A stretch of 57,061 nucleotides of DNA from Bacteroidales bacterium (GTDB taxonomy: Bacteria > Bacteroidota > Bacteroidia > Bacteroidales > UBA932), in contig JAFROJ010000042.1 in assembly GCA_017429765.1 (NCBI GenBank), forward strand, positions 1-57,061, in the 5' to 3' direction. Both the position numbers and the translations under genes were made by a program. Position 1 is the stretch's first letter. Every line of letters begins with the position of its first letter. This document shows, one piece after another, positions 1 to 57,061 of this stretch. Below the pieces are notes generated by a model. The model was not told the DNA's origin. It saw nothing but the letters and a program-made list of their open reading frames with translations, and searched no databases.

Positions 1-51
1 CAGGATGAAGCTCGCAAGGAATTCAAACTTTGCAGATGTGTTGTCTTCCAT
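1..51 (-). CDS. Start of an unidentified gene, cut by the window edge
   Basis: Seventeen codons read leftward from an ATG at position 51 to the window edge (starts M-E-D-N-T-S-A-K-F) without a stop. It lies 55 bases beyond the stop of the truncated PD-(D/E)XK-type gene and on the same strand, so it would be the last visible gene of the restriction operon. Related operons often carry an AIPR-family or Vsr gene here, but seventeen residues are not enough to recognise either. No clear ribosome-binding site is visible. It could equally be chance. Confidence 0.3.
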   Translation of the reverse strand, partial: MEDNTSAKFEFLASFIL

Positions 52-106
52 ACTTCAAAGGTAAGGTCTTTTGATACACAAACCTACCTTCAAGTATATG
101 TTTATG

Positions 107-547
107 TCACATTATGCCACGGAAGTTTGCAAGTGTCCCGATTATCTTTGAAATCTCGCTTTTTAATGTCGCTGTTGATGGAAGTGACTTGAGACGTTGG
201 AGAACAAGGCTCATCACCCCAAAGAAGTACCGCTGGAAATCTAAATTGTTGGAATTCAGTTGGAAAATATTAAATCGTGCCGTTTCTGTGACCAAGTCCT
301 CAATGTTTTGGATTCTGCAATCACGATTAAACATCACATGGAACAACTCGAGTTTAATATCGCTTGTTCTGACATTATCAGACGATGCGATGAAGAAAAT
401 GGGGTATCCCTCCGAAGAGCAACCAACTTTGTGTGGGCTGTCATCATTAACAGGGATAACAGGATAGGAGCCATCTTGCCTTTCTTGATTGAGTAGTGCA
501 AGAAAGCTATTAAACAATGTGTTGTCTTGAATATCAGTCCTCATCAT
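107..547 (-). pseudogene. PD-(D/E)XK motif family protein (DUF4420-like), N-terminal part only
   Basis: The 146-residue product looks like the N-terminal half of the PD-(D/E)XK motif proteins that accompany Z1/MORC ATPases in restriction operons: it has the segment YPIFFIASSD, then IKLELFHVMFNRDCRI, and ends in a helix-rich stretch. Members of that family, as I recall them, are about 300 residues or more, with the nuclease core in the part missing here. A TGA stop ends the frame right after FRGIM, and neither other forward frame of the remaining 106 bases restores a recognisable continuation. The start overlaps the end of the Z1 gene by 14 bases, as in translationally coupled operons. Either the gene is broken, or it is a natural short form. 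Family assignment is by pattern memory only. Confidence 0.5.
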
Positions 548-2762
548 CTTCCAATGCTGAATTTAATGCAATGTAGTCTGTGCCTAATTTTTCCGGATAG
601 TAGATCGTAAAGTTGCAAGCAATCTTGTTACCGTTGAAGCCGGGGTCAACAATACGATAATGATGGATCTGGAAACAAATAGTGTCTTCGGCCTTGAAAT
701 AAATGTCGCCAGGGTAAACCCAATCTGGAGAATGGCCTTGCATTAAATTGGCGGGTTTTCCGTTGGGAATTCTATGGCTTCTCATATCATTACCTTTGGC
801 GGCATAAGCTATGTCGTATAACCGAATATGATCTATCTTTCCCTGTTCTTGAAGATATCGTAGATATTGTATAGTCACTAGCTTTCTCGTTATAAGAGGC
901 ACCTCATTATAGCGAATTCTCTTGAAAAACTCGATAAACGACTCGATATCCACTTTGATATAACGATGGTTACGAGCAAGGTTTCCATCATAATCTTCGC
1001 AGAGAATAAAACGATCCACGGGGATTCGCTCAAGCATGTAATCGATTTCACGGGTGTTGGCCTCAAAGTTGTCGAGGGTTCGCAACTGCCTCCAGCCGAT
1101 TAGTTTATCCCTAACAAGTTTTGTTGAAAGAATATTTGACCTCGTTGGATTCAAGCGATTGGTTAAAACCATAGCTTTTGCCATTTTGGTAAACTCGGCC
1201 ACGGACGAACACTGCTTAAGATTCTTGCGAAGCATTTCTTCGTGATCCACATAATCAATATACTCCGTTTTACTTTTTGCAGAGACATAGATTCGACAAA
1301 CATCCGCATACTTTAACTTATAACCGAAGAAGCGACAGCGTTGTTCGATAGTGTCTGCATTAGATTTCCCCTTTGTCGTTCTGGGCATATATGTCATTGA
1401 GAGCTTTTCTACCGTAAAACCTCGATTGAGCATATCCGCACCGACAAGAATGTGCGCAGGGGCTTCTTCCCAATCAATATCTCCTCTTTCAACATAGAAA
1501 GAGGAGGGGCCATCGCCTTGGACAAGTCGAATATGCGTTAATATCATAACTTTGTCTAGAACGGCAATAACCTCTTCAAAGGAAGGACGATTGTTTACAT
1601 ACTTAGAAATGGATTCATATGCTTCATGAAGGCTCGAAACGAACATCGTGTATGATGGATCGTTATGAGGAGAAGTAATTCGATCAATCCAGTTATTAAT
1701 CTTAGCGGAAGTCCAACGACAGAATTTTTCATTCGACTCTCGGCTACCATCAACATGAATCATCATTGAGAGGAATTTCACATCCTTCTTGATAAAAACT
1801 TTAATGGCGACACTGATCAAGAACTCTTTCAAAGACAATTCTAACGACTTCGGCATCGTCCGAAGTGGATTCCTTTCTTTGTGATAGAGATCATCCTCTT
1901 TAATGGTCTCAACAAAATTCCGTTCTTTGTTCTTAAAGAAAAACAATCCACCCGTATAATCATCACCTGGTGTTAAGACCGTATGATACTCCGGGGCTAA
2001 GATATCGTTGCTATCAATGAGGAAGGCTGCTTGGGGAGTAGCAGTATACTGCACATATGAATGACAGTCAAAACTCTTGCGTAGTTTAAGAATACTTGCA
2101 TAGGTGCTGCTAAACTCATCCTCCTCCCAGTCTTCTTTTCGTGTATTCTTCCTCGCATATGTATTAAAACTGGATTGGTCCGCTTCGTCATCGATTATCA
2201 GAATAGCCTTGTCTTTTACAAGCGGAGCAAGTGTGGTGCTTTGAAAAATATCTGCTAGCGTTCCAATGTGCTGGTAATGCTTGAGGATAGGGAACATCAA
2301 TACGCATCCATCGAGAAGTATGAAATTGCGAATACGGCTGATATCTGGTAATGAATTCTCCAGGCAGTCCTCAAATAAAGTAAAACTTGTATAATCGCCA
2401 TCGATGCGGAAATTCGATTTAAGGCGATCGTATGTTTGCTTCTGAAGATTGGTCTTTGTGCCGGTGAGATAAATAATAATTTTGAATCCGTTGTCCGCAG
2501 CCAATTCAGAAAGAACAGTGAAAGACATCGTTTTCCCGCTCTGAACATAGCCAACGGCGATGTTGGTTCTAGACCCCTCCTCACCAGGAAATTTGCACCT
2601 GCTCAAAATCTGGCAAGCTTCAGAAAGGACGGTCTCTTTGCTCCTTTCACTTATGGGCAAAGAATTAACTAACCTTAGAGTTCTTGGACCAATGTATGGA
2701 ATATGAGCTTGCTCCTCCGATGGAGTCGCAGGAGGGAGTATTGTTAATATCTCAGTCGCCAT
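534..2762 (-). CDS. Z1 domain-containing protein (superfamily II helicase-like ATPase of a restriction system)
   Basis: A 742-residue ATPase. Walker A is GYVQSGKT at residues 71-78, the DEAD-like Walker B is IIDDEAD at 189-195, motif III is YTATPQA, and the C-terminal motor lobe has ADMLNRGFTVEKL followed by QRCRFFGY, an arginine-finger-like motif VI. This order is typical of the Z1 family, which is encoded next to MORC-type ATPases and DNA methyltransferases in prokaryotic restriction-modification operons. The likely role is ATP-driven DNA translocation or recognition coupled to cleavage; this is inferred from the family. The start codon overlaps the stop of the MORC gene by one base, and its own end overlaps the next gene by 14, so the genes are co-transcribed. 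The base composition is much more AT-rich than the genes after 6,443. Confidence 0.88.
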   Translation of the reverse strand: MATEILTILPPATPSEEQAHIPYIGPRTLRLVNSLPISERSKETVLSEACQILSRCKFPGEEGSRTNIAVGYVQSGKTMSFTVLSELAADNGFKIIIYLTGTKTNLQKQTYDRLKSNFRIDGDYTSFTLFEDCLENSLPDISRIRNFILLDGCVLMFPILKHYQHIGTLADIFQSTTLAPLVKDKAILIIDDEADQSSFNTYARKNTRKEDWEEDEFSSTYASILKLRKSFDCHSYVQYTATPQAAFLIDSNDILAPEYHTVLTPGDDYTGGLFFFKNKERNFVETIKEDDLYHKERNPLRTMPKSLELSLKEFLISVAIKVFIKKDVKFLSMMIHVDGSRESNEKFCRWTSAKINNWIDRITSPHNDPSYTMFVSSLHEAYESISKYVNNRPSFEEVIAVLDKVMILTHIRLVQGDGPSSFYVERGDIDWEEAPAHILVGADMLNRGFTVEKLSMTYMPRTTKGKSNADTIEQRCRFFGYKLKYADVCRIYVSAKSKTEYIDYVDHEEMLRKNLKQCSSVAEFTKMAKAMVLTNRLNPTRSNILSTKLVRDKLIGWRQLRTLDNFEANTREIDYMLERIPVDRFILCEDYDGNLARNHRYIKVDIESFIEFFKRIRYNEVPLITRKLVTIQYLRYLQEQGKIDHIRLYDIAYAAKGNDMRSHRIPNGKPANLMQGHSPDWVYPGDIYFKAEDTICFQIHHYRIVDPGFNGNKIACNFTIYYPEKLGTDYIALNSALEDDED

Positions 2763-4348
2763 TAAATCTGCCCGATTAGTTTATTAAACATGTTGCGGAA
2801 GACATTACCACTTTCATCTCCAGCATTCATTAACGCTAGTTCTGCAGAGACCATTGCCTTGATAAATGTGGCCACAGGAAGATATCCATCTTCGGATTTA
2901 AAATCGCCGGCAAATCGCTCAAAATACTTATGTCGGAGATTAAATTGAGTCTTATAACTATCGTTCCCTAGTTTAACCAAATCGTATAGCCACCCAGCAT
3001 CAGCGCCTTTAACATGGCCAAGTTCAAGTTCAAAATCATACCCGTCTATAGTAATCTGGGTATGAATAGGGTTGGCCATCTGCTCTGCCGCCTTGGGCTC
3101 TTCTGGCTCTGGCGTAGTCAAAATGGGAATTTCTTCAACCTTATCTTGTGTTGAATTAGGTGGTGCAATTATTGGCTTCGGCTCCGGTTTAGTTCTTATA
3201 GGGGTCTTTGATGTCGTCACAACTGGCCGATTAAAGGTTTCAACCAAGGTTTCGGTTAAACTTTTGGCTACCTTTGGCGTTGCCGGATCTGTTCCCTTTT
3301 TGAAATTCTGAGCCTGTCGGAAAATTCTGAAAGAGGTGTCTTTTTCAAGATCCTCTGCGAGATATTTAATAAACATCTCAAACTCATCTCCTTCCGTGAA
3401 AGAATTCTTCGTGAAACTAACATGGAATCCTTCTAATTCGAGTTCCCCAAATATTCTTTTAAACTGAGGGGATCCTGGCTCTCCACACAGACATTTGGGC
3501 CTGTATCTATCTTCATAACTGGAGCCGATGACGCGCCCTCTTCGGAAAAGCAAGAAGCCGTTATCGGTAGATGTACTCATTGTCTCTAGGACTCCAATAA
3601 ATCCCTTAACATGATACGAGCCCGCATCAAACTTGATGTCTTTTTTCCAATAAATAGGTTCTCCATCGGGATTCTCGTAATAAGGGGCCTTGAGAATTTT
3701 TAATTCCGTTACCTCTTGGAGTTCTTCGTTAACAAATAAATCTAATATTCCCTCGCGAATATACTTGGAATAAATGCTAGCTAGATGTTTCTTTATTCCC
3801 GTAATTTGTCTTGAGGATGGCTTATTCTGAGAAAGGTTCTGCAGGGTAATAAGGGTATAGTGCTCATCTTTGTATGCGGGTTCTATCTTTACATCAAGTT
3901 GCAGTTTCTCTTTTTGAACAACGTCTTCGAGATCAAATACCAGCGTTTTTTTATAAGGTTCGCCATAAGCAGACGTCTCCACCGTCCATAGGTTTGAAAG
4001 CCAAATTGATGAAACTTTCATACCCATTCCAAACTCATTCAATCCACTTGCATCGAGCGGAATGTTTGCAAGTTCGAATGCATTCTCATAGTACTTTTCA
4101 GAAATACCAAATGCATTATCCTTGATCGTAATAATGCCTCTGTCTGGATCTATGTCTATCTTGACCGTAAGTTTGTGGTTCTCGTTCAAAGAAGAAAGCA
4201 ACTCTTGATTATCGACATAACTCTGAATAGAATTATCGACATACTCCGCCAAGGCATTATGGACCTTGTTATTGATGTACCTAAATGCCGAGTAGACTAA
4301 AGGCTTTGTAGCAATAGAAACGGATGCATTCATAGATTCAGCAAGCAT
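2762..4348 (-). CDS. MORC/GHKL-type ATPase of a restriction-modification operon
   Basis: A 528-residue protein with an N-terminal GHKL (HSP90/MutL-type) ATPase. Visible motifs are the helix ALAEYVDNSIQ (residues 32-42, with the metal-binding Asn and general-base Glu), KDNAFGI at 76-82 (the usual D-x-G motif reads DNAFG here) and the lid loop FGMGMK at 106-111. An S5-like second half follows to about residue 330. A Pro/Thr/Lys-rich, probably disordered linker covers about 350-425, and then comes a C-terminal domain of unknown fold. Prokaryotic MORC relatives of this form are known from restriction-modification neighbourhoods. It overlaps the methyltransferase gene by 19 bases and the Z1 gene by one. 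Nucleotide-dependent dimer clamping on DNA is the likely mechanism, inferred from MutL and MORC relatives. Confidence 0.82.
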   Translation of the reverse strand: MLAESMNASVSIATKPLVYSAFRYINNKVHNALAEYVDNSIQSYVDNQELLSSLNENHKLTVKIDIDPDRGIITIKDNAFGISEKYYENAFELANIPLDASGLNEFGMGMKVSSIWLSNLWTVETSAYGEPYKKTLVFDLEDVVQKEKLQLDVKIEPAYKDEHYTLITLQNLSQNKPSSRQITGIKKHLASIYSKYIREGILDLFVNEELQEVTELKILKAPYYENPDGEPIYWKKDIKFDAGSYHVKGFIGVLETMSTSTDNGFLLFRRGRVIGSSYEDRYRPKCLCGEPGSPQFKRIFGELELEGFHVSFTKNSFTEGDEFEMFIKYLAEDLEKDTSFRIFRQAQNFKKGTDPATPKVAKSLTETLVETFNRPVVTTSKTPIRTKPEPKPIIAPPNSTQDKVEEIPILTTPEPEEPKAAEQMANPIHTQITIDGYDFELELGHVKGADAGWLYDLVKLGNDSYKTQFNLRHKYFERFAGDFKSEDGYLPVATFIKAMVSAELALMNAGDESGNVFRNMFNKLIGQI

Positions 4349-5676
4349 TGAGCGATAGTTTCAACAATTCTCACATTCACAGCATTGCCAAGAGCCTCTG
4401 ATGCTCTTGTGAGAGAAAGAGGATAATTGGGGCGAGTTGTGTCCAAATGAAGTTCCTCCATACCTTGTAGGGCGGAGGCTTCTTTTAATGATAGGTAGCG
4501 ACCGTGGTCTGGCTCATCCTTCGTGAGGATGCTTTCCGGGAGTTTAACCCATGGGAAAATAGGTGTTTGCGTCCCGACTAAATTAAGAGCAGGAGAGAAC
4601 GTGGGCATTTTTACTCTTATGCCAGAAGCGCGGAACTGGACAATCTTATCTTCGATAGTAGGAACTGCCGTTCCGCAGTTCCATTCTAACTTTAAATGAC
4701 TATTATCAAAACCTTTCACCTTTTTAAGCCAAGGAGTCAACCATTTTTTATGTTTCTTATAGAATTCTCGATTCTGACTTATATATCTTTTTTTCCATTG
4801 TGGGAATTCTATACTAACTCGAGTCTGAGCATAATTCGGCAAGCAAAGAAGGCATTCCTCGATTGAGTTACCACTTATTCTATTGCCGAGTTTACCCTTT
4901 TTCCCAATTAACTCATCAATGCCCTGATATGCGGGTGCGAGCCCTTCAAAACTATATGTCGCGCCAAATTCCATTGCCCAGATGGGGAATGAAGGAATAG
5001 GGTCTCCGCTTGCGATCACATTGTTGATGAATTCTTGCCAAACGGATAGTTGGTATCTTGTATCCGGCTTCAGTTTAGTTATAGACGTGTCATTCTCGTC
5101 AATAATGCTTCTGATATCACAGACTTCGTGTGTTGGAGTAGGAAAACGGAAGTTACCTAAACCACCAAGATCTTGTCTAGCAGCAACGATATATATCCTC
5201 TTTCTATGCTGAGGAATTCCAAATTCATGAGGGGAAAGGATAGTCTCGTCTACTTCATATTCAAGGTCGTCATGAAGAATATGATAAATAACATCCCATG
5301 TGTGCCCGTTATCATGTCCCTTAAGATTTGCCACATTCTCTAAAAAGACATATCTCGGCTTATGATAACGAATGATTTCTGCAATATAATAAAAGAGATT
5401 CCCTCGATTCTTATCATCATTGAAGCCTTGTCTTTTTCCGGCTTGACTAAACGGCTGGCAAGGAAAACCGCCACATAGAATATCATGTGTTGGGATATCT
5501 TCAGGAGCAATCTGGGTAATATCTCCAAAGATCGGTGTGCCCGGGAAACTCTCCTGATATAATCGTCTCAAATCGTCTTTAATCTCAGAAGCAAACACGC
5601 ATTGGCAACCAAGATGAGATAAAGCCAGGTGAAAACCACCGAGCCCGGCAAAAAGATCTATGAACCTTAAAGGCAT
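4330..5676 (-). CDS. DNA cytosine-C5 methyltransferase
   Basis: A 448-residue C5-cytosine methyltransferase. Motif I is FIDLFAGLGGFHLAL (residues 5-19, SAM binding), motif IV is GGFPCQPFSQ with the catalytic Cys73, motif VI is FLENVANL (ENV at 113-115), motif VIII is QHRKRIYI (156-163), and the C-terminal motifs IX-X are represented by LSLKEASALQGM and LGNAVNV. The long stretch between about 190 and 380 is the target-recognition region and cannot be read for sequence specificity. It is the first gene of the AT-rich defence operon and would protect host DNA from the linked nuclease activity. A palindrome lies immediately upstream (5,701-5,743). No Vsr endonuclease gene is seen in the window. 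Confidence 0.93.
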   Translation of the reverse strand: MPLRFIDLFAGLGGFHLALSHLGCQCVFASEIKDDLRRLYQESFPGTPIFGDITQIAPEDIPTHDILCGGFPCQPFSQAGKRQGFNDDKNRGNLFYYIAEIIRYHKPRYVFLENVANLKGHDNGHTWDVIYHILHDDLEYEVDETILSPHEFGIPQHRKRIYIVAARQDLGGLGNFRFPTPTHEVCDIRSIIDENDTSITKLKPDTRYQLSVWQEFINNVIASGDPIPSFPIWAMEFGATYSFEGLAPAYQGIDELIGKKGKLGNRISGNSIEECLLCLPNYAQTRVSIEFPQWKKRYISQNREFYKKHKKWLTPWLKKVKGFDNSHLKLEWNCGTAVPTIEDKIVQFRASGIRVKMPTFSPALNLVGTQTPIFPWVKLPESILTKDEPDHGRYLSLKEASALQGMEELHLDTTRPNYPLSLTRASEALGNAVNVRIVETIAQCLLNL

Positions 5677-5700
5677 AATAATAGTTGCACAATCTCATAC

Positions 5701-5743
5701 AACAAGCATGGGGGACATAAATCTGTCCCCTGGCTAAGTTGTT
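5701..5743. promoter_or_regulatory. Palindromic hairpin upstream of the methyltransferase gene
   Basis: A perfect stem GGGGACA / TGTCCCC with a six-base loop sits about 35 bases upstream of the methyltransferase start, flanked by further weak symmetry (AACAAGC on the left, GCTAAGTTGTT on the right). It may be an operator for control of methyltransferase expression or a terminator of incoming transcription. The rest of 5,744-6,012 is AT-rich; I see no convincing gene there. A 64-codon forward frame beginning with GTG at 5,769 has no recognisable content. Confidence 0.4.
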
Positions 5744-6012
5744 CGATTGTATATAATAGTTCAACTAAGTGTCAGACAACAAATTTAACGATTTTTGTTA
5801 TTCTAACCTAATGAGAGGGCGCTGTTTTAAATCTGGCAAACACTTGGAACTCGTTCCGATTCAGGAAGGAAAGAGAACAATCCCTATTGGAAGAGGTGAA
5901 ATCCCTCTGACCTTTCTCCCTTTAATCTCTACCAACAGATGTGAATCTCCACACACCTGTTAGAAGGCCCCGAAAAGGCGATTTTGATACACTTTTTGTC
6001 ACACTAGAAACG

Positions 6013-6048
6013 AAAAATCCCTCACAGAACGCTCTGTAAGGGATTTTT
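6013..6048 (-). terminator. Terminator of the tRNA-Ser gene
   Basis: A 16-base stem (AAAAATCCCT plus CACAGA paired with TCTGTA plus AGGGATTTTT) with a four-base loop and T-rich ends on both strands lies one base beyond the 3' end of tRNA-Ser. This is a strong intrinsic terminator that could work in both directions. Confidence 0.75.
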
Positions 6049-6049
6049 G

Positions 6050-6137
6050 CGGAGAGGACGAGATTCGAACTCGTGGTACGCTTGAGACGTACGTCGGTTT
6101 AGCAAACCGGTGGTTTCAGCCACTCACCCACCTCTCC
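6050..6137 (-). tRNA. tRNA-Ser (GCU anticodon)
   Basis: The complementary strand reads GGAGAGG (acceptor arm) and GTGAGTGGCTGAAA (D arm), then an anticodon loop TTGCTAA with anticodon GCT. A long class II variable arm of about 17 bases follows, then the T arm GTTCGAATC, and the gene closes with CCTCTCC plus a G discriminator. CCA is not encoded. A Bacteroidota -7 box lies 50 bases upstream, and a strong hairpin terminator is at the 3' end. The 3' end faces the AT-rich restriction island, as is usual for tRNA genes used as integration sites. Confidence 0.95.
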
Positions 6138-6187
6138 GGGAGTTTGGACTGAAGGTTTTGTCAAACCTTTGTTTTTGGTCCGGACTG

Positions 6188-6195
6188 CAAAGATA
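6188..6195 (-). promoter_or_regulatory. Promoter -7 box for tRNA-Ser
   Basis: TATCTTTG on the minus strand matches the Bacteroidota -7 consensus TAnnTTTG and is followed by GC, 50 bases before the tRNA 5' end. The remaining sequence to 6,442 is a 3' flank of the transporter gene with no gene that I can support. Confidence 0.6.
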
Positions 6196-6442
6196 CAAAA
6201 ATTAATTATTATGCAACATCCTTTCGGAAAGTTATCTTCTTCGGGACGAAATTCATCAAATCTAGAAATCGCCACTTTTCTATAATCGCATGTGGCTGGA
6301 GACATTTCCATATTGATAATCAATAACTTAAATGATTTCCCGTCCCCGAAATCGAATATGGCAAATCACGTAATCTGTTGAATATCAAGGGAAAACCGTC
6401 TCCGGCCATTGTATCGTCCTGAAATAAGTTTACTTGATCTGA

Positions 6443-7351
6443 CTACGCCTTCTTCTTCGGCACGAAATTCACCAACCCGACGCCGGTGAAGACCAGGATG
6501 GTGGCGATGACCTTGAGGGTGGTGATGTGGTCGAGGCCGAGGGCCAGGGCGATGACCATGGCGATGACGGGCTGGACGTAGGTGTACATGCAGACGACGA
6601 CGGGGCGGAGGCGTTTCTGGCCGAATGGGATGAGGAAATAGGCGACGAAGGTGGCGAAGAAGACGACAAAAACGACTTGCCACATCACGTCGACCGGCAC
6701 GGCGGCGAGGCTGGAGGCCCCGAACGCGCCAAAAGCGAAGGGCAGGGCCATCAGGGAGGAGAAGAGGAACATCCACTTCATGAAAGTCACGACGGAATAT
6801 TTCTGGATGAGGGGTTTGAATATTCCCACGTAGGAGGCGAAGCAGAGGGTGTTGACGACCATCCCGAGAAGGCCCCAGATGGAGGTGGAGTCGGCGCCGG
6901 AACGTATTGACACGCAATTGAATATCAAAATCATCACGCCGACGAGGCTGAGGGCGATGCCGGCTATTCCGCTCCAGGTGATCCGCTCTTTGATGACGAT
7001 CGCCGAGATGATGAGGGTCATGATCGGGCTGAGGGTACTCATGATCGAGGCGTCGATGGCGGTGGTCTTGGTGATGGCCCAGAGGAAGGAAATCTGGGTC
7101 AGGTAGAGGCCGAGGAAAGACGCGAGGGCGACTTTCCACACGTCCCGTCTCTCAATTCGCTCGCCGGAGGAGGTGAACAGGGACAATATCCAGAAAAGGA
7201 CTGTCGCCCCGAAGGAGCGGAAGCAGAAGAGAGCCATCGGGGTAATGTTCCCGTCGAGGGCTATACTCTTGCAACTGACTATGTTAAACCCGAATATGGC
7301 GTAGGCGGCGAAGCACGCCAGATTGCCCGTCAGGGCGCCGTTCCTCTCCAT
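6443..7351 (-). CDS. EamA/DMT-family transporter
   Basis: About 302 residues with ten predicted membrane segments in two repeated halves of five, the drug/metabolite transporter architecture. The second EamA half begins near ADSTSIWGLLGMVVN, and the protein ends with a basic tail (PKKKA). The start at 7,351 (M-E-R-N-G) is chosen because the first membrane helix follows directly; the upstream frame is an arginine-rich shadow. Two bases separate it from the DUF6786 gene before it, so the pair is probably co-transcribed. The substrate cannot be read from sequence; family members export amino acids, sugars-related metabolites or toxic compounds across the inner membrane. Confidence 0.88.
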   Translation of the reverse strand: MERNGALTGNLACFAAYAIFGFNIVSCKSIALDGNITPMALFCFRSFGATVLFWILSLFTSSGERIERRDVWKVALASFLGLYLTQISFLWAITKTTAIDASIMSTLSPIMTLIISAIVIKERITWSGIAGIALSLVGVMILIFNCVSIRSGADSTSIWGLLGMVVNTLCFASYVGIFKPLIQKYSVVTFMKWMFLFSSLMALPFAFGAFGASSLAAVPVDVMWQVVFVVFFATFVAYFLIPFGQKRLRPVVVCMYTYVQPVIAMVIALALGLDHITTLKVIATILVFTGVGLVNFVPKKKA

Positions 7352-7353
7352 AG

Positions 7354-8508
7354 TCAGCTGTCCAGGAACACTTTGCCGATTTCCTCCAACTTGGCGCCGA
7401 AGACGGTCTTGAAGATGGGGGCGAGGGCCGAGGGGGCGCCTTCGAGGTGGAAGGTGATTTGGGTGTGAGTGAGGCTCGCCCCGGGAGCGAGGGCGGCTCC
7501 GGGAGAGGAGGTCTCGATCTCGTAGAAGGGGCCCATCAACTCGCCGGTCTCGGTGGGGCCGTCGTTGTAGGAGTTTATGACGTCGCCGCAGAAGGGGTCG
7601 TCCTGGGGGCCCCACTGGCCGTTGACATAGTCGGCGGGACCTTCGGGGACGGTGTATTTAAGGATATTCAGGACTCCGGCCTCACTGTCGTAACTGCCGC
7701 AGAGGTCCCTGGCGGAGCCGGCGGGCAGGCCGATTTTGGCGCGGTAGGCCCCGTCGATCCGGAAATAGACCATCCCGTCGCCGACGACGAGGCGGTCGGA
7801 AGGTACTTTCCCGAAATACTCATCATTGACAGGCTTGCCCGTACAATCCTTGTTGAAAGGGATGAATACGGTTGTCGTCGGGGTCGGTGGATACATCCCG
7901 AGCAGCCAGACCGAGGGCATCCCGGTCTCCTTGGTCCACGGGGTGGAGCCGAGGTTAAAGAGGGTGTTGGCGGTGCTGTAGGCGACGGCGCTTACCCCTT
8001 CCGGCAGGCTGATTCCCAACGACTTACGAATAGCTTCCCTGTCCAGGAGCGTCACCTCTCTTCGGACCCCGATCCTGAACTCGACGCCCGAGGCGTTTGT
8101 CAGCGTGGTCTCTTTCGTGAATATGGCCTCCCCGGGAGTGGCGGACTCGACCTCGAAGGGCTCGGAGTCTATGAAGGCCGGCACATCCCAGTTGGCGAAT
8201 ATCTGCTCGTCTCCAGGCTTGAAATACCACGAGAAGGGGCCTCCCTCGGGGCCTATCCAGAAGCGTTCCTCGCCGCCGAAGGGGTTGAACTGAGGGTTGA
8301 CAAAACCCTCGGCGACAGCCTTGTGGTTGATCCAGCCGAAACTCCGGCCTTCCGGCCCGTCCGCGGTGGAGGTCATCACCCTCCCCTGGTACGCCGGCAC
8401 AAGAAGAACCCTCCCCTGCCCGTCTTTACCGATAAGTTCGAGCACGCCGATATTCCTTGAGGCGAACAATTCCAGATCCCGACCGTATGTGTTCATTCTG
8501 AAGTCCAT
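7354..8508 (-). CDS. DUF6786 family protein
   Basis: About 384 residues, start taken at MDFRMNTYG. No signal peptide or membrane segment is visible. The content is beta-rich, with aromatic and glycine-rich motifs (FWIGPEGGPFSWYF, NPFGGEERF) that resemble the DUF6786 proteins of Bacteroidota; these look like sugar-binding, mutarotase-type beta-sandwich proteins. Its function is unknown. It is followed at two bases by the EamA transporter and is divergent from the exported-enzyme operon. A -7 box variant (TATTTTCG) lies 10 bases upstream of the start. Confidence 0.7.
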   Translation of the reverse strand: MDFRMNTYGRDLELFASRNIGVLELIGKDGQGRVLLVPAYQGRVMTSTADGPEGRSFGWINHKAVAEGFVNPQFNPFGGEERFWIGPEGGPFSWYFKPGDEQIFANWDVPAFIDSEPFEVESATPGEAIFTKETTLTNASGVEFRIGVRREVTLLDREAIRKSLGISLPEGVSAVAYSTANTLFNLGSTPWTKETGMPSVWLLGMYPPTPTTTVFIPFNKDCTGKPVNDEYFGKVPSDRLVVGDGMVYFRIDGAYRAKIGLPAGSARDLCGSYDSEAGVLNILKYTVPEGPADYVNGQWGPQDDPFCGDVINSYNDGPTETGELMGPFYEIETSSPGAALAPGASLTHTQITFHLEGAPSALAPIFKTVFGAKLEEIGKVFLDS

Positions 8509-8518
8509 CTTATTGGCG

Positions 8519-8557
8519 CGAAAATAATAAAGACCTGTCGGAAAATGATTATCTTTG
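8519..8557. promoter_or_regulatory. Divergent promoter pair between DUF6786 and the exported-enzyme operon
   Basis: TATTTTCG on the minus strand (8,519-8,526) precedes the DUF6786 gene, and TATCTTTG on the plus strand (8,550-8,557) precedes the start at 8,578 by 20 bases. Both match the Bacteroidota -7 consensus, the first with one mismatch. Confidence 0.5.
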
Positions 8558-8577
8558 AGAAGTAAAAACACATAAAT

Positions 8578-9657
8578 ATGAATATCCGGATTCTTCCTAA
8601 AACAATCGCCGCGACTATTCTCGCGACCATTCTTCTATCCCTGTCATTATCCGCCCAGGAGACGCCGAACAGGCACGCGGTGCCGGGACACAGGTATCTT
8701 AAGGAGTATTGGAATCAGTCTGAGTTGTACCTGGAACATCAGGCTTACTACATGCTCGACCTGGCCGACAAGGCCTTGAACGAGAACCCTCCGGCGACCA
8801 AGATAAACCGTGAGAGGGAGATGGCCCTGCTGATGATCGACGCGGTCACCCACGAGCCGAAGCCCATGGAGAACCCTGCGGTCAAGGAGTTCCTAGCCAA
8901 GAGGATGAACCATGTCCTGGAGGATCTCGGCAAACCTCTCAAGGGGAGGAAGGCGTTGAGGATCTATAAGTTATACAATTGCGGAATCCTTTTCCGCACC
9001 CGGGACCTGACTGTCGCGGTGGACATCAACGGGCGGGACGGAGTCTTGATTCCGGACGAGATCATGGAGAAGATCGTGGACCACATTGACATCCTCTTCC
9101 TAACCCACAACCACGGGGACCACTTCGATCACCATGTCAGGGATTTCTGCCACAAGAGAAGGATCCCAATCTACGCCACCGACGAGATATTCCAGAACGA
9201 CATCCAGGTCAACCACATCTGGAAAGACGAGCCTTACGCTTTCGACATCGACCTCCCGAAAGGCAAGCTCGGCGTCAATGTCCTTCCGGGCCATCAGGAG
9301 CCCCTGAAGAACAACATCTGGGTAGTGACATTGCCGAACGGGAAGGTGGTCGCGGCTATGGGTGACCAGTGGGCCGGCGAGAGGAAAGACCTTGACTGGC
9401 TGAAGGATATCCATAAAAAACTCCCGAGGATCGATGTCCTCTCCATGGATTGCTGGATCCACGATTTCGACGAGCATCTGGCCGACTTCAACCCGAGGCT
9501 CCTGGTCTCCCAGCACGAGAACGAGATCGGTGCCCACGGCATAGACCACCGCGAGGCCTTCTGGATGACCATGTACAAGAACAGGAATTTCAACACAATG
9601 ACCGCCACTATCCCTTGGGTCCTGATGGCCTGGGGAGAATGGTACGACTACAAATAA
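8578..9657 (+). CDS. Exported metallo-beta-lactamase-fold hydrolase
   Basis: 359 residues with an N-terminal signal peptide ending near SLSAQ. The metallo-beta-lactamase signature is FLTHNHGDHFDHH (H-x-H-x-D-H), followed by further candidate metal ligands in LPGHQEP, MGDQWAGE and SQHENEIG. The fold type resembles the UlaG-like/L-ascorbate-6-phosphate lactonase group, but with a periplasmic address. An alpha-helical region of about 100 residues precedes the catalytic domain. It is the first gene of an operon: the next start is four bases past its stop. The substrate is unknown; the neighbours suggest a lactone or ester made during glycan oxidation. Confidence 0.8.
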   Translation: MNIRILPKTIAATILATILLSLSLSAQETPNRHAVPGHRYLKEYWNQSELYLEHQAYYMLDLADKALNENPPATKINREREMALLMIDAVTHEPKPMENPAVKEFLAKRMNHVLEDLGKPLKGRKALRIYKLYNCGILFRTRDLTVAVDINGRDGVLIPDEIMEKIVDHIDILFLTHNHGDHFDHHVRDFCHKRRIPIYATDEIFQNDIQVNHIWKDEPYAFDIDLPKGKLGVNVLPGHQEPLKNNIWVVTLPNGKVVAAMGDQWAGERKDLDWLKDIHKKLPRIDVLSMDCWIHDFDEHLADFNPRLLVSQHENEIGAHGIDHREAFWMTMYKNRNFNTMTATIPWVLMAWGEWYDYK

Positions 9658-9661
9658 TCCG

Positions 9662-10927
9662 ATGAGGCGCAGATCTTTCATCAAGGGGATGGCGGCGGCC
9701 GGAGCGTCCGCCCTGGTACCCTCGGGAATAACCGCGGCCCTGTCCTCATGCTCAACCGGTTCCAAGGAATCGCCGGGATTCGACGAGGTGATCGACCGGA
9801 GCGGAACCTGGAGCATCAAGTACAGCAGGGCGACCGACGGGGAGATCCCGATGTGGATAGCGGACATGGACTTCCGGACGGATCCTATTGTCAGTGAGGC
9901 GCTCAGGAGGCGGCTCGACAGGGATGTGATGGGTTACACCCGCACTCCCCCGGAGTTTCCCGAGACCGTGGCCGAATGGGAGAAGAACCAGCACGGCTAC
10001 GATGTGGATCCCGAATATGTCGGCTACGCCCCCGGGGTGATCACTTCCATCAACCAGGCCTACCTGACGTTCACCGAGCCGGGCGACAAGATCATAGTCC
10101 AGCCGCCGGTTTACGACCATTTCAAACTGTACATCGAACGCCTCGGCAGGGTGGCGGTGGACAATCCGTTAATACACGACGGGAACGGCCATTACAGGAT
10201 GGACTTCGAGGGGCTTGAGAGACTGTTCGACGAGAGGACCAAGGCTCTTGTGCTTTGCAACCCGCAGAACCCTGTGGGGATTCTATGGGACAAGGAAACT
10301 CTCGCAACTCTGGCTGAGATCTGTGAGCGCCACGGTGTCGTTGTGATCTCCGACGAGATCCATGGGGATTTGGCGTTGTACGGCAAGACCCACACCCCGT
10401 TCTGTGGTGTCAGCGAGACCGCCGCGAGGGTCGGGATGATATTCGCCGGCCCAACCAAGGCTTTCAACCTGGCCGGTCTCGCCGGGACGGCGTTTTGCAT
10501 AATCCCGGACAAGGAGAAGAGGGAGAAGTACCTCGGGACCCTGCGGAACGCCAAACTTGACGAGCCTTCAGTCATGACCATCGAGGCAGTCCTCGCGGCC
10601 TACCGGAAGGACACGACATGGCTCGAGCGACTTAAGAAGTATCTTGAAGGCAACATATCCCTGGTGGAGAAGTTCTTCTCTTCCAACGACTTAGGCATCA
10701 AGGCGATCAGGCCCCAGGCCTCGTTCCTGGTCTGGCTGGACTGCCGGGAGGTCGGGCTTCCTCGGGAGGAGCTGATGGACAAGTTCAGGAAGGAGGCGAA
10801 GGTCATCCCGAGCGACGGGTCCTCTTACGGCCCCGGCGGCGAAGGATTCGTCAGGCTGAACATAGGCTGCCCCGCCTCCGTTCTCGAAGAGGCCCTCTCC
10901 CGAATCCAGAAAGCCTTCACACGTTAA
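9662..10927 (+). CDS. Tat-exported MalY/PatB-type PLP enzyme (putative C-S lyase)
   Basis: 421 residues. The N-terminus MRRRSFIKGMAAAG is a twin-arginine signal, and LSSC near residue 30 can serve as a lipobox, so the enzyme is probably exported folded and membrane-anchored. The rest is a fold-type I aminotransferase of the MalY/PatB class: IPMWIADMDF near the start, NPQNPVG, SDEIHGDL (the PLP-binding Asp) and GPTKAFNLAGL with the Schiff-base lysine, ending with the Arg region VRLNIGCP. Cytoplasmic relatives are cystathionine beta-lyases or C-S lyases. An exported form is unusual. It sits four bases after the metallo-hydrolase gene and eight bases before the glycosidase gene. Confidence 0.85.
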   Translation: MRRRSFIKGMAAAGASALVPSGITAALSSCSTGSKESPGFDEVIDRSGTWSIKYSRATDGEIPMWIADMDFRTDPIVSEALRRRLDRDVMGYTRTPPEFPETVAEWEKNQHGYDVDPEYVGYAPGVITSINQAYLTFTEPGDKIIVQPPVYDHFKLYIERLGRVAVDNPLIHDGNGHYRMDFEGLERLFDERTKALVLCNPQNPVGILWDKETLATLAEICERHGVVVISDEIHGDLALYGKTHTPFCGVSETAARVGMIFAGPTKAFNLAGLAGTAFCIIPDKEKREKYLGTLRNAKLDEPSVMTIEAVLAAYRKDTTWLERLKKYLEGNISLVEKFFSSNDLGIKAIRPQASFLVWLDCREVGLPREELMDKFRKEAKVIPSDGSSYGPGGEGFVRLNIGCPASVLEEALSRIQKAFTR

Positions 10928-10935
10928 ATAATCAT

Positions 10936-13092
10936 TTGAATATGAAATTATTCCGCGCTTGCTTATTCGCTATCGTCGCCCTCTTGGCCGCCGCCTGCCA
11001 AGGGGACACTTTTGAGACCGGAACACCTTCAAAAGACTGGCTTCTTGACGGCTCTTCCTACAAGGCCTTTGTCGAGAAATCAGATGACGGAAAGGAGGTA
11101 GTCCTGTCCAACGGCCTGGTCACCAGGGTGTTCCGAATAGTCCCCAACCTCGCGACAGTCAACATCATCAACAACATGACAGGCGAGACGATGATCCGCA
11201 CCGCCTGCCCGGAAGGGACCTTGACGGTCGACGGGAAGGACTACCCGCTCGGAGGCCTGGCCGGCATCGAGGAATATGGTTACCTCAAGGAGGACTGGCT
11301 TGACGGCTTCACCGCTATTCCCGGATCGTTCCAGGTGAAGGGTCTCAAAGTGGACGAGCTCAAGCCGAGGATGGAGTGGAACAGGAAGAGATGGGCCCTT
11401 GTCAAGGAATGGGACCCGAAGGGGAAGGAACTCACTTTCATCCTCGAGGGATCCGGGGAGACCGAGGGGGTCAAGGTCGAGGTTCATTTCGAGTTATACG
11501 ACGGCTCGCCCATCCTAGGGAAATGGATAGATGTCCTCAACGAGAGCGACAAGCCTGTCACCCTCAACAAGTTCACCCTCGAGGAGCTCGCGATGGTGGA
11601 ATACGACTCCCAGGTGGATTTCGTCCCGCTTTCCAATAATATGATACATGTGCAGAGCGACTGGGCCCAAGTCTCGTGCGGAACCACCTTCTGGGAGACC
11701 GACCCCCGCTACACCTCGCAGGTCAACTACAACCTCCAGACTCCCTGCAAGCTGGTCGTCCGGCTCCCGAGAGGGCCGGAGGAGACGATAGAACCAGGGG
11801 GCAAATTCGAGAGTTTCCGGAATTGGATCATGCCGTTCGACAGCGAGGACAGGGAGCGTAAGGGCATGTTCCTCAAGAGTTTCAAGAGGACTCTCGCGCC
11901 CTGGACGACAGAGAATCCGATATTCCTGCACTGCACCACGACAAACCCCGAGGAGGTCAAGATAGCCATCGACCAATGCGCGGAGACCGGCTATGAGATG
12001 GTCATCCTGAGCTTCGGATCGGGACTGAACATGGAGGACGAGAGCGAGGAGAACATCGCCAAGTACAGGGGTTTCGCCGACTACGCCCATTCGAAGGGCA
12101 TCGAGATCGGCGGCTACTCACTTCTCGCCAGCCGGTGGATCAGCGAGGAGGTCGACATAATCAACCCGGCCACGGGGAAACGCGGCGGGATGACCTTCGG
12201 CGGCTCGCCTTGTCTGTCCAGCGAGTGGGGACATGAATATTTCAGGAAGATCAAATCGTTCTTCGAGAGGACCGGAATGGACTTCCTCGAGCACGACGGA
12301 TCCTATTCCGGCGACCCCTGCGCCTCGACCTCGCACGCCTACCACAAGGGTCTGGAGGACTCCCAGTGGACACAGCGCGAGATGCTGGAGGATCTCTATA
12401 AGTGGATGAGGGCCAAAGGGATATTCATGAACGTGCCTGATCTCGGGACCTTCCTCATCGGCTCCAACAAATGCGCCGTGGGCTACCGTGAGGTCAACTG
12501 GTCGCTCCCGAGGGAGAGGCAGATCATCCTCGGGCGGCAGAACATCTACGACTCGATGTGGACCAGGATCCCGACCGACAGCTGGACTTTCACCCCTCTG
12601 GTACAGTACCACGGTGGCGGGGCGGCGGCCACCCTGGAGCCCCTCGACGAGCATCTGGACGCCTACAAGGCGCACATGATCCAGAACTACGGCTCCGGAG
12701 TGCAGTCATGCTACCGCGGTTTCAGGCTCTACGACACCGAGAGGACCAAGGAGACGGTGATCGAGGTGATCAATTGGTACAAGGCCTACAGGGAAATCCT
12801 CTGCAGCGACATTGTCCATCTCCGCAGGCCTGACGGACGGGACTGGGACGGCATCCTGCACGTCAATCCCAATCTGGAGGAGAAGGGTCTCGCGATGCTG
12901 TACAACCCCACGGACGAGCCGATCACCCGCTCGATCAAACTTCCCCTCTACTACACCGGCCTGACCGGCAAGGCCACGGTCTCCGAGAGGGACGGGAAAC
13001 CCCTCAAAGTCAAGCTGGACAGGGAATATAACGCCACGGTGACCGTGACGATCCCCGCCGAGGGCTACACCTGGCTGGTGATAAGGCAATAA
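10936..13092 (+). CDS. Exported glycoside hydrolase-like lipoprotein (alpha-galactosidase/GH36-like barrel)
   Basis: 718 residues with a lipoprotein signal (LLAAACQG). An N-terminal beta-sandwich covers about 40-300 and is followed by a TIM-barrel-like half with YEMVILSFGSGLNMED, IEIGGYSLLASR and MDFLEHDGSYSGDPC. The Asp in EHDGSYSGD is a plausible nucleophile by analogy with clan GH-D barrels. A C-terminal beta domain ends the protein. I do not place it in an exact GH family. It is part of the 8,578-14,180 operon of exported proteins, so it likely acts on an imported oligosaccharide in the periplasm. Confidence 0.65.
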   Translation: MNMKLFRACLFAIVALLAAACQGDTFETGTPSKDWLLDGSSYKAFVEKSDDGKEVVLSNGLVTRVFRIVPNLATVNIINNMTGETMIRTACPEGTLTVDGKDYPLGGLAGIEEYGYLKEDWLDGFTAIPGSFQVKGLKVDELKPRMEWNRKRWALVKEWDPKGKELTFILEGSGETEGVKVEVHFELYDGSPILGKWIDVLNESDKPVTLNKFTLEELAMVEYDSQVDFVPLSNNMIHVQSDWAQVSCGTTFWETDPRYTSQVNYNLQTPCKLVVRLPRGPEETIEPGGKFESFRNWIMPFDSEDRERKGMFLKSFKRTLAPWTTENPIFLHCTTTNPEEVKIAIDQCAETGYEMVILSFGSGLNMEDESEENIAKYRGFADYAHSKGIEIGGYSLLASRWISEEVDIINPATGKRGGMTFGGSPCLSSEWGHEYFRKIKSFFERTGMDFLEHDGSYSGDPCASTSHAYHKGLEDSQWTQREMLEDLYKWMRAKGIFMNVPDLGTFLIGSNKCAVGYREVNWSLPRERQIILGRQNIYDSMWTRIPTDSWTFTPLVQYHGGGAAATLEPLDEHLDAYKAHMIQNYGSGVQSCYRGFRLYDTERTKETVIEVINWYKAYREILCSDIVHLRRPDGRDWDGILHVNPNLEEKGLAMLYNPTDEPITRSIKLPLYYTGLTGKATVSERDGKPLKVKLDREYNATVTVTIPAEGYTWLVIRQ

Positions 13093-13112
13093 ACTAACCA
13101 CATGATAACACA

Positions 13113-14180
13113 ATGAGAACCAACAGATTAATCCTCCTGGTCGCCGCATTGGTGATCTCAACAACGGCGATAGGTCAATCCGCCAGGAGCAAGGGATACG
13201 TCGTCGTCACCGACTACCTCAAGGCTGACGGGAAAAAGGATGTGAGCGACATCCTTCAGAGAATAATCGACAATAACCCGAACCGGACCCTGTTCTTCCC
13301 CGACGGGACGTATCTGATCTCCAAGCCGATCAACACCCCGGCGGACCCCACGAAGAGCGTCTCGCTCCTGTTGTCCGGCTTCGCCGTCATCAAGGCGGCT
13401 GAAGGGTGGTCCCACGAGGAGGCCATGATCCGGCTCGGCGGCAAGGATCCCTACAACACCATCAAGATCCCTGGGAGCAACTATTACTTCGAGGGCGGCA
13501 TCATCGACGGCGGCGGGGTCGCCACGGGGATCTCAATCGACAGCGGCAGGGAGACCTCGATCAGGAACACCTCGATAAAGAACGTCAAGATCGGGATCCA
13601 GGTCAACCGGGGTGCCAACAGCGGGTCCTCTGACAGCGACATCCACGACGTGAACATAGTCGGCAACGAGAAACCGGACTGCATTGGAGTCGTTCTCATC
13701 GGCTACGATAACACGCTGAGCAACATGCGGATAGGCGGGGTCCACATCGGGGTGAGACTCTGCTCCGGAGGAAATAGCCTAAGGAATATCCATCCCCTCT
13801 ACTATTCCAACGGCTACGAGAACGGCGAGTACGAGACCAGTTGCGGCTTCCTCGACGAGAGCAATGACAACTGGTACAGCTTCTGCTACAGCGACCAGTT
13901 CCGGACGGGGTTCCAGAGCAAGGGCGGACACGGGGTCTACACCGATTGCTTCTGCTACTGGTACTCACCCAAGGGCGGGCGCCACACCATATTCAAGTCC
14001 ACCGGCAAATTCAACGGGATCGTGACGAACATGACCGCCGGGATGCACAAGAACAACGCAGCGGCGGAGAATGTCATCCTCGAGGCCGCAGAGGAAGGCG
14101 GGGTAGGTTCCTTCACCAATCTTTTCGTCTCCGACTATTCAGTCCTGACCGACCACTCGCACGACAAATACCTCAGGTAG
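13113..14180 (+). CDS. Secreted parallel beta-helix protein (pectate-lyase-superfamily type)
   Basis: 355 residues with a signal peptide (ending ATTAIGQ). The N-terminal motif YVVVTDYLKADGKKDVSD resembles the opening of the pectate-lyase superfamily beta-helix domain (the tail-spike/GH28-like family), followed by glycine- and asparagine-rich repeats such as GGIIDGGGVATG and NTSIKNVKIG that form helix coils. The catalytic residues cannot be assigned. It is the last gene of the exported-enzyme operon, 20 bases after the glycosidase. A carbohydrate-binding or lyase role is likely but not proven. Confidence 0.68.
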   Translation: MRTNRLILLVAALVISTTAIGQSARSKGYVVVTDYLKADGKKDVSDILQRIIDNNPNRTLFFPDGTYLISKPINTPADPTKSVSLLLSGFAVIKAAEGWSHEEAMIRLGGKDPYNTIKIPGSNYYFEGGIIDGGGVATGISIDSGRETSIRNTSIKNVKIGIQVNRGANSGSSDSDIHDVNIVGNEKPDCIGVVLIGYDNTLSNMRIGGVHIGVRLCSGGNSLRNIHPLYYSNGYENGEYETSCGFLDESNDNWYSFCYSDQFRTGFQSKGGHGVYTDCFCYWYSPKGGRHTIFKSTGKFNGIVTNMTAGMHKNNAAAENVILEAAEEGGVGSFTNLFVSDYSVLTDHSHDKYLR

Positions 14181-14282
14181 AAATAAAGACCTCAAACCGT
14201 CACTTCCCAGTCCATAAAAAATATTATTTCTGTTTTTTATCATTGTTTTTCTGTTTCTTGTCATTTTTAACGTTTCAACACG

Positions 14283-14376
14283 GTATCTTCGTGTTGACGA
14301 GAAATGGCGACCAACTATGAAAAACATACTATTTCCAGTCGCGGCGGCCCAACCCGGGGGGTCGCCGCTTGTTTTT
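14283..14376 (+). promoter_or_regulatory. Promoter plus short transcript with intrinsic terminator (small RNA or attenuator candidate)
   Basis: TATCTTCG at about 14,283-14,290 resembles a -7 box. About 50 bases on, a stem GCGGCG / CGCCGC (14,341-14,368), extended inward by four further pairs, is followed by a T-rich tail, which is an intrinsic terminator. Between them an ATG at 14,317 opens a 49-codon frame that runs through the hairpin to near the start of the next gene; the peptide has no recognisable features. The 298-base gap between 14,180 and 14,479 holds nothing else that I can support apart from a T-rich tract at 14,220-14,270. Confidence 0.4.
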
Positions 14377-14478
14377 GTATTATTCCCCGGAAATAGTTAT
14401 ATTCACGACTATGAACAACCATCCCACGATAACCGCATAAAACAGGAAGGTATTAATATTCAATAAATAAGGTCACCT

Positions 14479-15846
14479 ATGGATATGAGAAAAGCGATTC
14501 TTTTGGCGTGCGTCTGCGCGCTGGCTCTGGCTTCCTGCGGGAAAAAGGTTCCCGCGTCAGTCCCTGCCGTTGTAAAGAACGGAATGATTGAACTAAAGAC
14601 CCCTCCTCGCGCCCCTGGTCAGGAGAGCGCTCTCGGGATGAAATGCGACCCGATCGACACTGTCCGCATAGCCTTCGTCGGGGTCGGAGGCAGAGGAACG
14701 AGCGCCGTGAGCCGTTATACCCACATGGACGGGGTCAAGATTGTGGCGCTGTGCGACCTGAAGCAGGAGCGCCTGGACATCTGCCAGGATATTCTCAAGA
14801 ACGCCGGACTGCCAGCGGCGGACAATTATCTGGGCCCCGAGGCCTACAAGGATCTCTGCGACAGGGACGACATCGACCTGGTGTACATCGCCACTGACTG
14901 GGTGGTCCATGTCCCCATCTCCCTCTATGCCCTGGAACACGGCCATCATGTGGCGTGCGAGGTGCCCGCGGCGATGTCGATCGACGACTGCTGGCAACTC
15001 GTGGACGCCTGCGAGAGGAACCGCCGCCACATGATGATGCTTGAGAACTGCTGCTACGATTTCTTCGAGATGTCAGCCTTGAATATGGCCCAGCAGGGCC
15101 TGTTCGGCGAGGTCTATCATGTCGAGGGGGCGTATATTCATTTCCTCGCCGAGGATTGGGACAGGAGCGAGACCTGGAGGGTCGACTACAACATCGAGCA
15201 CCGCGGCGACAACTATCCCACCCACGGCCTAGGCCCCATCTGCCAGGTCCTGAACATCCACAGGGGCGACAAGATGGACTATCTGGTGGCGATGGACACC
15301 CCTTCCTACAACGGGAAGATAGCCGCCAAGAAGTTCAGGGACAAGGATTACTGCAAGGACGGCGACCACACCATCAGCCTGATCCAGACCGAGAAGAAGA
15401 AACTCATCGAGGTCCAGCACAATGTCTACGCCTACCGCCCCTATTCCCGCATGTACCAGCTCACCGGCTCGGAGGGATTCGCCAACAAGTACCCGGTGGA
15501 AGGAATATCAGTGAAGGGAATCAGCGGACATGTCACTGTTCCTCAAGAGGTTATGGATTCTTTGCTGACTACTTACAGGCCCGATTTCGCCAAGGCCATC
15601 GAGGAGAAGGCCAAGTCGGTCGGCGGCCACGGTGGAATGGACTACATCATGGACTACAGGCTGATCTACTGCCTGCGCAACGGTCTTCCGCTGGACGAGG
15701 ATGTCTACGACGCCGCGGAGTGGTCAGCCGTCCAGGAACTCAGCAGGATCTCACTCGAGAACAATTCCATGCCGGTCCGTTTCCCGGACTTCACCCGCGG
15801 AGACTGGGACAAAGTGGACGGGTTCCACTACGCCATGAAAGAATAG
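14479..15846 (+). CDS. Gfo/Idh/MocA-family lipoprotein, GH109-like (NAD-dependent glycosidase type)
   Basis: 455 residues with a lipoprotein signal (LALASCGKK). The Rossmann fold starts at VRIAFVGVGGRGTSAVSR, the usual EKP motif is replaced by EVPAAMS, and the C-terminal catalytic domain has RVDYNIEHRGDNYPTHGLGP, whose NYPTHGLGP stretch is characteristic of GH109 alpha-N-acetylgalactosaminidase-like enzymes. Such enzymes use a bound NAD to oxidise and re-reduce the sugar while cleaving the glycoside. The product would be periplasmic. The gene stands alone on its strand and converges with aspS two bases past its stop. The sugar specificity is not readable. Confidence 0.82.
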   Translation: MDMRKAILLACVCALALASCGKKVPASVPAVVKNGMIELKTPPRAPGQESALGMKCDPIDTVRIAFVGVGGRGTSAVSRYTHMDGVKIVALCDLKQERLDICQDILKNAGLPAADNYLGPEAYKDLCDRDDIDLVYIATDWVVHVPISLYALEHGHHVACEVPAAMSIDDCWQLVDACERNRRHMMMLENCCYDFFEMSALNMAQQGLFGEVYHVEGAYIHFLAEDWDRSETWRVDYNIEHRGDNYPTHGLGPICQVLNIHRGDKMDYLVAMDTPSYNGKIAAKKFRDKDYCKDGDHTISLIQTEKKKLIEVQHNVYAYRPYSRMYQLTGSEGFANKYPVEGISVKGISGHVTVPQEVMDSLLTTYRPDFAKAIEEKAKSVGGHGGMDYIMDYRLIYCLRNGLPLDEDVYDAAEWSAVQELSRISLENNSMPVRFPDFTRGDWDKVDGFHYAMKE

Positions 15847-15848
15847 CG

Positions 15849-17624
15849 TCACTTCTCCGGAAGTGGCCTGATGTCCAGGTTCAGCTCGTCGAGCTGGACC
15901 TGGTCGATCAGTGACGGGGAGTCGATCATCACGTCACGACCCTGGTTGTTCTTCGGGAAGGCGATGAAGTCGCGGATGGACTCCTTTCCGGCGAACAGGG
16001 AGCAGACGCGGTCGAACCCGAAAGCCAGACCTCCGTGGGGCGGAGCGCCGTACTGGAAGGCGTGGATGATGAAGCCGAACTTATACTCTGCCTCCTCGGG
16101 GCCTATTCCAAGCACCTCGAACATCCTCTTCTGGACGTCGGCGTTGTGGATCCTGATGGAGCCGCCGCCGAGCTCGTTGCCGTTCAGCACGAAATCATAG
16201 GCGTTGGCGCAGACCCTCTCGAGATCCTCTTTGCGGTCGCTGTAGAAGAGACTCTCATGCTCCGGCTTCGGGGCGGTGAAAGGATGGTGCATCGCGTAGA
16301 AGCGCCCGTCTTCCTCGCTCCATTCGAGCAGCGGGAAGTCAACGATCCAAAGAGGGGCGAAGACCTTGGGATTCCTGAGGCCGAGCCTTCCGCCCATCTC
16401 GAGACGGAGCACTCCGAGCATGGTCTGGACCTTGCGCTTCTCGGGTCCGCTCATCACGAATATGATGTCGCCGGTCTTGGCCTCGACGGCCTCGGCGACA
16501 GCATTCAGCTGGTCAGGAGAGTAGAACTTATCAATCGAGGACTTGACCGAACCGTCAGGGTTCAACTTGATGTAAATCAATCCCTTGGCACCGACCTGGG
16601 GCCTCTTGACCCACTCGGTGATCTCGTCGATCTGCTTACGGGTGTAATCGGCGCCGCCCGGGACAGCGATGGCTCCAACGTAAGCCGCGTCGTCAAGGAC
16701 GGAGAAGCCGTTCCCCTTGACATTGGCGGTGATCTCATGGATGGTCATCCCGAAGCGGATGTCCGGCTTGTCGGAACCATAGTTGTCCATGGCGTCGTAC
16801 CAGCTCATGCGGGGAATAGGATTCTGGATCTCGACGTCCAGCACGTTCTTGAACAGGGTCCTCATCATGCCCTCGAACATGCTCAGGACATCTTCCTGCT
16901 CCACGAAGCTCATCTCGCAGTCGATCTGGGTGAACTCGGGCTGGCGGTCGGCCCTCAGGTCCTCGTCGCGGAAGCAGCGCACGATCTGAAAATAGCGGTC
17001 GTAACCGGCGACCATAAGGAGCTGCTTGAAAGTCTGGGGACTCTGCGGAAGGGCGTAGAACTGGCCGGGGTTCATCCTGGAGGGGACCACGAAGTCGCGG
17101 GCGCCCTCAGGGGTGGACTTGATGAGATAAGGGGTCTCGATCTCCATGAATCCCTTGGAATCCAGATAGTTCCGAACCTCATGGGCCATCCTGTGCCTAA
17201 GGGCTAAAGCCTGCTGGAGAGGATTGCGGCGAAGGTCGAGATACCTGAATTTCGCGCGGATGTCCTCTCCCCCGTCGCTCTCGTCCTCGATGGTGAAAGG
17301 AGGGGTGACCGACTTGTTGAGAATATTGATGGAACCTATCTTGATCTCGATGTCTCCGGTGGGCATCTTCGGGTTCTTGCTCTGGCGCTCGACGACCTGC
17401 CCGGTGACCTGGATCACATATTCCCGGCCAAGGGATGTGGCTGTCTCGACAAGCGAGGGATCGGCGTCCGCCTCAACGACAAGCTGAGTGATCCCGTAGC
17501 GGTCGCGGAGGTCGATGAATGTCATTCCCCCAAGTTTCCTTGACCTTTGGACCCAACCGGCCAGGGTTACTGTCTGGCCGACATTAGCGACGCGGAGTTC
17601 CCCGCAAGTGTGATCTCTGTACAT
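15849..17624 (-). CDS. aspS: Aspartate-tRNA ligase
   Basis: 591 residues, the usual bacterial AspRS length. An N-terminal OB-fold anticodon domain ([20 protein letters not shown]) is followed by class II motif 2 ([18 protein letters not shown]), the bacterial GAD insertion (about 290-430) and motif 3 ([15 protein letters not shown]). The ATG at 17,624 begins [10 protein letters not shown], as in other AspRS. A -7 box TAAATTTG lies 32 bases upstream on the same strand. It is transcribed divergently from rsmA and convergently with the GH109-like gene. Confidence 0.97.
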
Positions 17625-17656
17625 ATCTGTTATTCGTTAATATTCTTCCAAGAATG

Positions 17657-17708
17657 CAAATTTAGCAATTTCCGTCCAACCTTGATAGAAGAAAATGCAC
17701 TATCTTTG
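17657..17708. promoter_or_regulatory. Divergent promoters for aspS and rsmA
   Basis: Minus strand: TAAATTTG at 17,657-17,664, for aspS. Plus strand: TATCTTTG at 17,701-17,708, with TTG 16 bases upstream. Only five bases separate the plus-strand -7 box from the rsmA ATG at 17,714, so the rsmA message is probably leaderless or nearly so. Confidence 0.6.
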
Positions 17709-17713
17709 TGTCC

Positions 17714-18715
17714 ATGGAAGTTCGCGCTAAAAAAGCCCTTGGCCAGCATTTCTTGACTGACCAGTCAATCGCGATGAGGATTGTCGGCGCCCTCGAAGGC
17801 GCGCCAGTCCTCGAGGTCGGCCCCGGCATGGGCGTCCTGACCCGGTACCTGCTTCGCGGCCCCGGCGCAGACACCGAGTCGCCACGCCCCGATGGCATCT
17901 CAGCCGGAGCGGCCGGCCCCGAATTCTCGACCGCCTCGCTTCGCTCGGCCCCTCCCATCGCAAGCGATGGGTCCCTCCCTCTTAACGTGCCGAGGGTGGC
18001 AGTGGTTTCGCCATCCGGGCCGGCCGCCCCGGCCCGGCACCTGAAGGCCATCGAGATCGATAAGGAGAGTGTGGCGTATCTGAAGAAGCGTTTCCCGGAA
18101 CTGGGAGACGGGCTGATAGAGGGAGACTTCCTGAAGATGGATTTAAGTGGCCTGTTCCCGGGGCAATTCTCGATCATCGGCAACTTCCCCTACAACATCT
18201 CCTCGCAGATATTCTTCAAGATAATCGACAACCGGGACCTTGTGCCGGAAGTTGTCTGCATGATCCAGAAGGAGGTGGCCCAGCGTATCGCCGAGAAGCC
18301 CGGCACAAAGACCTACGGCATCCTGTCGGTCTTCCTCCAGGCCTGGTATGACATCGAATATCTCTTCACGGTCGGCCCTGGAGCCTTCAACCCTCCGCCC
18401 AAGGTCCAGTCCGCTGTGATACGACTCACTCGCAACTCCAGGACAGAATTAGGCTGCGACGAGAAGTTGTTCCGCGCGATAGTGAAAACCGCCTTCGGCC
18501 AAAGGCGTAAAACGCTGCGTAACTCGCTGAAGCCTCTCCTTCAACAGGTTCCGGCCCTTCGACAGGCTCATGAACCGGACCGGTCGCTGAGCTTGTCGAA
18601 GCACACCGACCGGCCGAATCTCCGGTTCACCGAAGACCCGGTCTTCGACCTTCGCCCCGAGCGCCTGAGCGTCGAGGACTTCATCGCCCTCACCCTGACC
18701 TTGCAGGGCGAATAG
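17714..18715 (+). CDS. rsmA: 16S rRNA (adenine-N6,N6)-dimethyltransferase with two repeat-derived insertions
   Basis: The N-terminus [13 protein letters not shown] and the SAM motif [15 protein letters not shown] identify RsmA (KsgA). The catalytic motif IV reads [10 protein letters not shown], and the C-terminal domain has [13 protein letters not shown] and ERLSVEDF. The protein is 333 residues, against about 250-280 usually. Two insertions explain the excess. Residues 48-109 sit between motif I and motif II (KAIEIDKES) and are rich in Pro, Ala, Gly and Ser. Residues about 279-300 sit before the C-terminal helix. Both coincide with palindromic DNA repeats (17,909-18,027 and 18,557-18,601), and the frame is kept. 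The ATG at 17,714 is preferred over a GTG at 17,708 that overlaps the promoter box. The essential motifs are intact, so function is probably retained. Confidence 0.95.
17909..18027. repeat. Palindromic interspersed repeat, family C copy 1, inside rsmA
   Basis: An 11-base perfect inverted repeat (GCGGCCGGCCC at 17,909-17,919, GGGCCGGCCGC at 18,017-18,027) brackets a core running from GCCTCGCTTCGCTCGG to GGCAGTGGTT. The core ends with a 29-base stretch (17,979-18,007) identical to one at 26,432-26,460, and it contains an inner hairpin CCCATCGC / GCGATGGG. It lies in frame within the coding sequence and encodes an LNVPRVAVV peptide. Confidence 0.8.
18557..18601. repeat. Palindromic interspersed repeat, family A, inside rsmA
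   Basis: CTTCGACAGGCTCA at 18,557-18,570 pairs with TGAGCTTGTCGAAG at 18,588-18,601 (one mismatch in 14). The element adds about 22 residues near the RsmA C-terminus and keeps the frame. Related copies are in the FAD/Fe-S oxidase, the GH2 gene and downstream of rpsJ. Confidence 0.8.
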
Positions 18716-18718
18716 TGA

Positions 18719-19819
18719 CTAACGGAAAATATTCAACACCTGGACGCAGGCCCGGGCGTCGTGCATGGGGTACATGCGGAAAGCGATGGTGTCAACGGTG
18801 TCGTTCAGGTGATCTTTGATGTAGTCCCAGATCCTCATGGCATAGTCGGCGCCCTCGGGTACACTCTGGTACTTCCAGGCGCACAGGTTGGCGATCAGGG
18901 CTTCGGCCTGAACCCAGGGAACCATCTGGCTGTCGATCTCCCCGTCGGCGTCCTTCCCGAGCGACACATAGCCCTCGCCTGTCATTCCCTCCATCCCCGC
19001 CTTGTAGAGACTGAGGCAGACATCCTTGACATGATTGATCACATCCATGTCGCGGATGGAATAGGCGGCGTCGAGGATGGACCATGAGGCCTCGAGGTCA
19101 AGACCGTAGAGGAGGCCCGACGGGACGACATTCCAGTCTTTACCGAACCTCAGCTCGAGATGGCCGGTCCGGGGATTGAAGAACTCCGAGATCAACACGT
19201 CGATCAAGTCGGCTATCACACCCCTGAGAGATGGATCCTTCCACACCCGGAAGAGATTTGAATAACTCTCCAGGAGATAAAGATGAGAGACAGCCAACTT
19301 AGACTCATCCTTGACAGTGAAGTCTCGGGAAAGAACCTCCTTGTAGCCCCCGAGGGAGAGATCGTGGAACTCTTTCTCCACAATCTTGTACAGATTGACC
19401 GCCTGCTTGAGGGACTCCTCGTCGCGGGTGGCGCCGTAGAACTCACTGAGGGCGTAGATGGCCAGCGCCTGGTTGCTGAGTATGGCGTCAGTGTCTTTCT
19501 TCTCGCCCCAGGAGTCCACATAGACGAAGGCTCCTCCGTACTTATGGTCGATGAAATGCTGGATGAAATAGTCCTTCCCGTTCATCGCGGGCATCAGGTA
19601 CTCCTTCTTGCGGAACACCCGGTAGGCATTGGAGAAAGCCCAGATGATGCGGGCGTTGAGCTGTTCCTCCCTGTCGGCGTCCTTGTCGGCCGCAAGCCCC
19701 TCGGCGATCTTCCCGTAGAAGCCGCCGCGGGGATCTTGCATGCCGGACCAGAATTTGAGGATGTCCCACTCAAGGACTTCTTTGACCTCCTTGAGCAGAA
19801 TGTCTGTCCTTCCTGTCAT
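18719..19819 (-). CDS. AGE-family sugar 2-epimerase-like protein
   Basis: 366 residues with an (alpha/alpha)6-barrel pattern, no signal peptide. Family motifs visible are GGFYGKI near the start, RIIWAFSNAYR, AVSHLYLLESYSNLFRVW and a C-terminal YPMHDARACVQVL. The family includes N-acylglucosamine 2-epimerase and cellobiose 2-epimerase. The motif usually written GHDIEASW reads GLDLEASW here, so a His that is catalytic in characterised epimerases appears to be Leu; the C-terminal PYHN-type motif is also altered (YPMHD). The protein may therefore have a changed reaction or be a binding protein. It follows rsmA on the opposite strand and precedes no obvious partner; the DUF1080 gene upstream (19,838-21,133) reads the same way, 18 bases away, so they may be co-transcribed. 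Confidence 0.82.
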   Translation of the reverse strand: MTGRTDILLKEVKEVLEWDILKFWSGMQDPRGGFYGKIAEGLAADKDADREEQLNARIIWAFSNAYRVFRKKEYLMPAMNGKDYFIQHFIDHKYGGAFVYVDSWGEKKDTDAILSNQALAIYALSEFYGATRDEESLKQAVNLYKIVEKEFHDLSLGGYKEVLSRDFTVKDESKLAVSHLYLLESYSNLFRVWKDPSLRGVIADLIDVLISEFFNPRTGHLELRFGKDWNVVPSGLLYGLDLEASWSILDAAYSIRDMDVINHVKDVCLSLYKAGMEGMTGEGYVSLGKDADGEIDSQMVPWVQAEALIANLCAWKYQSVPEGADYAMRIWDYIKDHLNDTVDTIAFRMYPMHDARACVQVLNIFR

Positions 19820-19837
19820 GACGGCAGTGTTAACAAA

Positions 19838-21133
19838 CTACAGCGTCTTGATGTGAAGGTTCCGCCAGCGGACCTTGATGCCACCACCGTCATGGATCTG
19901 CAGGCAGATACGGCCGCGGCCCTTGCCGATAGCCTCATCGGTGATGTCGGTCATGGGCTCGCCGTTGAGCCAGGACTGGAGATGGTCGCCCTCCAGGCGC
20001 ACGCGCATCGTGTTCCACTCACCGTATTTGAGGATGTTCTCTTTCTCGTCGGGGATCTGGTAAAGCCAGCCGCGGCCATAGGACTCATAGACTCCGCCGG
20101 AGTCGTTTCCGGGAGGGGCGACCTCGACCTGCCAACCATTGACCTTCACACCCTCGGGGACGACGGACCTGATGAATATTCCGGAGTTGCCGGAAGCCTC
20201 CTGCTTGAAATCGACAGTGAGGTCGAAATTGTAGTAGTACTCGGCGGTCCCGAAATAGCCGTAAGCCTTGTCCGGGCCGGACTCGCAGACGAGGCATCCC
20301 TCGTCGTCGACGTACCAGAGCTCGGTGCCGTAGTTAACCCATCCGGTCAGGTCCTTACCGTTGAAAAGATCTTTCTCAACAGGCTCGGGATCAGGGAGTT
20401 CCTTGATCTTGATGTTCCTGAACCAGGCGGGATAGCCATGATCCTGGAGGCAGATGTGTCCGGTCGGGGACATGCCGTACTCGGTGCACTCGGCCCACTT
20501 GCCGGCGGCCTTGCGCTCGAACCAGTCCTCGCTCCAGGCGTCGAACTCGACGGTCACCTTGCCGTTCAGCAGGTAGGTCACGTGGCCGTTGTCGAAGATG
20601 ATCTCCGACTCGTTCCACTCGCCCGCGGGCTTAAGGTCACGGGTCTCGAAATCAGGGACATACATGGCGTAGTCAACGGCGCATCTCTGCCAAGGCTCGA
20701 GGACATAGCCGTCGTTCATCTCGGTGAAGTTGTCGTCGTCGATCAACTGGTACTCAGGGCCGGTCACATAGGGCACGCTGAAGCACTTGCGCTCCACGAC
20801 ATGGTACATCACACCACTGTTGCCGCCCTTGCTGATCTTCCACTCCCACTTGAGGTCGAAGTTGGTGAATTCCTTGTCAGTGACGATATAACCGTTGGCG
20901 TCGCTTCCCTCGCCGTCGGCCTGGATGGTCCCGTCAACGACGGTCCAGGGGCCGGTGAGAGCCTCTCCGTTGTAATCCCTCCAGCCGTCCAGGGTGGCTC
21001 CGTCGAAAAGAAGCTGCCATCCCTCGGCTTTTTCCTTTGATGTCAACGTGTTCTGCTTGGGGGCGCAACTCACGACCGTCATAGCCGCGAGGAGCGTCGC
21101 TCCGGTCCAATAAATCAACTTTCTCATATTCAT
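19838..21133 (-). CDS. Tandem DUF1080 lipoprotein (3-keto-disaccharide hydrolase family)
   Basis: About 431 residues with a lipoprotein signal (TVVSCAPK). Two DUF1080 concanavalin-like domains are seen: the first begins GWQLLFDGATLDGW, the second DLFNGKDLTGW. Each has a beta-jelly-roll pattern with NSG motifs (GGNSGVMYH, SGNSGIFIR) and a C-terminal WRNLHIK or WFRNIKIK strand. DUF1080 proteins cleave 3-keto-glycosides made by Gfo/Idh dehydrogenases, in a route described for Bacteroides. The start is taken at MNMRKLIYW, because the upstream codons precede no signal sequence. The downstream AGE-like gene is 18 bases away. The exported Gfo/Idh dehydrogenase at 28,097 is a possible pathway partner. 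Confidence 0.85.
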   Translation of the reverse strand: MNMRKLIYWTGATLLAAMTVVSCAPKQNTLTSKEKAEGWQLLFDGATLDGWRDYNGEALTGPWTVVDGTIQADGEGSDANGYIVTDKEFTNFDLKWEWKISKGGNSGVMYHVVERKCFSVPYVTGPEYQLIDDDNFTEMNDGYVLEPWQRCAVDYAMYVPDFETRDLKPAGEWNESEIIFDNGHVTYLLNGKVTVEFDAWSEDWFERKAAGKWAECTEYGMSPTGHICLQDHGYPAWFRNIKIKELPDPEPVEKDLFNGKDLTGWVNYGTELWYVDDEGCLVCESGPDKAYGYFGTAEYYYNFDLTVDFKQEASGNSGIFIRSVVPEGVKVNGWQVEVAPPGNDSGGVYESYGRGWLYQIPDEKENILKYGEWNTMRVRLEGDHLQSWLNGEPMTDITDEAIGKGRGRICLQIHDGGGIKVRWRNLHIKTL

Positions 21134-21154
21134 TGTGTTATTTGAATGAAACAA

Positions 21155-21352
21155 TTATCCAATGGCTAGAATCCCCAAGATCATGAAGAAGAGGATGATC
21201 AGGAGGATCACAGAGACTGTCACGCATCCGCAACCGCAACCGATGCCTTTCTTGGCCCCTTCGGTGAAGCCTTTCTCTCCCTCGCCGCTGTGGGAGAACA
21301 GCAGGCCGATGACGCCGCCGACAAGGGCGCAAATTAAAATGAATCTCAACAT
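21155..21352 (-). CDS. Small membrane protein with a CGCGC motif
   Basis: 65 residues starting MLRFILICALVGGV. Two membrane helices flank a short polar stretch (SHSGEGEKGFTEGAKKG) and a cysteine cluster GCGCGC just before the second helix. A -7 box TACATTTG (21,359-21,366) lies six bases upstream of this ATG, which supports the start and a very short leader; an earlier ATG at 21,361 overlaps the box. The function is unknown. It lies between the DUF1080 gene and the divergent Xaa-Pro aminopeptidase gene. Confidence 0.6.
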   Translation of the reverse strand: MLRFILICALVGGVIGLLFSHSGEGEKGFTEGAKKGIGCGCGCVTVSVILLIILFFMILGILAIG

Positions 21353-21358
21353 AGTGAA

Positions 21359-21414
21359 CAAATGTAATACTTTTCCGGACTATTTTCAATAGTCCCGCCT
21401 AATTGTTATCTTTG
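21359..21414. promoter_or_regulatory. Divergent promoters for the small membrane protein and the aminopeptidase
   Basis: Minus strand TACATTTG at 21,359-21,366, and plus strand TATCTTTG at 21,407-21,414. The plus-strand box is 26 bases before the aminopeptidase ATG at 21,441. Confidence 0.55.
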
Positions 21415-21440
21415 TCAACAAGGATAAAAACAAGTAAGAC

Positions 21441-22928
21441 ATGTTCGCGAAGGATATCTACATCGCCCGCAGGCGCGCCCTCATCGGAAAGATGGCCGCC
21501 ACCGCCCCTGAGGGGAAGCGCGGGATCGCCCTGTTCGTGGGAAACGCCGAAGCCGCCGCCCAATACAAGGACAACGCTTATAAATTCAGGCAGGACTCTT
21601 CCTGGCTGTACTATTTCGGCTTGGACGAGCCGTGGATGGGAGCGGTGATCGACCTCGACAGCGGGGAGGAGACACTTTACGCCGACGACGTCGAGATTGA
21701 CGACATCATCTGGATGGGTCCCCAACCCTCCGTGGCCTCCAAGGCCGCCGCGGTCGGGATAGACAGATCCGCCCCCTACGGCGCGATGACAGTGGCCGTC
21801 ACAAAGGCTCTCGCCACAGGGAGGAATATTCATTTCCTTCCCCCGTCGAGATATTTCAACACCATGAAGCTGGCCTCCCTGACCGGGATTGACGAGGAGA
21901 GTGTAGGCAAGGTGGCCCCCATCGATGAAGACGGTGGCAGGCACGCCTCCGGGGAGTTGGTCAAGGCCGTGATCTCGATGAGGCTCGTCAAGGAACCTTG
22001 TGAGATAGAGCAACTTGACGATGCCGGAGCCCTCGGCCAGGAGATGCACTCCGTGGCCAGGGACAGCATCAGGATCGGGATCGTTGAGCAGGACATCGTC
22101 GGGAAGATGGAAGGGGTCGTCCTCCAGAAAGGCTGGGGAGTCTCCTTCCCCACAATCCTCACCCAGCACGGCGAGACCCTCCACAACCACATCCACGACA
22201 CGATCATCGAGCCGGGGAAACTGATGGTGATCGACGCCGGGGCGGAGAACAACATGCACTACGCCTCCGACTTCACGAGGACATATCCGACCTCCGGGAG
22301 ATTCACATCCAAACAGAGGGACATCTACCAGATCGTCTGCGACTGCAACGAGCTGGCTTTCAGCCTGACGAGGCCCGGGGTCGCCTACCGGGACATCCAC
22401 ATAGCGACCGCCAGGCTTATGCTGGAGAGGCTCAAGGACCTCGACCTTGTGAGGGGCGACGTGGACGCCATGGTGGCGGAGGGAATAGCCGGCCTGTTCC
22501 AGCCCCACGGCCTTGGCCACAACATGGGTCTTGACGTGCACGACATGGAGGATCTGGGCGAGAACCTTGTGGGTTACGATCCGGACCAGAAGCGTTCCGA
22601 ACAACTTGGGCTCGGCAGCCTCAGGATGGCCCGCCGTCTCGTCCCCGGGAACGTGATCACAGACGAGCCGGGAATATATTTCATCCCCGCTCTGATCTCG
22701 AAATGGAAGGCGGAGGGAACCGGCAAGGATTTCGTCAACTACGCCAAACTCGAGTCCTATCACGACTTCGGCGGCATCAGGCTCGAGGACGATGTCCTCG
22801 TGACCGCCGACGGGGCCCGCAGGACCGGCCCGAACCGCCTGCCGATCCAGCCGGACGACGTGGAGGACGCGATGTCATCCCCCGCGATGTCATCCCCCGC
22901 GATGTCATCCCCCGCGATGTCATCCTGA
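21441..22928 (+). CDS. Xaa-Pro aminopeptidase (M24, aminopeptidase P type) with a repeat-derived C-terminal tail
   Basis: 495 residues. An N-terminal creatinase-type domain (about 1-170) is followed by the pita-bread peptidase fold with the metal ligands in MVIDAGAENNMHYASDFTRT (two Asp), LFQPHGLGHNMGLDVHD (His), DEPGIYF (Glu) and RLEDDVLVT (Glu). It removes N-terminal residues that precede proline. The last 18 or so residues read as repeats of M-S-S-P-A and come from three tandem 15-base units plus part of a palindromic repeat (22,871-22,946). The natural end of the enzyme is probably near PIQPDDVED. The DUF456 gene starts 22 bases after the stop. Confidence 0.92.
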   Translation: MFAKDIYIARRRALIGKMAATAPEGKRGIALFVGNAEAAAQYKDNAYKFRQDSSWLYYFGLDEPWMGAVIDLDSGEETLYADDVEIDDIIWMGPQPSVASKAAAVGIDRSAPYGAMTVAVTKALATGRNIHFLPPSRYFNTMKLASLTGIDEESVGKVAPIDEDGGRHASGELVKAVISMRLVKEPCEIEQLDDAGALGQEMHSVARDSIRIGIVEQDIVGKMEGVVLQKGWGVSFPTILTQHGETLHNHIHDTIIEPGKLMVIDAGAENNMHYASDFTRTYPTSGRFTSKQRDIYQIVCDCNELAFSLTRPGVAYRDIHIATARLMLERLKDLDLVRGDVDAMVAEGIAGLFQPHGLGHNMGLDVHDMEDLGENLVGYDPDQKRSEQLGLGSLRMARRLVPGNVITDEPGIYFIPALISKWKAEGTGKDFVNYAKLESYHDFGGIRLEDDVLVTADGARRTGPNRLPIQPDDVEDAMSSPAMSSPAMSSPAMSS

Positions 22929-22946
22929 GCGAAGCGAAGGATCTGA
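22871..22946 (+). repeat. 15-base tandem repeat leading into a family B repeat
   Basis: GATGTCATCCCCCGC occurs three times in a row (22,871-22,915), and then a fourth start GATGTCATCCTGAGCG runs into GAAGCGAAGGATCT, the interspersed family B sequence. It forms the C-terminal codons of the aminopeptidase and the region just upstream of the DUF456 start. Confidence 0.85.
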
Positions 22947-22950
22947 AGCG

Positions 22951-23454
22951 ATGGATCTAATGTCGACAGTCATCATCATCCTGGCCGTCCTGGCCGGAAT
23001 AATCGGGATCCTCGGCAGCGTTCTGCCGGGGCTGCCCGGGCCGCCGGTCAGTTGGCTCGGGCTCATGCTCCTTTATTTCTGGGGGCACGGGGCCGACAAG
23101 GCGGGGGATCCTATGACACTGACCTTCCTTCTGGTCTGGCTTGCGGTCACCATTGTCGTCTGCGTCGTGGACTATGTTGTCCCGGCGTATTTCACCAGGG
23201 TGACCGGAGGCAGCAAGGCGGCCGGCCGGGGAGCCATAGTCGGACTATTCGCCGGAATGTTCATTCCCCCGGTCGGAATCATCCTCGGAACCCTCCTCGG
23301 CGCTTTCCTGGCTGAGTTCCTGGTGTCCCGCAAGAGCGGCTGGCAGTCCACCAAATCGGCCGTCGGGGCCCTTCTGGGCTTCATTTTCGGCACCGGGATC
23401 AAGCTGATCGCAAGCGGCATGATGATGTATTATATCATAGTGTTCCTGAAATGA
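22951..23454 (+). CDS. DUF456 family membrane protein
   Basis: 167 residues with four to five membrane helices. The glycine/proline-rich opening VLPGLPGPPVSWLGL and the middle AAGRGAIVGLFAGMF are typical of DUF456. The function is unknown. The start is ATG at 22,951 or at 22,960. The stop overlaps the ATG of the FAD/Fe-S oxidase by four bases (ATGA), which indicates translational coupling. The upstream region that should hold the ribosome-binding site is made of repeat DNA. Confidence 0.85.
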   Translation: MDLMSTVIIILAVLAGIIGILGSVLPGLPGPPVSWLGLMLLYFWGHGADKAGDPMTLTFLLVWLAVTIVVCVVDYVVPAYFTRVTGGSKAAGRGAIVGLFAGMFIPPVGIILGTLLGAFLAEFLVSRKSGWQSTKSAVGALLGFIFGTGIKLIASGMMMYYIIVFLK

Positions 23455-26336
23455 CAGAAGACAAACACTCCCTATTCCTCAACGAGATAAAGGGGTTCAT
23501 CCCCAAGGGAAGGATCCACACCGACGAGCTCAGGCGCCTGGCATGGGGCACAGACGCCGGCTTCTACAGGCTGACCCCAAAGATTGTGGTCAGAAGCGAC
23601 AACGAGAAAGAGGTCTCCCAAGTCCTCGAGGCAGCCTCCAGGCACAATGTCCCCGTCACATTCAGGGCCGCCGGGACAAGCCTCTCGGGCCAGTCGGTAA
23701 GCGACTCGGTGCTGGTCGTGGCCGGGAAAGGCTGGGAGGAATATTCAGTCTCCCCCGACGCCTCGCGAATAACGCTTCAGCCAGGAATAGTCGGGGCGAG
23801 GGTCAACGAGATCCTGCGCCCGCTCGGCCGCAAGTTCGGCCCGGACCCGGCCTCGATCGGGGCCTGCATGATGGGAGGCATCGTGATGAACAACGCCTCC
23901 GGGATGAGTTGCGGCACCCACGCCAACTCCGACAAGGAGATGCTTTCGGCCAGGATGGTACTGGCGGACGGCACCGTGCTGGACACTGGGGACGAGGCCT
24001 CCCGGGACGCCTTCAGGGCGAGCCACCCCGAGTTCATCGAGGAGATCGAGAGGCTCCGGGACGAGATCCAGGAGGACGGGGAGTTCTCGGAAAGGATCCG
24101 GCGCAAGTATTCAATCAAGAACGTGACGGGACTGAATATCCTGCCGTTCCTTCGGTTCGAGGATCCCTTCGACATCATAGCCCACCTCCTCGTGGGGTCG
24201 GAGGGGACCCTCGCCTTCCTGAGCCGGGTCACGATGAAGACCCTTCCGCTCGCTCCGTTCAAGGCGAGCGCCATGATCTATTTCGGATCGATCAGGAAAG
24301 CGGCTGAAGCGGTGGTGGCCCTGAAGAAGGCTGTTGGGATCGAGATTCTGTCAGCCGCCGAGCTGCTGGACAAAAGATCTCTCCTCTCAGTCTCGGATCC
24401 GGCGCTGGAGAGATTCGGGGACACTGACCTCACAGCTGTTCTCACGGAGACGACGGCCCGTACCGCGGAGGAACTGGCCTCCAACATAGCCCGGATAACC
24501 TCCGCCCTTGAAGGGATGGGAGCCCTGACAGGGGTCTCCTTCACCGACGATCCGGCGGTGTATTCAAATTACTGGGCAATCAGGGCCGGGATATTCCCTT
24601 CCGTGGGAGGGATGCGGAAGCAGGGCACGACCTGCCTCATCGAGGATGTCGCCTTCCACATCGAGGATCTGCCGCAGGCCACCGAGGACCTTTCCGCCCT
24701 GCTGGACAGCCACGGCTACGACGATTCCTGCATCTACGGCCACGCCCTTGAGGGCAACTTCCATTTCATAATCAACCAAGCCTTCGACTCCGAGGCCGAG
24801 GTCAGGCGCTACGAGGAGATGATCCGGGACGTGGCGCGGATCGTGGTCGGGAAATATGACGGATCCCTCAAGGCTGAGCACGGGACTGGCCGGAACATGG
24901 CCCCCTTCGTTGAATACGAATGGGGAGCCAAGGCCTTCTCGGTGATGAGGAGGATTAAGGAACTATTTGACCCTAAGGGGATTCTCAATCCCGGGGTGAT
25001 CTTTAACGACGACCCCGAGTGCTTCATCAAGGGGTTCAAGGCCCTCCCCGTCCTGCCTTTCGGGGACAAGGTCAACAAGTGCATCGAGTGCGGTTTCTGC
25101 GAGGTCAACTGCGTGTCCTGCGGCTTCACCCTGTCCTCCAGGACCAGGATCGCCGTGAGGCGCGAGATCGCGAGGCTCCAGGCCCTGGCCGAGCCGACCA
25201 CCGGGGATCTCGTCCTCCTGAAGACCCTGGAGAAGGAATATGCCTATCCGGGCGAGGAGACCTGCGCCGGAGACGGCCTTTGCTCGACCTCCTGCCCTAT
25301 GGGCATCGATGTCGGGGAGATGACCCACCAGCTGCGGCGGGAGAAGACCCTGCCCGGTTCCATGACTTACAGGCTATGGTCCTACGCCTCCGACCACTTC
25401 CCCACCGTCAAAAGCGGGATACGAGGGGTTCTCAGGTTGGCATCCGCCGGAGACGCGGTCCTGGGCGACAAGGCCATGGCGGGCCTTTGCAAAGGCCTCC
25501 ACAAAGGCGTGGGGCTTCCTCTCTGGACCCCCTCCACCCCCAAGGCGTATTCAGTGGTTCGACTGGGCTCACCAACCATTACGGTCCCTGAGCCTGTCGA
25601 AGGGGTCGTGGTTCGACAAGCTCACCAACCGGACAAAGTGGTCTATTTCCCGTCCTGCATCAACCAGATGATGGGACTTCCCCGCCACACCCACTTGGTT
25701 GACAAGCCCCTGGTCGAGGAGATGGTCAGCCTGATCCGCAAGGCCGGCTGGGAAGTGATATTCCCGAAAAGCATGGAAAGGCTCTGCTGCGGCACGATCT
25801 GGGAGAGCAAGGGCATGCCGGACCTTGCCGACAAAAAGTCGGAAGAGCTGGAGAAAGCCCTTTGGGAGGCCTCCGAAGGGGGTCGGTGGCCGGTGCTCTG
25901 CGACCAGAGTCCCTGCCTGCACAGGATGAGGAAGAAGGTCAAGTCCATGAGGCTGTATGAGCCGGCCGAGTTCATAATGACCTTCCTCAAGGACAGTCTG
26001 GTGTTCCATCCGGACGACACTCCCGTGGCGGTCCACGCGACTTGCTCGACAAGGCTGATGGGGCTCAAGGACACAATAGTGTCCCTCGCCAGGCTATGCT
26101 CAAAAAATGTTATAGTCCCAGACGAGGTCGGCTGCTGCGGATTCGCGGGCGACAAGGGGATGACCCATCCCGAGCTGAACGCCTGGGCGCTGCGAAAGCT
26201 CAAAAGCCAGGTGGAAGGCGTCCCGGTCGGCTATTCCAACTCCCGCACCTGCGAGATCGGCCTGGCCACCAACTCCGGAATCCCTTACGTCTCCATCGCT
26301 TATCTTGTCAATTCCCACACCTCCGCGAAGGGGTAA
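23451..26336 (+). CDS. FAD-linked oxidase/Fe-S protein (D-lactate dehydrogenase or glycolate-oxidase-like fusion)
   Basis: 961 residues. The N-terminal half is a FAD-binding PCMH domain plus GlcD-type C-terminal domain (FRAAGTSLSGQSV, DPASIGACMMGG, GSEGTLAFLSRV, KAEHGTGRNMAP). It is followed by 4Fe-4S ferredoxin motifs CIECGFCEVNC and CAGDGLCSTSCPMG, and then CCG domains with VVYFPSCINQ, CCGTIWES and EVGCCGFAGDKG. This architecture oxidises 2-hydroxyacids such as D-lactate at the membrane and passes electrons on. Residues about 701-727 (PEPVEGVVVRQAHQ) are a translation of a palindromic repeat (25,554-25,630) placed in the linker before the first CCG domain. The gene is coupled to DUF456. Confidence 0.9.
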   Translation: MTEDKHSLFLNEIKGFIPKGRIHTDELRRLAWGTDAGFYRLTPKIVVRSDNEKEVSQVLEAASRHNVPVTFRAAGTSLSGQSVSDSVLVVAGKGWEEYSVSPDASRITLQPGIVGARVNEILRPLGRKFGPDPASIGACMMGGIVMNNASGMSCGTHANSDKEMLSARMVLADGTVLDTGDEASRDAFRASHPEFIEEIERLRDEIQEDGEFSERIRRKYSIKNVTGLNILPFLRFEDPFDIIAHLLVGSEGTLAFLSRVTMKTLPLAPFKASAMIYFGSIRKAAEAVVALKKAVGIEILSAAELLDKRSLLSVSDPALERFGDTDLTAVLTETTARTAEELASNIARITSALEGMGALTGVSFTDDPAVYSNYWAIRAGIFPSVGGMRKQGTTCLIEDVAFHIEDLPQATEDLSALLDSHGYDDSCIYGHALEGNFHFIINQAFDSEAEVRRYEEMIRDVARIVVGKYDGSLKAEHGTGRNMAPFVEYEWGAKAFSVMRRIKELFDPKGILNPGVIFNDDPECFIKGFKALPVLPFGDKVNKCIECGFCEVNCVSCGFTLSSRTRIAVRREIARLQALAEPTTGDLVLLKTLEKEYAYPGEETCAGDGLCSTSCPMGIDVGEMTHQLRREKTLPGSMTYRLWSYASDHFPTVKSGIRGVLRLASAGDAVLGDKAMAGLCKGLHKGVGLPLWTPSTPKAYSVVRLGSPTITVPEPVEGVVVRQAHQPDKVVYFPSCINQMMGLPRHTHLVDKPLVEEMVSLIRKAGWEVIFPKSMERLCCGTIWESKGMPDLADKKSEELEKALWEASEGGRWPVLCDQSPCLHRMRKKVKSMRLYEPAEFIMTFLKDSLVFHPDDTPVAVHATCSTRLMGLKDTIVSLARLCSKNVIVPDEVGCCGFAGDKGMTHPELNAWALRKLKSQVEGVPVGYSNSRTCEIGLATNSGIPYVSIAYLVNSHTSAKG
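25554..25630. repeat. Palindromic interspersed repeat, family A, inside the FAD/Fe-S oxidase
   Basis: GTGGTTCGACTGGGCTCA followed by CCAACC (25,554-25,577) and GTGGTTCGACAAGCTCA followed by CCAACC (25,608-25,630) flank GGTCCCTGAGCCTGTCGAAG (from 25,583), which is complementary to both. The frame is maintained and encodes about 27 extra residues. Confidence 0.82.
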
Positions 26337-26478
26337 AAACCTTTGTCCCCTGAACCGCCGCTTCGCGGCCCCACCGTTCGACTTGCTCACGGCAAGGCGT
26401 TCGCCTCGCTCCGCGCGGCTCCGGCCCCCCTCTCTTAACGTGCCGAGGGTGGCAGTGGTTCAGGGGGCAAAGGTTTTT
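26335..26478. repeat. Palindromic interspersed repeat, family C copy 2, intergenic
   Basis: 22-base inverted arms (26,335-26,356 and 26,457-26,478, one mismatch; left arm AAAAACCTTTG plus TCCCCTGAACC) enclose a GC-rich core that ends with the same 29 bases as the copy inside rsmA. The core also contains CGTTCGACTTGCTCACGGC, related to family A. It starts at the stop codon of the oxidase gene and fills most of the 190-base gap before the cytochrome operon. Confidence 0.82.
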
Positions 26479-26511
26479 GCCGCTGGAATTTGATTTGATT
26501 AGGAATATTCG

Positions 26512-26519
26512 TATCTTTG
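26512..26519 (+). promoter_or_regulatory. Promoter -7 box for the cytochrome-dehydrogenase operon
   Basis: TATCTTTG seven bases before the ATG at 26,527, with TTTG 14 bases further upstream. The leader would be at most a few bases long. Confidence 0.6.
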
Positions 26520-26526
26520 AGAGATT

Positions 26527-28059
26527 ATGTCAAATAGCGGCGGAAAATACTGGATTATCGGGCTCATCGGACTGCTCGTGGGCGTCTTTGTCATGGCCGT
26601 GTTCGACTCGACCATGAACAAAACATCGACAAATGACTATTGCATGAGTTGTCACACTCATGTCCAAGCGGACGCCGACTGGAAGAAATCCCCCCACTAC
26701 AACAGCCACAGCGGAGTGATGACCGACTGCGCCCAGTGCCACCTTCCCCCGAAGGAGGAGGGCCTTTTGAAGTATTACACGGCGAAGGGCAAGATGGGGA
26801 TCAAGGACATATGGTCCAAGTGGACCAAGGATCCCGAGACCATCGACTGGGAGTCGAAGAGGTCTCTCGAGAACGCCAGGAAGATAGTCTACAACTCCTC
26901 CTGCGAGAAATGCCATGTCAACCTCTATCCCGAGGGGATCTCAGACGACGGGATCACGGCACACCTCCACTACGACGACAATGCCAAGAAACTCGGGCTG
27001 GACTGTGTGAGTTGCCACCTCAATGTCGGTCACGACATGCCTGGCTACGAGCATAAGCGCCTGGAAGGCAAGGTGATAGAGGCGGATAACAGCCCTGTCT
27101 ACGACAGCCTCGCGACCGTGGACTCCTTCGAGGACTTCACCGAGACTGTACCCGGCACCAAGGCCGCCATCAGAATGATAGCGGTCCCTGGAGGCGAGTT
27201 CACGATGGGAAGCCCGGCCAAGGAGCCGTTCCGCGGGGACGACGAGGGACCCCAGAGGCAGGTCAGGATCTCCCCGTTCTTCATGGGCGAGGTGGAGGTG
27301 ACCTGGAGGCAGTTCTGGGCCTTCTACAACGAGACCATGTCAGAGGGCCGCACTCCCCCTGAGAAGATTTACGCCAACAACAACCGTCCCGACGTGGACG
27401 CCGTCAGCGGCCCCACACCTCCGTTCGGCTTCCCCGACCAGGGCTGGGGCATGGGCGACAGGCCGGCCATCACGATGACCCACTATGCCGCCACGACTTT
27501 CTGCCAGTGGCTGTCGCTAAGGACAGGGCGCCATTACAGGCTGCCCACCGAGGCCGAGTGGGAATACGCGGCCAGGGGCGGTACCGACACCCCTTACTTC
27601 TTCGAGGGTAGCCCGAAGAGATATTCAAGTTCCGGCCTGCTGGGCAAGTTGAAGGGGGCGGACACCACGACGATAGCGAGCCACGTCATCTATTCCGCCA
27701 ACAGTTCCGGCAAGACCCAGGAACCCGGTTCTGTCAAGCCCAACCCGTTCGGGCTCAAGAATATGCTTGGCAATGTGATGGAATATTGCTCCGACTGGTA
27801 CGCCGAGGACGCCTATTCCGGTCTCACCGACGGGGCTGTTGACCCGAAGGGGCCTGAGAGCGGGAAGGAGCATGTGGTCAGGGGCGGGACTTTCGCCGAC
27901 GACGCCTCCGGTGTGCGTTGCGCCGCAAGGGGCCACACCGAGCATGACAAGTGGCTCAAGACAGACCCTCAGAACCCGAAGAGTATCTGGTGGTACTCCG
28001 ACATCAAATCGGTCGGTTTCAGGGTTGTCTGTGATGTCCCGGAAGGTTTGACACTCTAA
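26527..28059 (+). CDS. Tetraheme NapC/NrfH-type cytochrome c fused to a SUMF1/EgtB-like domain
   Basis: 510 residues. One N-terminal membrane anchor (about 9-27) is followed by four CxxCH heme motifs: CMSCH (39-43), CAQCH (68-72), CEKCH (126-130) and CVSCH (160-164). This half resembles NapC/NrfH quinol dehydrogenases that pass electrons from the membrane to periplasmic enzymes. From about residue 205 a SUMF1 (formylglycine-generating-enzyme-like) domain follows, with VPGGEFTMGSP, MGEVEVTWRQFW, RLPTEAEWEYAARGG and VVRGGTFADDASGVRCAARG. The active-site Cys pair of true FGE is absent, so it is more likely a structural or ligand-binding version. It is the first gene of an operon with a Tat-exported Gfo/Idh dehydrogenase (37 bases downstream) and a TIM-barrel protein. 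Confidence 0.9.
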   Translation: MSNSGGKYWIIGLIGLLVGVFVMAVFDSTMNKTSTNDYCMSCHTHVQADADWKKSPHYNSHSGVMTDCAQCHLPPKEEGLLKYYTAKGKMGIKDIWSKWTKDPETIDWESKRSLENARKIVYNSSCEKCHVNLYPEGISDDGITAHLHYDDNAKKLGLDCVSCHLNVGHDMPGYEHKRLEGKVIEADNSPVYDSLATVDSFEDFTETVPGTKAAIRMIAVPGGEFTMGSPAKEPFRGDDEGPQRQVRISPFFMGEVEVTWRQFWAFYNETMSEGRTPPEKIYANNNRPDVDAVSGPTPPFGFPDQGWGMGDRPAITMTHYAATTFCQWLSLRTGRHYRLPTEAEWEYAARGGTDTPYFFEGSPKRYSSSGLLGKLKGADTTTIASHVIYSANSSGKTQEPGSVKPNPFGLKNMLGNVMEYCSDWYAEDAYSGLTDGAVDPKGPESGKEHVVRGGTFADDASGVRCAARGHTEHDKWLKTDPQNPKSIWWYSDIKSVGFRVVCDVPEGLTL

Positions 28060-28096
28060 CAAACAGCATAAACTATTAACATAAACACAAGTAATC

Positions 28097-29449
28097 ATGA
28101 GCGAAAACAAAATGGACAGAAGATCCTTCCTTGGCACCAGCGCCAAGATCGGAGTTGTCGGAGTTGTCGGCGGATCATTGCTGGCTTCCTGCGGCAAGAA
28201 AGAACCCAAGATTGTCCCCCTGAGGCAGCCTGAGGACTATTATGTGCCCGAACTTCCGGACAAAGCCATTGACGGCAAAGAGCTTAAGGTCGGTGTCATC
28301 GGTTGCGGCGGACGCGGCTCCGGCGCCATCATGAACCTCCTCACCGCGGCTGACGGCATCACCGTCACCGCCCTCGGAGACACCTTCATCGACCGTCTCG
28401 CCAGCCTGAAGGACAAACTGAAGGAGAAAGACCAGATCGTCGCCGACGACCACTGCTTCATCGGTTTCGACGCCTACAAGAAGGTGATCGACTCCGGCGT
28501 GGACATGGTCATCGTCGCCACTCCCCCCGTGTTCCGTCCCACCCATTTCCAGTACGCCACCGAGAAGGGCGTCCACTCCTTCCTTGAGAAACCCATCGCC
28601 GTCGACGCCAAGGGCTACCGCCTGATCATGGCCACCGCCAAGCAGGCCGAGGCAAAGGGCCTGAGCGTTGTCTGCGGAACCCAGCGTCACCACCAGCGCC
28701 CCTATGTCGCCGCTTTCCAGAAGATCCAGGAAGGCATCATCGGCGAGATCACCGGAGGTAACGTCTACTGGAACCAGGGCATGCTCTGGTACAGGGAGCG
28801 CCAGAAGGGCTGGAGCGACATGGAGTGGATGATCCGCGACTGGGTCAACTGGAAGTGGCTCTCCGGCGACCACATCGTCGAGCAGCACGTCCACAACATC
28901 GACGTTTTCAACTGGATGAACGGCTACAAGCACCCCGTCAAGGCCACCGCTTTCGGCAGCCGCCAGCGCAGGGTCACAGGCGACCAGTACGACTTCTTCA
29001 GCGTCGACTTCGAGTATGAGAACGGCGTCCACCTCCACAGCATGTGCCGCCAGATCAACGGTTGCTCCAACAATGTCAGTGAGGAGGTCCGCGGAACCAA
29101 GGGATATTGGAAGTCCGCCGACCAGGCCATCTACGACCTTAACGGCAATGTCATCTGGAAGTTCGACGAGGAGGCCTCCAACGCCGAGTTCCAGCAGAAT
29201 GACCCTTATGTCCTCGAGCACGTCGACTGGGTCAACCATATCCGCAAGGGCACGGCCCACATCGAGGCCGGCGAGTGCGGAATGTCCTCTCTCTGCGGAG
29301 TGATGGGCCGCGAGGCCGCCTATTCCGGCCAGACCATCGAGTGGGACGCCATCAGCGCCGCCGAGCTGGATTACCTGCCTGAGAAACTTGAGATCGGCCC
29401 CATGGACATGACCAAGTACACCGTCCAGGTGCCCGGATCCAACGAGTAA
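28097..29449 (+). CDS. Tat-exported Gfo/Idh/MocA-family dehydrogenase
   Basis: 450 residues. The twin-arginine signal MDRRSFLGTSAKIG is followed by a lipobox-like LLASCG. The Rossmann motif is KVGVIGCGGRGSGAIM (about 68-83), EKP appears in FLEKPIAV, and the catalytic-domain helix is DHIVEQHVHNIDVFNW with the likely catalytic His. Tat-exported members oxidise the C3 hydroxyl of glycosides in Bacteroides and related bacteria; here that is inferred from the family and from the neighbouring sugar-isomerase-like protein and multiheme cytochrome. It is the middle gene of the 26,527-30,362 operon, with 10 bases to the next gene. Codon use is strongly biased to C-ending codons, suggesting good expression. 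Confidence 0.9.
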   Translation: MSENKMDRRSFLGTSAKIGVVGVVGGSLLASCGKKEPKIVPLRQPEDYYVPELPDKAIDGKELKVGVIGCGGRGSGAIMNLLTAADGITVTALGDTFIDRLASLKDKLKEKDQIVADDHCFIGFDAYKKVIDSGVDMVIVATPPVFRPTHFQYATEKGVHSFLEKPIAVDAKGYRLIMATAKQAEAKGLSVVCGTQRHHQRPYVAAFQKIQEGIIGEITGGNVYWNQGMLWYRERQKGWSDMEWMIRDWVNWKWLSGDHIVEQHVHNIDVFNWMNGYKHPVKATAFGSRQRRVTGDQYDFFSVDFEYENGVHLHSMCRQINGCSNNVSEEVRGTKGYWKSADQAIYDLNGNVIWKFDEEASNAEFQQNDPYVLEHVDWVNHIRKGTAHIEAGECGMSSLCGVMGREAAYSGQTIEWDAISAAELDYLPEKLEIGPMDMTKYTVQVPGSNE

Positions 29450-29459
29450 TCCCGAGACT

Positions 29460-30362
29460 ATGGACAGAAGATCTTTCCTGACTACTTCGGCGATGGGAAC
29501 GGCCGCTCTCGCGGCCGCTTCCATGCTGCCGGGTTGCGCGTCCTCCCCTAAGAAGTTGAAGGACGAGCTGCCTCTCAAGATCTCCTTCCAGGAAGGAATC
29601 GCCCCCGGCGAGAACCTGGGAGAGAAGCTGGATTTCATGGAGAGCATTGGCGTCGTCGGCTTCGAGCCGGGCGGAAGGGGCCTCAAGGGCCGCGTCAAGG
29701 AGATCCAGGACGCCCTCAGCGGCAGGAACATCACGGTCAGCGCCATCTGCGCCGGCTTCGACGGTTTCATCCTGGCCGAGGATCCCGCTGTGAAGAACCT
29801 CTTCGACACCACCATGCGCGAGATTGTCGAGGCCGCCGGGGAACTCGGTTCCACGGGAGTCATCATGGTTCCCGCGTTCAACAGCCAGAAACCCTGCATG
29901 CCCCACAACCAGGAGACCCGCGACTATCTCTGCGAGGAGCTTCACAAGCTCGGAGAATTCGCCAAGTCCTGCGGCACCACCGTCATCCTTGAGCCCCTCA
30001 ACAGGGCCGAGGCCTTTTACATGCGCCTTGTCGCCGACGCCGCCGCGATCGCGCGCGACGCCGACAGCGAGGGTGTGAAGGCGATGGGTGACTTCTGGCA
30101 CATGAAAGAGGAGACCTGCGACTACGGCGCGTTCATGTCAGCGGGCAAGAAATACCTGCAGCATGTCCACATCGCCAGCAAGGGCGACCGCAAGATGCCC
30201 GGAGAGCATCCCGAGGTGGATAACTACGTGGCCGGATTCAAAGCCCTCAAGGAGATCGGCTACGACAAGTTCGTCAGCTTCGAGTGCGGCTGCGGAGGCG
30301 ACAGGGCCACCCTGGTCACCGCCGCGGTCGATCTGCTCAACGCCCAATGGGCTGAGGCTTAG
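29460..30362 (+). CDS. Tat-exported sugar phosphate isomerase/epimerase-like TIM barrel
   Basis: 300 residues with a twin-arginine signal (MDRRSFLTTSAMG) and lipobox (LPGCAS), then a xylose-isomerase-like TIM barrel. Metal ligands are visible in VILEPLNR (Glu), MGDFWHM (Asp, His), LQHVHIASKGDRKMPGEH (His) and VSFECGC (Glu). Relatives are hydroxypyruvate isomerases and 3-keto-sugar epimerases or dehydratases. Its position behind the exported Gfo/Idh dehydrogenase suggests it acts on the oxidised sugar in the periplasm. It ends four bases before the convergent M28 peptidase gene. Confidence 0.88.
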   Translation: MDRRSFLTTSAMGTAALAAASMLPGCASSPKKLKDELPLKISFQEGIAPGENLGEKLDFMESIGVVGFEPGGRGLKGRVKEIQDALSGRNITVSAICAGFDGFILAEDPAVKNLFDTTMREIVEAAGELGSTGVIMVPAFNSQKPCMPHNQETRDYLCEELHKLGEFAKSCGTTVILEPLNRAEAFYMRLVADAAAIARDADSEGVKAMGDFWHMKEETCDYGAFMSAGKKYLQHVHIASKGDRKMPGEHPEVDNYVAGFKALKEIGYDKFVSFECGCGGDRATLVTAAVDLLNAQWAEA

Positions 30363-30366
30363 AAGG

Positions 30367-31806
30367 CTAGAACCATTTTTGCAGCCTGAACATGTAGGTG
30401 CCCTGTCGAGCGTACGGGGCACCTTTCTCATTCTCAGAGAAGAAAGGCATCAGAGAGTCAGTGAATATCCAGGACATCCCGAAGCCACCTATCTTGAGGC
30501 CGAACTCGTAGGCGAGGCCGAAGTCTTCAGGCATGACGGTCTGGTCCGTCGCCAGGGTGGGCTTGAACCTGCGGGAGTAGAAGCCTCCCACTCCAAAATA
30601 CGCGGCATTACTTCCTCCGCCCTGGTACACCAGCTCGACAGGGATCGTCAATCTGTTACCCTTGTACTTGAGAGAGGACTCGTAAAGATTCGACTCGTCA
30701 GGGAAGTAGAGGGACTCGCGGGTGAACATCGCCTCCGCCTTGATCCCGAAACGGCGACTCTGCCCGAAGTTCAACTGGGTGGATAGTCCTCCCCCGTAGG
30801 AGATTCCGCTCTTCCCGTTGAAGGCGGCGTTGGGGAACTCCAGCCAGGAACTGCCGAGGCCGGCGTACACTCCCGCCTCGAAAGCGGGCCTGACGCCGGA
30901 ATGTTTGCGGGCGATCTTGCCGGAAGAGGCGAAGTTCGCATCCTGGGCCACGTCTAGGGTAAGGTTTGTGAGGTAGTCGGTCACCTTGTCAAGACCCTCA
31001 TAATCAATAAGATCAGCGTCATCCTCCGGTTTGTGGTAAGGAGACTTCAGGCCGGTGCTGACAGCGAGGGTGGGGACATGCCTCTTGGCGAAACCTTCAG
31101 TGTCGGTGGCGGTCACAGGCGACCACTCGAAATTCTTGAGTTTGAGGTTGATCTTCTCGGACTGGAGGATCTTGCGGCCGTCCTTGATGGTGGCGACGCC
31201 CATGAGTGTCAGGCTGTTCGAGGCCTTGTACCAACCCACCATGTCGACACTCATCATCAGTCTGACATCCATTCCTTCCTCATCTATCATCTTGGCCGCC
31301 AAGGCGCTGGAGCCAAAGAGCCCGAGTTCCTCGGCGTCGAAGGCGGCTATCACCACAGAGCGTTTCAATGAGTTCCCTGCCGAGCGGAGCGCCCTCGCTA
31401 TCTCTATGACCGAAGCCGAGCCGGAAGCGTTGTCGTCCGCCCCGTTGTAGACATTCCCGTTCTTTATCCCGAGGTGGTCATAGTGGGCGCCGACGACTAT
31501 GTACTGGTTCTTAAGGTCGGGGTCGTTCCCCTCGATCACAGCCACGACATTCTTGTAGTCTTTCCCGTTTTTGGTGAATGGCATGTACCAGTCGTCAAAC
31601 AAGGGTTTCAGTCCCATCGACTCGTACTCGTTGACAATGTATCTCGCCGCTTTCGCCGCGTCTTCAGAACCGGCGGCGCGCCCGTTAAGGGAATCGGCGG
31701 CGAAATAATAAACATGCTTGGTAAGACGCTCCTGACGGGTCTGCGCCGACACGGTGGCGGACACCGCGACGGCGACCGCAAGGATGAGAAATGAGAGTTT
31801 ATTCAT
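30367..31806 (-). CDS. Secreted M28-family zinc peptidase with a C-terminal beta-barrel-like domain
   Basis: About 479 residues, start taken at MNKLSFLIL because a signal peptide (ending TVSAQ) follows; the upstream 77 codons overlap the promoter and the HAD gene. The M28 core has GAHYDHLG, YNGADDNASGSAS and FDAEELGLFGS, which supply the zinc ligands, and VDMVGW. From about residue 290 a second part resembles a porin-like outer-membrane beta-barrel (GVRPAFEAGVYAGLGSSW and alternating aromatic strands, ending in RLQKWF). It is an aminopeptidase, probably surface or periplasmic. It has its own -7 box (31,829-31,836). Confidence 0.87.
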   Translation of the reverse strand: MNKLSFLILAVAVAVSATVSAQTRQERLTKHVYYFAADSLNGRAAGSEDAAKAARYIVNEYESMGLKPLFDDWYMPFTKNGKDYKNVVAVIEGNDPDLKNQYIVVGAHYDHLGIKNGNVYNGADDNASGSASVIEIARALRSAGNSLKRSVVIAAFDAEELGLFGSSALAAKMIDEEGMDVRLMMSVDMVGWYKASNSLTLMGVATIKDGRKILQSEKINLKLKNFEWSPVTATDTEGFAKRHVPTLAVSTGLKSPYHKPEDDADLIDYEGLDKVTDYLTNLTLDVAQDANFASSGKIARKHSGVRPAFEAGVYAGLGSSWLEFPNAAFNGKSGISYGGGLSTQLNFGQSRRFGIKAEAMFTRESLYFPDESNLYESSLKYKGNRLTIPVELVYQGGGSNAAYFGVGGFYSRRFKPTLATDQTVMPEDFGLAYEFGLKIGGFGMSWIFTDSLMPFFSENEKGAPYARQGTYMFRLQKWF

Positions 31807-31828
31807 AGACAAATCACTTTTCCGGTCG

Positions 31829-31858
31829 CGAAGATAGTCATCTTTCGTTGTATATTCG
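31829..31858. promoter_or_regulatory. Divergent promoters for the M28 peptidase and HAD hydrolase genes
   Basis: Minus strand TATCTTCG (31,829-31,836) and plus strand TATATTCG (31,851-31,858), both one mismatch from TAnnTTTG. The HAD gene also has a purine-rich GAAGAGAGAAAGAG directly before its ATG, an unusual Shine-Dalgarno-like stretch in this window. Confidence 0.45.
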
Positions 31859-31879
31859 CGAACAAGAAGAGAGAAAGAG

Positions 31880-32575
31880 ATGGTTGACGGAGTCAAGGTC
31901 ATAGCGTTCGACGCCGACGACACCCTGTGGTCGAACGAGCCCCTGTTCAGGGAGGCGGAGAGAAAGGTGGCGGAAGCGCTGTCGGAATATGGTGATTTCC
32001 AGCATATTTCAGACGAGTTGTACAAGGTCGAGTTCAAGAATATGGAGGACTACGGCTTCGGGGCGAAGGCGTACACTCTCTCGATGATCGAGAACGCCGT
32101 CAACCTGTCCGGGGGGAAACTGACAGGGGAGCAGGTCTCGCTGATCATCGAGAGCGGAAGGACGATCCTCCACAACCCGGCCACACCCCTTCCGGGAGTC
32201 GAGGAGACCCTTATCCGGCTGCTCGGGGACGGCAGGTACAAACTGGCCCTCCTGACCAAGGGCGAGCTCCACGACCAGGAGCGCAAGATCGAGCGTTCCG
32301 GACTCGGGAAGTACTTCAGCCACATCGACATAGTGTCAAACAAATCCCAGAAGGAGTATCTGGGTCTTTGCTCCTTCCTCGGCATCGGCCCCGAGAGCCT
32401 GATGATGGTCGGCAATTCTTTCAAGTCCGACATAGAGCCTGTCCTCCAACTGGGCGGATGGGGAATACACATCCCCGCCGAGATGTTATGGAAACTTGAG
32501 CACACCGAGGAATATGACCATCCCCGGCTGTTCAAGGTCTCCGCTTTCCCGGAGATCCTGGACGTCCTCCTCTGA
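31880..32575 (+). CDS. HAD-superfamily hydrolase
   Basis: 231 residues, cytoplasmic. Motif I is IAFDADDTLW (nucleophile and acid Asp), motif II is LALLTKGE, the lysine motif is near IVSNKSQKEY, and motif IV is LMMVGNSFKSDIEPV. The helical cap lies between about 20 and 90. It is a phosphatase of the phosphoglycolate-phosphatase/YjjG type; the substrate is unknown. It is convergent with the GH2 gene, 10 bases away. Confidence 0.87.
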   Translation: MVDGVKVIAFDADDTLWSNEPLFREAERKVAEALSEYGDFQHISDELYKVEFKNMEDYGFGAKAYTLSMIENAVNLSGGKLTGEQVSLIIESGRTILHNPATPLPGVEETLIRLLGDGRYKLALLTKGELHDQERKIERSGLGKYFSHIDIVSNKSQKEYLGLCSFLGIGPESLMMVGNSFKSDIEPVLQLGGWGIHIPAEMLWKLEHTEEYDHPRLFKVSAFPEILDVLL

Positions 32576-32585
32576 TGGGGGACGG

Positions 32586-35873
<3,288 letters not shown>

Positions 35874-36779
35874 CTATCTCTCGTAGGTTTCGACTATCAG
35901 CTCCAGCCCCTCGTCCAGGGCGGTCTTGAGATCACGTCCTCCGGAAAGGACCTTGCAGAAACTGACCTCATCTCCCTCGACAGTCTTGACTCTCAGCCTG
36001 GCGACCTGCTTGCGGGCCTCCTTGCCGCCGATCATCCTGATCGTGTAGATGGCGAGAGTCTGGCCGGCGGTCAGGCCGTGGACCGAGCCGAGATCGATGT
36101 AGACTTCTTTCTGCTTGTCATTGCGGACACCTCCCCGCTCGATGATCTGGCAAGTCAGGGGGTACATCCCGTCGAAGAACACCATGACCCTGTTGGAAAG
36201 CCTCTTCATGGCGTTCTCAAGAGCCTTCTCGGCCGAATTGACCCATGACATGTCAGACTCCGTGACGCTGAAAGACGGGCTGGCGATCACCGCGTCGTCC
36301 CCGGCGTTCTTGACATGGAGGGTCACGGCGAGCTGGGCGCGGTAATAGACGTCGGTCCTGGTCTTCTTCTCCTTCTCGCCGTTCTTTCCCTTCACCTCGT
36401 ATTCCACGATCTCGTTCTTGGTGGTGGTGGTTATGTTGGAGAGGGTGGCGTCGACATAGATCGAACCGGGGGCGGAAGCCTCATCCTTGGTCAGGGGGCC
36501 GTCCACGACACGCAGACGGTGGGCTTCCGACATTCCTTTGATGATCGCCGAGCGGACAGCGCCGTCATAACCTTCCATCTGCTTTGTGCTCTGGCCGACG
36601 AGGACGGCGGTGGCGATCTCGCCGATCACTGAGCCGGCGCTCTTGTCAGCCGTCTTCCGGGTATTCTCGAGTTTATTCATCGAGGCGACGATGACCGGGT
36701 TGCGCTCATCCTGCGAGAAAGCGGTCAAAGCTATCATGAAAATGGCCGCGGCGGCGGTCAACAATCTCTTCTTTAACAT
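35874..36779 (-). CDS. Secreted protein of unknown function
   Basis: About 301 residues starting MLKKRLLTAA, with a clear signal peptide (ending TAFSQ). The middle part (GYDGAVRSAIIKGMSEAHRL, LSNITTTTKNEIVEYEVKGK) resembles proteins that hold a CsgG- or FlgT-like nucleotide-independent core, and the C-terminus has VYIDLGSVHGLTAGQTLAIY, a beta-barrel-like fold often found at the end of such proteins. I do not recognise a family. It is likely a periplasmic or outer-membrane-associated lipid-free protein. It is the first gene before the GH2 gene (nine bases) and divergent from the patatin gene. Confidence 0.6.
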   Translation of the reverse strand: MLKKRLLTAAAAIFMIALTAFSQDERNPVIVASMNKLENTRKTADKSAGSVIGEIATAVLVGQSTKQMEGYDGAVRSAIIKGMSEAHRLRVVDGPLTKDEASAPGSIYVDATLSNITTTTKNEIVEYEVKGKNGEKEKKTRTDVYYRAQLAVTLHVKNAGDDAVIASPSFSVTESDMSWVNSAEKALENAMKRLSNRVMVFFDGMYPLTCQIIERGGVRNDKQKEVYIDLGSVHGLTAGQTLAIYTIRMIGGKEARKQVARLRVKTVEGDEVSFCKVLSGGRDLKTALDEGLELIVETYER

Positions 36780-36797
36780 ACTGGCTCCATTTTTCGA

Positions 36798-36825
36798 CAA
36801 AGATAAGATATTATCATTAAATTTG
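36798..36825. promoter_or_regulatory. Compact divergent promoter pair
   Basis: Minus strand TATCTTTG (36,798-36,805) for the secreted protein, and plus strand TAAATTTG (36,818-36,825) for the patatin gene, within a 50-base gap. The upstream half of each promoter overlaps the other. The patatin ATG is only four bases past its -7 box. Confidence 0.6.
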
Positions 36826-36829
36826 AGTC

Positions 36830-39280
36830 ATGAAACGATTCAACCTCCTTGCGGTCACCGCCTCACTCCTGATGTTCGCCTTTTCTTTTGTATGCCTTGG
36901 CCAAAACAATCCGAACGGGTTGTTGGTTCCAAGCGTGGATCCGGTCTCCGACTCCGTCGCTTTCGCTAAGATGAGGGCGCGGATGGACTCGATCAGGCGG
37001 TACAGGCCCACGGTGGCTGTCGTGCTGGCCGGCGGGGGCGCCAGGGGAATGGCCCATCTCGGAGTCTTGCGGTACATGGAGGAGAAAGGGATCCCCGTGG
37101 ACCTCATCGGAGGAACCAGCATGGGAGGCCTGGTCTCGGGCCTGTATTCCCTTGGATACGGCGGCCAGTACCTTGACTCCCTGGTCAAGGCGATCGACTG
37201 GACAGTCATGATGTCCGACAAGATCCCGGACAGCTTCCAGACCTACAAGGTCCGCCGCAACAAGGAGCGTATGGCCGTCAACATCCCCTTCCACTACCAT
37301 GACAACGACATGAGGGAGAAGATCGAGAAACAGATCAGGTACAACAAGAATTACGAGCAACGGGACACAAGGACCGGCGACATGGGCGATGAGATGATGT
37401 CGAAGATCGGGCTTGGGATGCCGGACGGCTTCCTGTTCGGGTTCAATGTGAGGAACACTTTGAGCTCGGTCTCGGTCGGCTACCAGGACTCCCTGGATTT
37501 CGCTGAATTGCCCATCCCGTTCTACTGCGTCGCCACTGACATGTACAGCATGACGGAGAAGAACTGGACATCCGGCGAGATTGTGGACGCTATGCGCTCA
37601 ACCATGGCCATCCCGCTCTATTTCAGGCCTGTGAGGAAAGAGGGCATGGTTCTGGTCGACGGGGGGACCCGCAATAATTTCCCCGTGGATGTGGCCAGGG
37701 CGATGGGCGCCGACATAGTGATCGGATCCGAGATGCCGATGAACCGGGACCTTTCCGAGCTGGGGTCTTTATCGAGCATCGCGATGCAGAACATCTCCAT
37801 GATGGGATCTGACGCGGCCGTCATCTGCCGGGAGAACACCGACCTTCTGGTCCAGCACCCGCTCGAGGGCTACACAATGCTGTCTTTCGACGAGGAAAGC
37901 GTCGCTGACATCATCAGCCAGGGCTACGCCAAAGCCCAGTCCCATGACGCCGAGTTCGAGGCTATTGCCGAGAGGGTCCGGTCGAGCGCCGCTGTGAGGA
38001 AATCGAAGCCGGCCGTCGACATCCACAAGCGCAAGGTGGAGGTGAAGGAGATCCTCTTCGAGGGCATCACGAAGAGAGAGGCCGACTGTCTTCTGGACCC
38101 GTCGTTGCTTCCCAGGGACAGGATGTACAACAGGGAGACGGTGGAGAGACTTCTCTCAACCATCTACGGCACAAGGGCTTTCGAGTCCGTCACCTACAGG
38201 ATGAGCGGCTCGGAGGAACCCTACACCTTGGTCTTCGAGTGCCAGAAAGGCCAGACCAACGAGTTCGGTGTCGGGGCGCACGTGGACACCGATGAGAAAG
38301 TCTACATCGGCGCCCTCCTGGGCATCGGCACTAGGAAACTCAGCGGGCTTCGCTTCGTCTCGGAGCTGAAGATCGGGAATATCTCTTTCCTGAACACAGA
38401 CCTGTCATTCAAGCCCTTGGCCAAACTCCCTGTCATCGGCGTGGGCCTCAAGAGCACCTACAGCGACTTCAACTACAGGGACGCCGGGGACGCCGTGCGG
38501 TTCAAGGCGCTCAACACCAGGGCGGACGCTTACATCGAGGATTCAAGGCTTGTCTACGGCAAAGCCAGGCTCGGCCTCTCGACCGAGTTCGAGCCTTACG
38601 AGAATTATCTGGGGCAGGACCTGGAATGGAGAGGCTGGGACTGGAGAAGCAACTGGCACTCGGCGTTCGCCTCTTTGAGTTATGACACCTTCGACGAGAG
38701 TTACTTCCCCACCAAGGGATTCAAGGCCACGCTGGACACAAGGTATGTGTTTGACGGCTACTCAATTTACCTCGAGGAAGAGGGGGCCCTGCACGGAGAG
38801 CATCACGAGGGGAAGGTCCCTCATTACAACGTGGGTCTCGGGAGCGTCTCCTGCGTGATACCCGTCGGAGACTCGTTCGTGATCCAGCCCACCGTCTTCG
38901 CGGGATGGTCCTCAGAGACTCCCGGACATATGAACATGACACACAGCCTGGCGGTGGGAGGCATCCTGCCGGGAAGATATGTGGATTACCAGATCCCCTT
39001 CTTCGGTTTCAACTCCGGTTTTCATGCCTGCGAGCATTACTCCGCCACGACCAAAGTGGATTTCCGTTACCGGATCAACCACAAGAACTACCTGACCCTG
39101 AGGGCAGGATCATTCCACGACGATGACGTGATCGATAACCTGTGGAAGTCCAAACCCACCGCCTACGCCTTCGGCGCCGAGATAGGGCAGAAGACCATCG
39201 CCGGTCCCATGCTTCTTGGGATCCAATGGTGCGACCTGACCGGAATCTCGGTGTCGGTCTCCTTCGGATTCGATTTCTAA
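36830..39280 (+). CDS. Patatin-like phospholipase with POTRA and Omp85-type barrel
   Basis: 816 residues with a signal peptide (ending VCLGQ). The patatin domain has the oxyanion loop GGGARG (68-73), the nucleophile Ser97 in GTSMG, and the catalytic Asp in LVDGGTRNNFPV. From about 400 a POTRA-like segment (VEVKEILFEGITKREADCLL) is followed by an outer-membrane beta-barrel ending in SVSFGFDF. This PlpD-type arrangement places a lipase on a barrel secretion domain in the outer membrane. The -7 box is four bases before the ATG, which suggests a leaderless message. It is convergent with the next gene. Confidence 0.93.
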   Translation: MKRFNLLAVTASLLMFAFSFVCLGQNNPNGLLVPSVDPVSDSVAFAKMRARMDSIRRYRPTVAVVLAGGGARGMAHLGVLRYMEEKGIPVDLIGGTSMGGLVSGLYSLGYGGQYLDSLVKAIDWTVMMSDKIPDSFQTYKVRRNKERMAVNIPFHYHDNDMREKIEKQIRYNKNYEQRDTRTGDMGDEMMSKIGLGMPDGFLFGFNVRNTLSSVSVGYQDSLDFAELPIPFYCVATDMYSMTEKNWTSGEIVDAMRSTMAIPLYFRPVRKEGMVLVDGGTRNNFPVDVARAMGADIVIGSEMPMNRDLSELGSLSSIAMQNISMMGSDAAVICRENTDLLVQHPLEGYTMLSFDEESVADIISQGYAKAQSHDAEFEAIAERVRSSAAVRKSKPAVDIHKRKVEVKEILFEGITKREADCLLDPSLLPRDRMYNRETVERLLSTIYGTRAFESVTYRMSGSEEPYTLVFECQKGQTNEFGVGAHVDTDEKVYIGALLGIGTRKLSGLRFVSELKIGNISFLNTDLSFKPLAKLPVIGVGLKSTYSDFNYRDAGDAVRFKALNTRADAYIEDSRLVYGKARLGLSTEFEPYENYLGQDLEWRGWDWRSNWHSAFASLSYDTFDESYFPTKGFKATLDTRYVFDGYSIYLEEEGALHGEHHEGKVPHYNVGLGSVSCVIPVGDSFVIQPTVFAGWSSETPGHMNMTHSLAVGGILPGRYVDYQIPFFGFNSGFHACEHYSATTKVDFRYRINHKNYLTLRAGSFHDDDVIDNLWKSKPTAYAFGAEIGQKTIAGPMLLGIQWCDLTGISVSVSFGFDF

Positions 39281-39291
39281 GATTCCCCCTG

Positions 39292-41124
39292 TCAGAGCCT
39301 GACATCGACGAAGTTGGGGTAATGGTCGGTCAGAGGCAGGGTGTAGGCGTCCATCATGCAATAGTACACCAGAACCTCCTCGCCGTTCTTGGCGTTGTGG
39401 ATGAAGAAGTGGTCAAGGGCTCCTGTCGCCCTGTCCGGACCCTTGCGGGAACTCTCGGCGGAGAATCCTCCCGGATCGCAGCGATGGTGGCCGTTGTGGT
39501 TGTCCCCGAACAGGGTGGCCGCCTTGTAGCAAGGGACATATCCCCAGTCGAGAAGCTGGCGGATCGGCACCGTGTCCTCCTCGCAGTTCATGTCTCCCAT
39601 CAGGAAGACCACGCAGTCATATTCAGCCTTTATGATCTCAGCCTCCGACATCATCAGGCGGATCTGGGACGCCCTCGCCATGTCGCTGCCGGGCTGGTCC
39701 TTCTCGGGCCTCCACCAGAGATGGGTGTTCAGCACGGCGAAGACCTTGCCGGTGCCCTTATTCCTGAACACGGCGGAGGTGAAAGACTTCGTGTTGGCGT
39801 TGCTGAACGCCTTGGGGGTGTAGAGATTGTACCTGACCTTGAGGAGCTCCACCGCCAGGCTGTCATAGAATATCGGGGTGAAGTTCCAGGTCTGGTCCTC
39901 CGCGATCGAGTTAGTGAGACCGAGAGCCTCCAGCTTGGGGGCCAGGTAACGGTCCATGTGTGAGGAATATTCCTGCAAAGTGACGATGTCAGGCTTGTGG
40001 TCGGCCACCATCTTGGCAAAGCCGATGCTCCTGACCGAATCCCTGCAATCCAGCCCGAAAGGCTCCCAGGCCTCGGGAATAGTCTCCTTGTCGTATTGCC
40101 AGATGTTGTCGTCGAATATCCTGAGACTCGTCCCGGGAGCCCTGAGGGTGGGATCCACATCGAAGCCGGGGAAAGGAGGAGGGGTCATCTCCGCCTTGAC
40201 AGCCTCCCAATCAGGAAGTACCCGGACCTTGTAGAGCCTGTAGGCGGGATCGAACGATAGGACCTTGTCGGGATTGACCAGATAGATGTGGTTCGTCCAC
40301 CAGCTGGTCTCGGCTATGGTGTAGACCATGCGGCCGCTGGCCGGGTCATGGTTAAGCGACTTGACATGGCGCCTCCCCTCCATCGGGGCGAAAGGGCTGA
40401 ATGTCCCCGAGGGGATGTCGAAAAGGAATACACCCTCGTGGTTGGTCACGATCAGGGCGTCCTCTCCCGAGGGAGAAAGCTCGTGGCCGCCGACACTCGG
40501 AAGCCCGGAAGACTTCTCAAGGGACAAAGAAGGGGACTCTGTCTCCCAGTCTTTCAGGGAATATTCCCTAAGTTCATTATAACCAAGGACAAAGAGGCGG
40601 TTGTACTTCTCCGACCAATAGACCCCGTGACCACTGTACAATGAGTCTTTCCAGACACAGGCCTCCGAGTTGGAAACGTCGTACAGCTCCAGGCTGTTGC
40701 CTTGCTCGTGAGTCGAGTTGGCCACGGCTATCCTGCCGCCGGGCAGCATGTCGGCCGAATGGGACATGGGCGTGCGGGCGTGGAAAAGGATCTCCCTGGT
40801 GGCGATGTCCAGAAGCAAGGTCTCCCCGGCAGACGAGGTGATGAGAATATGTTTCCCCCCGTCAACGGGCTTGCAGTCGTCCATGACACGGCTGTAATAC
40901 AGCTGCTGGTCGGTGAGCTGTCCCCTGGCCTCGTCCAGGTTCCAATGCCAGACCACCTTCAGGGTGTCCCCGTTCGACGCGGCCGCGTCGACGATGTAAA
41001 GATCCTTGTCGCCGCAAGCCACGACATAATCTCCCCAGGCGGTCTTTTCCTTGCCGGAACACCCCGCGGCGGCCAGGGCGGCCACGGCCAGGACGATGAT
41101 CGAAAAGACTTTTTTGATGTTCAT
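39292..41124 (-). CDS. Lipoprotein with N-terminal DUF6528 propeller and C-terminal endonuclease/exonuclease/phosphatase domain
   Basis: About 610 residues, start at MNIKKVFSI with a lipoprotein signal (LAAAGCSG). The first half looks like a DUF6528 beta-propeller (DYVVACGDKDLYIVD, GGKHILITSSAGETLLLD, LPSVGGHELSPSGEDALIV). The second half, from about 350, has EEP-superfamily motifs: LRIFDDNIW, DIVTLQEY, VLNTHLWW, VVFLMGDMNCEED and PLTDHYPNF. EEP enzymes hydrolyse phosphodiesters in nucleic acids or phospholipids; the substrate is unknown. The gene stands alone, and it is divergent from the SusC gene. Confidence 0.83.
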   Translation of the reverse strand: MNIKKVFSIIVLAVAALAAAGCSGKEKTAWGDYVVACGDKDLYIVDAAASNGDTLKVVWHWNLDEARGQLTDQQLYYSRVMDDCKPVDGGKHILITSSAGETLLLDIATREILFHARTPMSHSADMLPGGRIAVANSTHEQGNSLELYDVSNSEACVWKDSLYSGHGVYWSEKYNRLFVLGYNELREYSLKDWETESPSLSLEKSSGLPSVGGHELSPSGEDALIVTNHEGVFLFDIPSGTFSPFAPMEGRRHVKSLNHDPASGRMVYTIAETSWWTNHIYLVNPDKVLSFDPAYRLYKVRVLPDWEAVKAEMTPPPFPGFDVDPTLRAPGTSLRIFDDNIWQYDKETIPEAWEPFGLDCRDSVRSIGFAKMVADHKPDIVTLQEYSSHMDRYLAPKLEALGLTNSIAEDQTWNFTPIFYDSLAVELLKVRYNLYTPKAFSNANTKSFTSAVFRNKGTGKVFAVLNTHLWWRPEKDQPGSDMARASQIRLMMSEAEIIKAEYDCVVFLMGDMNCEEDTVPIRQLLDWGYVPCYKAATLFGDNHNGHHRCDPGGFSAESSRKGPDRATGALDHFFIHNAKNGEEVLVYYCMMDAYTLPLTDHYPNFVDVRL

Positions 41125-41181
41125 ACGCGATAATCTTATCCGTAAAAATAAGAACCGGCGCCGACTTTTCAAAACTATTAT

Positions 41182-41189
41182 TACATTTG
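41182..41189 (+). promoter_or_regulatory. Promoter -7 box for the SusC/SusD locus
   Basis: TACATTTG about 100 bases before the SusC ATG. The AT-rich leader (41,190-41,292) shows no strong hairpin. No extracytoplasmic sigma/anti-sigma or hybrid two-component regulator gene is next to the locus. Confidence 0.5.
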
Positions 41190-41292
41190 TACTAATAAAA
41201 CGGTTTTTTGGTTAACGGGAAACGCATATTTAAAGGTAATCACTATCATATTATCACTTTAACCACTAATACTAACTAAACTGATTGGTGAA

Positions 41293-44200
41293 ATGAAAAA
41301 ACAATTGCTATGGGTTTGCGTGACAGCGGCTCTGCTCTCCGCGTCGGGAGCGGTTATGTCAGCGGGCCCCAAGTCTATCCAAAGCGGAACGGAAGTTCAG
41401 CAGCAGAGGACAGTCACCGGTGTGGTCAAGGACGCCAAGGGCGTGGCCATCGCCGGCGCCAATGTCATGGAGAAGGGCACCCTGAACGGAGCCATCACTG
41501 ACATCGACGGAAGCTTCAAGCTCACTGTCCCCGCCAACGCGACTCTCGTTGTCTCCTTCATCGGATTCTCCACCCAGGAGATTCCCGTAGGGAACCAGAG
41601 CAATTTGGTCATCACCCTTCTCGAGAACTCACAGTATCTTCAGGAAGTGGTGTTCGTCGGTTACGGTACCCAGAAGAAGGTTAACCTCACCGTGCCGTTG
41701 ACGTTGTCACAAGCGAAGTCCTCGACAACCGTCCCCTTTCAAACCTCACCCAAGGCCTCCAGGGAGCGGTCCCGAACCTCCAGATCACATTCGCCGACGG
41801 TAAGCCCACACGTAGCTCCGACTATCAGGTCCGTGGTACCGGCTCAATCGGCCAGGGTGGTTCCGCCCTCGTCCTCATCGACGGTGTCGAGGGAGATCCT
41901 TCCCTGCTCAACCCCAGCGATGTGGCCAGCGTCTCTGTCCTGAAGGACGCCTCCTCGGCCGCCATCTACGGAGCACGCGGAACCTTCGGCGTGATCCTCA
42001 TCACCACCAAGGAGCCCAACAAGGAGAAGATCTCTGTCAACTACACCGGGAACTTCATCATGAAGTCTCCCACCGTGGTTCCTGATGTCGTCACTGACGG
42101 TCTCGAGTTCACCGAGCTCTACATCGAGTCCTACAAAGGATGGCAGGGCGCGGCCCCTTCAAAGTTCCACTCATCCTTGAAGATCACTGACAAGTGGCTC
42201 AACAACCTGCGCAACGGCGCGACCGGTGTCGTGACCGAGTCCAACGGGAACTATTCCTACTACGGAAGCACCGACTGGTTCGACCTCCTCTATAAGGACA
42301 TGGCCTACGGCCACGAGCACAACCTCACCGTCCAGGGCGGCGGCGAGAAGGCCAACTTCCTGGTCTCCGGCCGTTACTACAACCAGGGCGGTATCTTTGA
42401 ATATGACCCTGACGACTACTCGATGTTCAACATCCGCGCGAAGGGTTCGGTCAAGGTGACCGACTGGCTCAAGGTCAGCAACAACGCCGAGTTCTCGAAC
42501 ATGTCCTACCACAACCCCACCAACGTGGGTGAGGGTTCCGTCTGGTACGCCCTCGAGTCCGAGGGACAGCCTGTCAACGTGATGTTCAACCCCGACAACT
42601 CCCTGACCCAGGCCGGCGCGACCATCCTCGGTTCCTTCTATTACAAGAACAACTACCAGGACACCAACAGGAGGAATGTCCGCAACACCACAAGCTTCGT
42701 CGCCAACATCTTCCGTGACATCCTCACGCTCAACGGCGACGCCACTGTCCGTTACACTGACAACAGGCAGAACGGCGTGCAGTCCCCTGTTCCCTACAAG
42801 ACCGCCGAGAACGGGGCCACCAAGTACATGGGAAGCGCCTATGACGGCATCTACACCTCCAACCACACGAAGGGTTACATCGCCACCAACCTCTACGCCC
42901 AGTACGCGCAGACATTCGGGAAGCATGACGTGAAACTCATGGTCGGTACGAACTACGAGCAGGAGACCTACAATTACATGTTCATGCACAGGAACGCGAA
43001 GCTCTTCGAGGGCGCTGACGACATCGCCCTGACGACCGGTTCCCAGAACATCAACAGCAGCTACTACAAGTGGCGGATCGGCAGCGGCTTCTTCCGCGCC
43101 AATTACGTTTTCGCCGACCGCTACCTCTTTGAGGTCAACGGACGTTACGACGGATCCTCGAAGTTCCCTACCATCCAGCAGTGGAAGTTCTTCCCGTCAG
43201 CGTCATTCGGATGGCGTGTTTCCCAGGAGCCCTTCTGGAAGATAAGCCCCGACGCCATCTCCAACCTCAAATTCAGGGTTTCCTACGGTTCACTCGGTAA
43301 CGGTAACATCGCCGCCTACAGGTTCCAGGAACTCTTCTCGCTCAGCACCCAGGAAAGGCTCCTGAACAATTCGAAGAACCTTGTCACAAGCGTTCCCTCA
43401 CCTATTCCCGCCGGATTGACTTGGGAGACCGCCACGACCGCGAACTTCGGTTTGGATCTGGGCCTGTTCAATGACAAGCTCACTTTCGTGGGTGACTACT
43501 ACATCCGCAAGACCACCGGCATGTACTGCGCCGGCACCGAGCTCCCCGCCGTTTACGGAGCTAGCGCGCCTAAGGGCAACTACGCCGACATGACCACCAG
43601 GGGATGGGAGATCGTCTTGAGCTGGAAGGATCAGTTCAGCCTCGGCGGCAAACCCTTCTCTTACGAGATCAAGGGTACTCTCGCCGACTCCAAGTCCGTC
43701 ATCGACAACTATCCCAACGATGAGAAATACATCGGCGCTGGAGCGGGCACCGGAATCCAGAATTTCAACTACTATTCCGGCATGACCCTCGGCGAGATCT
43801 GGGGATTCGAGAATGACGGTTACTTCACCGCCGCCGACTTCGACGCCAACGGTAAGCAGATCGCCGGACCTAACCAGAGCTGGGTCCAGAACAACAACAG
43901 CCGTACCTGGCAGCCTGGTGACGTCAAGTTCAAGGATCTCAACGGTGACGGCAAGATCGACTTCGGCAACTCCAAGGTCGGCGACAGCGGTGACCGTAAG
44001 ATCATCGGTAACAAGCTTCCTCGTTACACCTACAGCCTCAACCTCAACTTTGGATGGAACGGTATATTCCTTTCCGCTTTCGTCCAGGGTGTCGGTCATC
44101 AGGATTGGTGGGCCGGCGGTGACAACTCCATGTTCTGGGGACAGTACAGCCGTCCTTACTCGAATATTCCCGCCGACATGATCGGCAACTGGTGGACCCC

Positions 44201-44597
44201 GGATAACCCCGACGCCTACTGGCCGAGGTACACCGGTTACATCGCCCACCAGGGATCACGTACTCTCCACATCCCCCAGACCAAATATCTGCAGAATGTC
44301 GGTTATATCCGTCTGAAGAACCTCCAGGTTGGTTACAGCCTCCCGAAGAAATGGATCGAGGGCGTCAAGATGCAGGCTGTCAAGCTGTATGTCTCCGGCG
44401 AGAACCTCTGGTGCTGGTCTCCTCTGTACAAGCACAGCAAGCAGTTCGATGTCAACAGCATCATGGGTGAGGACTCCGAGACCCTCAGCCTCGTGAGCTC
44501 CGGCCTGTACAGTTCCCCTATCATGGCTGATGGTGGATCCAACTACAGTTATCCTATCCTAAAGGCTTTCACCTTCGGTATCTCTGTCACTTTCTAA
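41293..44597 (+). CDS. SusC/RagA-family TonB-dependent outer-membrane transporter, interrupted by a one-base frameshift
   Basis: Read as two overlapping frames (41,293-41,943 and a second open to 44,597) that join into about 1,100 residues. The first has a signal peptide, a carboxypeptidase-regulatory-like domain (VTGVVKDAKGVAIAGANV) and the TonB-proximal SusC motif VVFVGYGTQKKVNLT. The normal continuation would be G-A-V-D-V-V, but one G is missing near 41,692 (ACC GTG instead of ACC GGT G). The second frame resumes with the plug (VLKDASSAAIYGARGTFGVILITTKE) and the 22-strand barrel, ending FTFGISVTF. It imports an oligosaccharide with the SusD partner. The loss may be genuine, phase-variable or an assembly error. 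The next gene starts 12 bases later. Confidence 0.93.
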
Positions 44598-44609
44598 AGA
44601 TAAGGAACA

Positions 44610-46343
44610 ATGAAAAAGTATATATTCATAGCCCTCGCGGCTCTTCTCGGGCTTTCGGCGTGTGACATGTATGAGACTCCCAAGTCTTCTGTCGGCAAGG
44701 ACGCGTTGTTCGCGAGTGAGAGTGGTCTCAAGATGTACACCAATTCCATGTACAACGTTCTGCCCGGCAGCGGAATGACATCTTGGGGTGAGACTACCAC
44801 CAACATCATCAACGCTTACCAGGGCGCCCGCACAAGCCTCACGGCCACCTACACTCCTAGCATGGAAGGCAAATGGAGCTGGGGTACTCTCCGTAACATC
44901 AACTACTTCCTCGACAACAACACCAACGAGAAGGTGAGCGAGAAAGTCCGGAACAACTACAACGGCATCGCCCGTTTCTGGAGGGCGGTCTTCTATTTCG
45001 ACAAGATCCGCACCTACAATGATGTCCCCTGGATCGACCACGCTCTCGATATCGACTCCGAGGAACTATTAGGAACCCGTGATTCCCGCACCGCCGTGGC
45101 GGAGCACATCTACGAGGATCTCCAGTTCGCCATAGCGAACATCACCGAGGCCACAAACTCCTCCTCCACCCTGATCACGAACCTTGTGGCCGCCGGAGAG
45201 CAGTCCCGTTTCTGCCTCTGGGAGGGAACCTTCCGCAAGTATCACGGGGAGCCTGACGCCGACAAGTGGCTCCAAAGGGCCGCCACCGCCGCCAAGATCG
45301 TCATGGACAGCAAGAAATATTCGCTGAACACCACCGGCAGCCAGCCTTACAGGGACCTCTTCATCACCAGGGTCCCGAAATCCAACGAGGTCATGCTCGC
45401 GACGGTCTACAGTGTCGCTGACGGTATCACCAACGGTATGAACCGTAAGAGTACCGCCTCGACCCTCGGCACCCCGTTCTGCCCCATCCGCCAGTTCATG
45501 AACCTCTACCTCAAGCTTGACGGCTCAAGGTACACCGACAACGAGGCCTACAAGACCCAGGAATTCTCCGAGGAATTCAACGGAAGGGACAAGCGTATCG
45601 CCCAGACCATCCGCGTCCCCGGCACCATCCGTTCCAACGGCCCCGCTTATCCTGACTGGCAGGTCACCTTCACCGGCTACATGGGAATGAAGTTCTGCAC
45701 CGATGACGCCAACCTCGACGGTATGTACAGCAACGAGAACAACTACATCTGGATGCGTTACGCCGAGGTTCTCCTCAACTACGCCGAGGCGAAAGCCGAG
45801 CTCGGGACCCTCACCGACGCCGAGTGGGCCGAGACCATCGGTAAGCTCCGCGCCCGCGGTGGCATCACCGGAGGCCTCAACGCGAAGCCCACGACAGTCG
45901 ACAAGTACCTGCAGGAGACCTTCTTCCCCAACATCACTGACGCCACCATCCTCGAGGTACGCCGCGAGCGTCTCATCGAGCTTGTCTGGGAGGCCACCCC
46001 GTCCTCATTCGCTGATGTCCAGCGCTGGAAAGTCGGACCGCTCCTCGGCATGAAGTGGCAGGGAATCTATGTCAAGGAGTTCGACAAGAACATTGACCTT
46101 GACCTCGACGGCACCCCGGATGTCTACTTCTACACCGGGAACAAGCCTACCCCTGAGGGACATGTTGTCTATGTCGACATGAAGAACAGCAACTGGTCGG
46201 TTGACACGGATGGCCACACCATCCTCTTCACTCCGGATAATAAGTACGAGTCATCCGATTGGGTTGACAGGGCTTATTTCCACCCGATCTCAGCCAATGA
46301 CCTCGCTCTGAACCCCAACCTTGGGCAGAACCCTGGTTATTAA
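44610..46343 (+). CDS. SusD/RagB-family glycan-binding lipoprotein
   Basis: 577 residues with a lipoprotein signal (GLSACDMYETPKSS). It shows the SusD helical tetratricopeptide pattern (RNINYFLDNN, RFWRAVFYFDKIRTYNDVPWID, YVWMRYAEVLLNYAEAKAELG-type motif here as NYIWMRYAEVLLNYAEAK) and the C-terminal RRERLIELVWE segment. It binds the glycan at the cell surface and feeds the SusC channel. No repeats interrupt it. Highly biased codon usage matches SusC, suggesting strong expression. A family B repeat follows its stop. Confidence 0.95.
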   Translation: MKKYIFIALAALLGLSACDMYETPKSSVGKDALFASESGLKMYTNSMYNVLPGSGMTSWGETTTNIINAYQGARTSLTATYTPSMEGKWSWGTLRNINYFLDNNTNEKVSEKVRNNYNGIARFWRAVFYFDKIRTYNDVPWIDHALDIDSEELLGTRDSRTAVAEHIYEDLQFAIANITEATNSSSTLITNLVAAGEQSRFCLWEGTFRKYHGEPDADKWLQRAATAAKIVMDSKKYSLNTTGSQPYRDLFITRVPKSNEVMLATVYSVADGITNGMNRKSTASTLGTPFCPIRQFMNLYLKLDGSRYTDNEAYKTQEFSEEFNGRDKRIAQTIRVPGTIRSNGPAYPDWQVTFTGYMGMKFCTDDANLDGMYSNENNYIWMRYAEVLLNYAEAKAELGTLTDAEWAETIGKLRARGGITGGLNAKPTTVDKYLQETFFPNITDATILEVRRERLIELVWEATPSSFADVQRWKVGPLLGMKWQGIYVKEFDKNIDLDLDGTPDVYFYTGNKPTPEGHVVYVDMKNSNWSVDTDGHTILFTPDNKYESSDWVDRAYFHPISANDLALNPNLGQNPGY

Positions 46344-46365
46344 CTGAGCCTTACTCATTAGGGAG

Positions 46366-46458
46366 GAGGGTGACCAAAGATTCTTCGGCAGGTGAACCTG
46401 CCTCAGAATGACACAGAACTGTCATTCTGAACGAAGTGAAGAATCTGTGGTCACCCTC
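46366..46458. repeat. Palindromic interspersed repeat, family B, copy after SusD
   Basis: Ends GAGGGTGACCA and TGGTCACCCTC are perfect inverted repeats. Inside are GATTCTTC / GAAGAATC and CAGAATGACA / TGTCATTCTG, plus a small extra hairpin GGCAGGTGAACCTGCC on the left side. It almost equals the reverse complement of the copy at 50,133-50,236. It probably ends the SusC/SusD transcript as a hairpin. Confidence 0.85.
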
Positions 46459-46487
46459 TTTCTTTACTTTTTATTGATGGGATTTTG

Positions 46488-46495
46488 TAAATTTG
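46488..46495 (+). promoter_or_regulatory. Promoter -7 box for the DUF4434/sugar-porter pair
   Basis: TAAATTTG, 19 bases before the ATG at 46,515, which separates this pair from the SusC/SusD transcript. Confidence 0.5.
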
Positions 46496-46514
46496 TTCAG
46501 TTAACATAAGCGCC

Positions 46515-47591
46515 ATGACCAATCGAAGAGAATTCCTCAAGACCACAGCGGCCGCCGCCGCCGCGGCGACCATCCCTATCCTGAACAGCTGCTCCGGCAA
46601 AAATGACGGCGCCGCCGAGGGAGGCCCGGCTCCCGATCCCATGCTGATCGTACCCAGGAACGCCGGTTTGCCCATAACCGGCACCTTCCTCGACGAGATC
46701 TCCCACGACATCCCTCATCAGAACTGGGGAGTCAAGGAATGGGACGCCGATTTCAGGAATATGAAAGCCATCGGCATCGACACGGTGATCATGATACGCT
46801 CCGGCTACAGGAAATTCATCACCTGGCCATCGAAGTATCTCCTGGGCAAAGGGTGCTACATGCCCTCGGTGGATCTCGTGGAACTGTTCCTCACCCTCGC
46901 CGACAAGTACGGGATGAAGTTCTTCTTCGGCCTCTACGACAGCGGAAAGTATTGGGACACAGGGGATATGACCTATGAGCTCGAGTCCAACAAATTTGTG
47001 ATCGAGGAGGTCTGGAACGCCTACGGCAAGCACAAGAGCTTCCAGGGATGGTACATCAGCACGGAGATAAGCCGGAAGACCAAGGGCTGCATCGAGACCT
47101 TCCACGAGATGGGAAGGATGTGCAAGGACATCAGCGGAGGCCTCCCCACCTTCATCTCCCCATGGATCGACGGCAAGAAAGCCATCCAAGGGACCGGGCT
47201 GAAATCCAAGCAGGGAGTCTCCGTCAGCGACCACGAGAGGGAGTGGAACGAGATATTCGACGGGATACACGATGTCGTGGACGCGTGCGCCTTCCAGGAC
47301 GGCCACATCGACTACGACGAGCTCGACGCCTTCTTCACTGTCAACAAGAATCTCGCGGACAAGTACGGGATGAAGTGCTGGACCAACGCCGAGACCTTCG
47401 ACCGCGACATGCCGATCAACTTCCTCCCGATAAAGTTTGACAAGCTCAGGCTCAAGCTGGAGGCGGCCAAGCGCTGCGGCTACGACAAGGCCATCACCTT
47501 CGAGTTCAGCCACTTCATGAGCCCCCAGTCCGCCTATCTCCAGGCTGGACACCTGTACGATCGTTACAAGGAATATTTCGAAATCCGTTAA
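46515..47591 (+). CDS. DUF4434 TIM-barrel protein, Tat-exported
   Basis: 358 residues. MTNRREFLKTTAAAA is a twin-arginine signal, and LNSCSG a lipobox. The following domain (ITGTFLDEISHDIPHQNWG, KFFFGLYDSGKYW, FQGWYISTEISRKT, FEFSHFMSPQS) matches the DUF4434 type, a TIM barrel related to glycosidases and found in Bacteroides polysaccharide loci. A Glu in WYISTE is a plausible acid residue. The activity is unknown. It is followed after three bases by the sugar porter gene, suggesting that it feeds released sugar to this transporter. Confidence 0.85.
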   Translation: MTNRREFLKTTAAAAAAATIPILNSCSGKNDGAAEGGPAPDPMLIVPRNAGLPITGTFLDEISHDIPHQNWGVKEWDADFRNMKAIGIDTVIMIRSGYRKFITWPSKYLLGKGCYMPSVDLVELFLTLADKYGMKFFFGLYDSGKYWDTGDMTYELESNKFVIEEVWNAYGKHKSFQGWYISTEISRKTKGCIETFHEMGRMCKDISGGLPTFISPWIDGKKAIQGTGLKSKQGVSVSDHEREWNEIFDGIHDVVDACAFQDGHIDYDELDAFFTVNKNLADKYGMKCWTNAETFDRDMPINFLPIKFDKLRLKLEAAKRCGYDKAITFEFSHFMSPQSAYLQAGHLYDRYKEYFEIR

Positions 47592-47594
47592 ACC

Positions 47595-48983
47595 GTGGAA
47601 ACAGACCGGACTAACAATCTCCCGTACCTGGTGTTCCTGTCACTCGTGGCGGCGCTGGGCGGAATCCTTTTCGGCTACGACACCGCTGTCATATCCGGGA
47701 CCACGGCTGATGTCAGCGCCCAGTTCGGGCTTGACGAGATCTCCAAAGGATGGTACGTCGGCTGCGCGCTGATCGGCTCCATCATCGGAGTCGCCTGCGC
47801 CGGGATGCTCAGCGACTTCCTGGGCAGGAAGAAGACCATGCTTATCGCCGCCATCTGTTTCACCGTGTCGGCCATTGGCTGCTGCGTCTGCGCGGGCTTC
47901 CAGGATCTCGTGGCCTACAGGATCATCGGCGGCCTGGGAATAGGAATAATCAGCATAGTCTCACCTATTTACATCTCCGAGGTCTCCCCGGCCAGAATCA
48001 GGGGCACTATGGTCTCGCTCTATCAATTAGCGGTGACGATGGGCCTGCTTCTGGCCTATCTCATCAACTTCGCCATACTCTCGAACAGCGCCGCTGGTTT
48101 CGCCACACCTTTCTTCCAGAAGATATTCTCCAGCGAGATGTGGAGAGGGATGCTCGGCTCCGAGACCGTGGTCGCCCTGGCCTTCTTCATCATCATTTTC
48201 TTCATCCCGGAAAGCCCCCGGTGGCTCATGGTCAAAGGCCGGGACGAGGAGGCGTTAGGAATATTCAGAAGACTGAAGAACGGGGAGGAGAACGTCCTTC
48301 AGGAATATTCGCTCACCAAGAACTCGATCGCCGGCGAGGTGAAGTCAGAATGGTCGGAACTCCGCCATCCTGGAATTCTGAAAGCCGTCCTGATCGGCTC
48401 GGCGATAGCCATTCTCGGACAGTTCATGGGAGTGAACGCCGTGCTTTATTACGGTCCCGACATCTTCTCCAACGCCGGGCTCGCCGCCAAGGACTCCTCC
48501 TTCTCGACTGTCCTCGTGGGTCTCGTGAATATGCTCACGACAGTCCTGGCCGTGTTCATAATCGACAAGGTGGGAAGAAAGAGACTTATCTACTACGGCG
48601 TCAGCGGCATGATCGTCTGCCTGATCGCGATAGGCCTCATATTCGCCTTCCACGGCGGTGGAATAGCGCTTATCGTCTTCTTCCTCCTGTACATATTCAG
48701 CCAGGCCATCTCGATCAGCGCCGTGGTGTTCGTCCTGCTCTCTGAGATGTATCCGAACAAGGTCCGGGGGATAGCGATGTCTATCGCCGGCCTCGCCCTC
48801 TGGGTGGGGACCTACCTGATCGGCCAGTTCACCCCCTGGTGCATGAGCGCCCTGACCCCCGCCGGCACCTTCTTCCTCTTCGCCGCTATGTGCGTCCCTT
48901 ATATGCTCATAATGTGGAAGTTAGTCCCCGAGACCACCGGTAAGACCCTCGAGGAGATCGAAGAATTCTGGAAAAAAGTGTGA
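47595..48983 (+). CDS. Sugar porter-family MFS transporter
   Basis: 462 residues with twelve membrane helices. Family signatures are GGILFGYDTAVISGT (helix 1), DFLGRKKTM, PESPRWLMVKGRDEEAL, DKVGRKRL and PETTGKTLEEIEEF. It imports a monosaccharide with protons, as the xylose, galactose or arabinose permeases do. The start is the GTG at 47,595, three bases after the DUF4434 stop; no upstream ATG fits. It is the inner-membrane partner of the polysaccharide locus. Confidence 0.93.
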   Translation: METDRTNNLPYLVFLSLVAALGGILFGYDTAVISGTTADVSAQFGLDEISKGWYVGCALIGSIIGVACAGMLSDFLGRKKTMLIAAICFTVSAIGCCVCAGFQDLVAYRIIGGLGIGIISIVSPIYISEVSPARIRGTMVSLYQLAVTMGLLLAYLINFAILSNSAAGFATPFFQKIFSSEMWRGMLGSETVVALAFFIIIFFIPESPRWLMVKGRDEEALGIFRRLKNGEENVLQEYSLTKNSIAGEVKSEWSELRHPGILKAVLIGSAIAILGQFMGVNAVLYYGPDIFSNAGLAAKDSSFSTVLVGLVNMLTTVLAVFIIDKVGRKRLIYYGVSGMIVCLIAIGLIFAFHGGGIALIVFFLLYIFSQAISISAVVFVLLSEMYPNKVRGIAMSIAGLALWVGTYLIGQFTPWCMSALTPAGTFFLFAAMCVPYMLIMWKLVPETTGKTLEEIEEFWKKV

Positions 48984-49012
48984 TATATTTTTGTTTATAT
49001 TGTAAACTTGTT

Positions 49013-49020
49013 TATATTTG
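49013..49020 (+). promoter_or_regulatory. Promoter for the membrane protein/regulator pair
   Basis: TATATTTG with TTG 19 bases upstream, 65 bases before the ATG at 49,086. The leader contains a short GC-rich hairpin (GGAC / GTCC) around 49,030-49,052. Confidence 0.55.
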
Positions 49021-49085
49021 CACACAGGACAAGGCGGACCGCGCGGCCGTCCTTGGCACCTTAAACAAGTTAAACAGTTGACACA

Positions 49086-49703
49086 ATGGAACAAAACAAC
49101 GAAATGACGGCTCAGCAGAGCCTGTCGCTCATCACCGAGACACTCAACAACAGCCGTAAGGAAATCACTCGCGGCGGCGGGAAATATTTCATCCTCTGGG
49201 GTTGCCTGCTCACTCTTTTCTCCCTCCTGGTCTATTGCCTCTGGAAGACGACCGACAAGGCCGCGTGGAACAATCTTTGGTTCGCGATGCCGGTCATCGG
49301 ATTCGTTCTTGAGAGGATCATTCGCCGCAAGGACGCCGCGGGGCGTGTACAAAATGATGTCAGCCGTATTCTCGGCGGAATCTGGGCCTCCTTCGGGATA
49401 TTCGCCGTGGCGGTTTCGGCCTTCACTGTCATCTACACCCAGATCAATCCCAATCCGCTCGGCACAATCGCTGTCGTGGTTGGCCTGACGGCGGAGATTG
49501 TCCTTCTCTTCGGGCTGGCGGAATGCATCAGCGGAGTGGCCCTTAAGAATTGGGCCATCAGGATCGCGGGCCTGGTCACCGACGTCGGTGGATTAATAAT
49601 TTATTACGTCGCCAACTCCGATAAGGAGCAGTTACTGATATTCACCTTCGCGGGAATCGTGCTGGCCGTGACCGGACTCATCATGAAAAACCAGAAGAAG
49701 TAG
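49086..49703 (+). CDS. Membrane protein of unknown function
   Basis: 205 residues. A polar N-terminal region (about 1-30) is followed by about six membrane helices (YFILWGCLLTLFSLLVY, WFAMPVIGFVLERII, WASFGIFAVAVSAF, IAVVVGLTAEIVLLFGL, IRIAGLVTDVGGLIIYY, FTFAGIVLAVTGLIM). I do not recognise a named family. It is encoded three bases before a winged-helix regulator, a pairing also seen elsewhere in Bacteroidota, so it may be the regulator's sensor or target. Confidence 0.75.
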   Translation: MEQNNEMTAQQSLSLITETLNNSRKEITRGGGKYFILWGCLLTLFSLLVYCLWKTTDKAAWNNLWFAMPVIGFVLERIIRRKDAAGRVQNDVSRILGGIWASFGIFAVAVSAFTVIYTQINPNPLGTIAVVVGLTAEIVLLFGLAECISGVALKNWAIRIAGLVTDVGGLIIYYVANSDKEQLLIFTFAGIVLAVTGLIMKNQKK

Positions 49704-49706
49704 CCT

Positions 49707-50000
49707 ATGTTCCCGAAACTGGATCCGATTCTGCACTCGGAGCTTCGGCTCGCCGTGGTTTCCATCCTGGCCGGGGTCGATGAGGCCGATTTCACCTACC
49801 TCAAGACGCGGACGGGGGCAACTTCGGGCAACCTGAGCGTGCAGATCGACAAACTCTCTTCCGCTGGCTACATCACAGTCGAGAAAGGCTTCAAGGGGAA
49901 GATGCCTCGCACCACCTGCCGGCTCACTCCCCAAGGCCAGCAAGCCTTCGCCGACTACGTCACCGCCCTCAAGCAATATCTCTCCGTCCCGAAAGATTGA
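49707..50000 (+). CDS. Small winged-helix transcriptional regulator
   Basis: 97 residues. LDPILHSELRLAVVSILAG leads into a winged-helix fold with FTYLKTRTGATSGNLSVQIDKL as recognition helix and GYITVEKGFKGKMPRTTCRLT as wing. It matches the short winged-helix (HTH_34 type) family related to MarR/ArsR. It probably controls its own operon with the membrane protein upstream. No metal-binding motif is visible. Confidence 0.88.
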   Translation: MFPKLDPILHSELRLAVVSILAGVDEADFTYLKTRTGATSGNLSVQIDKLSSAGYITVEKGFKGKMPRTTCRLTPQGQQAFADYVTALKQYLSVPKD

Positions 50001-50132
50001 AGTCACTTGCCTCCTGGCTGCTGCTAGGCAATTCCCCTGGCCCGGTTCTAGGCTGATGAGGGCAATGTCCCGCCGGAATCGAGCGCGGGGCATTGTCCTC
50101 ACCAGACTCATCGCCAGTCCACGGGAAATACA

Positions 50133-50236
50133 GGGGGATGACCAAAAAGATCCTTCGCTTCGCTCAGGATGACAGTTCTGTGTCATTCTGAGGCAGGTTC
50201 ACCTGCCGAAGAATCTGCTATTTTTGGTCACCCTCC
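50133..50236. repeat. Palindromic interspersed repeat, family B, second copy
   Basis: The centre (ATGACAGTTCTGTGTCATTC and onward through CAGGTTCACCTGCCGAAG) is the reverse complement of the copy at 46,366-46,458; 48 bases in the middle look identical. The end arms GATGACCA / TGGTCACCC pair. The element fills part of the 526-base gap between the regulator and the CPBP protease gene; no gene is seen in that gap. Confidence 0.85.
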
Positions 50237-50360
50237 TGTAAAAAAGCAGCCAGAAAGCAAACCCGCAAGGCACCCACGGCCTGCCCGGCTTCCCAACCTC
50301 AAAACCCATGTCCTTTCTCCATTATTAGCGGAAAATACAAACCGGGAGCAGATTTACCCG

Positions 50361-50483
50361 CATTGCAGGCCACTGTAAGGGCGATTCGGATGCTTCACCC
50401 CCATCTCACGACTTAGGGTCTGACATCCATAAACCCATTGCAGACCAGTGTGAGGCACTTTGGGATGCTCCCGGTCTGTAAAA
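50361..50483 (+). repeat. Family D intergenic repeat, two units
   Basis: CATTGCAGGCCACTGTAAGG (50,361) and CATTGCAGACCAGTGTGAGG (50,436) start two similar units 75 bases apart, each running on to GGATGCT. The second ends in CCGGTCTGTAAAAA. A diverged third copy lies at 54,892-55,020. It sits just before the promoter of the CPBP gene. Confidence 0.65.
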
Positions 50484-50499
50484 AATGAGATAATCTCTG

Positions 50500-50507
50500 T
50501 ATATTTG
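50500..50507 (+). promoter_or_regulatory. Promoter -7 box for the CPBP protease gene
   Basis: TATATTTG, 19 bases before the ATG at 50,527, directly downstream of the family D repeat. Confidence 0.5.
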
Positions 50508-50526
50508 TTCGGGTTAATCTAAGAAT

Positions 50527-51354
50527 ATGGAAAAGGAATATTCCATTAAAACAATGCCGGGCTGGAAGTGGGCTTTGCTGCTGTTCGTGAGCCTGTTGCT
50601 TGGCTTCGTCATGTACGCTTTCGCGCAAGCGACCACCGATTTCATCAAGGCGGAGTGGGCCCAGTGCCTCTCCGCCATCGCGATCGCCGCTGCGATGATC
50701 ACCCTGTACGCGCTGTTCGTCAGATGGTTCGAGAAGCATCCGGCGAGGGATATTCCTATGCGCCGCCTGATTCCCGACACCTTGAAGGGACTTGGAATAG
50801 GGCTCCTGTTCTTTATGGTGGTCGTCCTCGTGATGTCGGTCTTCGGACTTTGCGAGGTCGGCTCCTTCGGGACGGACAGGCCGTTGGCTATAGTCGCGGC
50901 GTTCTTCCTTTTCCTGGTCGTGGGAACCGGGGAAGAGATCATATTCCGAGGCATCCTTTTCAGGTGGATCGATGAGAAATGGGGCTTCTGGACCGCCCTG
51001 GCGGTGTCCTCTCTCCTGTTCGGCCTTCTGCACATATTCCAACCCGGGGCGACATGGTGGTCATCTTTCGCCATCGCGGTCGAGGCCGGGCTTTTCCTGG
51101 GGTCCGCCTATAAATATTCAGGGACGTTATGGCTTCCCGTCGGCGCCCACTGGGCCTGGAATTTCGTGGAAGGGAACGTGTTCGGGTTCGCCGTGTCCGG
51201 GACAGACGCAGGAGCGTCAGTGTTCCACACCACGGTCAACGGGCCGGACATCCTGACCGGAGGAGCTTTCGGCCCAGAGGCGTCAGTCATCGCCCTGGTC
51301 GTCGGACTGCTGATGTCTCTATGGTTTATCTTGAAGGTCGTCCGCGGGAAGTGA
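50527..51354 (+). CDS. CPBP-family intramembrane metalloprotease (CAAX-protease-like)
   Basis: 275 residues with about eight membrane helices. The catalytic motifs are GTGEEIIFRGILFRWI (EExxxR), FGLLHIFQPG (His) and VGAHWAWNF (HxxxN/H). Such proteases cut within the membrane and often serve in bacteriocin self-immunity or membrane-protein processing; here no bacteriocin gene is seen. It stands alone, with its 3' end overlapping the frame of a nucleoside hydrolase remnant on the other strand. Confidence 0.9.
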   Translation: MEKEYSIKTMPGWKWALLLFVSLLLGFVMYAFAQATTDFIKAEWAQCLSAIAIAAAMITLYALFVRWFEKHPARDIPMRRLIPDTLKGLGIGLLFFMVVVLVMSVFGLCEVGSFGTDRPLAIVAAFFLFLVVGTGEEIIFRGILFRWIDEKWGFWTALAVSSLLFGLLHIFQPGATWWSSFAIAVEAGLFLGSAYKYSGTLWLPVGAHWAWNFVEGNVFGFAVSGTDAGASVFHTTVNGPDILTGGAFGPEASVIALVVGLLMSLWFILKVVRGK

Positions 51355-51648
51355 CAGCTCCTCACCGAGGATGGGGATGAACTGCCGGGCGTACCAGACG
51401 GAGTCCCTCGCCATCACAACATAGCGGTGCGGGCCGTTCTCCGAATATGAGAAATGATTCTCCCCTGACTCCGGATCAAGCGACACCGTGCCGCCAACCG
51501 TCTCGAAACCAGCCGCTTCCGGATTATTCAAACAGGCCATCCAAGTGGTCAAGGGATCCCAGGCGTAACGACCCGAGGCGATCTGGAACAAGCGGAGAGC
51601 GCCAGCAGTAGAACGAAAAGCTTTATTATTATAACAGGACGACGCACT
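51319..51648 (-). pseudogene. Nucleoside hydrolase lipoprotein remnant
   Basis: Two pieces of one gene are visible on the minus strand. A lipoprotein signal (IIIKLFVLLLALSACS) is followed in a shifted frame by the C-terminal end of an inosine-uridine nucleoside hydrolase-like protein (GRYAWDPLTTWMACLNN, GGTVSLDPESGENHFSYS, HRYVVMA). The catalytic N-terminal core of roughly 230 residues is missing, so an internal deletion with frameshift is likely. It lies 21 bases after the GH97 stop, as if once the last gene of the same transcript. Confidence 0.65.
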
Positions 51649-51669
51649 ATCCGTTCAATTAAAAGGAGT

Positions 51670-53676
51670 CTAATCCGCCACCGGGACAAGACGGGCGACG
51701 AAACCTCCGGAGGCGGCGAGCCTGACTTCGAGGGTGTCGCCACTGGTCACCTGCCTCATGCTCTTCTCCAAGTGGTTCGGATCAGTGTCGGCGTCCTCGG
51801 CGTCGGAATATAACTCCATTGTATATTCCCCCTCACCGAGGAAATCAAGAGGAAGGACGATGTCCCTGGCGGAGTGGTTACCGATGGATCCGACGTACCA
51901 TTCAGAACCCTTCCTACGGGCCACCACAACGTATTCGTCCATCACCGCCTGAGGCACCCTCGTCTCATCCCACACGGTCGGCACCTGGCGGATGAATTCG
52001 AAACCGGGCTGGCCAGCGTAATTCGCGGGAGCGTCAGACACAAGCTGCAAGGAGCTCTCCAACACAACGTACATACCCAGCATATGGCATCTGGTGCTTG
52101 TCACGGTCGGACGCATGTACTCCACTTTGAACTCGTCGTACGGCACTGAGACAAACCCGCCCAGATGATAGTCGGCAGGCCCGGCCAGACAGCGGGTGAA
52201 GGGCATATTCAAATCGTGGTCGGCTCCCATGGAACGCGCGTGGTCCCACTTATAGACCTCGTAGTTGAGGGTATTCTCCCTGGTGAACTCGCAGGGATAG
52301 GTCCTTTGCAGACCCGAAGGTTTGCTGGCCCCGTGGAACTGAATATGCAAATGGTATTTCATCGCGAGTTCCAGAACGCGTTTCTGGAAATCGATCATCT
52401 CCTGATCGTCTCGGTCCATGAAATCCACCATCATGCCCCGGATGCCCATTTTATTAAACAGTCGGAAAGTGTTCTCCATGTCCTCCATGAGAGGCTTCCA
52501 GTGTACCCACACCCGCATCTCCACACCTTTTTGGCGGGCATATTCGCTGATCGAGGCAAAGTCGAAACCAGGATAAAGCCCGGTGGTGGAGTCGCTGTCC
52601 CCGGGCGAGCCTGGCGAACGGTCCTCGTTGTAGTACCACACCACCTCTTGCCCGTCGGGCCTCAGGATCCCCGTGATGGAGTGGTAATCTATGCCGTTCT
52701 CGGCGCAGAAGTCGATGTATTCCTTGCTGATATTGAAATTGATCGTCGCAATGTCGCCCTTCTTGGCTTCCGGCGACGCCTGGTAGCCGTTCCACCACAT
52801 CCAGGTGGCTTTGCCGGGCCTGAGCCACGAGAGATCGGTCTCCTCGCAAGGGTCGCATAGTGATGTCAGGATGGTGGACTCCATCAAAGCGCCGGCCCGG
52901 TCTGAGACAAGGAACACCCTCCAAGGCGACCTGTGGGGCAGGTCGGCGACCACAGAATTCTCCGGGTTGTCCAGCCTGGGCGTGAGGCAGCCTTTCAGGA
53001 CACTGTCCTCAACCCGAAGTTGCATGCCCGCATAGTCAAGAACCCTCGCCTCAGTCAGGGCCAGGTATTTCCCGCTGTCGTAAGAGAGCAGAACCGGCAT
53101 GTCAGCTGTCTTCCCCTCGTCATGCCCGCTGAGTCGACGGGTCAAGTAAGGCGCCTCATGCGAACAAGCCACATTGGGAAGGTACATGGCTTTCAGAACC
53201 GGGTCCCCGGCGGGATGGATTTCCATCAACTCGCTTTTAATCAATAGTTTCCCAGCCTTTTCACTCTCCGGGAATAAATAACGGAAAGCGACCCCTTCAT
53301 TAAACGCTCTCAGGAGGATTTCCACCTTGCGCCCATCGGGAGCGGTCAGCGAGACAGAGCGCTGGTTGGACACGTCACAGATGTGACTGGCCTTGCCCAC
53401 GGGCATGTCATACTCTTCCGTGACGCTTTCCAGCTTTCCTCTCGACATTTTAACGCCCCGACCGAAAGACTCGTCCTCGAACTCGAGGCCTATGGGCGAC
53501 GGCGTCACGAGCCTCTCGCCCTTATAGTCAATTGAGATGGTCAACCGCTCCTGATCGACGCTGAGATTCAGTTTCAAGTTCCCGTCGGGAGAGGGAACGG
53601 AGACGCCGGAAGCGGAGCAACCCGCAAGGAAGGGTACCGCGGACGCCACGATAAAGGAATATAAAAAGGTTCTCAT
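51670..53676 (-). CDS. GH97-family glycoside hydrolase lipoprotein
   Basis: About 668 residues; the start MRTFLYSFIV at 53,676 gives a lipoprotein signal (FLAGCSASG). It has the GH97 order: an N-terminal beta-supersandwich (SPDGNLKLNLS, IGLEFEDESFGRG), the barrel (ATWMWWNGYQASPEAKKGD, YIDFCAENGIDYHSI, GIRGMMVDFMDRDDQEMI, HIQFHGASKPSGLQRTYP) and a C-terminal beta-sandwich. GH97 enzymes are alpha-glucosidases or alpha-galactosidases; which one cannot be told here. The gene begins two bases after the phosphodiesterase stop, so both form one operon. Confidence 0.93.
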   Translation of the reverse strand: MRTFLYSFIVASAVPFLAGCSASGVSVPSPDGNLKLNLSVDQERLTISIDYKGERLVTPSPIGLEFEDESFGRGVKMSRGKLESVTEEYDMPVGKASHICDVSNQRSVSLTAPDGRKVEILLRAFNEGVAFRYLFPESEKAGKLLIKSELMEIHPAGDPVLKAMYLPNVACSHEAPYLTRRLSGHDEGKTADMPVLLSYDSGKYLALTEARVLDYAGMQLRVEDSVLKGCLTPRLDNPENSVVADLPHRSPWRVFLVSDRAGALMESTILTSLCDPCEETDLSWLRPGKATWMWWNGYQASPEAKKGDIATINFNISKEYIDFCAENGIDYHSITGILRPDGQEVVWYYNEDRSPGSPGDSDSTTGLYPGFDFASISEYARQKGVEMRVWVHWKPLMEDMENTFRLFNKMGIRGMMVDFMDRDDQEMIDFQKRVLELAMKYHLHIQFHGASKPSGLQRTYPCEFTRENTLNYEVYKWDHARSMGADHDLNMPFTRCLAGPADYHLGGFVSVPYDEFKVEYMRPTVTSTRCHMLGMYVVLESSLQLVSDAPANYAGQPGFEFIRQVPTVWDETRVPQAVMDEYVVVARRKGSEWYVGSIGNHSARDIVLPLDFLGEGEYTMELYSDAEDADTDPNHLEKSMRQVTSGDTLEVRLAASGGFVARLVPVAD

Positions 53677-53678
53677 AA

Positions 53679-54473
53679 CTATTGGAAAATATATGAGTTG
53701 CAGGTCACGCCAAGGACACCCCACGACACAAGCCTGTCATACAATTCTTTATCGCCCACCGGAAGCCCGTAGCACTCAAGAGGGATATTCCTCTCCCGGC
53801 AACCGGCCGCGAACTCTTCAGTCAACTTCACGGACGAGGGGCGAATCACTATGTTGCGGATGTCCGGAAGGGAATCCAGCCAGGAAAGCCTGAACGATCC
53901 GGCCATATATTCCATGGGCGTGTCACACAGGGCCGAGGCTATCTCGAGATGGCGGGCGCTGAACGAGGTTATAACGAACTGCCCGTCCCGGAAGCCTTTC
54001 TCATGGATGAGGTCGATAGTCTTGGCTATTCCCTCATCGGCCAGGACACTCTTCATCTCCACATAAGGGATCAGCCCGCCTTCACGGCAGATGTCCAGAT
54101 AGGTGGCCAGCAGCGGCACCTTCTCTCCCAGGCCGGCATCCAACGTCTCAAGTTCCTCAAAGGTGTAGTCAGACACCGCGCCCGGAGCGCCGGTCGTGCG
54201 TTTCAGGGTGTTGTCATGCATGCAGACAAGGACGGAGTCTTTTGTCATCTGGACGTCCGTCTCCATGCCCCGGTACGCTCCCCCGGCCTCAACTGCCTTA
54301 CGGAAAGCGAGTTCCGTGTTCTCGGGATACTTGTCAGAGAATCCCCTGTGCGCCTCAAGGTTGAAGGTACCCGGGCTCCAGATCTCCGGGAACTTGTCCA
54401 CCGGCCTCCCTTCGGAACATGAGACAATGACGGACGTCGCCGCCGCGAGAATCATAAACTTTTTCACAGCCAT
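53679..54473 (-). CDS. Glycerophosphodiester phosphodiesterase lipoprotein
   Basis: About 264 residues, start at MAVKKFMIL with a lipoprotein signal (SVIVSCSEG). GDPD motifs: EAHRGFSDKYPENTELAF (catalytic His and Arg), METDVQMTKDSVLVCMHD (two metal Asp/Glu and the second His) and YVEMKSVLADE. It hydrolyses deacylated phospholipids such as glycerophosphoethanolamine in the periplasm. It is the first gene of the operon with GH97, and a -7 box TAACTTTG lies 28 bases upstream. Confidence 0.92.
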   Translation of the reverse strand: MAVKKFMILAAATSVIVSCSEGRPVDKFPEIWSPGTFNLEAHRGFSDKYPENTELAFRKAVEAGGAYRGMETDVQMTKDSVLVCMHDNTLKRTTGAPGAVSDYTFEELETLDAGLGEKVPLLATYLDICREGGLIPYVEMKSVLADEGIAKTIDLIHEKGFRDGQFVITSFSARHLEIASALCDTPMEYMAGSFRLSWLDSLPDIRNIVIRPSSVKLTEEFAAGCRERNIPLECYGLPVGDKELYDRLVSWGVLGVTCNSYIFQ

Positions 54474-54500
54474 GACAGAAACTCTCATTAACCATCTTCA

Positions 54501-54508
54501 CAAAGTTA
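54501..54508 (-). promoter_or_regulatory. Promoter -7 box for the phosphodiesterase/GH97 operon
   Basis: TAACTTTG on the minus strand, 28 bases upstream of the start at 54,473. Confidence 0.5.
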
Positions 54509-55187
54509 ATGAAACACCGGTTATAGTCCAATTTGCGTCACCTCCGATTGGCGTCACGGCGAGAACGCCCCTCAATGTATGCCCCTCAATGAATATCAGG
54601 CCCCCCGCGCATGGCCGCCATTCAGGCAGGGTGTTTTCCCCGTCCCCAACTCTGTACCGGAAACAGCATTTAAGGCCATTTTTGCCGTTCCCGTCCCACA
54701 TTTTGGACCGGGAAAAGCAGTCCGCCTCCCGAAGAAGGTGTTTGGGAGAAGCTTTAGCTAGCGAAAGGCCCGGAGAATAAGCATGGTTGCCAAGAACTAA
54801 GGTTTTTCAGCCTTGCTGAGAATTGATATGGCTTAGTGAGTGATTATTGAGTAGGGCAAAGACTGAAATACTACAAAGTGGAAGCAGATGGATATGCGCT
54901 GCAGGGCTCTGCAGGGGCATGTGGGATGCTTTACCCCCTATTTCGGCGAGGGGGTCTGCCACGCCAAACCCCACTATAGCGCCTTCTGTGGCCGATCGGT
55001 CTGCTTCCGGTCTGTAAAAACGCCCGCCGGTTGTGGGCGGGGGTAGATACGGGACCGCAAAAAGGCCAACGACCCTTTCGGAGGTGACTCGGCACCGACC
55101 GGGGGAGTTTGAGGGGTACGCCCCTCAATGAATAATAGGCCCCGGGGGCCACGACAAAAGCCGGCGCGGACGCGTCGGCTGTTGTCG
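54509..55187. other. Repeat-rich intergenic region without genes
   Basis: About 680 bases with no supported gene. A stretch like YGCCCCTCAATGAATA occurs at 54,579-54,604 and again at 55,118-55,144, each followed by AGGCCCC (family E). A family D copy lies at 54,892-55,020. Hairpins are GAGGGG-TACG-CCCCTC (55,111-55,126) and, overlapping the tRNA-Met end, CCACGACA / TGTCGTGG (55,149-55,190). Several short frames here only translate the repeats. Confidence 0.6.
54892..55020 (+). repeat. Family D intergenic repeat, diverged copy
   Basis: Shares with 50,355-50,483 the ordered blocks GCAGAT, GCAGG, GGATGCTTTACCCCC, GGGTCTG, AAACCC and a final CCGGTCTGTAAAAA. Its middle can fold as ACCCCC / GGGGGT; the other copy keeps only ACCC / GGGT there. 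Confidence 0.6.
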
Positions 55188-55261
55188 TGGTCCCTGCAGG
55201 GCATGATCCTGCGACCCCCTGATTATGAGTCAGATGCTCTAACCAACTGAGCTAAGGGACC
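55188..55261 (-). tRNA. tRNA-Met (CAU anticodon)
   Basis: The complementary strand reads GGTCCCT (acceptor), TAGCTCAGTTGGTTAGAGCA (D arm), an anticodon loop CTCATAA with anticodon CAT, a short variable loop, the T arm, and AGGGACC plus discriminator A. A CAT anticodon could also belong to tRNA-Ile2 (lysidine-modified); the sequence alone does not decide. CCA is not encoded. A hairpin lies over the 3' end. Confidence 0.92.
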
Positions 55262-55313
55262 TGGTTTCCCGATTCAAAGGTCGGGAAAAAAATTGTAAAG
55301 TCCAAATCGGCGC

Positions 55314-55365
55314 GCCGGCCCTTCGACCGCTCGACAAGTCACGGCAAGCCGATTCAGGGACCGGA
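55314..55365. repeat. Family A-related repeat between rpsJ and tRNA-Met
   Basis: CCGGCCCTTCGACC, then CTCGACAAGTCACGGC, ending CAGGGACCGG; the ends pair, and the TTCGAC / GACAAG core relates it to the copies inside rsmA, the oxidase and GH2. Part (TCACGGCAAG) also matches the core of the family C copy at 26,335. It occupies the place where rplC would normally follow rpsJ. Confidence 0.65.
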
Positions 55366-55371
55366 TCACGG

Positions 55372-55677
55372 TCAGACCTTGATCTCGACCTCGACACCCG
55401 AAGGGAGCTCAAGCTTCATCAGAGCGTCGACCGTCTTGGCGTTGCTGTCGTCAATGTCGAGAAGCCTGCAATAGGAATCGAGCTCGAACTGCTCGCGGGA
55501 CTTCTTGTTGACGAAAGTGGAACGGTTGACAGTGAAGATCTTCTTGTTGGTGGGAAGCGGAATGGGACCGTTTACCTTCGCACCGGTAGCCTTCACGGTG
55601 TCCACGATCTTGGCGGCTGACTTGTCAACCAGCATGTGATCGAATGATTTGAGTTTGATTCTGATCTTTTGACTCAT
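55372..55677 (-). CDS. rpsJ: 30S ribosomal protein S10
   Basis: 101 residues, full length. It begins [18 protein letters not shown] and contains the S10 signature region [17 protein letters not shown] and the end [13 protein letters not shown]. It is a small-subunit component and, in other bacteria, a NusB partner in antitermination. It follows fusA after 39 bases. No ribosomal gene follows on this strand; a repeat and tRNA-Met are next. Confidence 0.97.
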
Positions 55678-55716
55678 ATCAATAATTGATTTTTAACTTT
55701 CTACAAAAACTTTGTG

Positions 55717-57061
55717 TTAATCCTCATCGTCGGAATGCCTGAAGCTGTAACCGCTCTTCTCGACGATCTCTTTTGCAAGGTTCGCAGGAACCTCTGAATA
55801 GTGGTCGAAGGACATCGTGCTGGTTGCACGTCCGGAAGACAGGGTCCTGAGGACTGTTACATAACCGAACTGCTCTGCAAGCGGAACGAAAGCCTTTACT
55901 ATCCTTGCGCCATTGGCAGTTGAATCCATTGCCTGGATCTGGCCGCGACGGCGGTTAAGGTCACCTACGATATCGCCCATGTAATCTTCGGGGGTCACGA
56001 CCTCCAATGACATAATGGGTTCGAGAAGAACCGGCTTCGCCTTCGGGCAGGCATGGCGGAAGGCCATGCGGGCTGCCATCTCGAAGGAGAGCTGGTCGGA
56101 ATCGACCGGGTGGTAGGATCCGTCAATGACGGTAACCTTCATCGACTGGACCTCATAGCCAGCAAGTACACCATTGGCCATTGCAGACTTGAAACCCTTT
56201 TCGATGCTGGGGATGAATTCCTTGGGAATATTTCCACCCTTGACCTCGTTGACGAACTGGAGTCCGCTCTCGCCTTCATCGGCAGGTCCGATTTCGACGA
56301 TGATGTCAGCGAACTTACCACGGCCGCCGGTCTGCTTCTTGAAGACCTCACGGTGCTGAACAGTACCTGTGATAGCCTCCCTGTAGTTGACCTGAGGTGC
56401 ACCTTGGTTGATTTCGACTCCGAACTCACGGCGGAGGCGGTCGACGATGATATCAAGATGGAGCTCACCCATACCGCTGATGATCGTCTGGCCAGTCTCG
56501 TGGTCGGCCCTGACGGTAAACGTCGGGTCTTCTTCAGCGAGCTTGCCAAGGGCGACGCCAAGCTTGTCAAGATCCGTCTGGGTCTTGGGCTCGACGGCGA
56601 TACCGATCACAGGGTCGGGGAACACCATTGACTCGAGAATTACAGGATGGTTCTCATCGCAGATTGTGTCTCCAGTGCGGAGATCCTTGAAACCGACAGC
56701 TGCGCAGATGTCTCCCGCTTCCACGAAATCAATTGGATTCTGGTGATTGGAGTGCATCTGGTAGAGGCGGGCGATCCTCTCTTTCTTCGCTGTGCGCACA
56801 TTGTACGCATAGGAACCGGAGTCAATCCTTCCTGAATAAACCCTCATGAAGGCAAGACGACCCACGAAAGGATCCGTAGCGATCTTGAAAACGAGAGCAC
56901 AGAAAGGTTGGTCTGCGGAAGGGAGAAGGTCTTCTTCGTTCCCGGTCTTCGGGCTGGTGCCTTTGACTACACCCTTGTCCAGCGGAGACGGAAGGTAGCG
57001 CATGACAGCATCGAGGAGGAACTGAACGCCCTTGTTCTTGAAAGAAGAGCCGCAGCATGCC
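55717..57061 (-). CDS. fusA: Elongation factor G, C-terminal part (5' end outside the window)
   Basis: About 448 residues are visible, with the frame open to the window edge (the codons before MRYLPSPLD read [18 protein letters not shown]). Domain II ([21 protein letters not shown]), domain III ([23 protein letters not shown]), domain IV ([28 protein letters not shown]) and domain V ([20 protein letters not shown]) are complete; the GTPase domain lies beyond the edge. It drives ribosomal translocation. It is followed by rpsJ, the order of the Bacteroidota str operon. Confidence 0.97.

Follow-up and report, generated by a model that had tools for sequence, protein, structure and literature searches.

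Rickettsia is the best-known case of palindromic repeats that lie in frame within important genes. Rickettsia palindromic elements (RPEs) are dispersed palindromes of ~150 bp, many of which lie in frame in unrelated open reading frames (ORFs) with a conserved peptide (PMC10969869). In R. africae, an 88-kb inversion is bounded by copies of RPE-6 (PMC2694212). RPE-4 and RPE-6 have been identified as REPs of the CGTC type, a type described from Bacteroidetes among other phyla, and intragenic REPs are described in several species (PMC3733652). The element presented here, found in Bacteroidales, shares with GTAG and CGTC REPs a palindromic sequence, a position mostly downstream of genes (its 3′-end bias resembles the one reported for REPs), and an occurrence in unrelated ORFs as well; REPs are single hairpins of 20–40 bp with a tag at one end, whereas the element is 110–160 nt long and has four helices (PMC3733652). 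CGTC occurs in many copies of the element at the junction of helices P1 and P2, not at the end as in REPs.

MITEs resemble the element in being short, dispersed, bounded by inverted-repeat ends and presumably moved in trans, but the arms of the element are inconstant within the genus (they are constant in the ten G520 loci printed) and no parent element was found. PARCEL coding repeats are palindromic DNA that is translated, as the element would be; however, they consist of 75-nt units in tandem and occur mainly in membrane proteins and not in recognizable housekeeping genes (PMC2996958), whereas the element forms single insertions in housekeeping enzymes. Wolbachia palindromic repeats and coding palindromes of M. 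jannaschii, which appear as titles cited in the same source, provide coding palindromes outside Rickettsia (PMC2996958). In the open-licence literature, judged from listings, there was no report of such a repeat in Bacteroidales.

The window (the whole stretch of DNA analyzed, 57,061 nt) was contig 27 of a 2.36 Mb genome in 75 contigs, and the genus is presumably Candidatus Cryptobacteroides. Other genomes and loci are given below by G and L numbers, respectively. The original prediction placed an inverted repeat at 17909–18027, within an insertion in RsmA. The ~62 extra RsmA codons did coincide with an inverted repeat, with slightly wider bounds (17903–18033). The features of the locus are collected in Table 1.

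Table 1. Features of the rsmA locus and of the second copy of the element (window coordinates).
Feature	Position	Strand	Basis or remark
rsmA (16S rRNA A1518/A1519 dimethyltransferase)	17714..18715	+	333 aa from ATG; NCBIfam TIGR00755, Pfam RrnaAD
Extra codons 48-109 of RsmA	17855..18040	+	Alignment gap in 25/28 relatives
Palindromic element, outer arm to outer arm	17903..18033	.	131 nt; repeat finder, fold, copy comparison
P1 left arm, locus-specific sequence	17903..17932	.	Inner part by comparison with other copies
P2, 17-nt form	17933..17949	.	Read against other copies
P3 hairpin CCCATC..GATGGG	17954..17971	.	
CCCTC, proposed pseudoknot strand	17977..17981	.	Covarying letters in other copies
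P4 hairpin, GAGGGT loop	17985..18003	.	
P1 right arm	18004..18033	.	
Second, unrelated palindrome CTTCGACAGGCTCA..TGAGCTTGTCGAAG	18557..18601	.	In frame, C-terminal part of RsmA
Second copy of the element, intergenic	26329..26484	+	156 nt; left arm overlaps upstream gene's stop codon

In a profile search the rsmA product matched TIGR00755 at 8.5e-70 (235 bits against a cut-off of 171), and Pfam RrnaAD recognized it as well. This NCBIfam match (ksgA) fell into two stretches, the better of which began at residue 107. The reading frame runs through the element free of stops. In the suggested presence/absence alignment, 25 of 28 aligned relatives had no residues at the insertion site, and the remaining three had other or inverted inserts. 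With inserts excluded, comparison with the rsmA genes of G131 (235 codons) and G115 (237 codons) gave dS ~1.0, dN ~0.07 and dN/dS ~0.07; rsmA is under purifying selection. The site lies between what we take to be motifs I and II, and the structure 3tqs has three residues there in the alignment. Its alignment position suggests that the insert would loop out of the fold, as a translated loop rich in Pro, Ala, Ser and Gly between the two motifs. The same gene carries a second palindrome that the original prediction had not mentioned (18557–18601), the half-site pattern of which had 40 exact matches genome-wide.

The repeat finder gave 90% complementarity for the arms 17903–17922 and 18014–18033, which extend inwards to 17932 and 18004 by comparison with other copies. 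Folded as RNA, 17903–18033 reached −74.8 kcal/mol against a shuffled mean of −56.1 (z −4.5); folded as DNA it gave a z of −2.8, and no shuffle matched the fold energy of either. The minimum-energy fold pairs part of the P2 segment (17933–17949) otherwise. The CTCTTA of this copy begins at 17979. Covariance model R1 matched the RsmA copy at 17919–18018 with 57.4 bits and the second copy at 26343–26470 with 62.6 bits. Rfam 15 at gathering thresholds found only two tRNAs in the window and had no match at the element; up to E 5, seven copy-bearing loci gave four sub-gathering matches, none of them at the copy through which the locus had been picked.

The 29-base core occurred exactly at 17979–18007 and 26432–26460 and was absent from shuffles of the window. 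Its recurrence in non-coding DNA, as foreseen, turned out to be part of a complete intergenic element and not a fragment of an rsmA duplicate. This second copy was missing at its site in five relatives that have both flanking genes. Genome-wide, the 29-base core had 27 matches at up to three mismatches and its reversed control had none, so the two occurrences are no chance pair; a 22-base core had 32 matches. The description as a selfish-looking repeat in frame in a housekeeping gene thus holds, with the element absent there in most relatives and the family dispersed.

With the four variable bases of the core left free and one mismatch allowed, carriers made up 105 of the 398 genomes sampled from the GTDB family and belonged to four of 25 genera. 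An earlier scan with the core variant of this genome had found only one of 99 genomes, because four core bases vary between species. Within the genus sample, 121 of 250 genomes matched this variant at up to three mismatches. A covariance model found the element at E ≤1e-4 in at least five of 295 genomes of the order, this one included; 14 candidates were scored per genome under strict filters, and the count is a lower bound because the model recovers 13 copies in this genome. Among the matches listed (at least 117 stretches with the core pattern), all were titled Bacteroidales or Bacteroidia and most came from ruminant guts; hosts included goat, yak, buffalo, deer and sheep. Viral contigs contained no exact match to the core pattern, so no phage vehicle was seen.

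In total, 209 copies were parsed, 179 passed the P2 filter, and 63 with a CCCATC-like P3 were chosen for alignment. Copies were ~110–160 nt long, had a core in common and folded into four helices, namely three hairpins and an outer stem (roughly 20–35 bp) that varies between loci but is self-complementary. Eighteen core bases were invariant, in part because the copies had been gathered by the pattern CTCTTANNNNGCCGAGGGTGGC, which fixes these 18 bases. Across the 63 copies all 14 P1 pairs had changed on both sides, 381 cells showed both-side changes (157 in shuffles), and the covariation score was 0.402 against 0.169. Cells were paired in 81.7% of cases against 67.1% in shuffled alignments, a percentage depressed by P1 registers that are off by one base in some copies, and against at most 56.1% in slid alignments, a control that leans towards the counted structure because this was named by the authors from one copy (L117). 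Compensated variation was found in P1, P2, inner P3 and outer P4; one P4 pair was kept in just 19 of 63 copies, and further pair types were no more frequent than in shuffles (69 vs. 69.2). RNAalifold alone returned a consensus with P2 and the CCCTC/GAGGG pairs, without P1 or P4.

The outer arms were nearly private to each locus: the 16-nt left arms took 166 distinct forms among 179 copies, and pairing at 12 or more of 14 positions was reached by 124 of the 179 copies with their own arms and by 133 of the 3564 swapped combinations. The GAGGG loop can pair with the upstream CCCTC. These letters read ACGGG and CCCGT in copies from G005 and G371, and ACGG and CCGT stand at the pseudoknot positions of a second G520 repeat; such double changes support a pseudoknot, which is likely on this comparative evidence. 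In G520 all ten loci printed have the arm AAGGAATATGCTT, so the arms belong to the unit, and they would probably diverge together later. An autonomous parent sought in G520 through this constant arm gave 46 hits at up to one mismatch, of which the paired ones mostly stood ~100 nt apart and the others were solitary or tandem; no long internal segment was seen among the hits listed. In several G520 loci, L331, L315 and L320 among them, the constant arms were accompanied by partial arm repeats in tandem at a spacing of 78 nt and by the second repeat.

Placement was tested for 172 copies flanked on each side by 900 nt or more: 22 from this genome, 100 from the named collection, 27 from G309 and 23 from G164, a set in which a few named-collection copies duplicate G309 or G164 ones and related copies are not independent. 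Copies lie closely 3′ of stop codons or in frame in conserved genes, in both orientations. An open frame through the element with at least 60 codons on both sides was found for 82 copies, seven of them in this genome; three more copies of this genome were open with 44–58 codons on one side. The ten in-frame copies of this genome lie in nine genes recognized by Pfam: RsmA, GH3 (two), class I/II aminotransferase, periplasmic binding protein, class III aminotransferase, IspH/LytB, PDH-E2-like acyltransferase, PurD, and RsmF. Among 19 further element-bearing ORFs (of 79 available; some ORFs in the copy set may be spurious), 18 hit Pfam families, in proteins that we take to include RibF, TrmB (three genomes), RsmH, RNase R-like, MetH, MiaA, RecQ, and FtsK; these common names are our own assignments. 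The nineteenth, L289, had no Pfam match in a wrongly chosen frame, and its correct frame was open. In TrmB (L172, L219, L295) and IspH (L022, L171, L212, L278) the element was found at about one place in several genomes, and IspH in L297 (G164) has an apparent GSGGST remnant.

Mostly one reading frame was used per orientation. For CTCTTA, 33 of 44 ORF copies in forward orientation had phase 1 and 31 of 38 in reverse orientation had phase 0, which yields two peptide types (written with 23 and 31 letters). Non-ORF copies, too, had these frames open more often than the others (50/90 and 37/90), so part of the phase bias is mere openness. The 17-nt and 13-nt forms of P2 numbered 42 and 15 in ORFs and 20 and 53 outside them (p 1.9e-7), a comparison that left out 42 copies with other P2 forms.

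By a longest-ORF rule, the 172 copies divide into 90 within ORFs, 48 with tandem, 25 with convergent and five with divergent neighboring ORFs, and four with no near ORF. The spacing between stop codon and element, taken in 98 cases, had a median of 8 nt and was 30 nt or less in 79. A T-rich stretch followed the right arm in two of 90 non-ORF copies, as on the other strand (2/90) and at random places (2/90); being no commoner than at random, such stretches indicate that the elements are not ordinary T-tailed terminators. At the L013 site, a terminator-like hairpin stands in place of the element in two relatives. Target-site duplications were unreadable, the empty sites coming from relatives with ~70–98% flank identity. 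Insertion into a pre-existing hairpin was discarded as an idea: empty sites read by eye had no such palindrome, except the candidate L302, whose palindrome may equally be a remnant.

Orientation often differs at shared sites of sister species. Between G309 and G164, an orthologous G164 stretch was found for 21 of 27 G309 copies: nine copies had the same orientation, eight were inverted (8/17 shared sites), and four were scored absent, one of which (L274 8391) is a variant copy with three, not four, variable bases; six had no fetched region. In four of the eight inverted sites the arms moved with the core, some with matched changes (L274/L310, L285/L303, L292/L299, L289/L308). Two inverted sites, L283/L301 and L284/L300, lie within composite arrays with other repeats. 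At L281/L306 and L277/L294 the arms differ, and these may be separate insertions. The Fe-S protein gene at L289/L308 is open in both orientations, with 677 codons and no stops when the element is flipped, and the FtsK genes of both species (L277/L294) contain the element in frame, with opposite orientations. Six of the nine same-orientation elements were identical at 153 of 155 positions (the others at 147/154, 142/155, and 138/155) between flanks of 86–91% identity; for a dead selfish repeat, the conservation of the six is higher than would be expected. Identity near shared copies, computed as a possible sign of gene conversion, was 91% in the nearest 100 nt and 86–89% beyond 200 nt, alike for same and inverted pairs.

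At the RsmA site itself, one of the three exceptions among the aligned relatives, G131, has the element inverted and in frame together with another repeat; G115 has a different palindrome, and G139, from another family, an unrelated insert. Fourteen further hand-picked relatives were inspected there. G332 has the element in the same orientation as here, and G309 and G266 have inserts bearing the core motif. G841 has a palindrome of the G115 type, G193 and G164 have the peptide VILSEAKN at the same loop (L358, L363), G282 and G170 have other linkers, and short linkers were found in G210, G272, G215, G840, G797, and G836. Since several repeat families occupy this one loop across relatives, the loop is a landing place for them. 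Among the 28 and 14 relatives, those bearing the insert (G131, G332, G309, G266) all have the family elsewhere, and none lacking the family shared the insert.

Other observations were made on these sequences. At the same site, RsmA of G115 and G841 carries another coding palindrome family, which contains CTGCGGCTGAGT and is found in GH3 too (L056, L356, the L274 GH3 region, L310), and RsmA of G282 resembles its empty site at the protein level. A repeat peptide STPLHPQGGLRGVPLR adjoins the element in RsmA of G131, where it is tandem, and of G266 (L057, L362). In RsmA of G193 the strand that follows the VILSEAKN loop is partly duplicated as well. RsmA of G121 and G113 (L066, L078) has longer inserts elsewhere, immediately before motif I.

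The likeness to RPEs raised in the original prediction stands as an analogy and fails as membership. Like RPEs, the Bacteroidales element forms palindromes (131 and 156 nt in the window), with 27–32 core matches in this genome, and is inserted in frame in ORFs that are unrelated to one another, where it encodes a conserved peptide. Unlike RPEs, it has a Bacteroidales host, a four-helix core with a likely pseudoknot and a locus-specific outer stem. Its opposite orientations at the same site in sister species may be a further difference. Given the architecture, the locus-specific arms and the opposite orientations at shared sites, the element was classed with coding palindromic repeats and not as an RPE; RPEs are its nearest functional analogue.

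The reading preferred here, which is held to be likely, is that Bacteroidales, chiefly those living in the guts of ruminants, harbor a palindromic repeat family that is non-autonomous, that would be translated in RsmA as a tolerated loop and whose arm matching and inversion probably come about by template switching. Template switching is known biology. The element would move as a foldback unit, in trans, by a putative enzyme, for which a Y1 transposase is a candidate, and would persist at nearly neutral positions, namely gene 3′ ends, loops, and linkers. The 17-nt form of P2 may have become suited to coding. Matching arms would let the replication machinery switch templates, by which arms are re-matched and the center is flipped; flipping within genes would be survivable because both strands offer a stop-free frame. 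A stronger form, a class of coding mobile element that is a pseudoknotted four-helix foldback open on both strands, inserts and repeatedly inverts in essential genes, changes a loop of 40–60 residues each time and has its outer stem re-matched, is put forward tentatively and is rather doubtful.

The proximity of non-ORF copies to stop codons, their tandem or convergent rather than divergent settings, the terminator-like hairpin at the L013 site and the conservation above that of the flanks in six of nine same-orientation pairs would all suit a functional RNA, that is, a 3′-end hairpin (terminator or mRNA-end protector) selected for its structure, with the in-gene copies as stray insertions. 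Such a role is nevertheless unlikely: orientation differs at eight of 17 shared sites although the core is strand-specific, T-rich stretches are as rare as at random on either strand, and 90 of 172 copies lie inside ORFs by the simple rule. Equally improbable is a REP-type repeat with a RAYT-like Y1 (HUH) transposase as its mobilizing enzyme. REPs within genes have been described (PMC3733652), and Y1_Tnp (PF01797) was matched at E ≤0.001 in all 13 chosen carriers of the genus, in 12 over the cut-off; however, most matches were weak, three carriers outside the genus (G005, G520, G550) had none, and the element differs from REPs in size and shape. PF01797 matches also occurred in seven of 14 genus genomes of a comparison set meant as zero-copy, a set compromised because G114 (24 copies) and G084 (two copies) are carriers and of which seven others lie outside the 398-genome sample; among the five with no element hits (G022, G111, G116, G120, G188), one has a match.

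The structured, strand-specific and pseudoknot-like core would also fit a self-removing, intron-like RNA that leaves RsmA without the insert. This is very improbable, as one protein site can hold the element in frame in either orientation, the reading frame is kept, copies lie outside genes too, and seven copy-bearing loci searched with Rfam up to E 5 gave no match at the element. That the named sources are metagenome-assembled genomes might suggest an assembly or binning artefact, an explanation of negligible probability that separate assemblies already contradict: the family is present in assemblies from goat, yak, buffalo, deer, sheep and other samples, many copies lie mid-contig with colinear orthologs in another genome, and rsmA reads through without a stop.

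A family of tolerated palindromic repeats, the reading preferred above, matters in several ways. The clade is large and well sampled, and at a single RsmA site sister species show different orientations, different repeat families, and presence or absence, so insertion, inversion, and loss are measurable. The element is a natural test of the tolerance of proteins for parasitic DNA, and its structured core gives a starting point in the search for the enzyme that mobilizes repeats of this kind. Annotation by homology should be prepared for these peptides, which it will encounter in many proteins that are otherwise unrelated.
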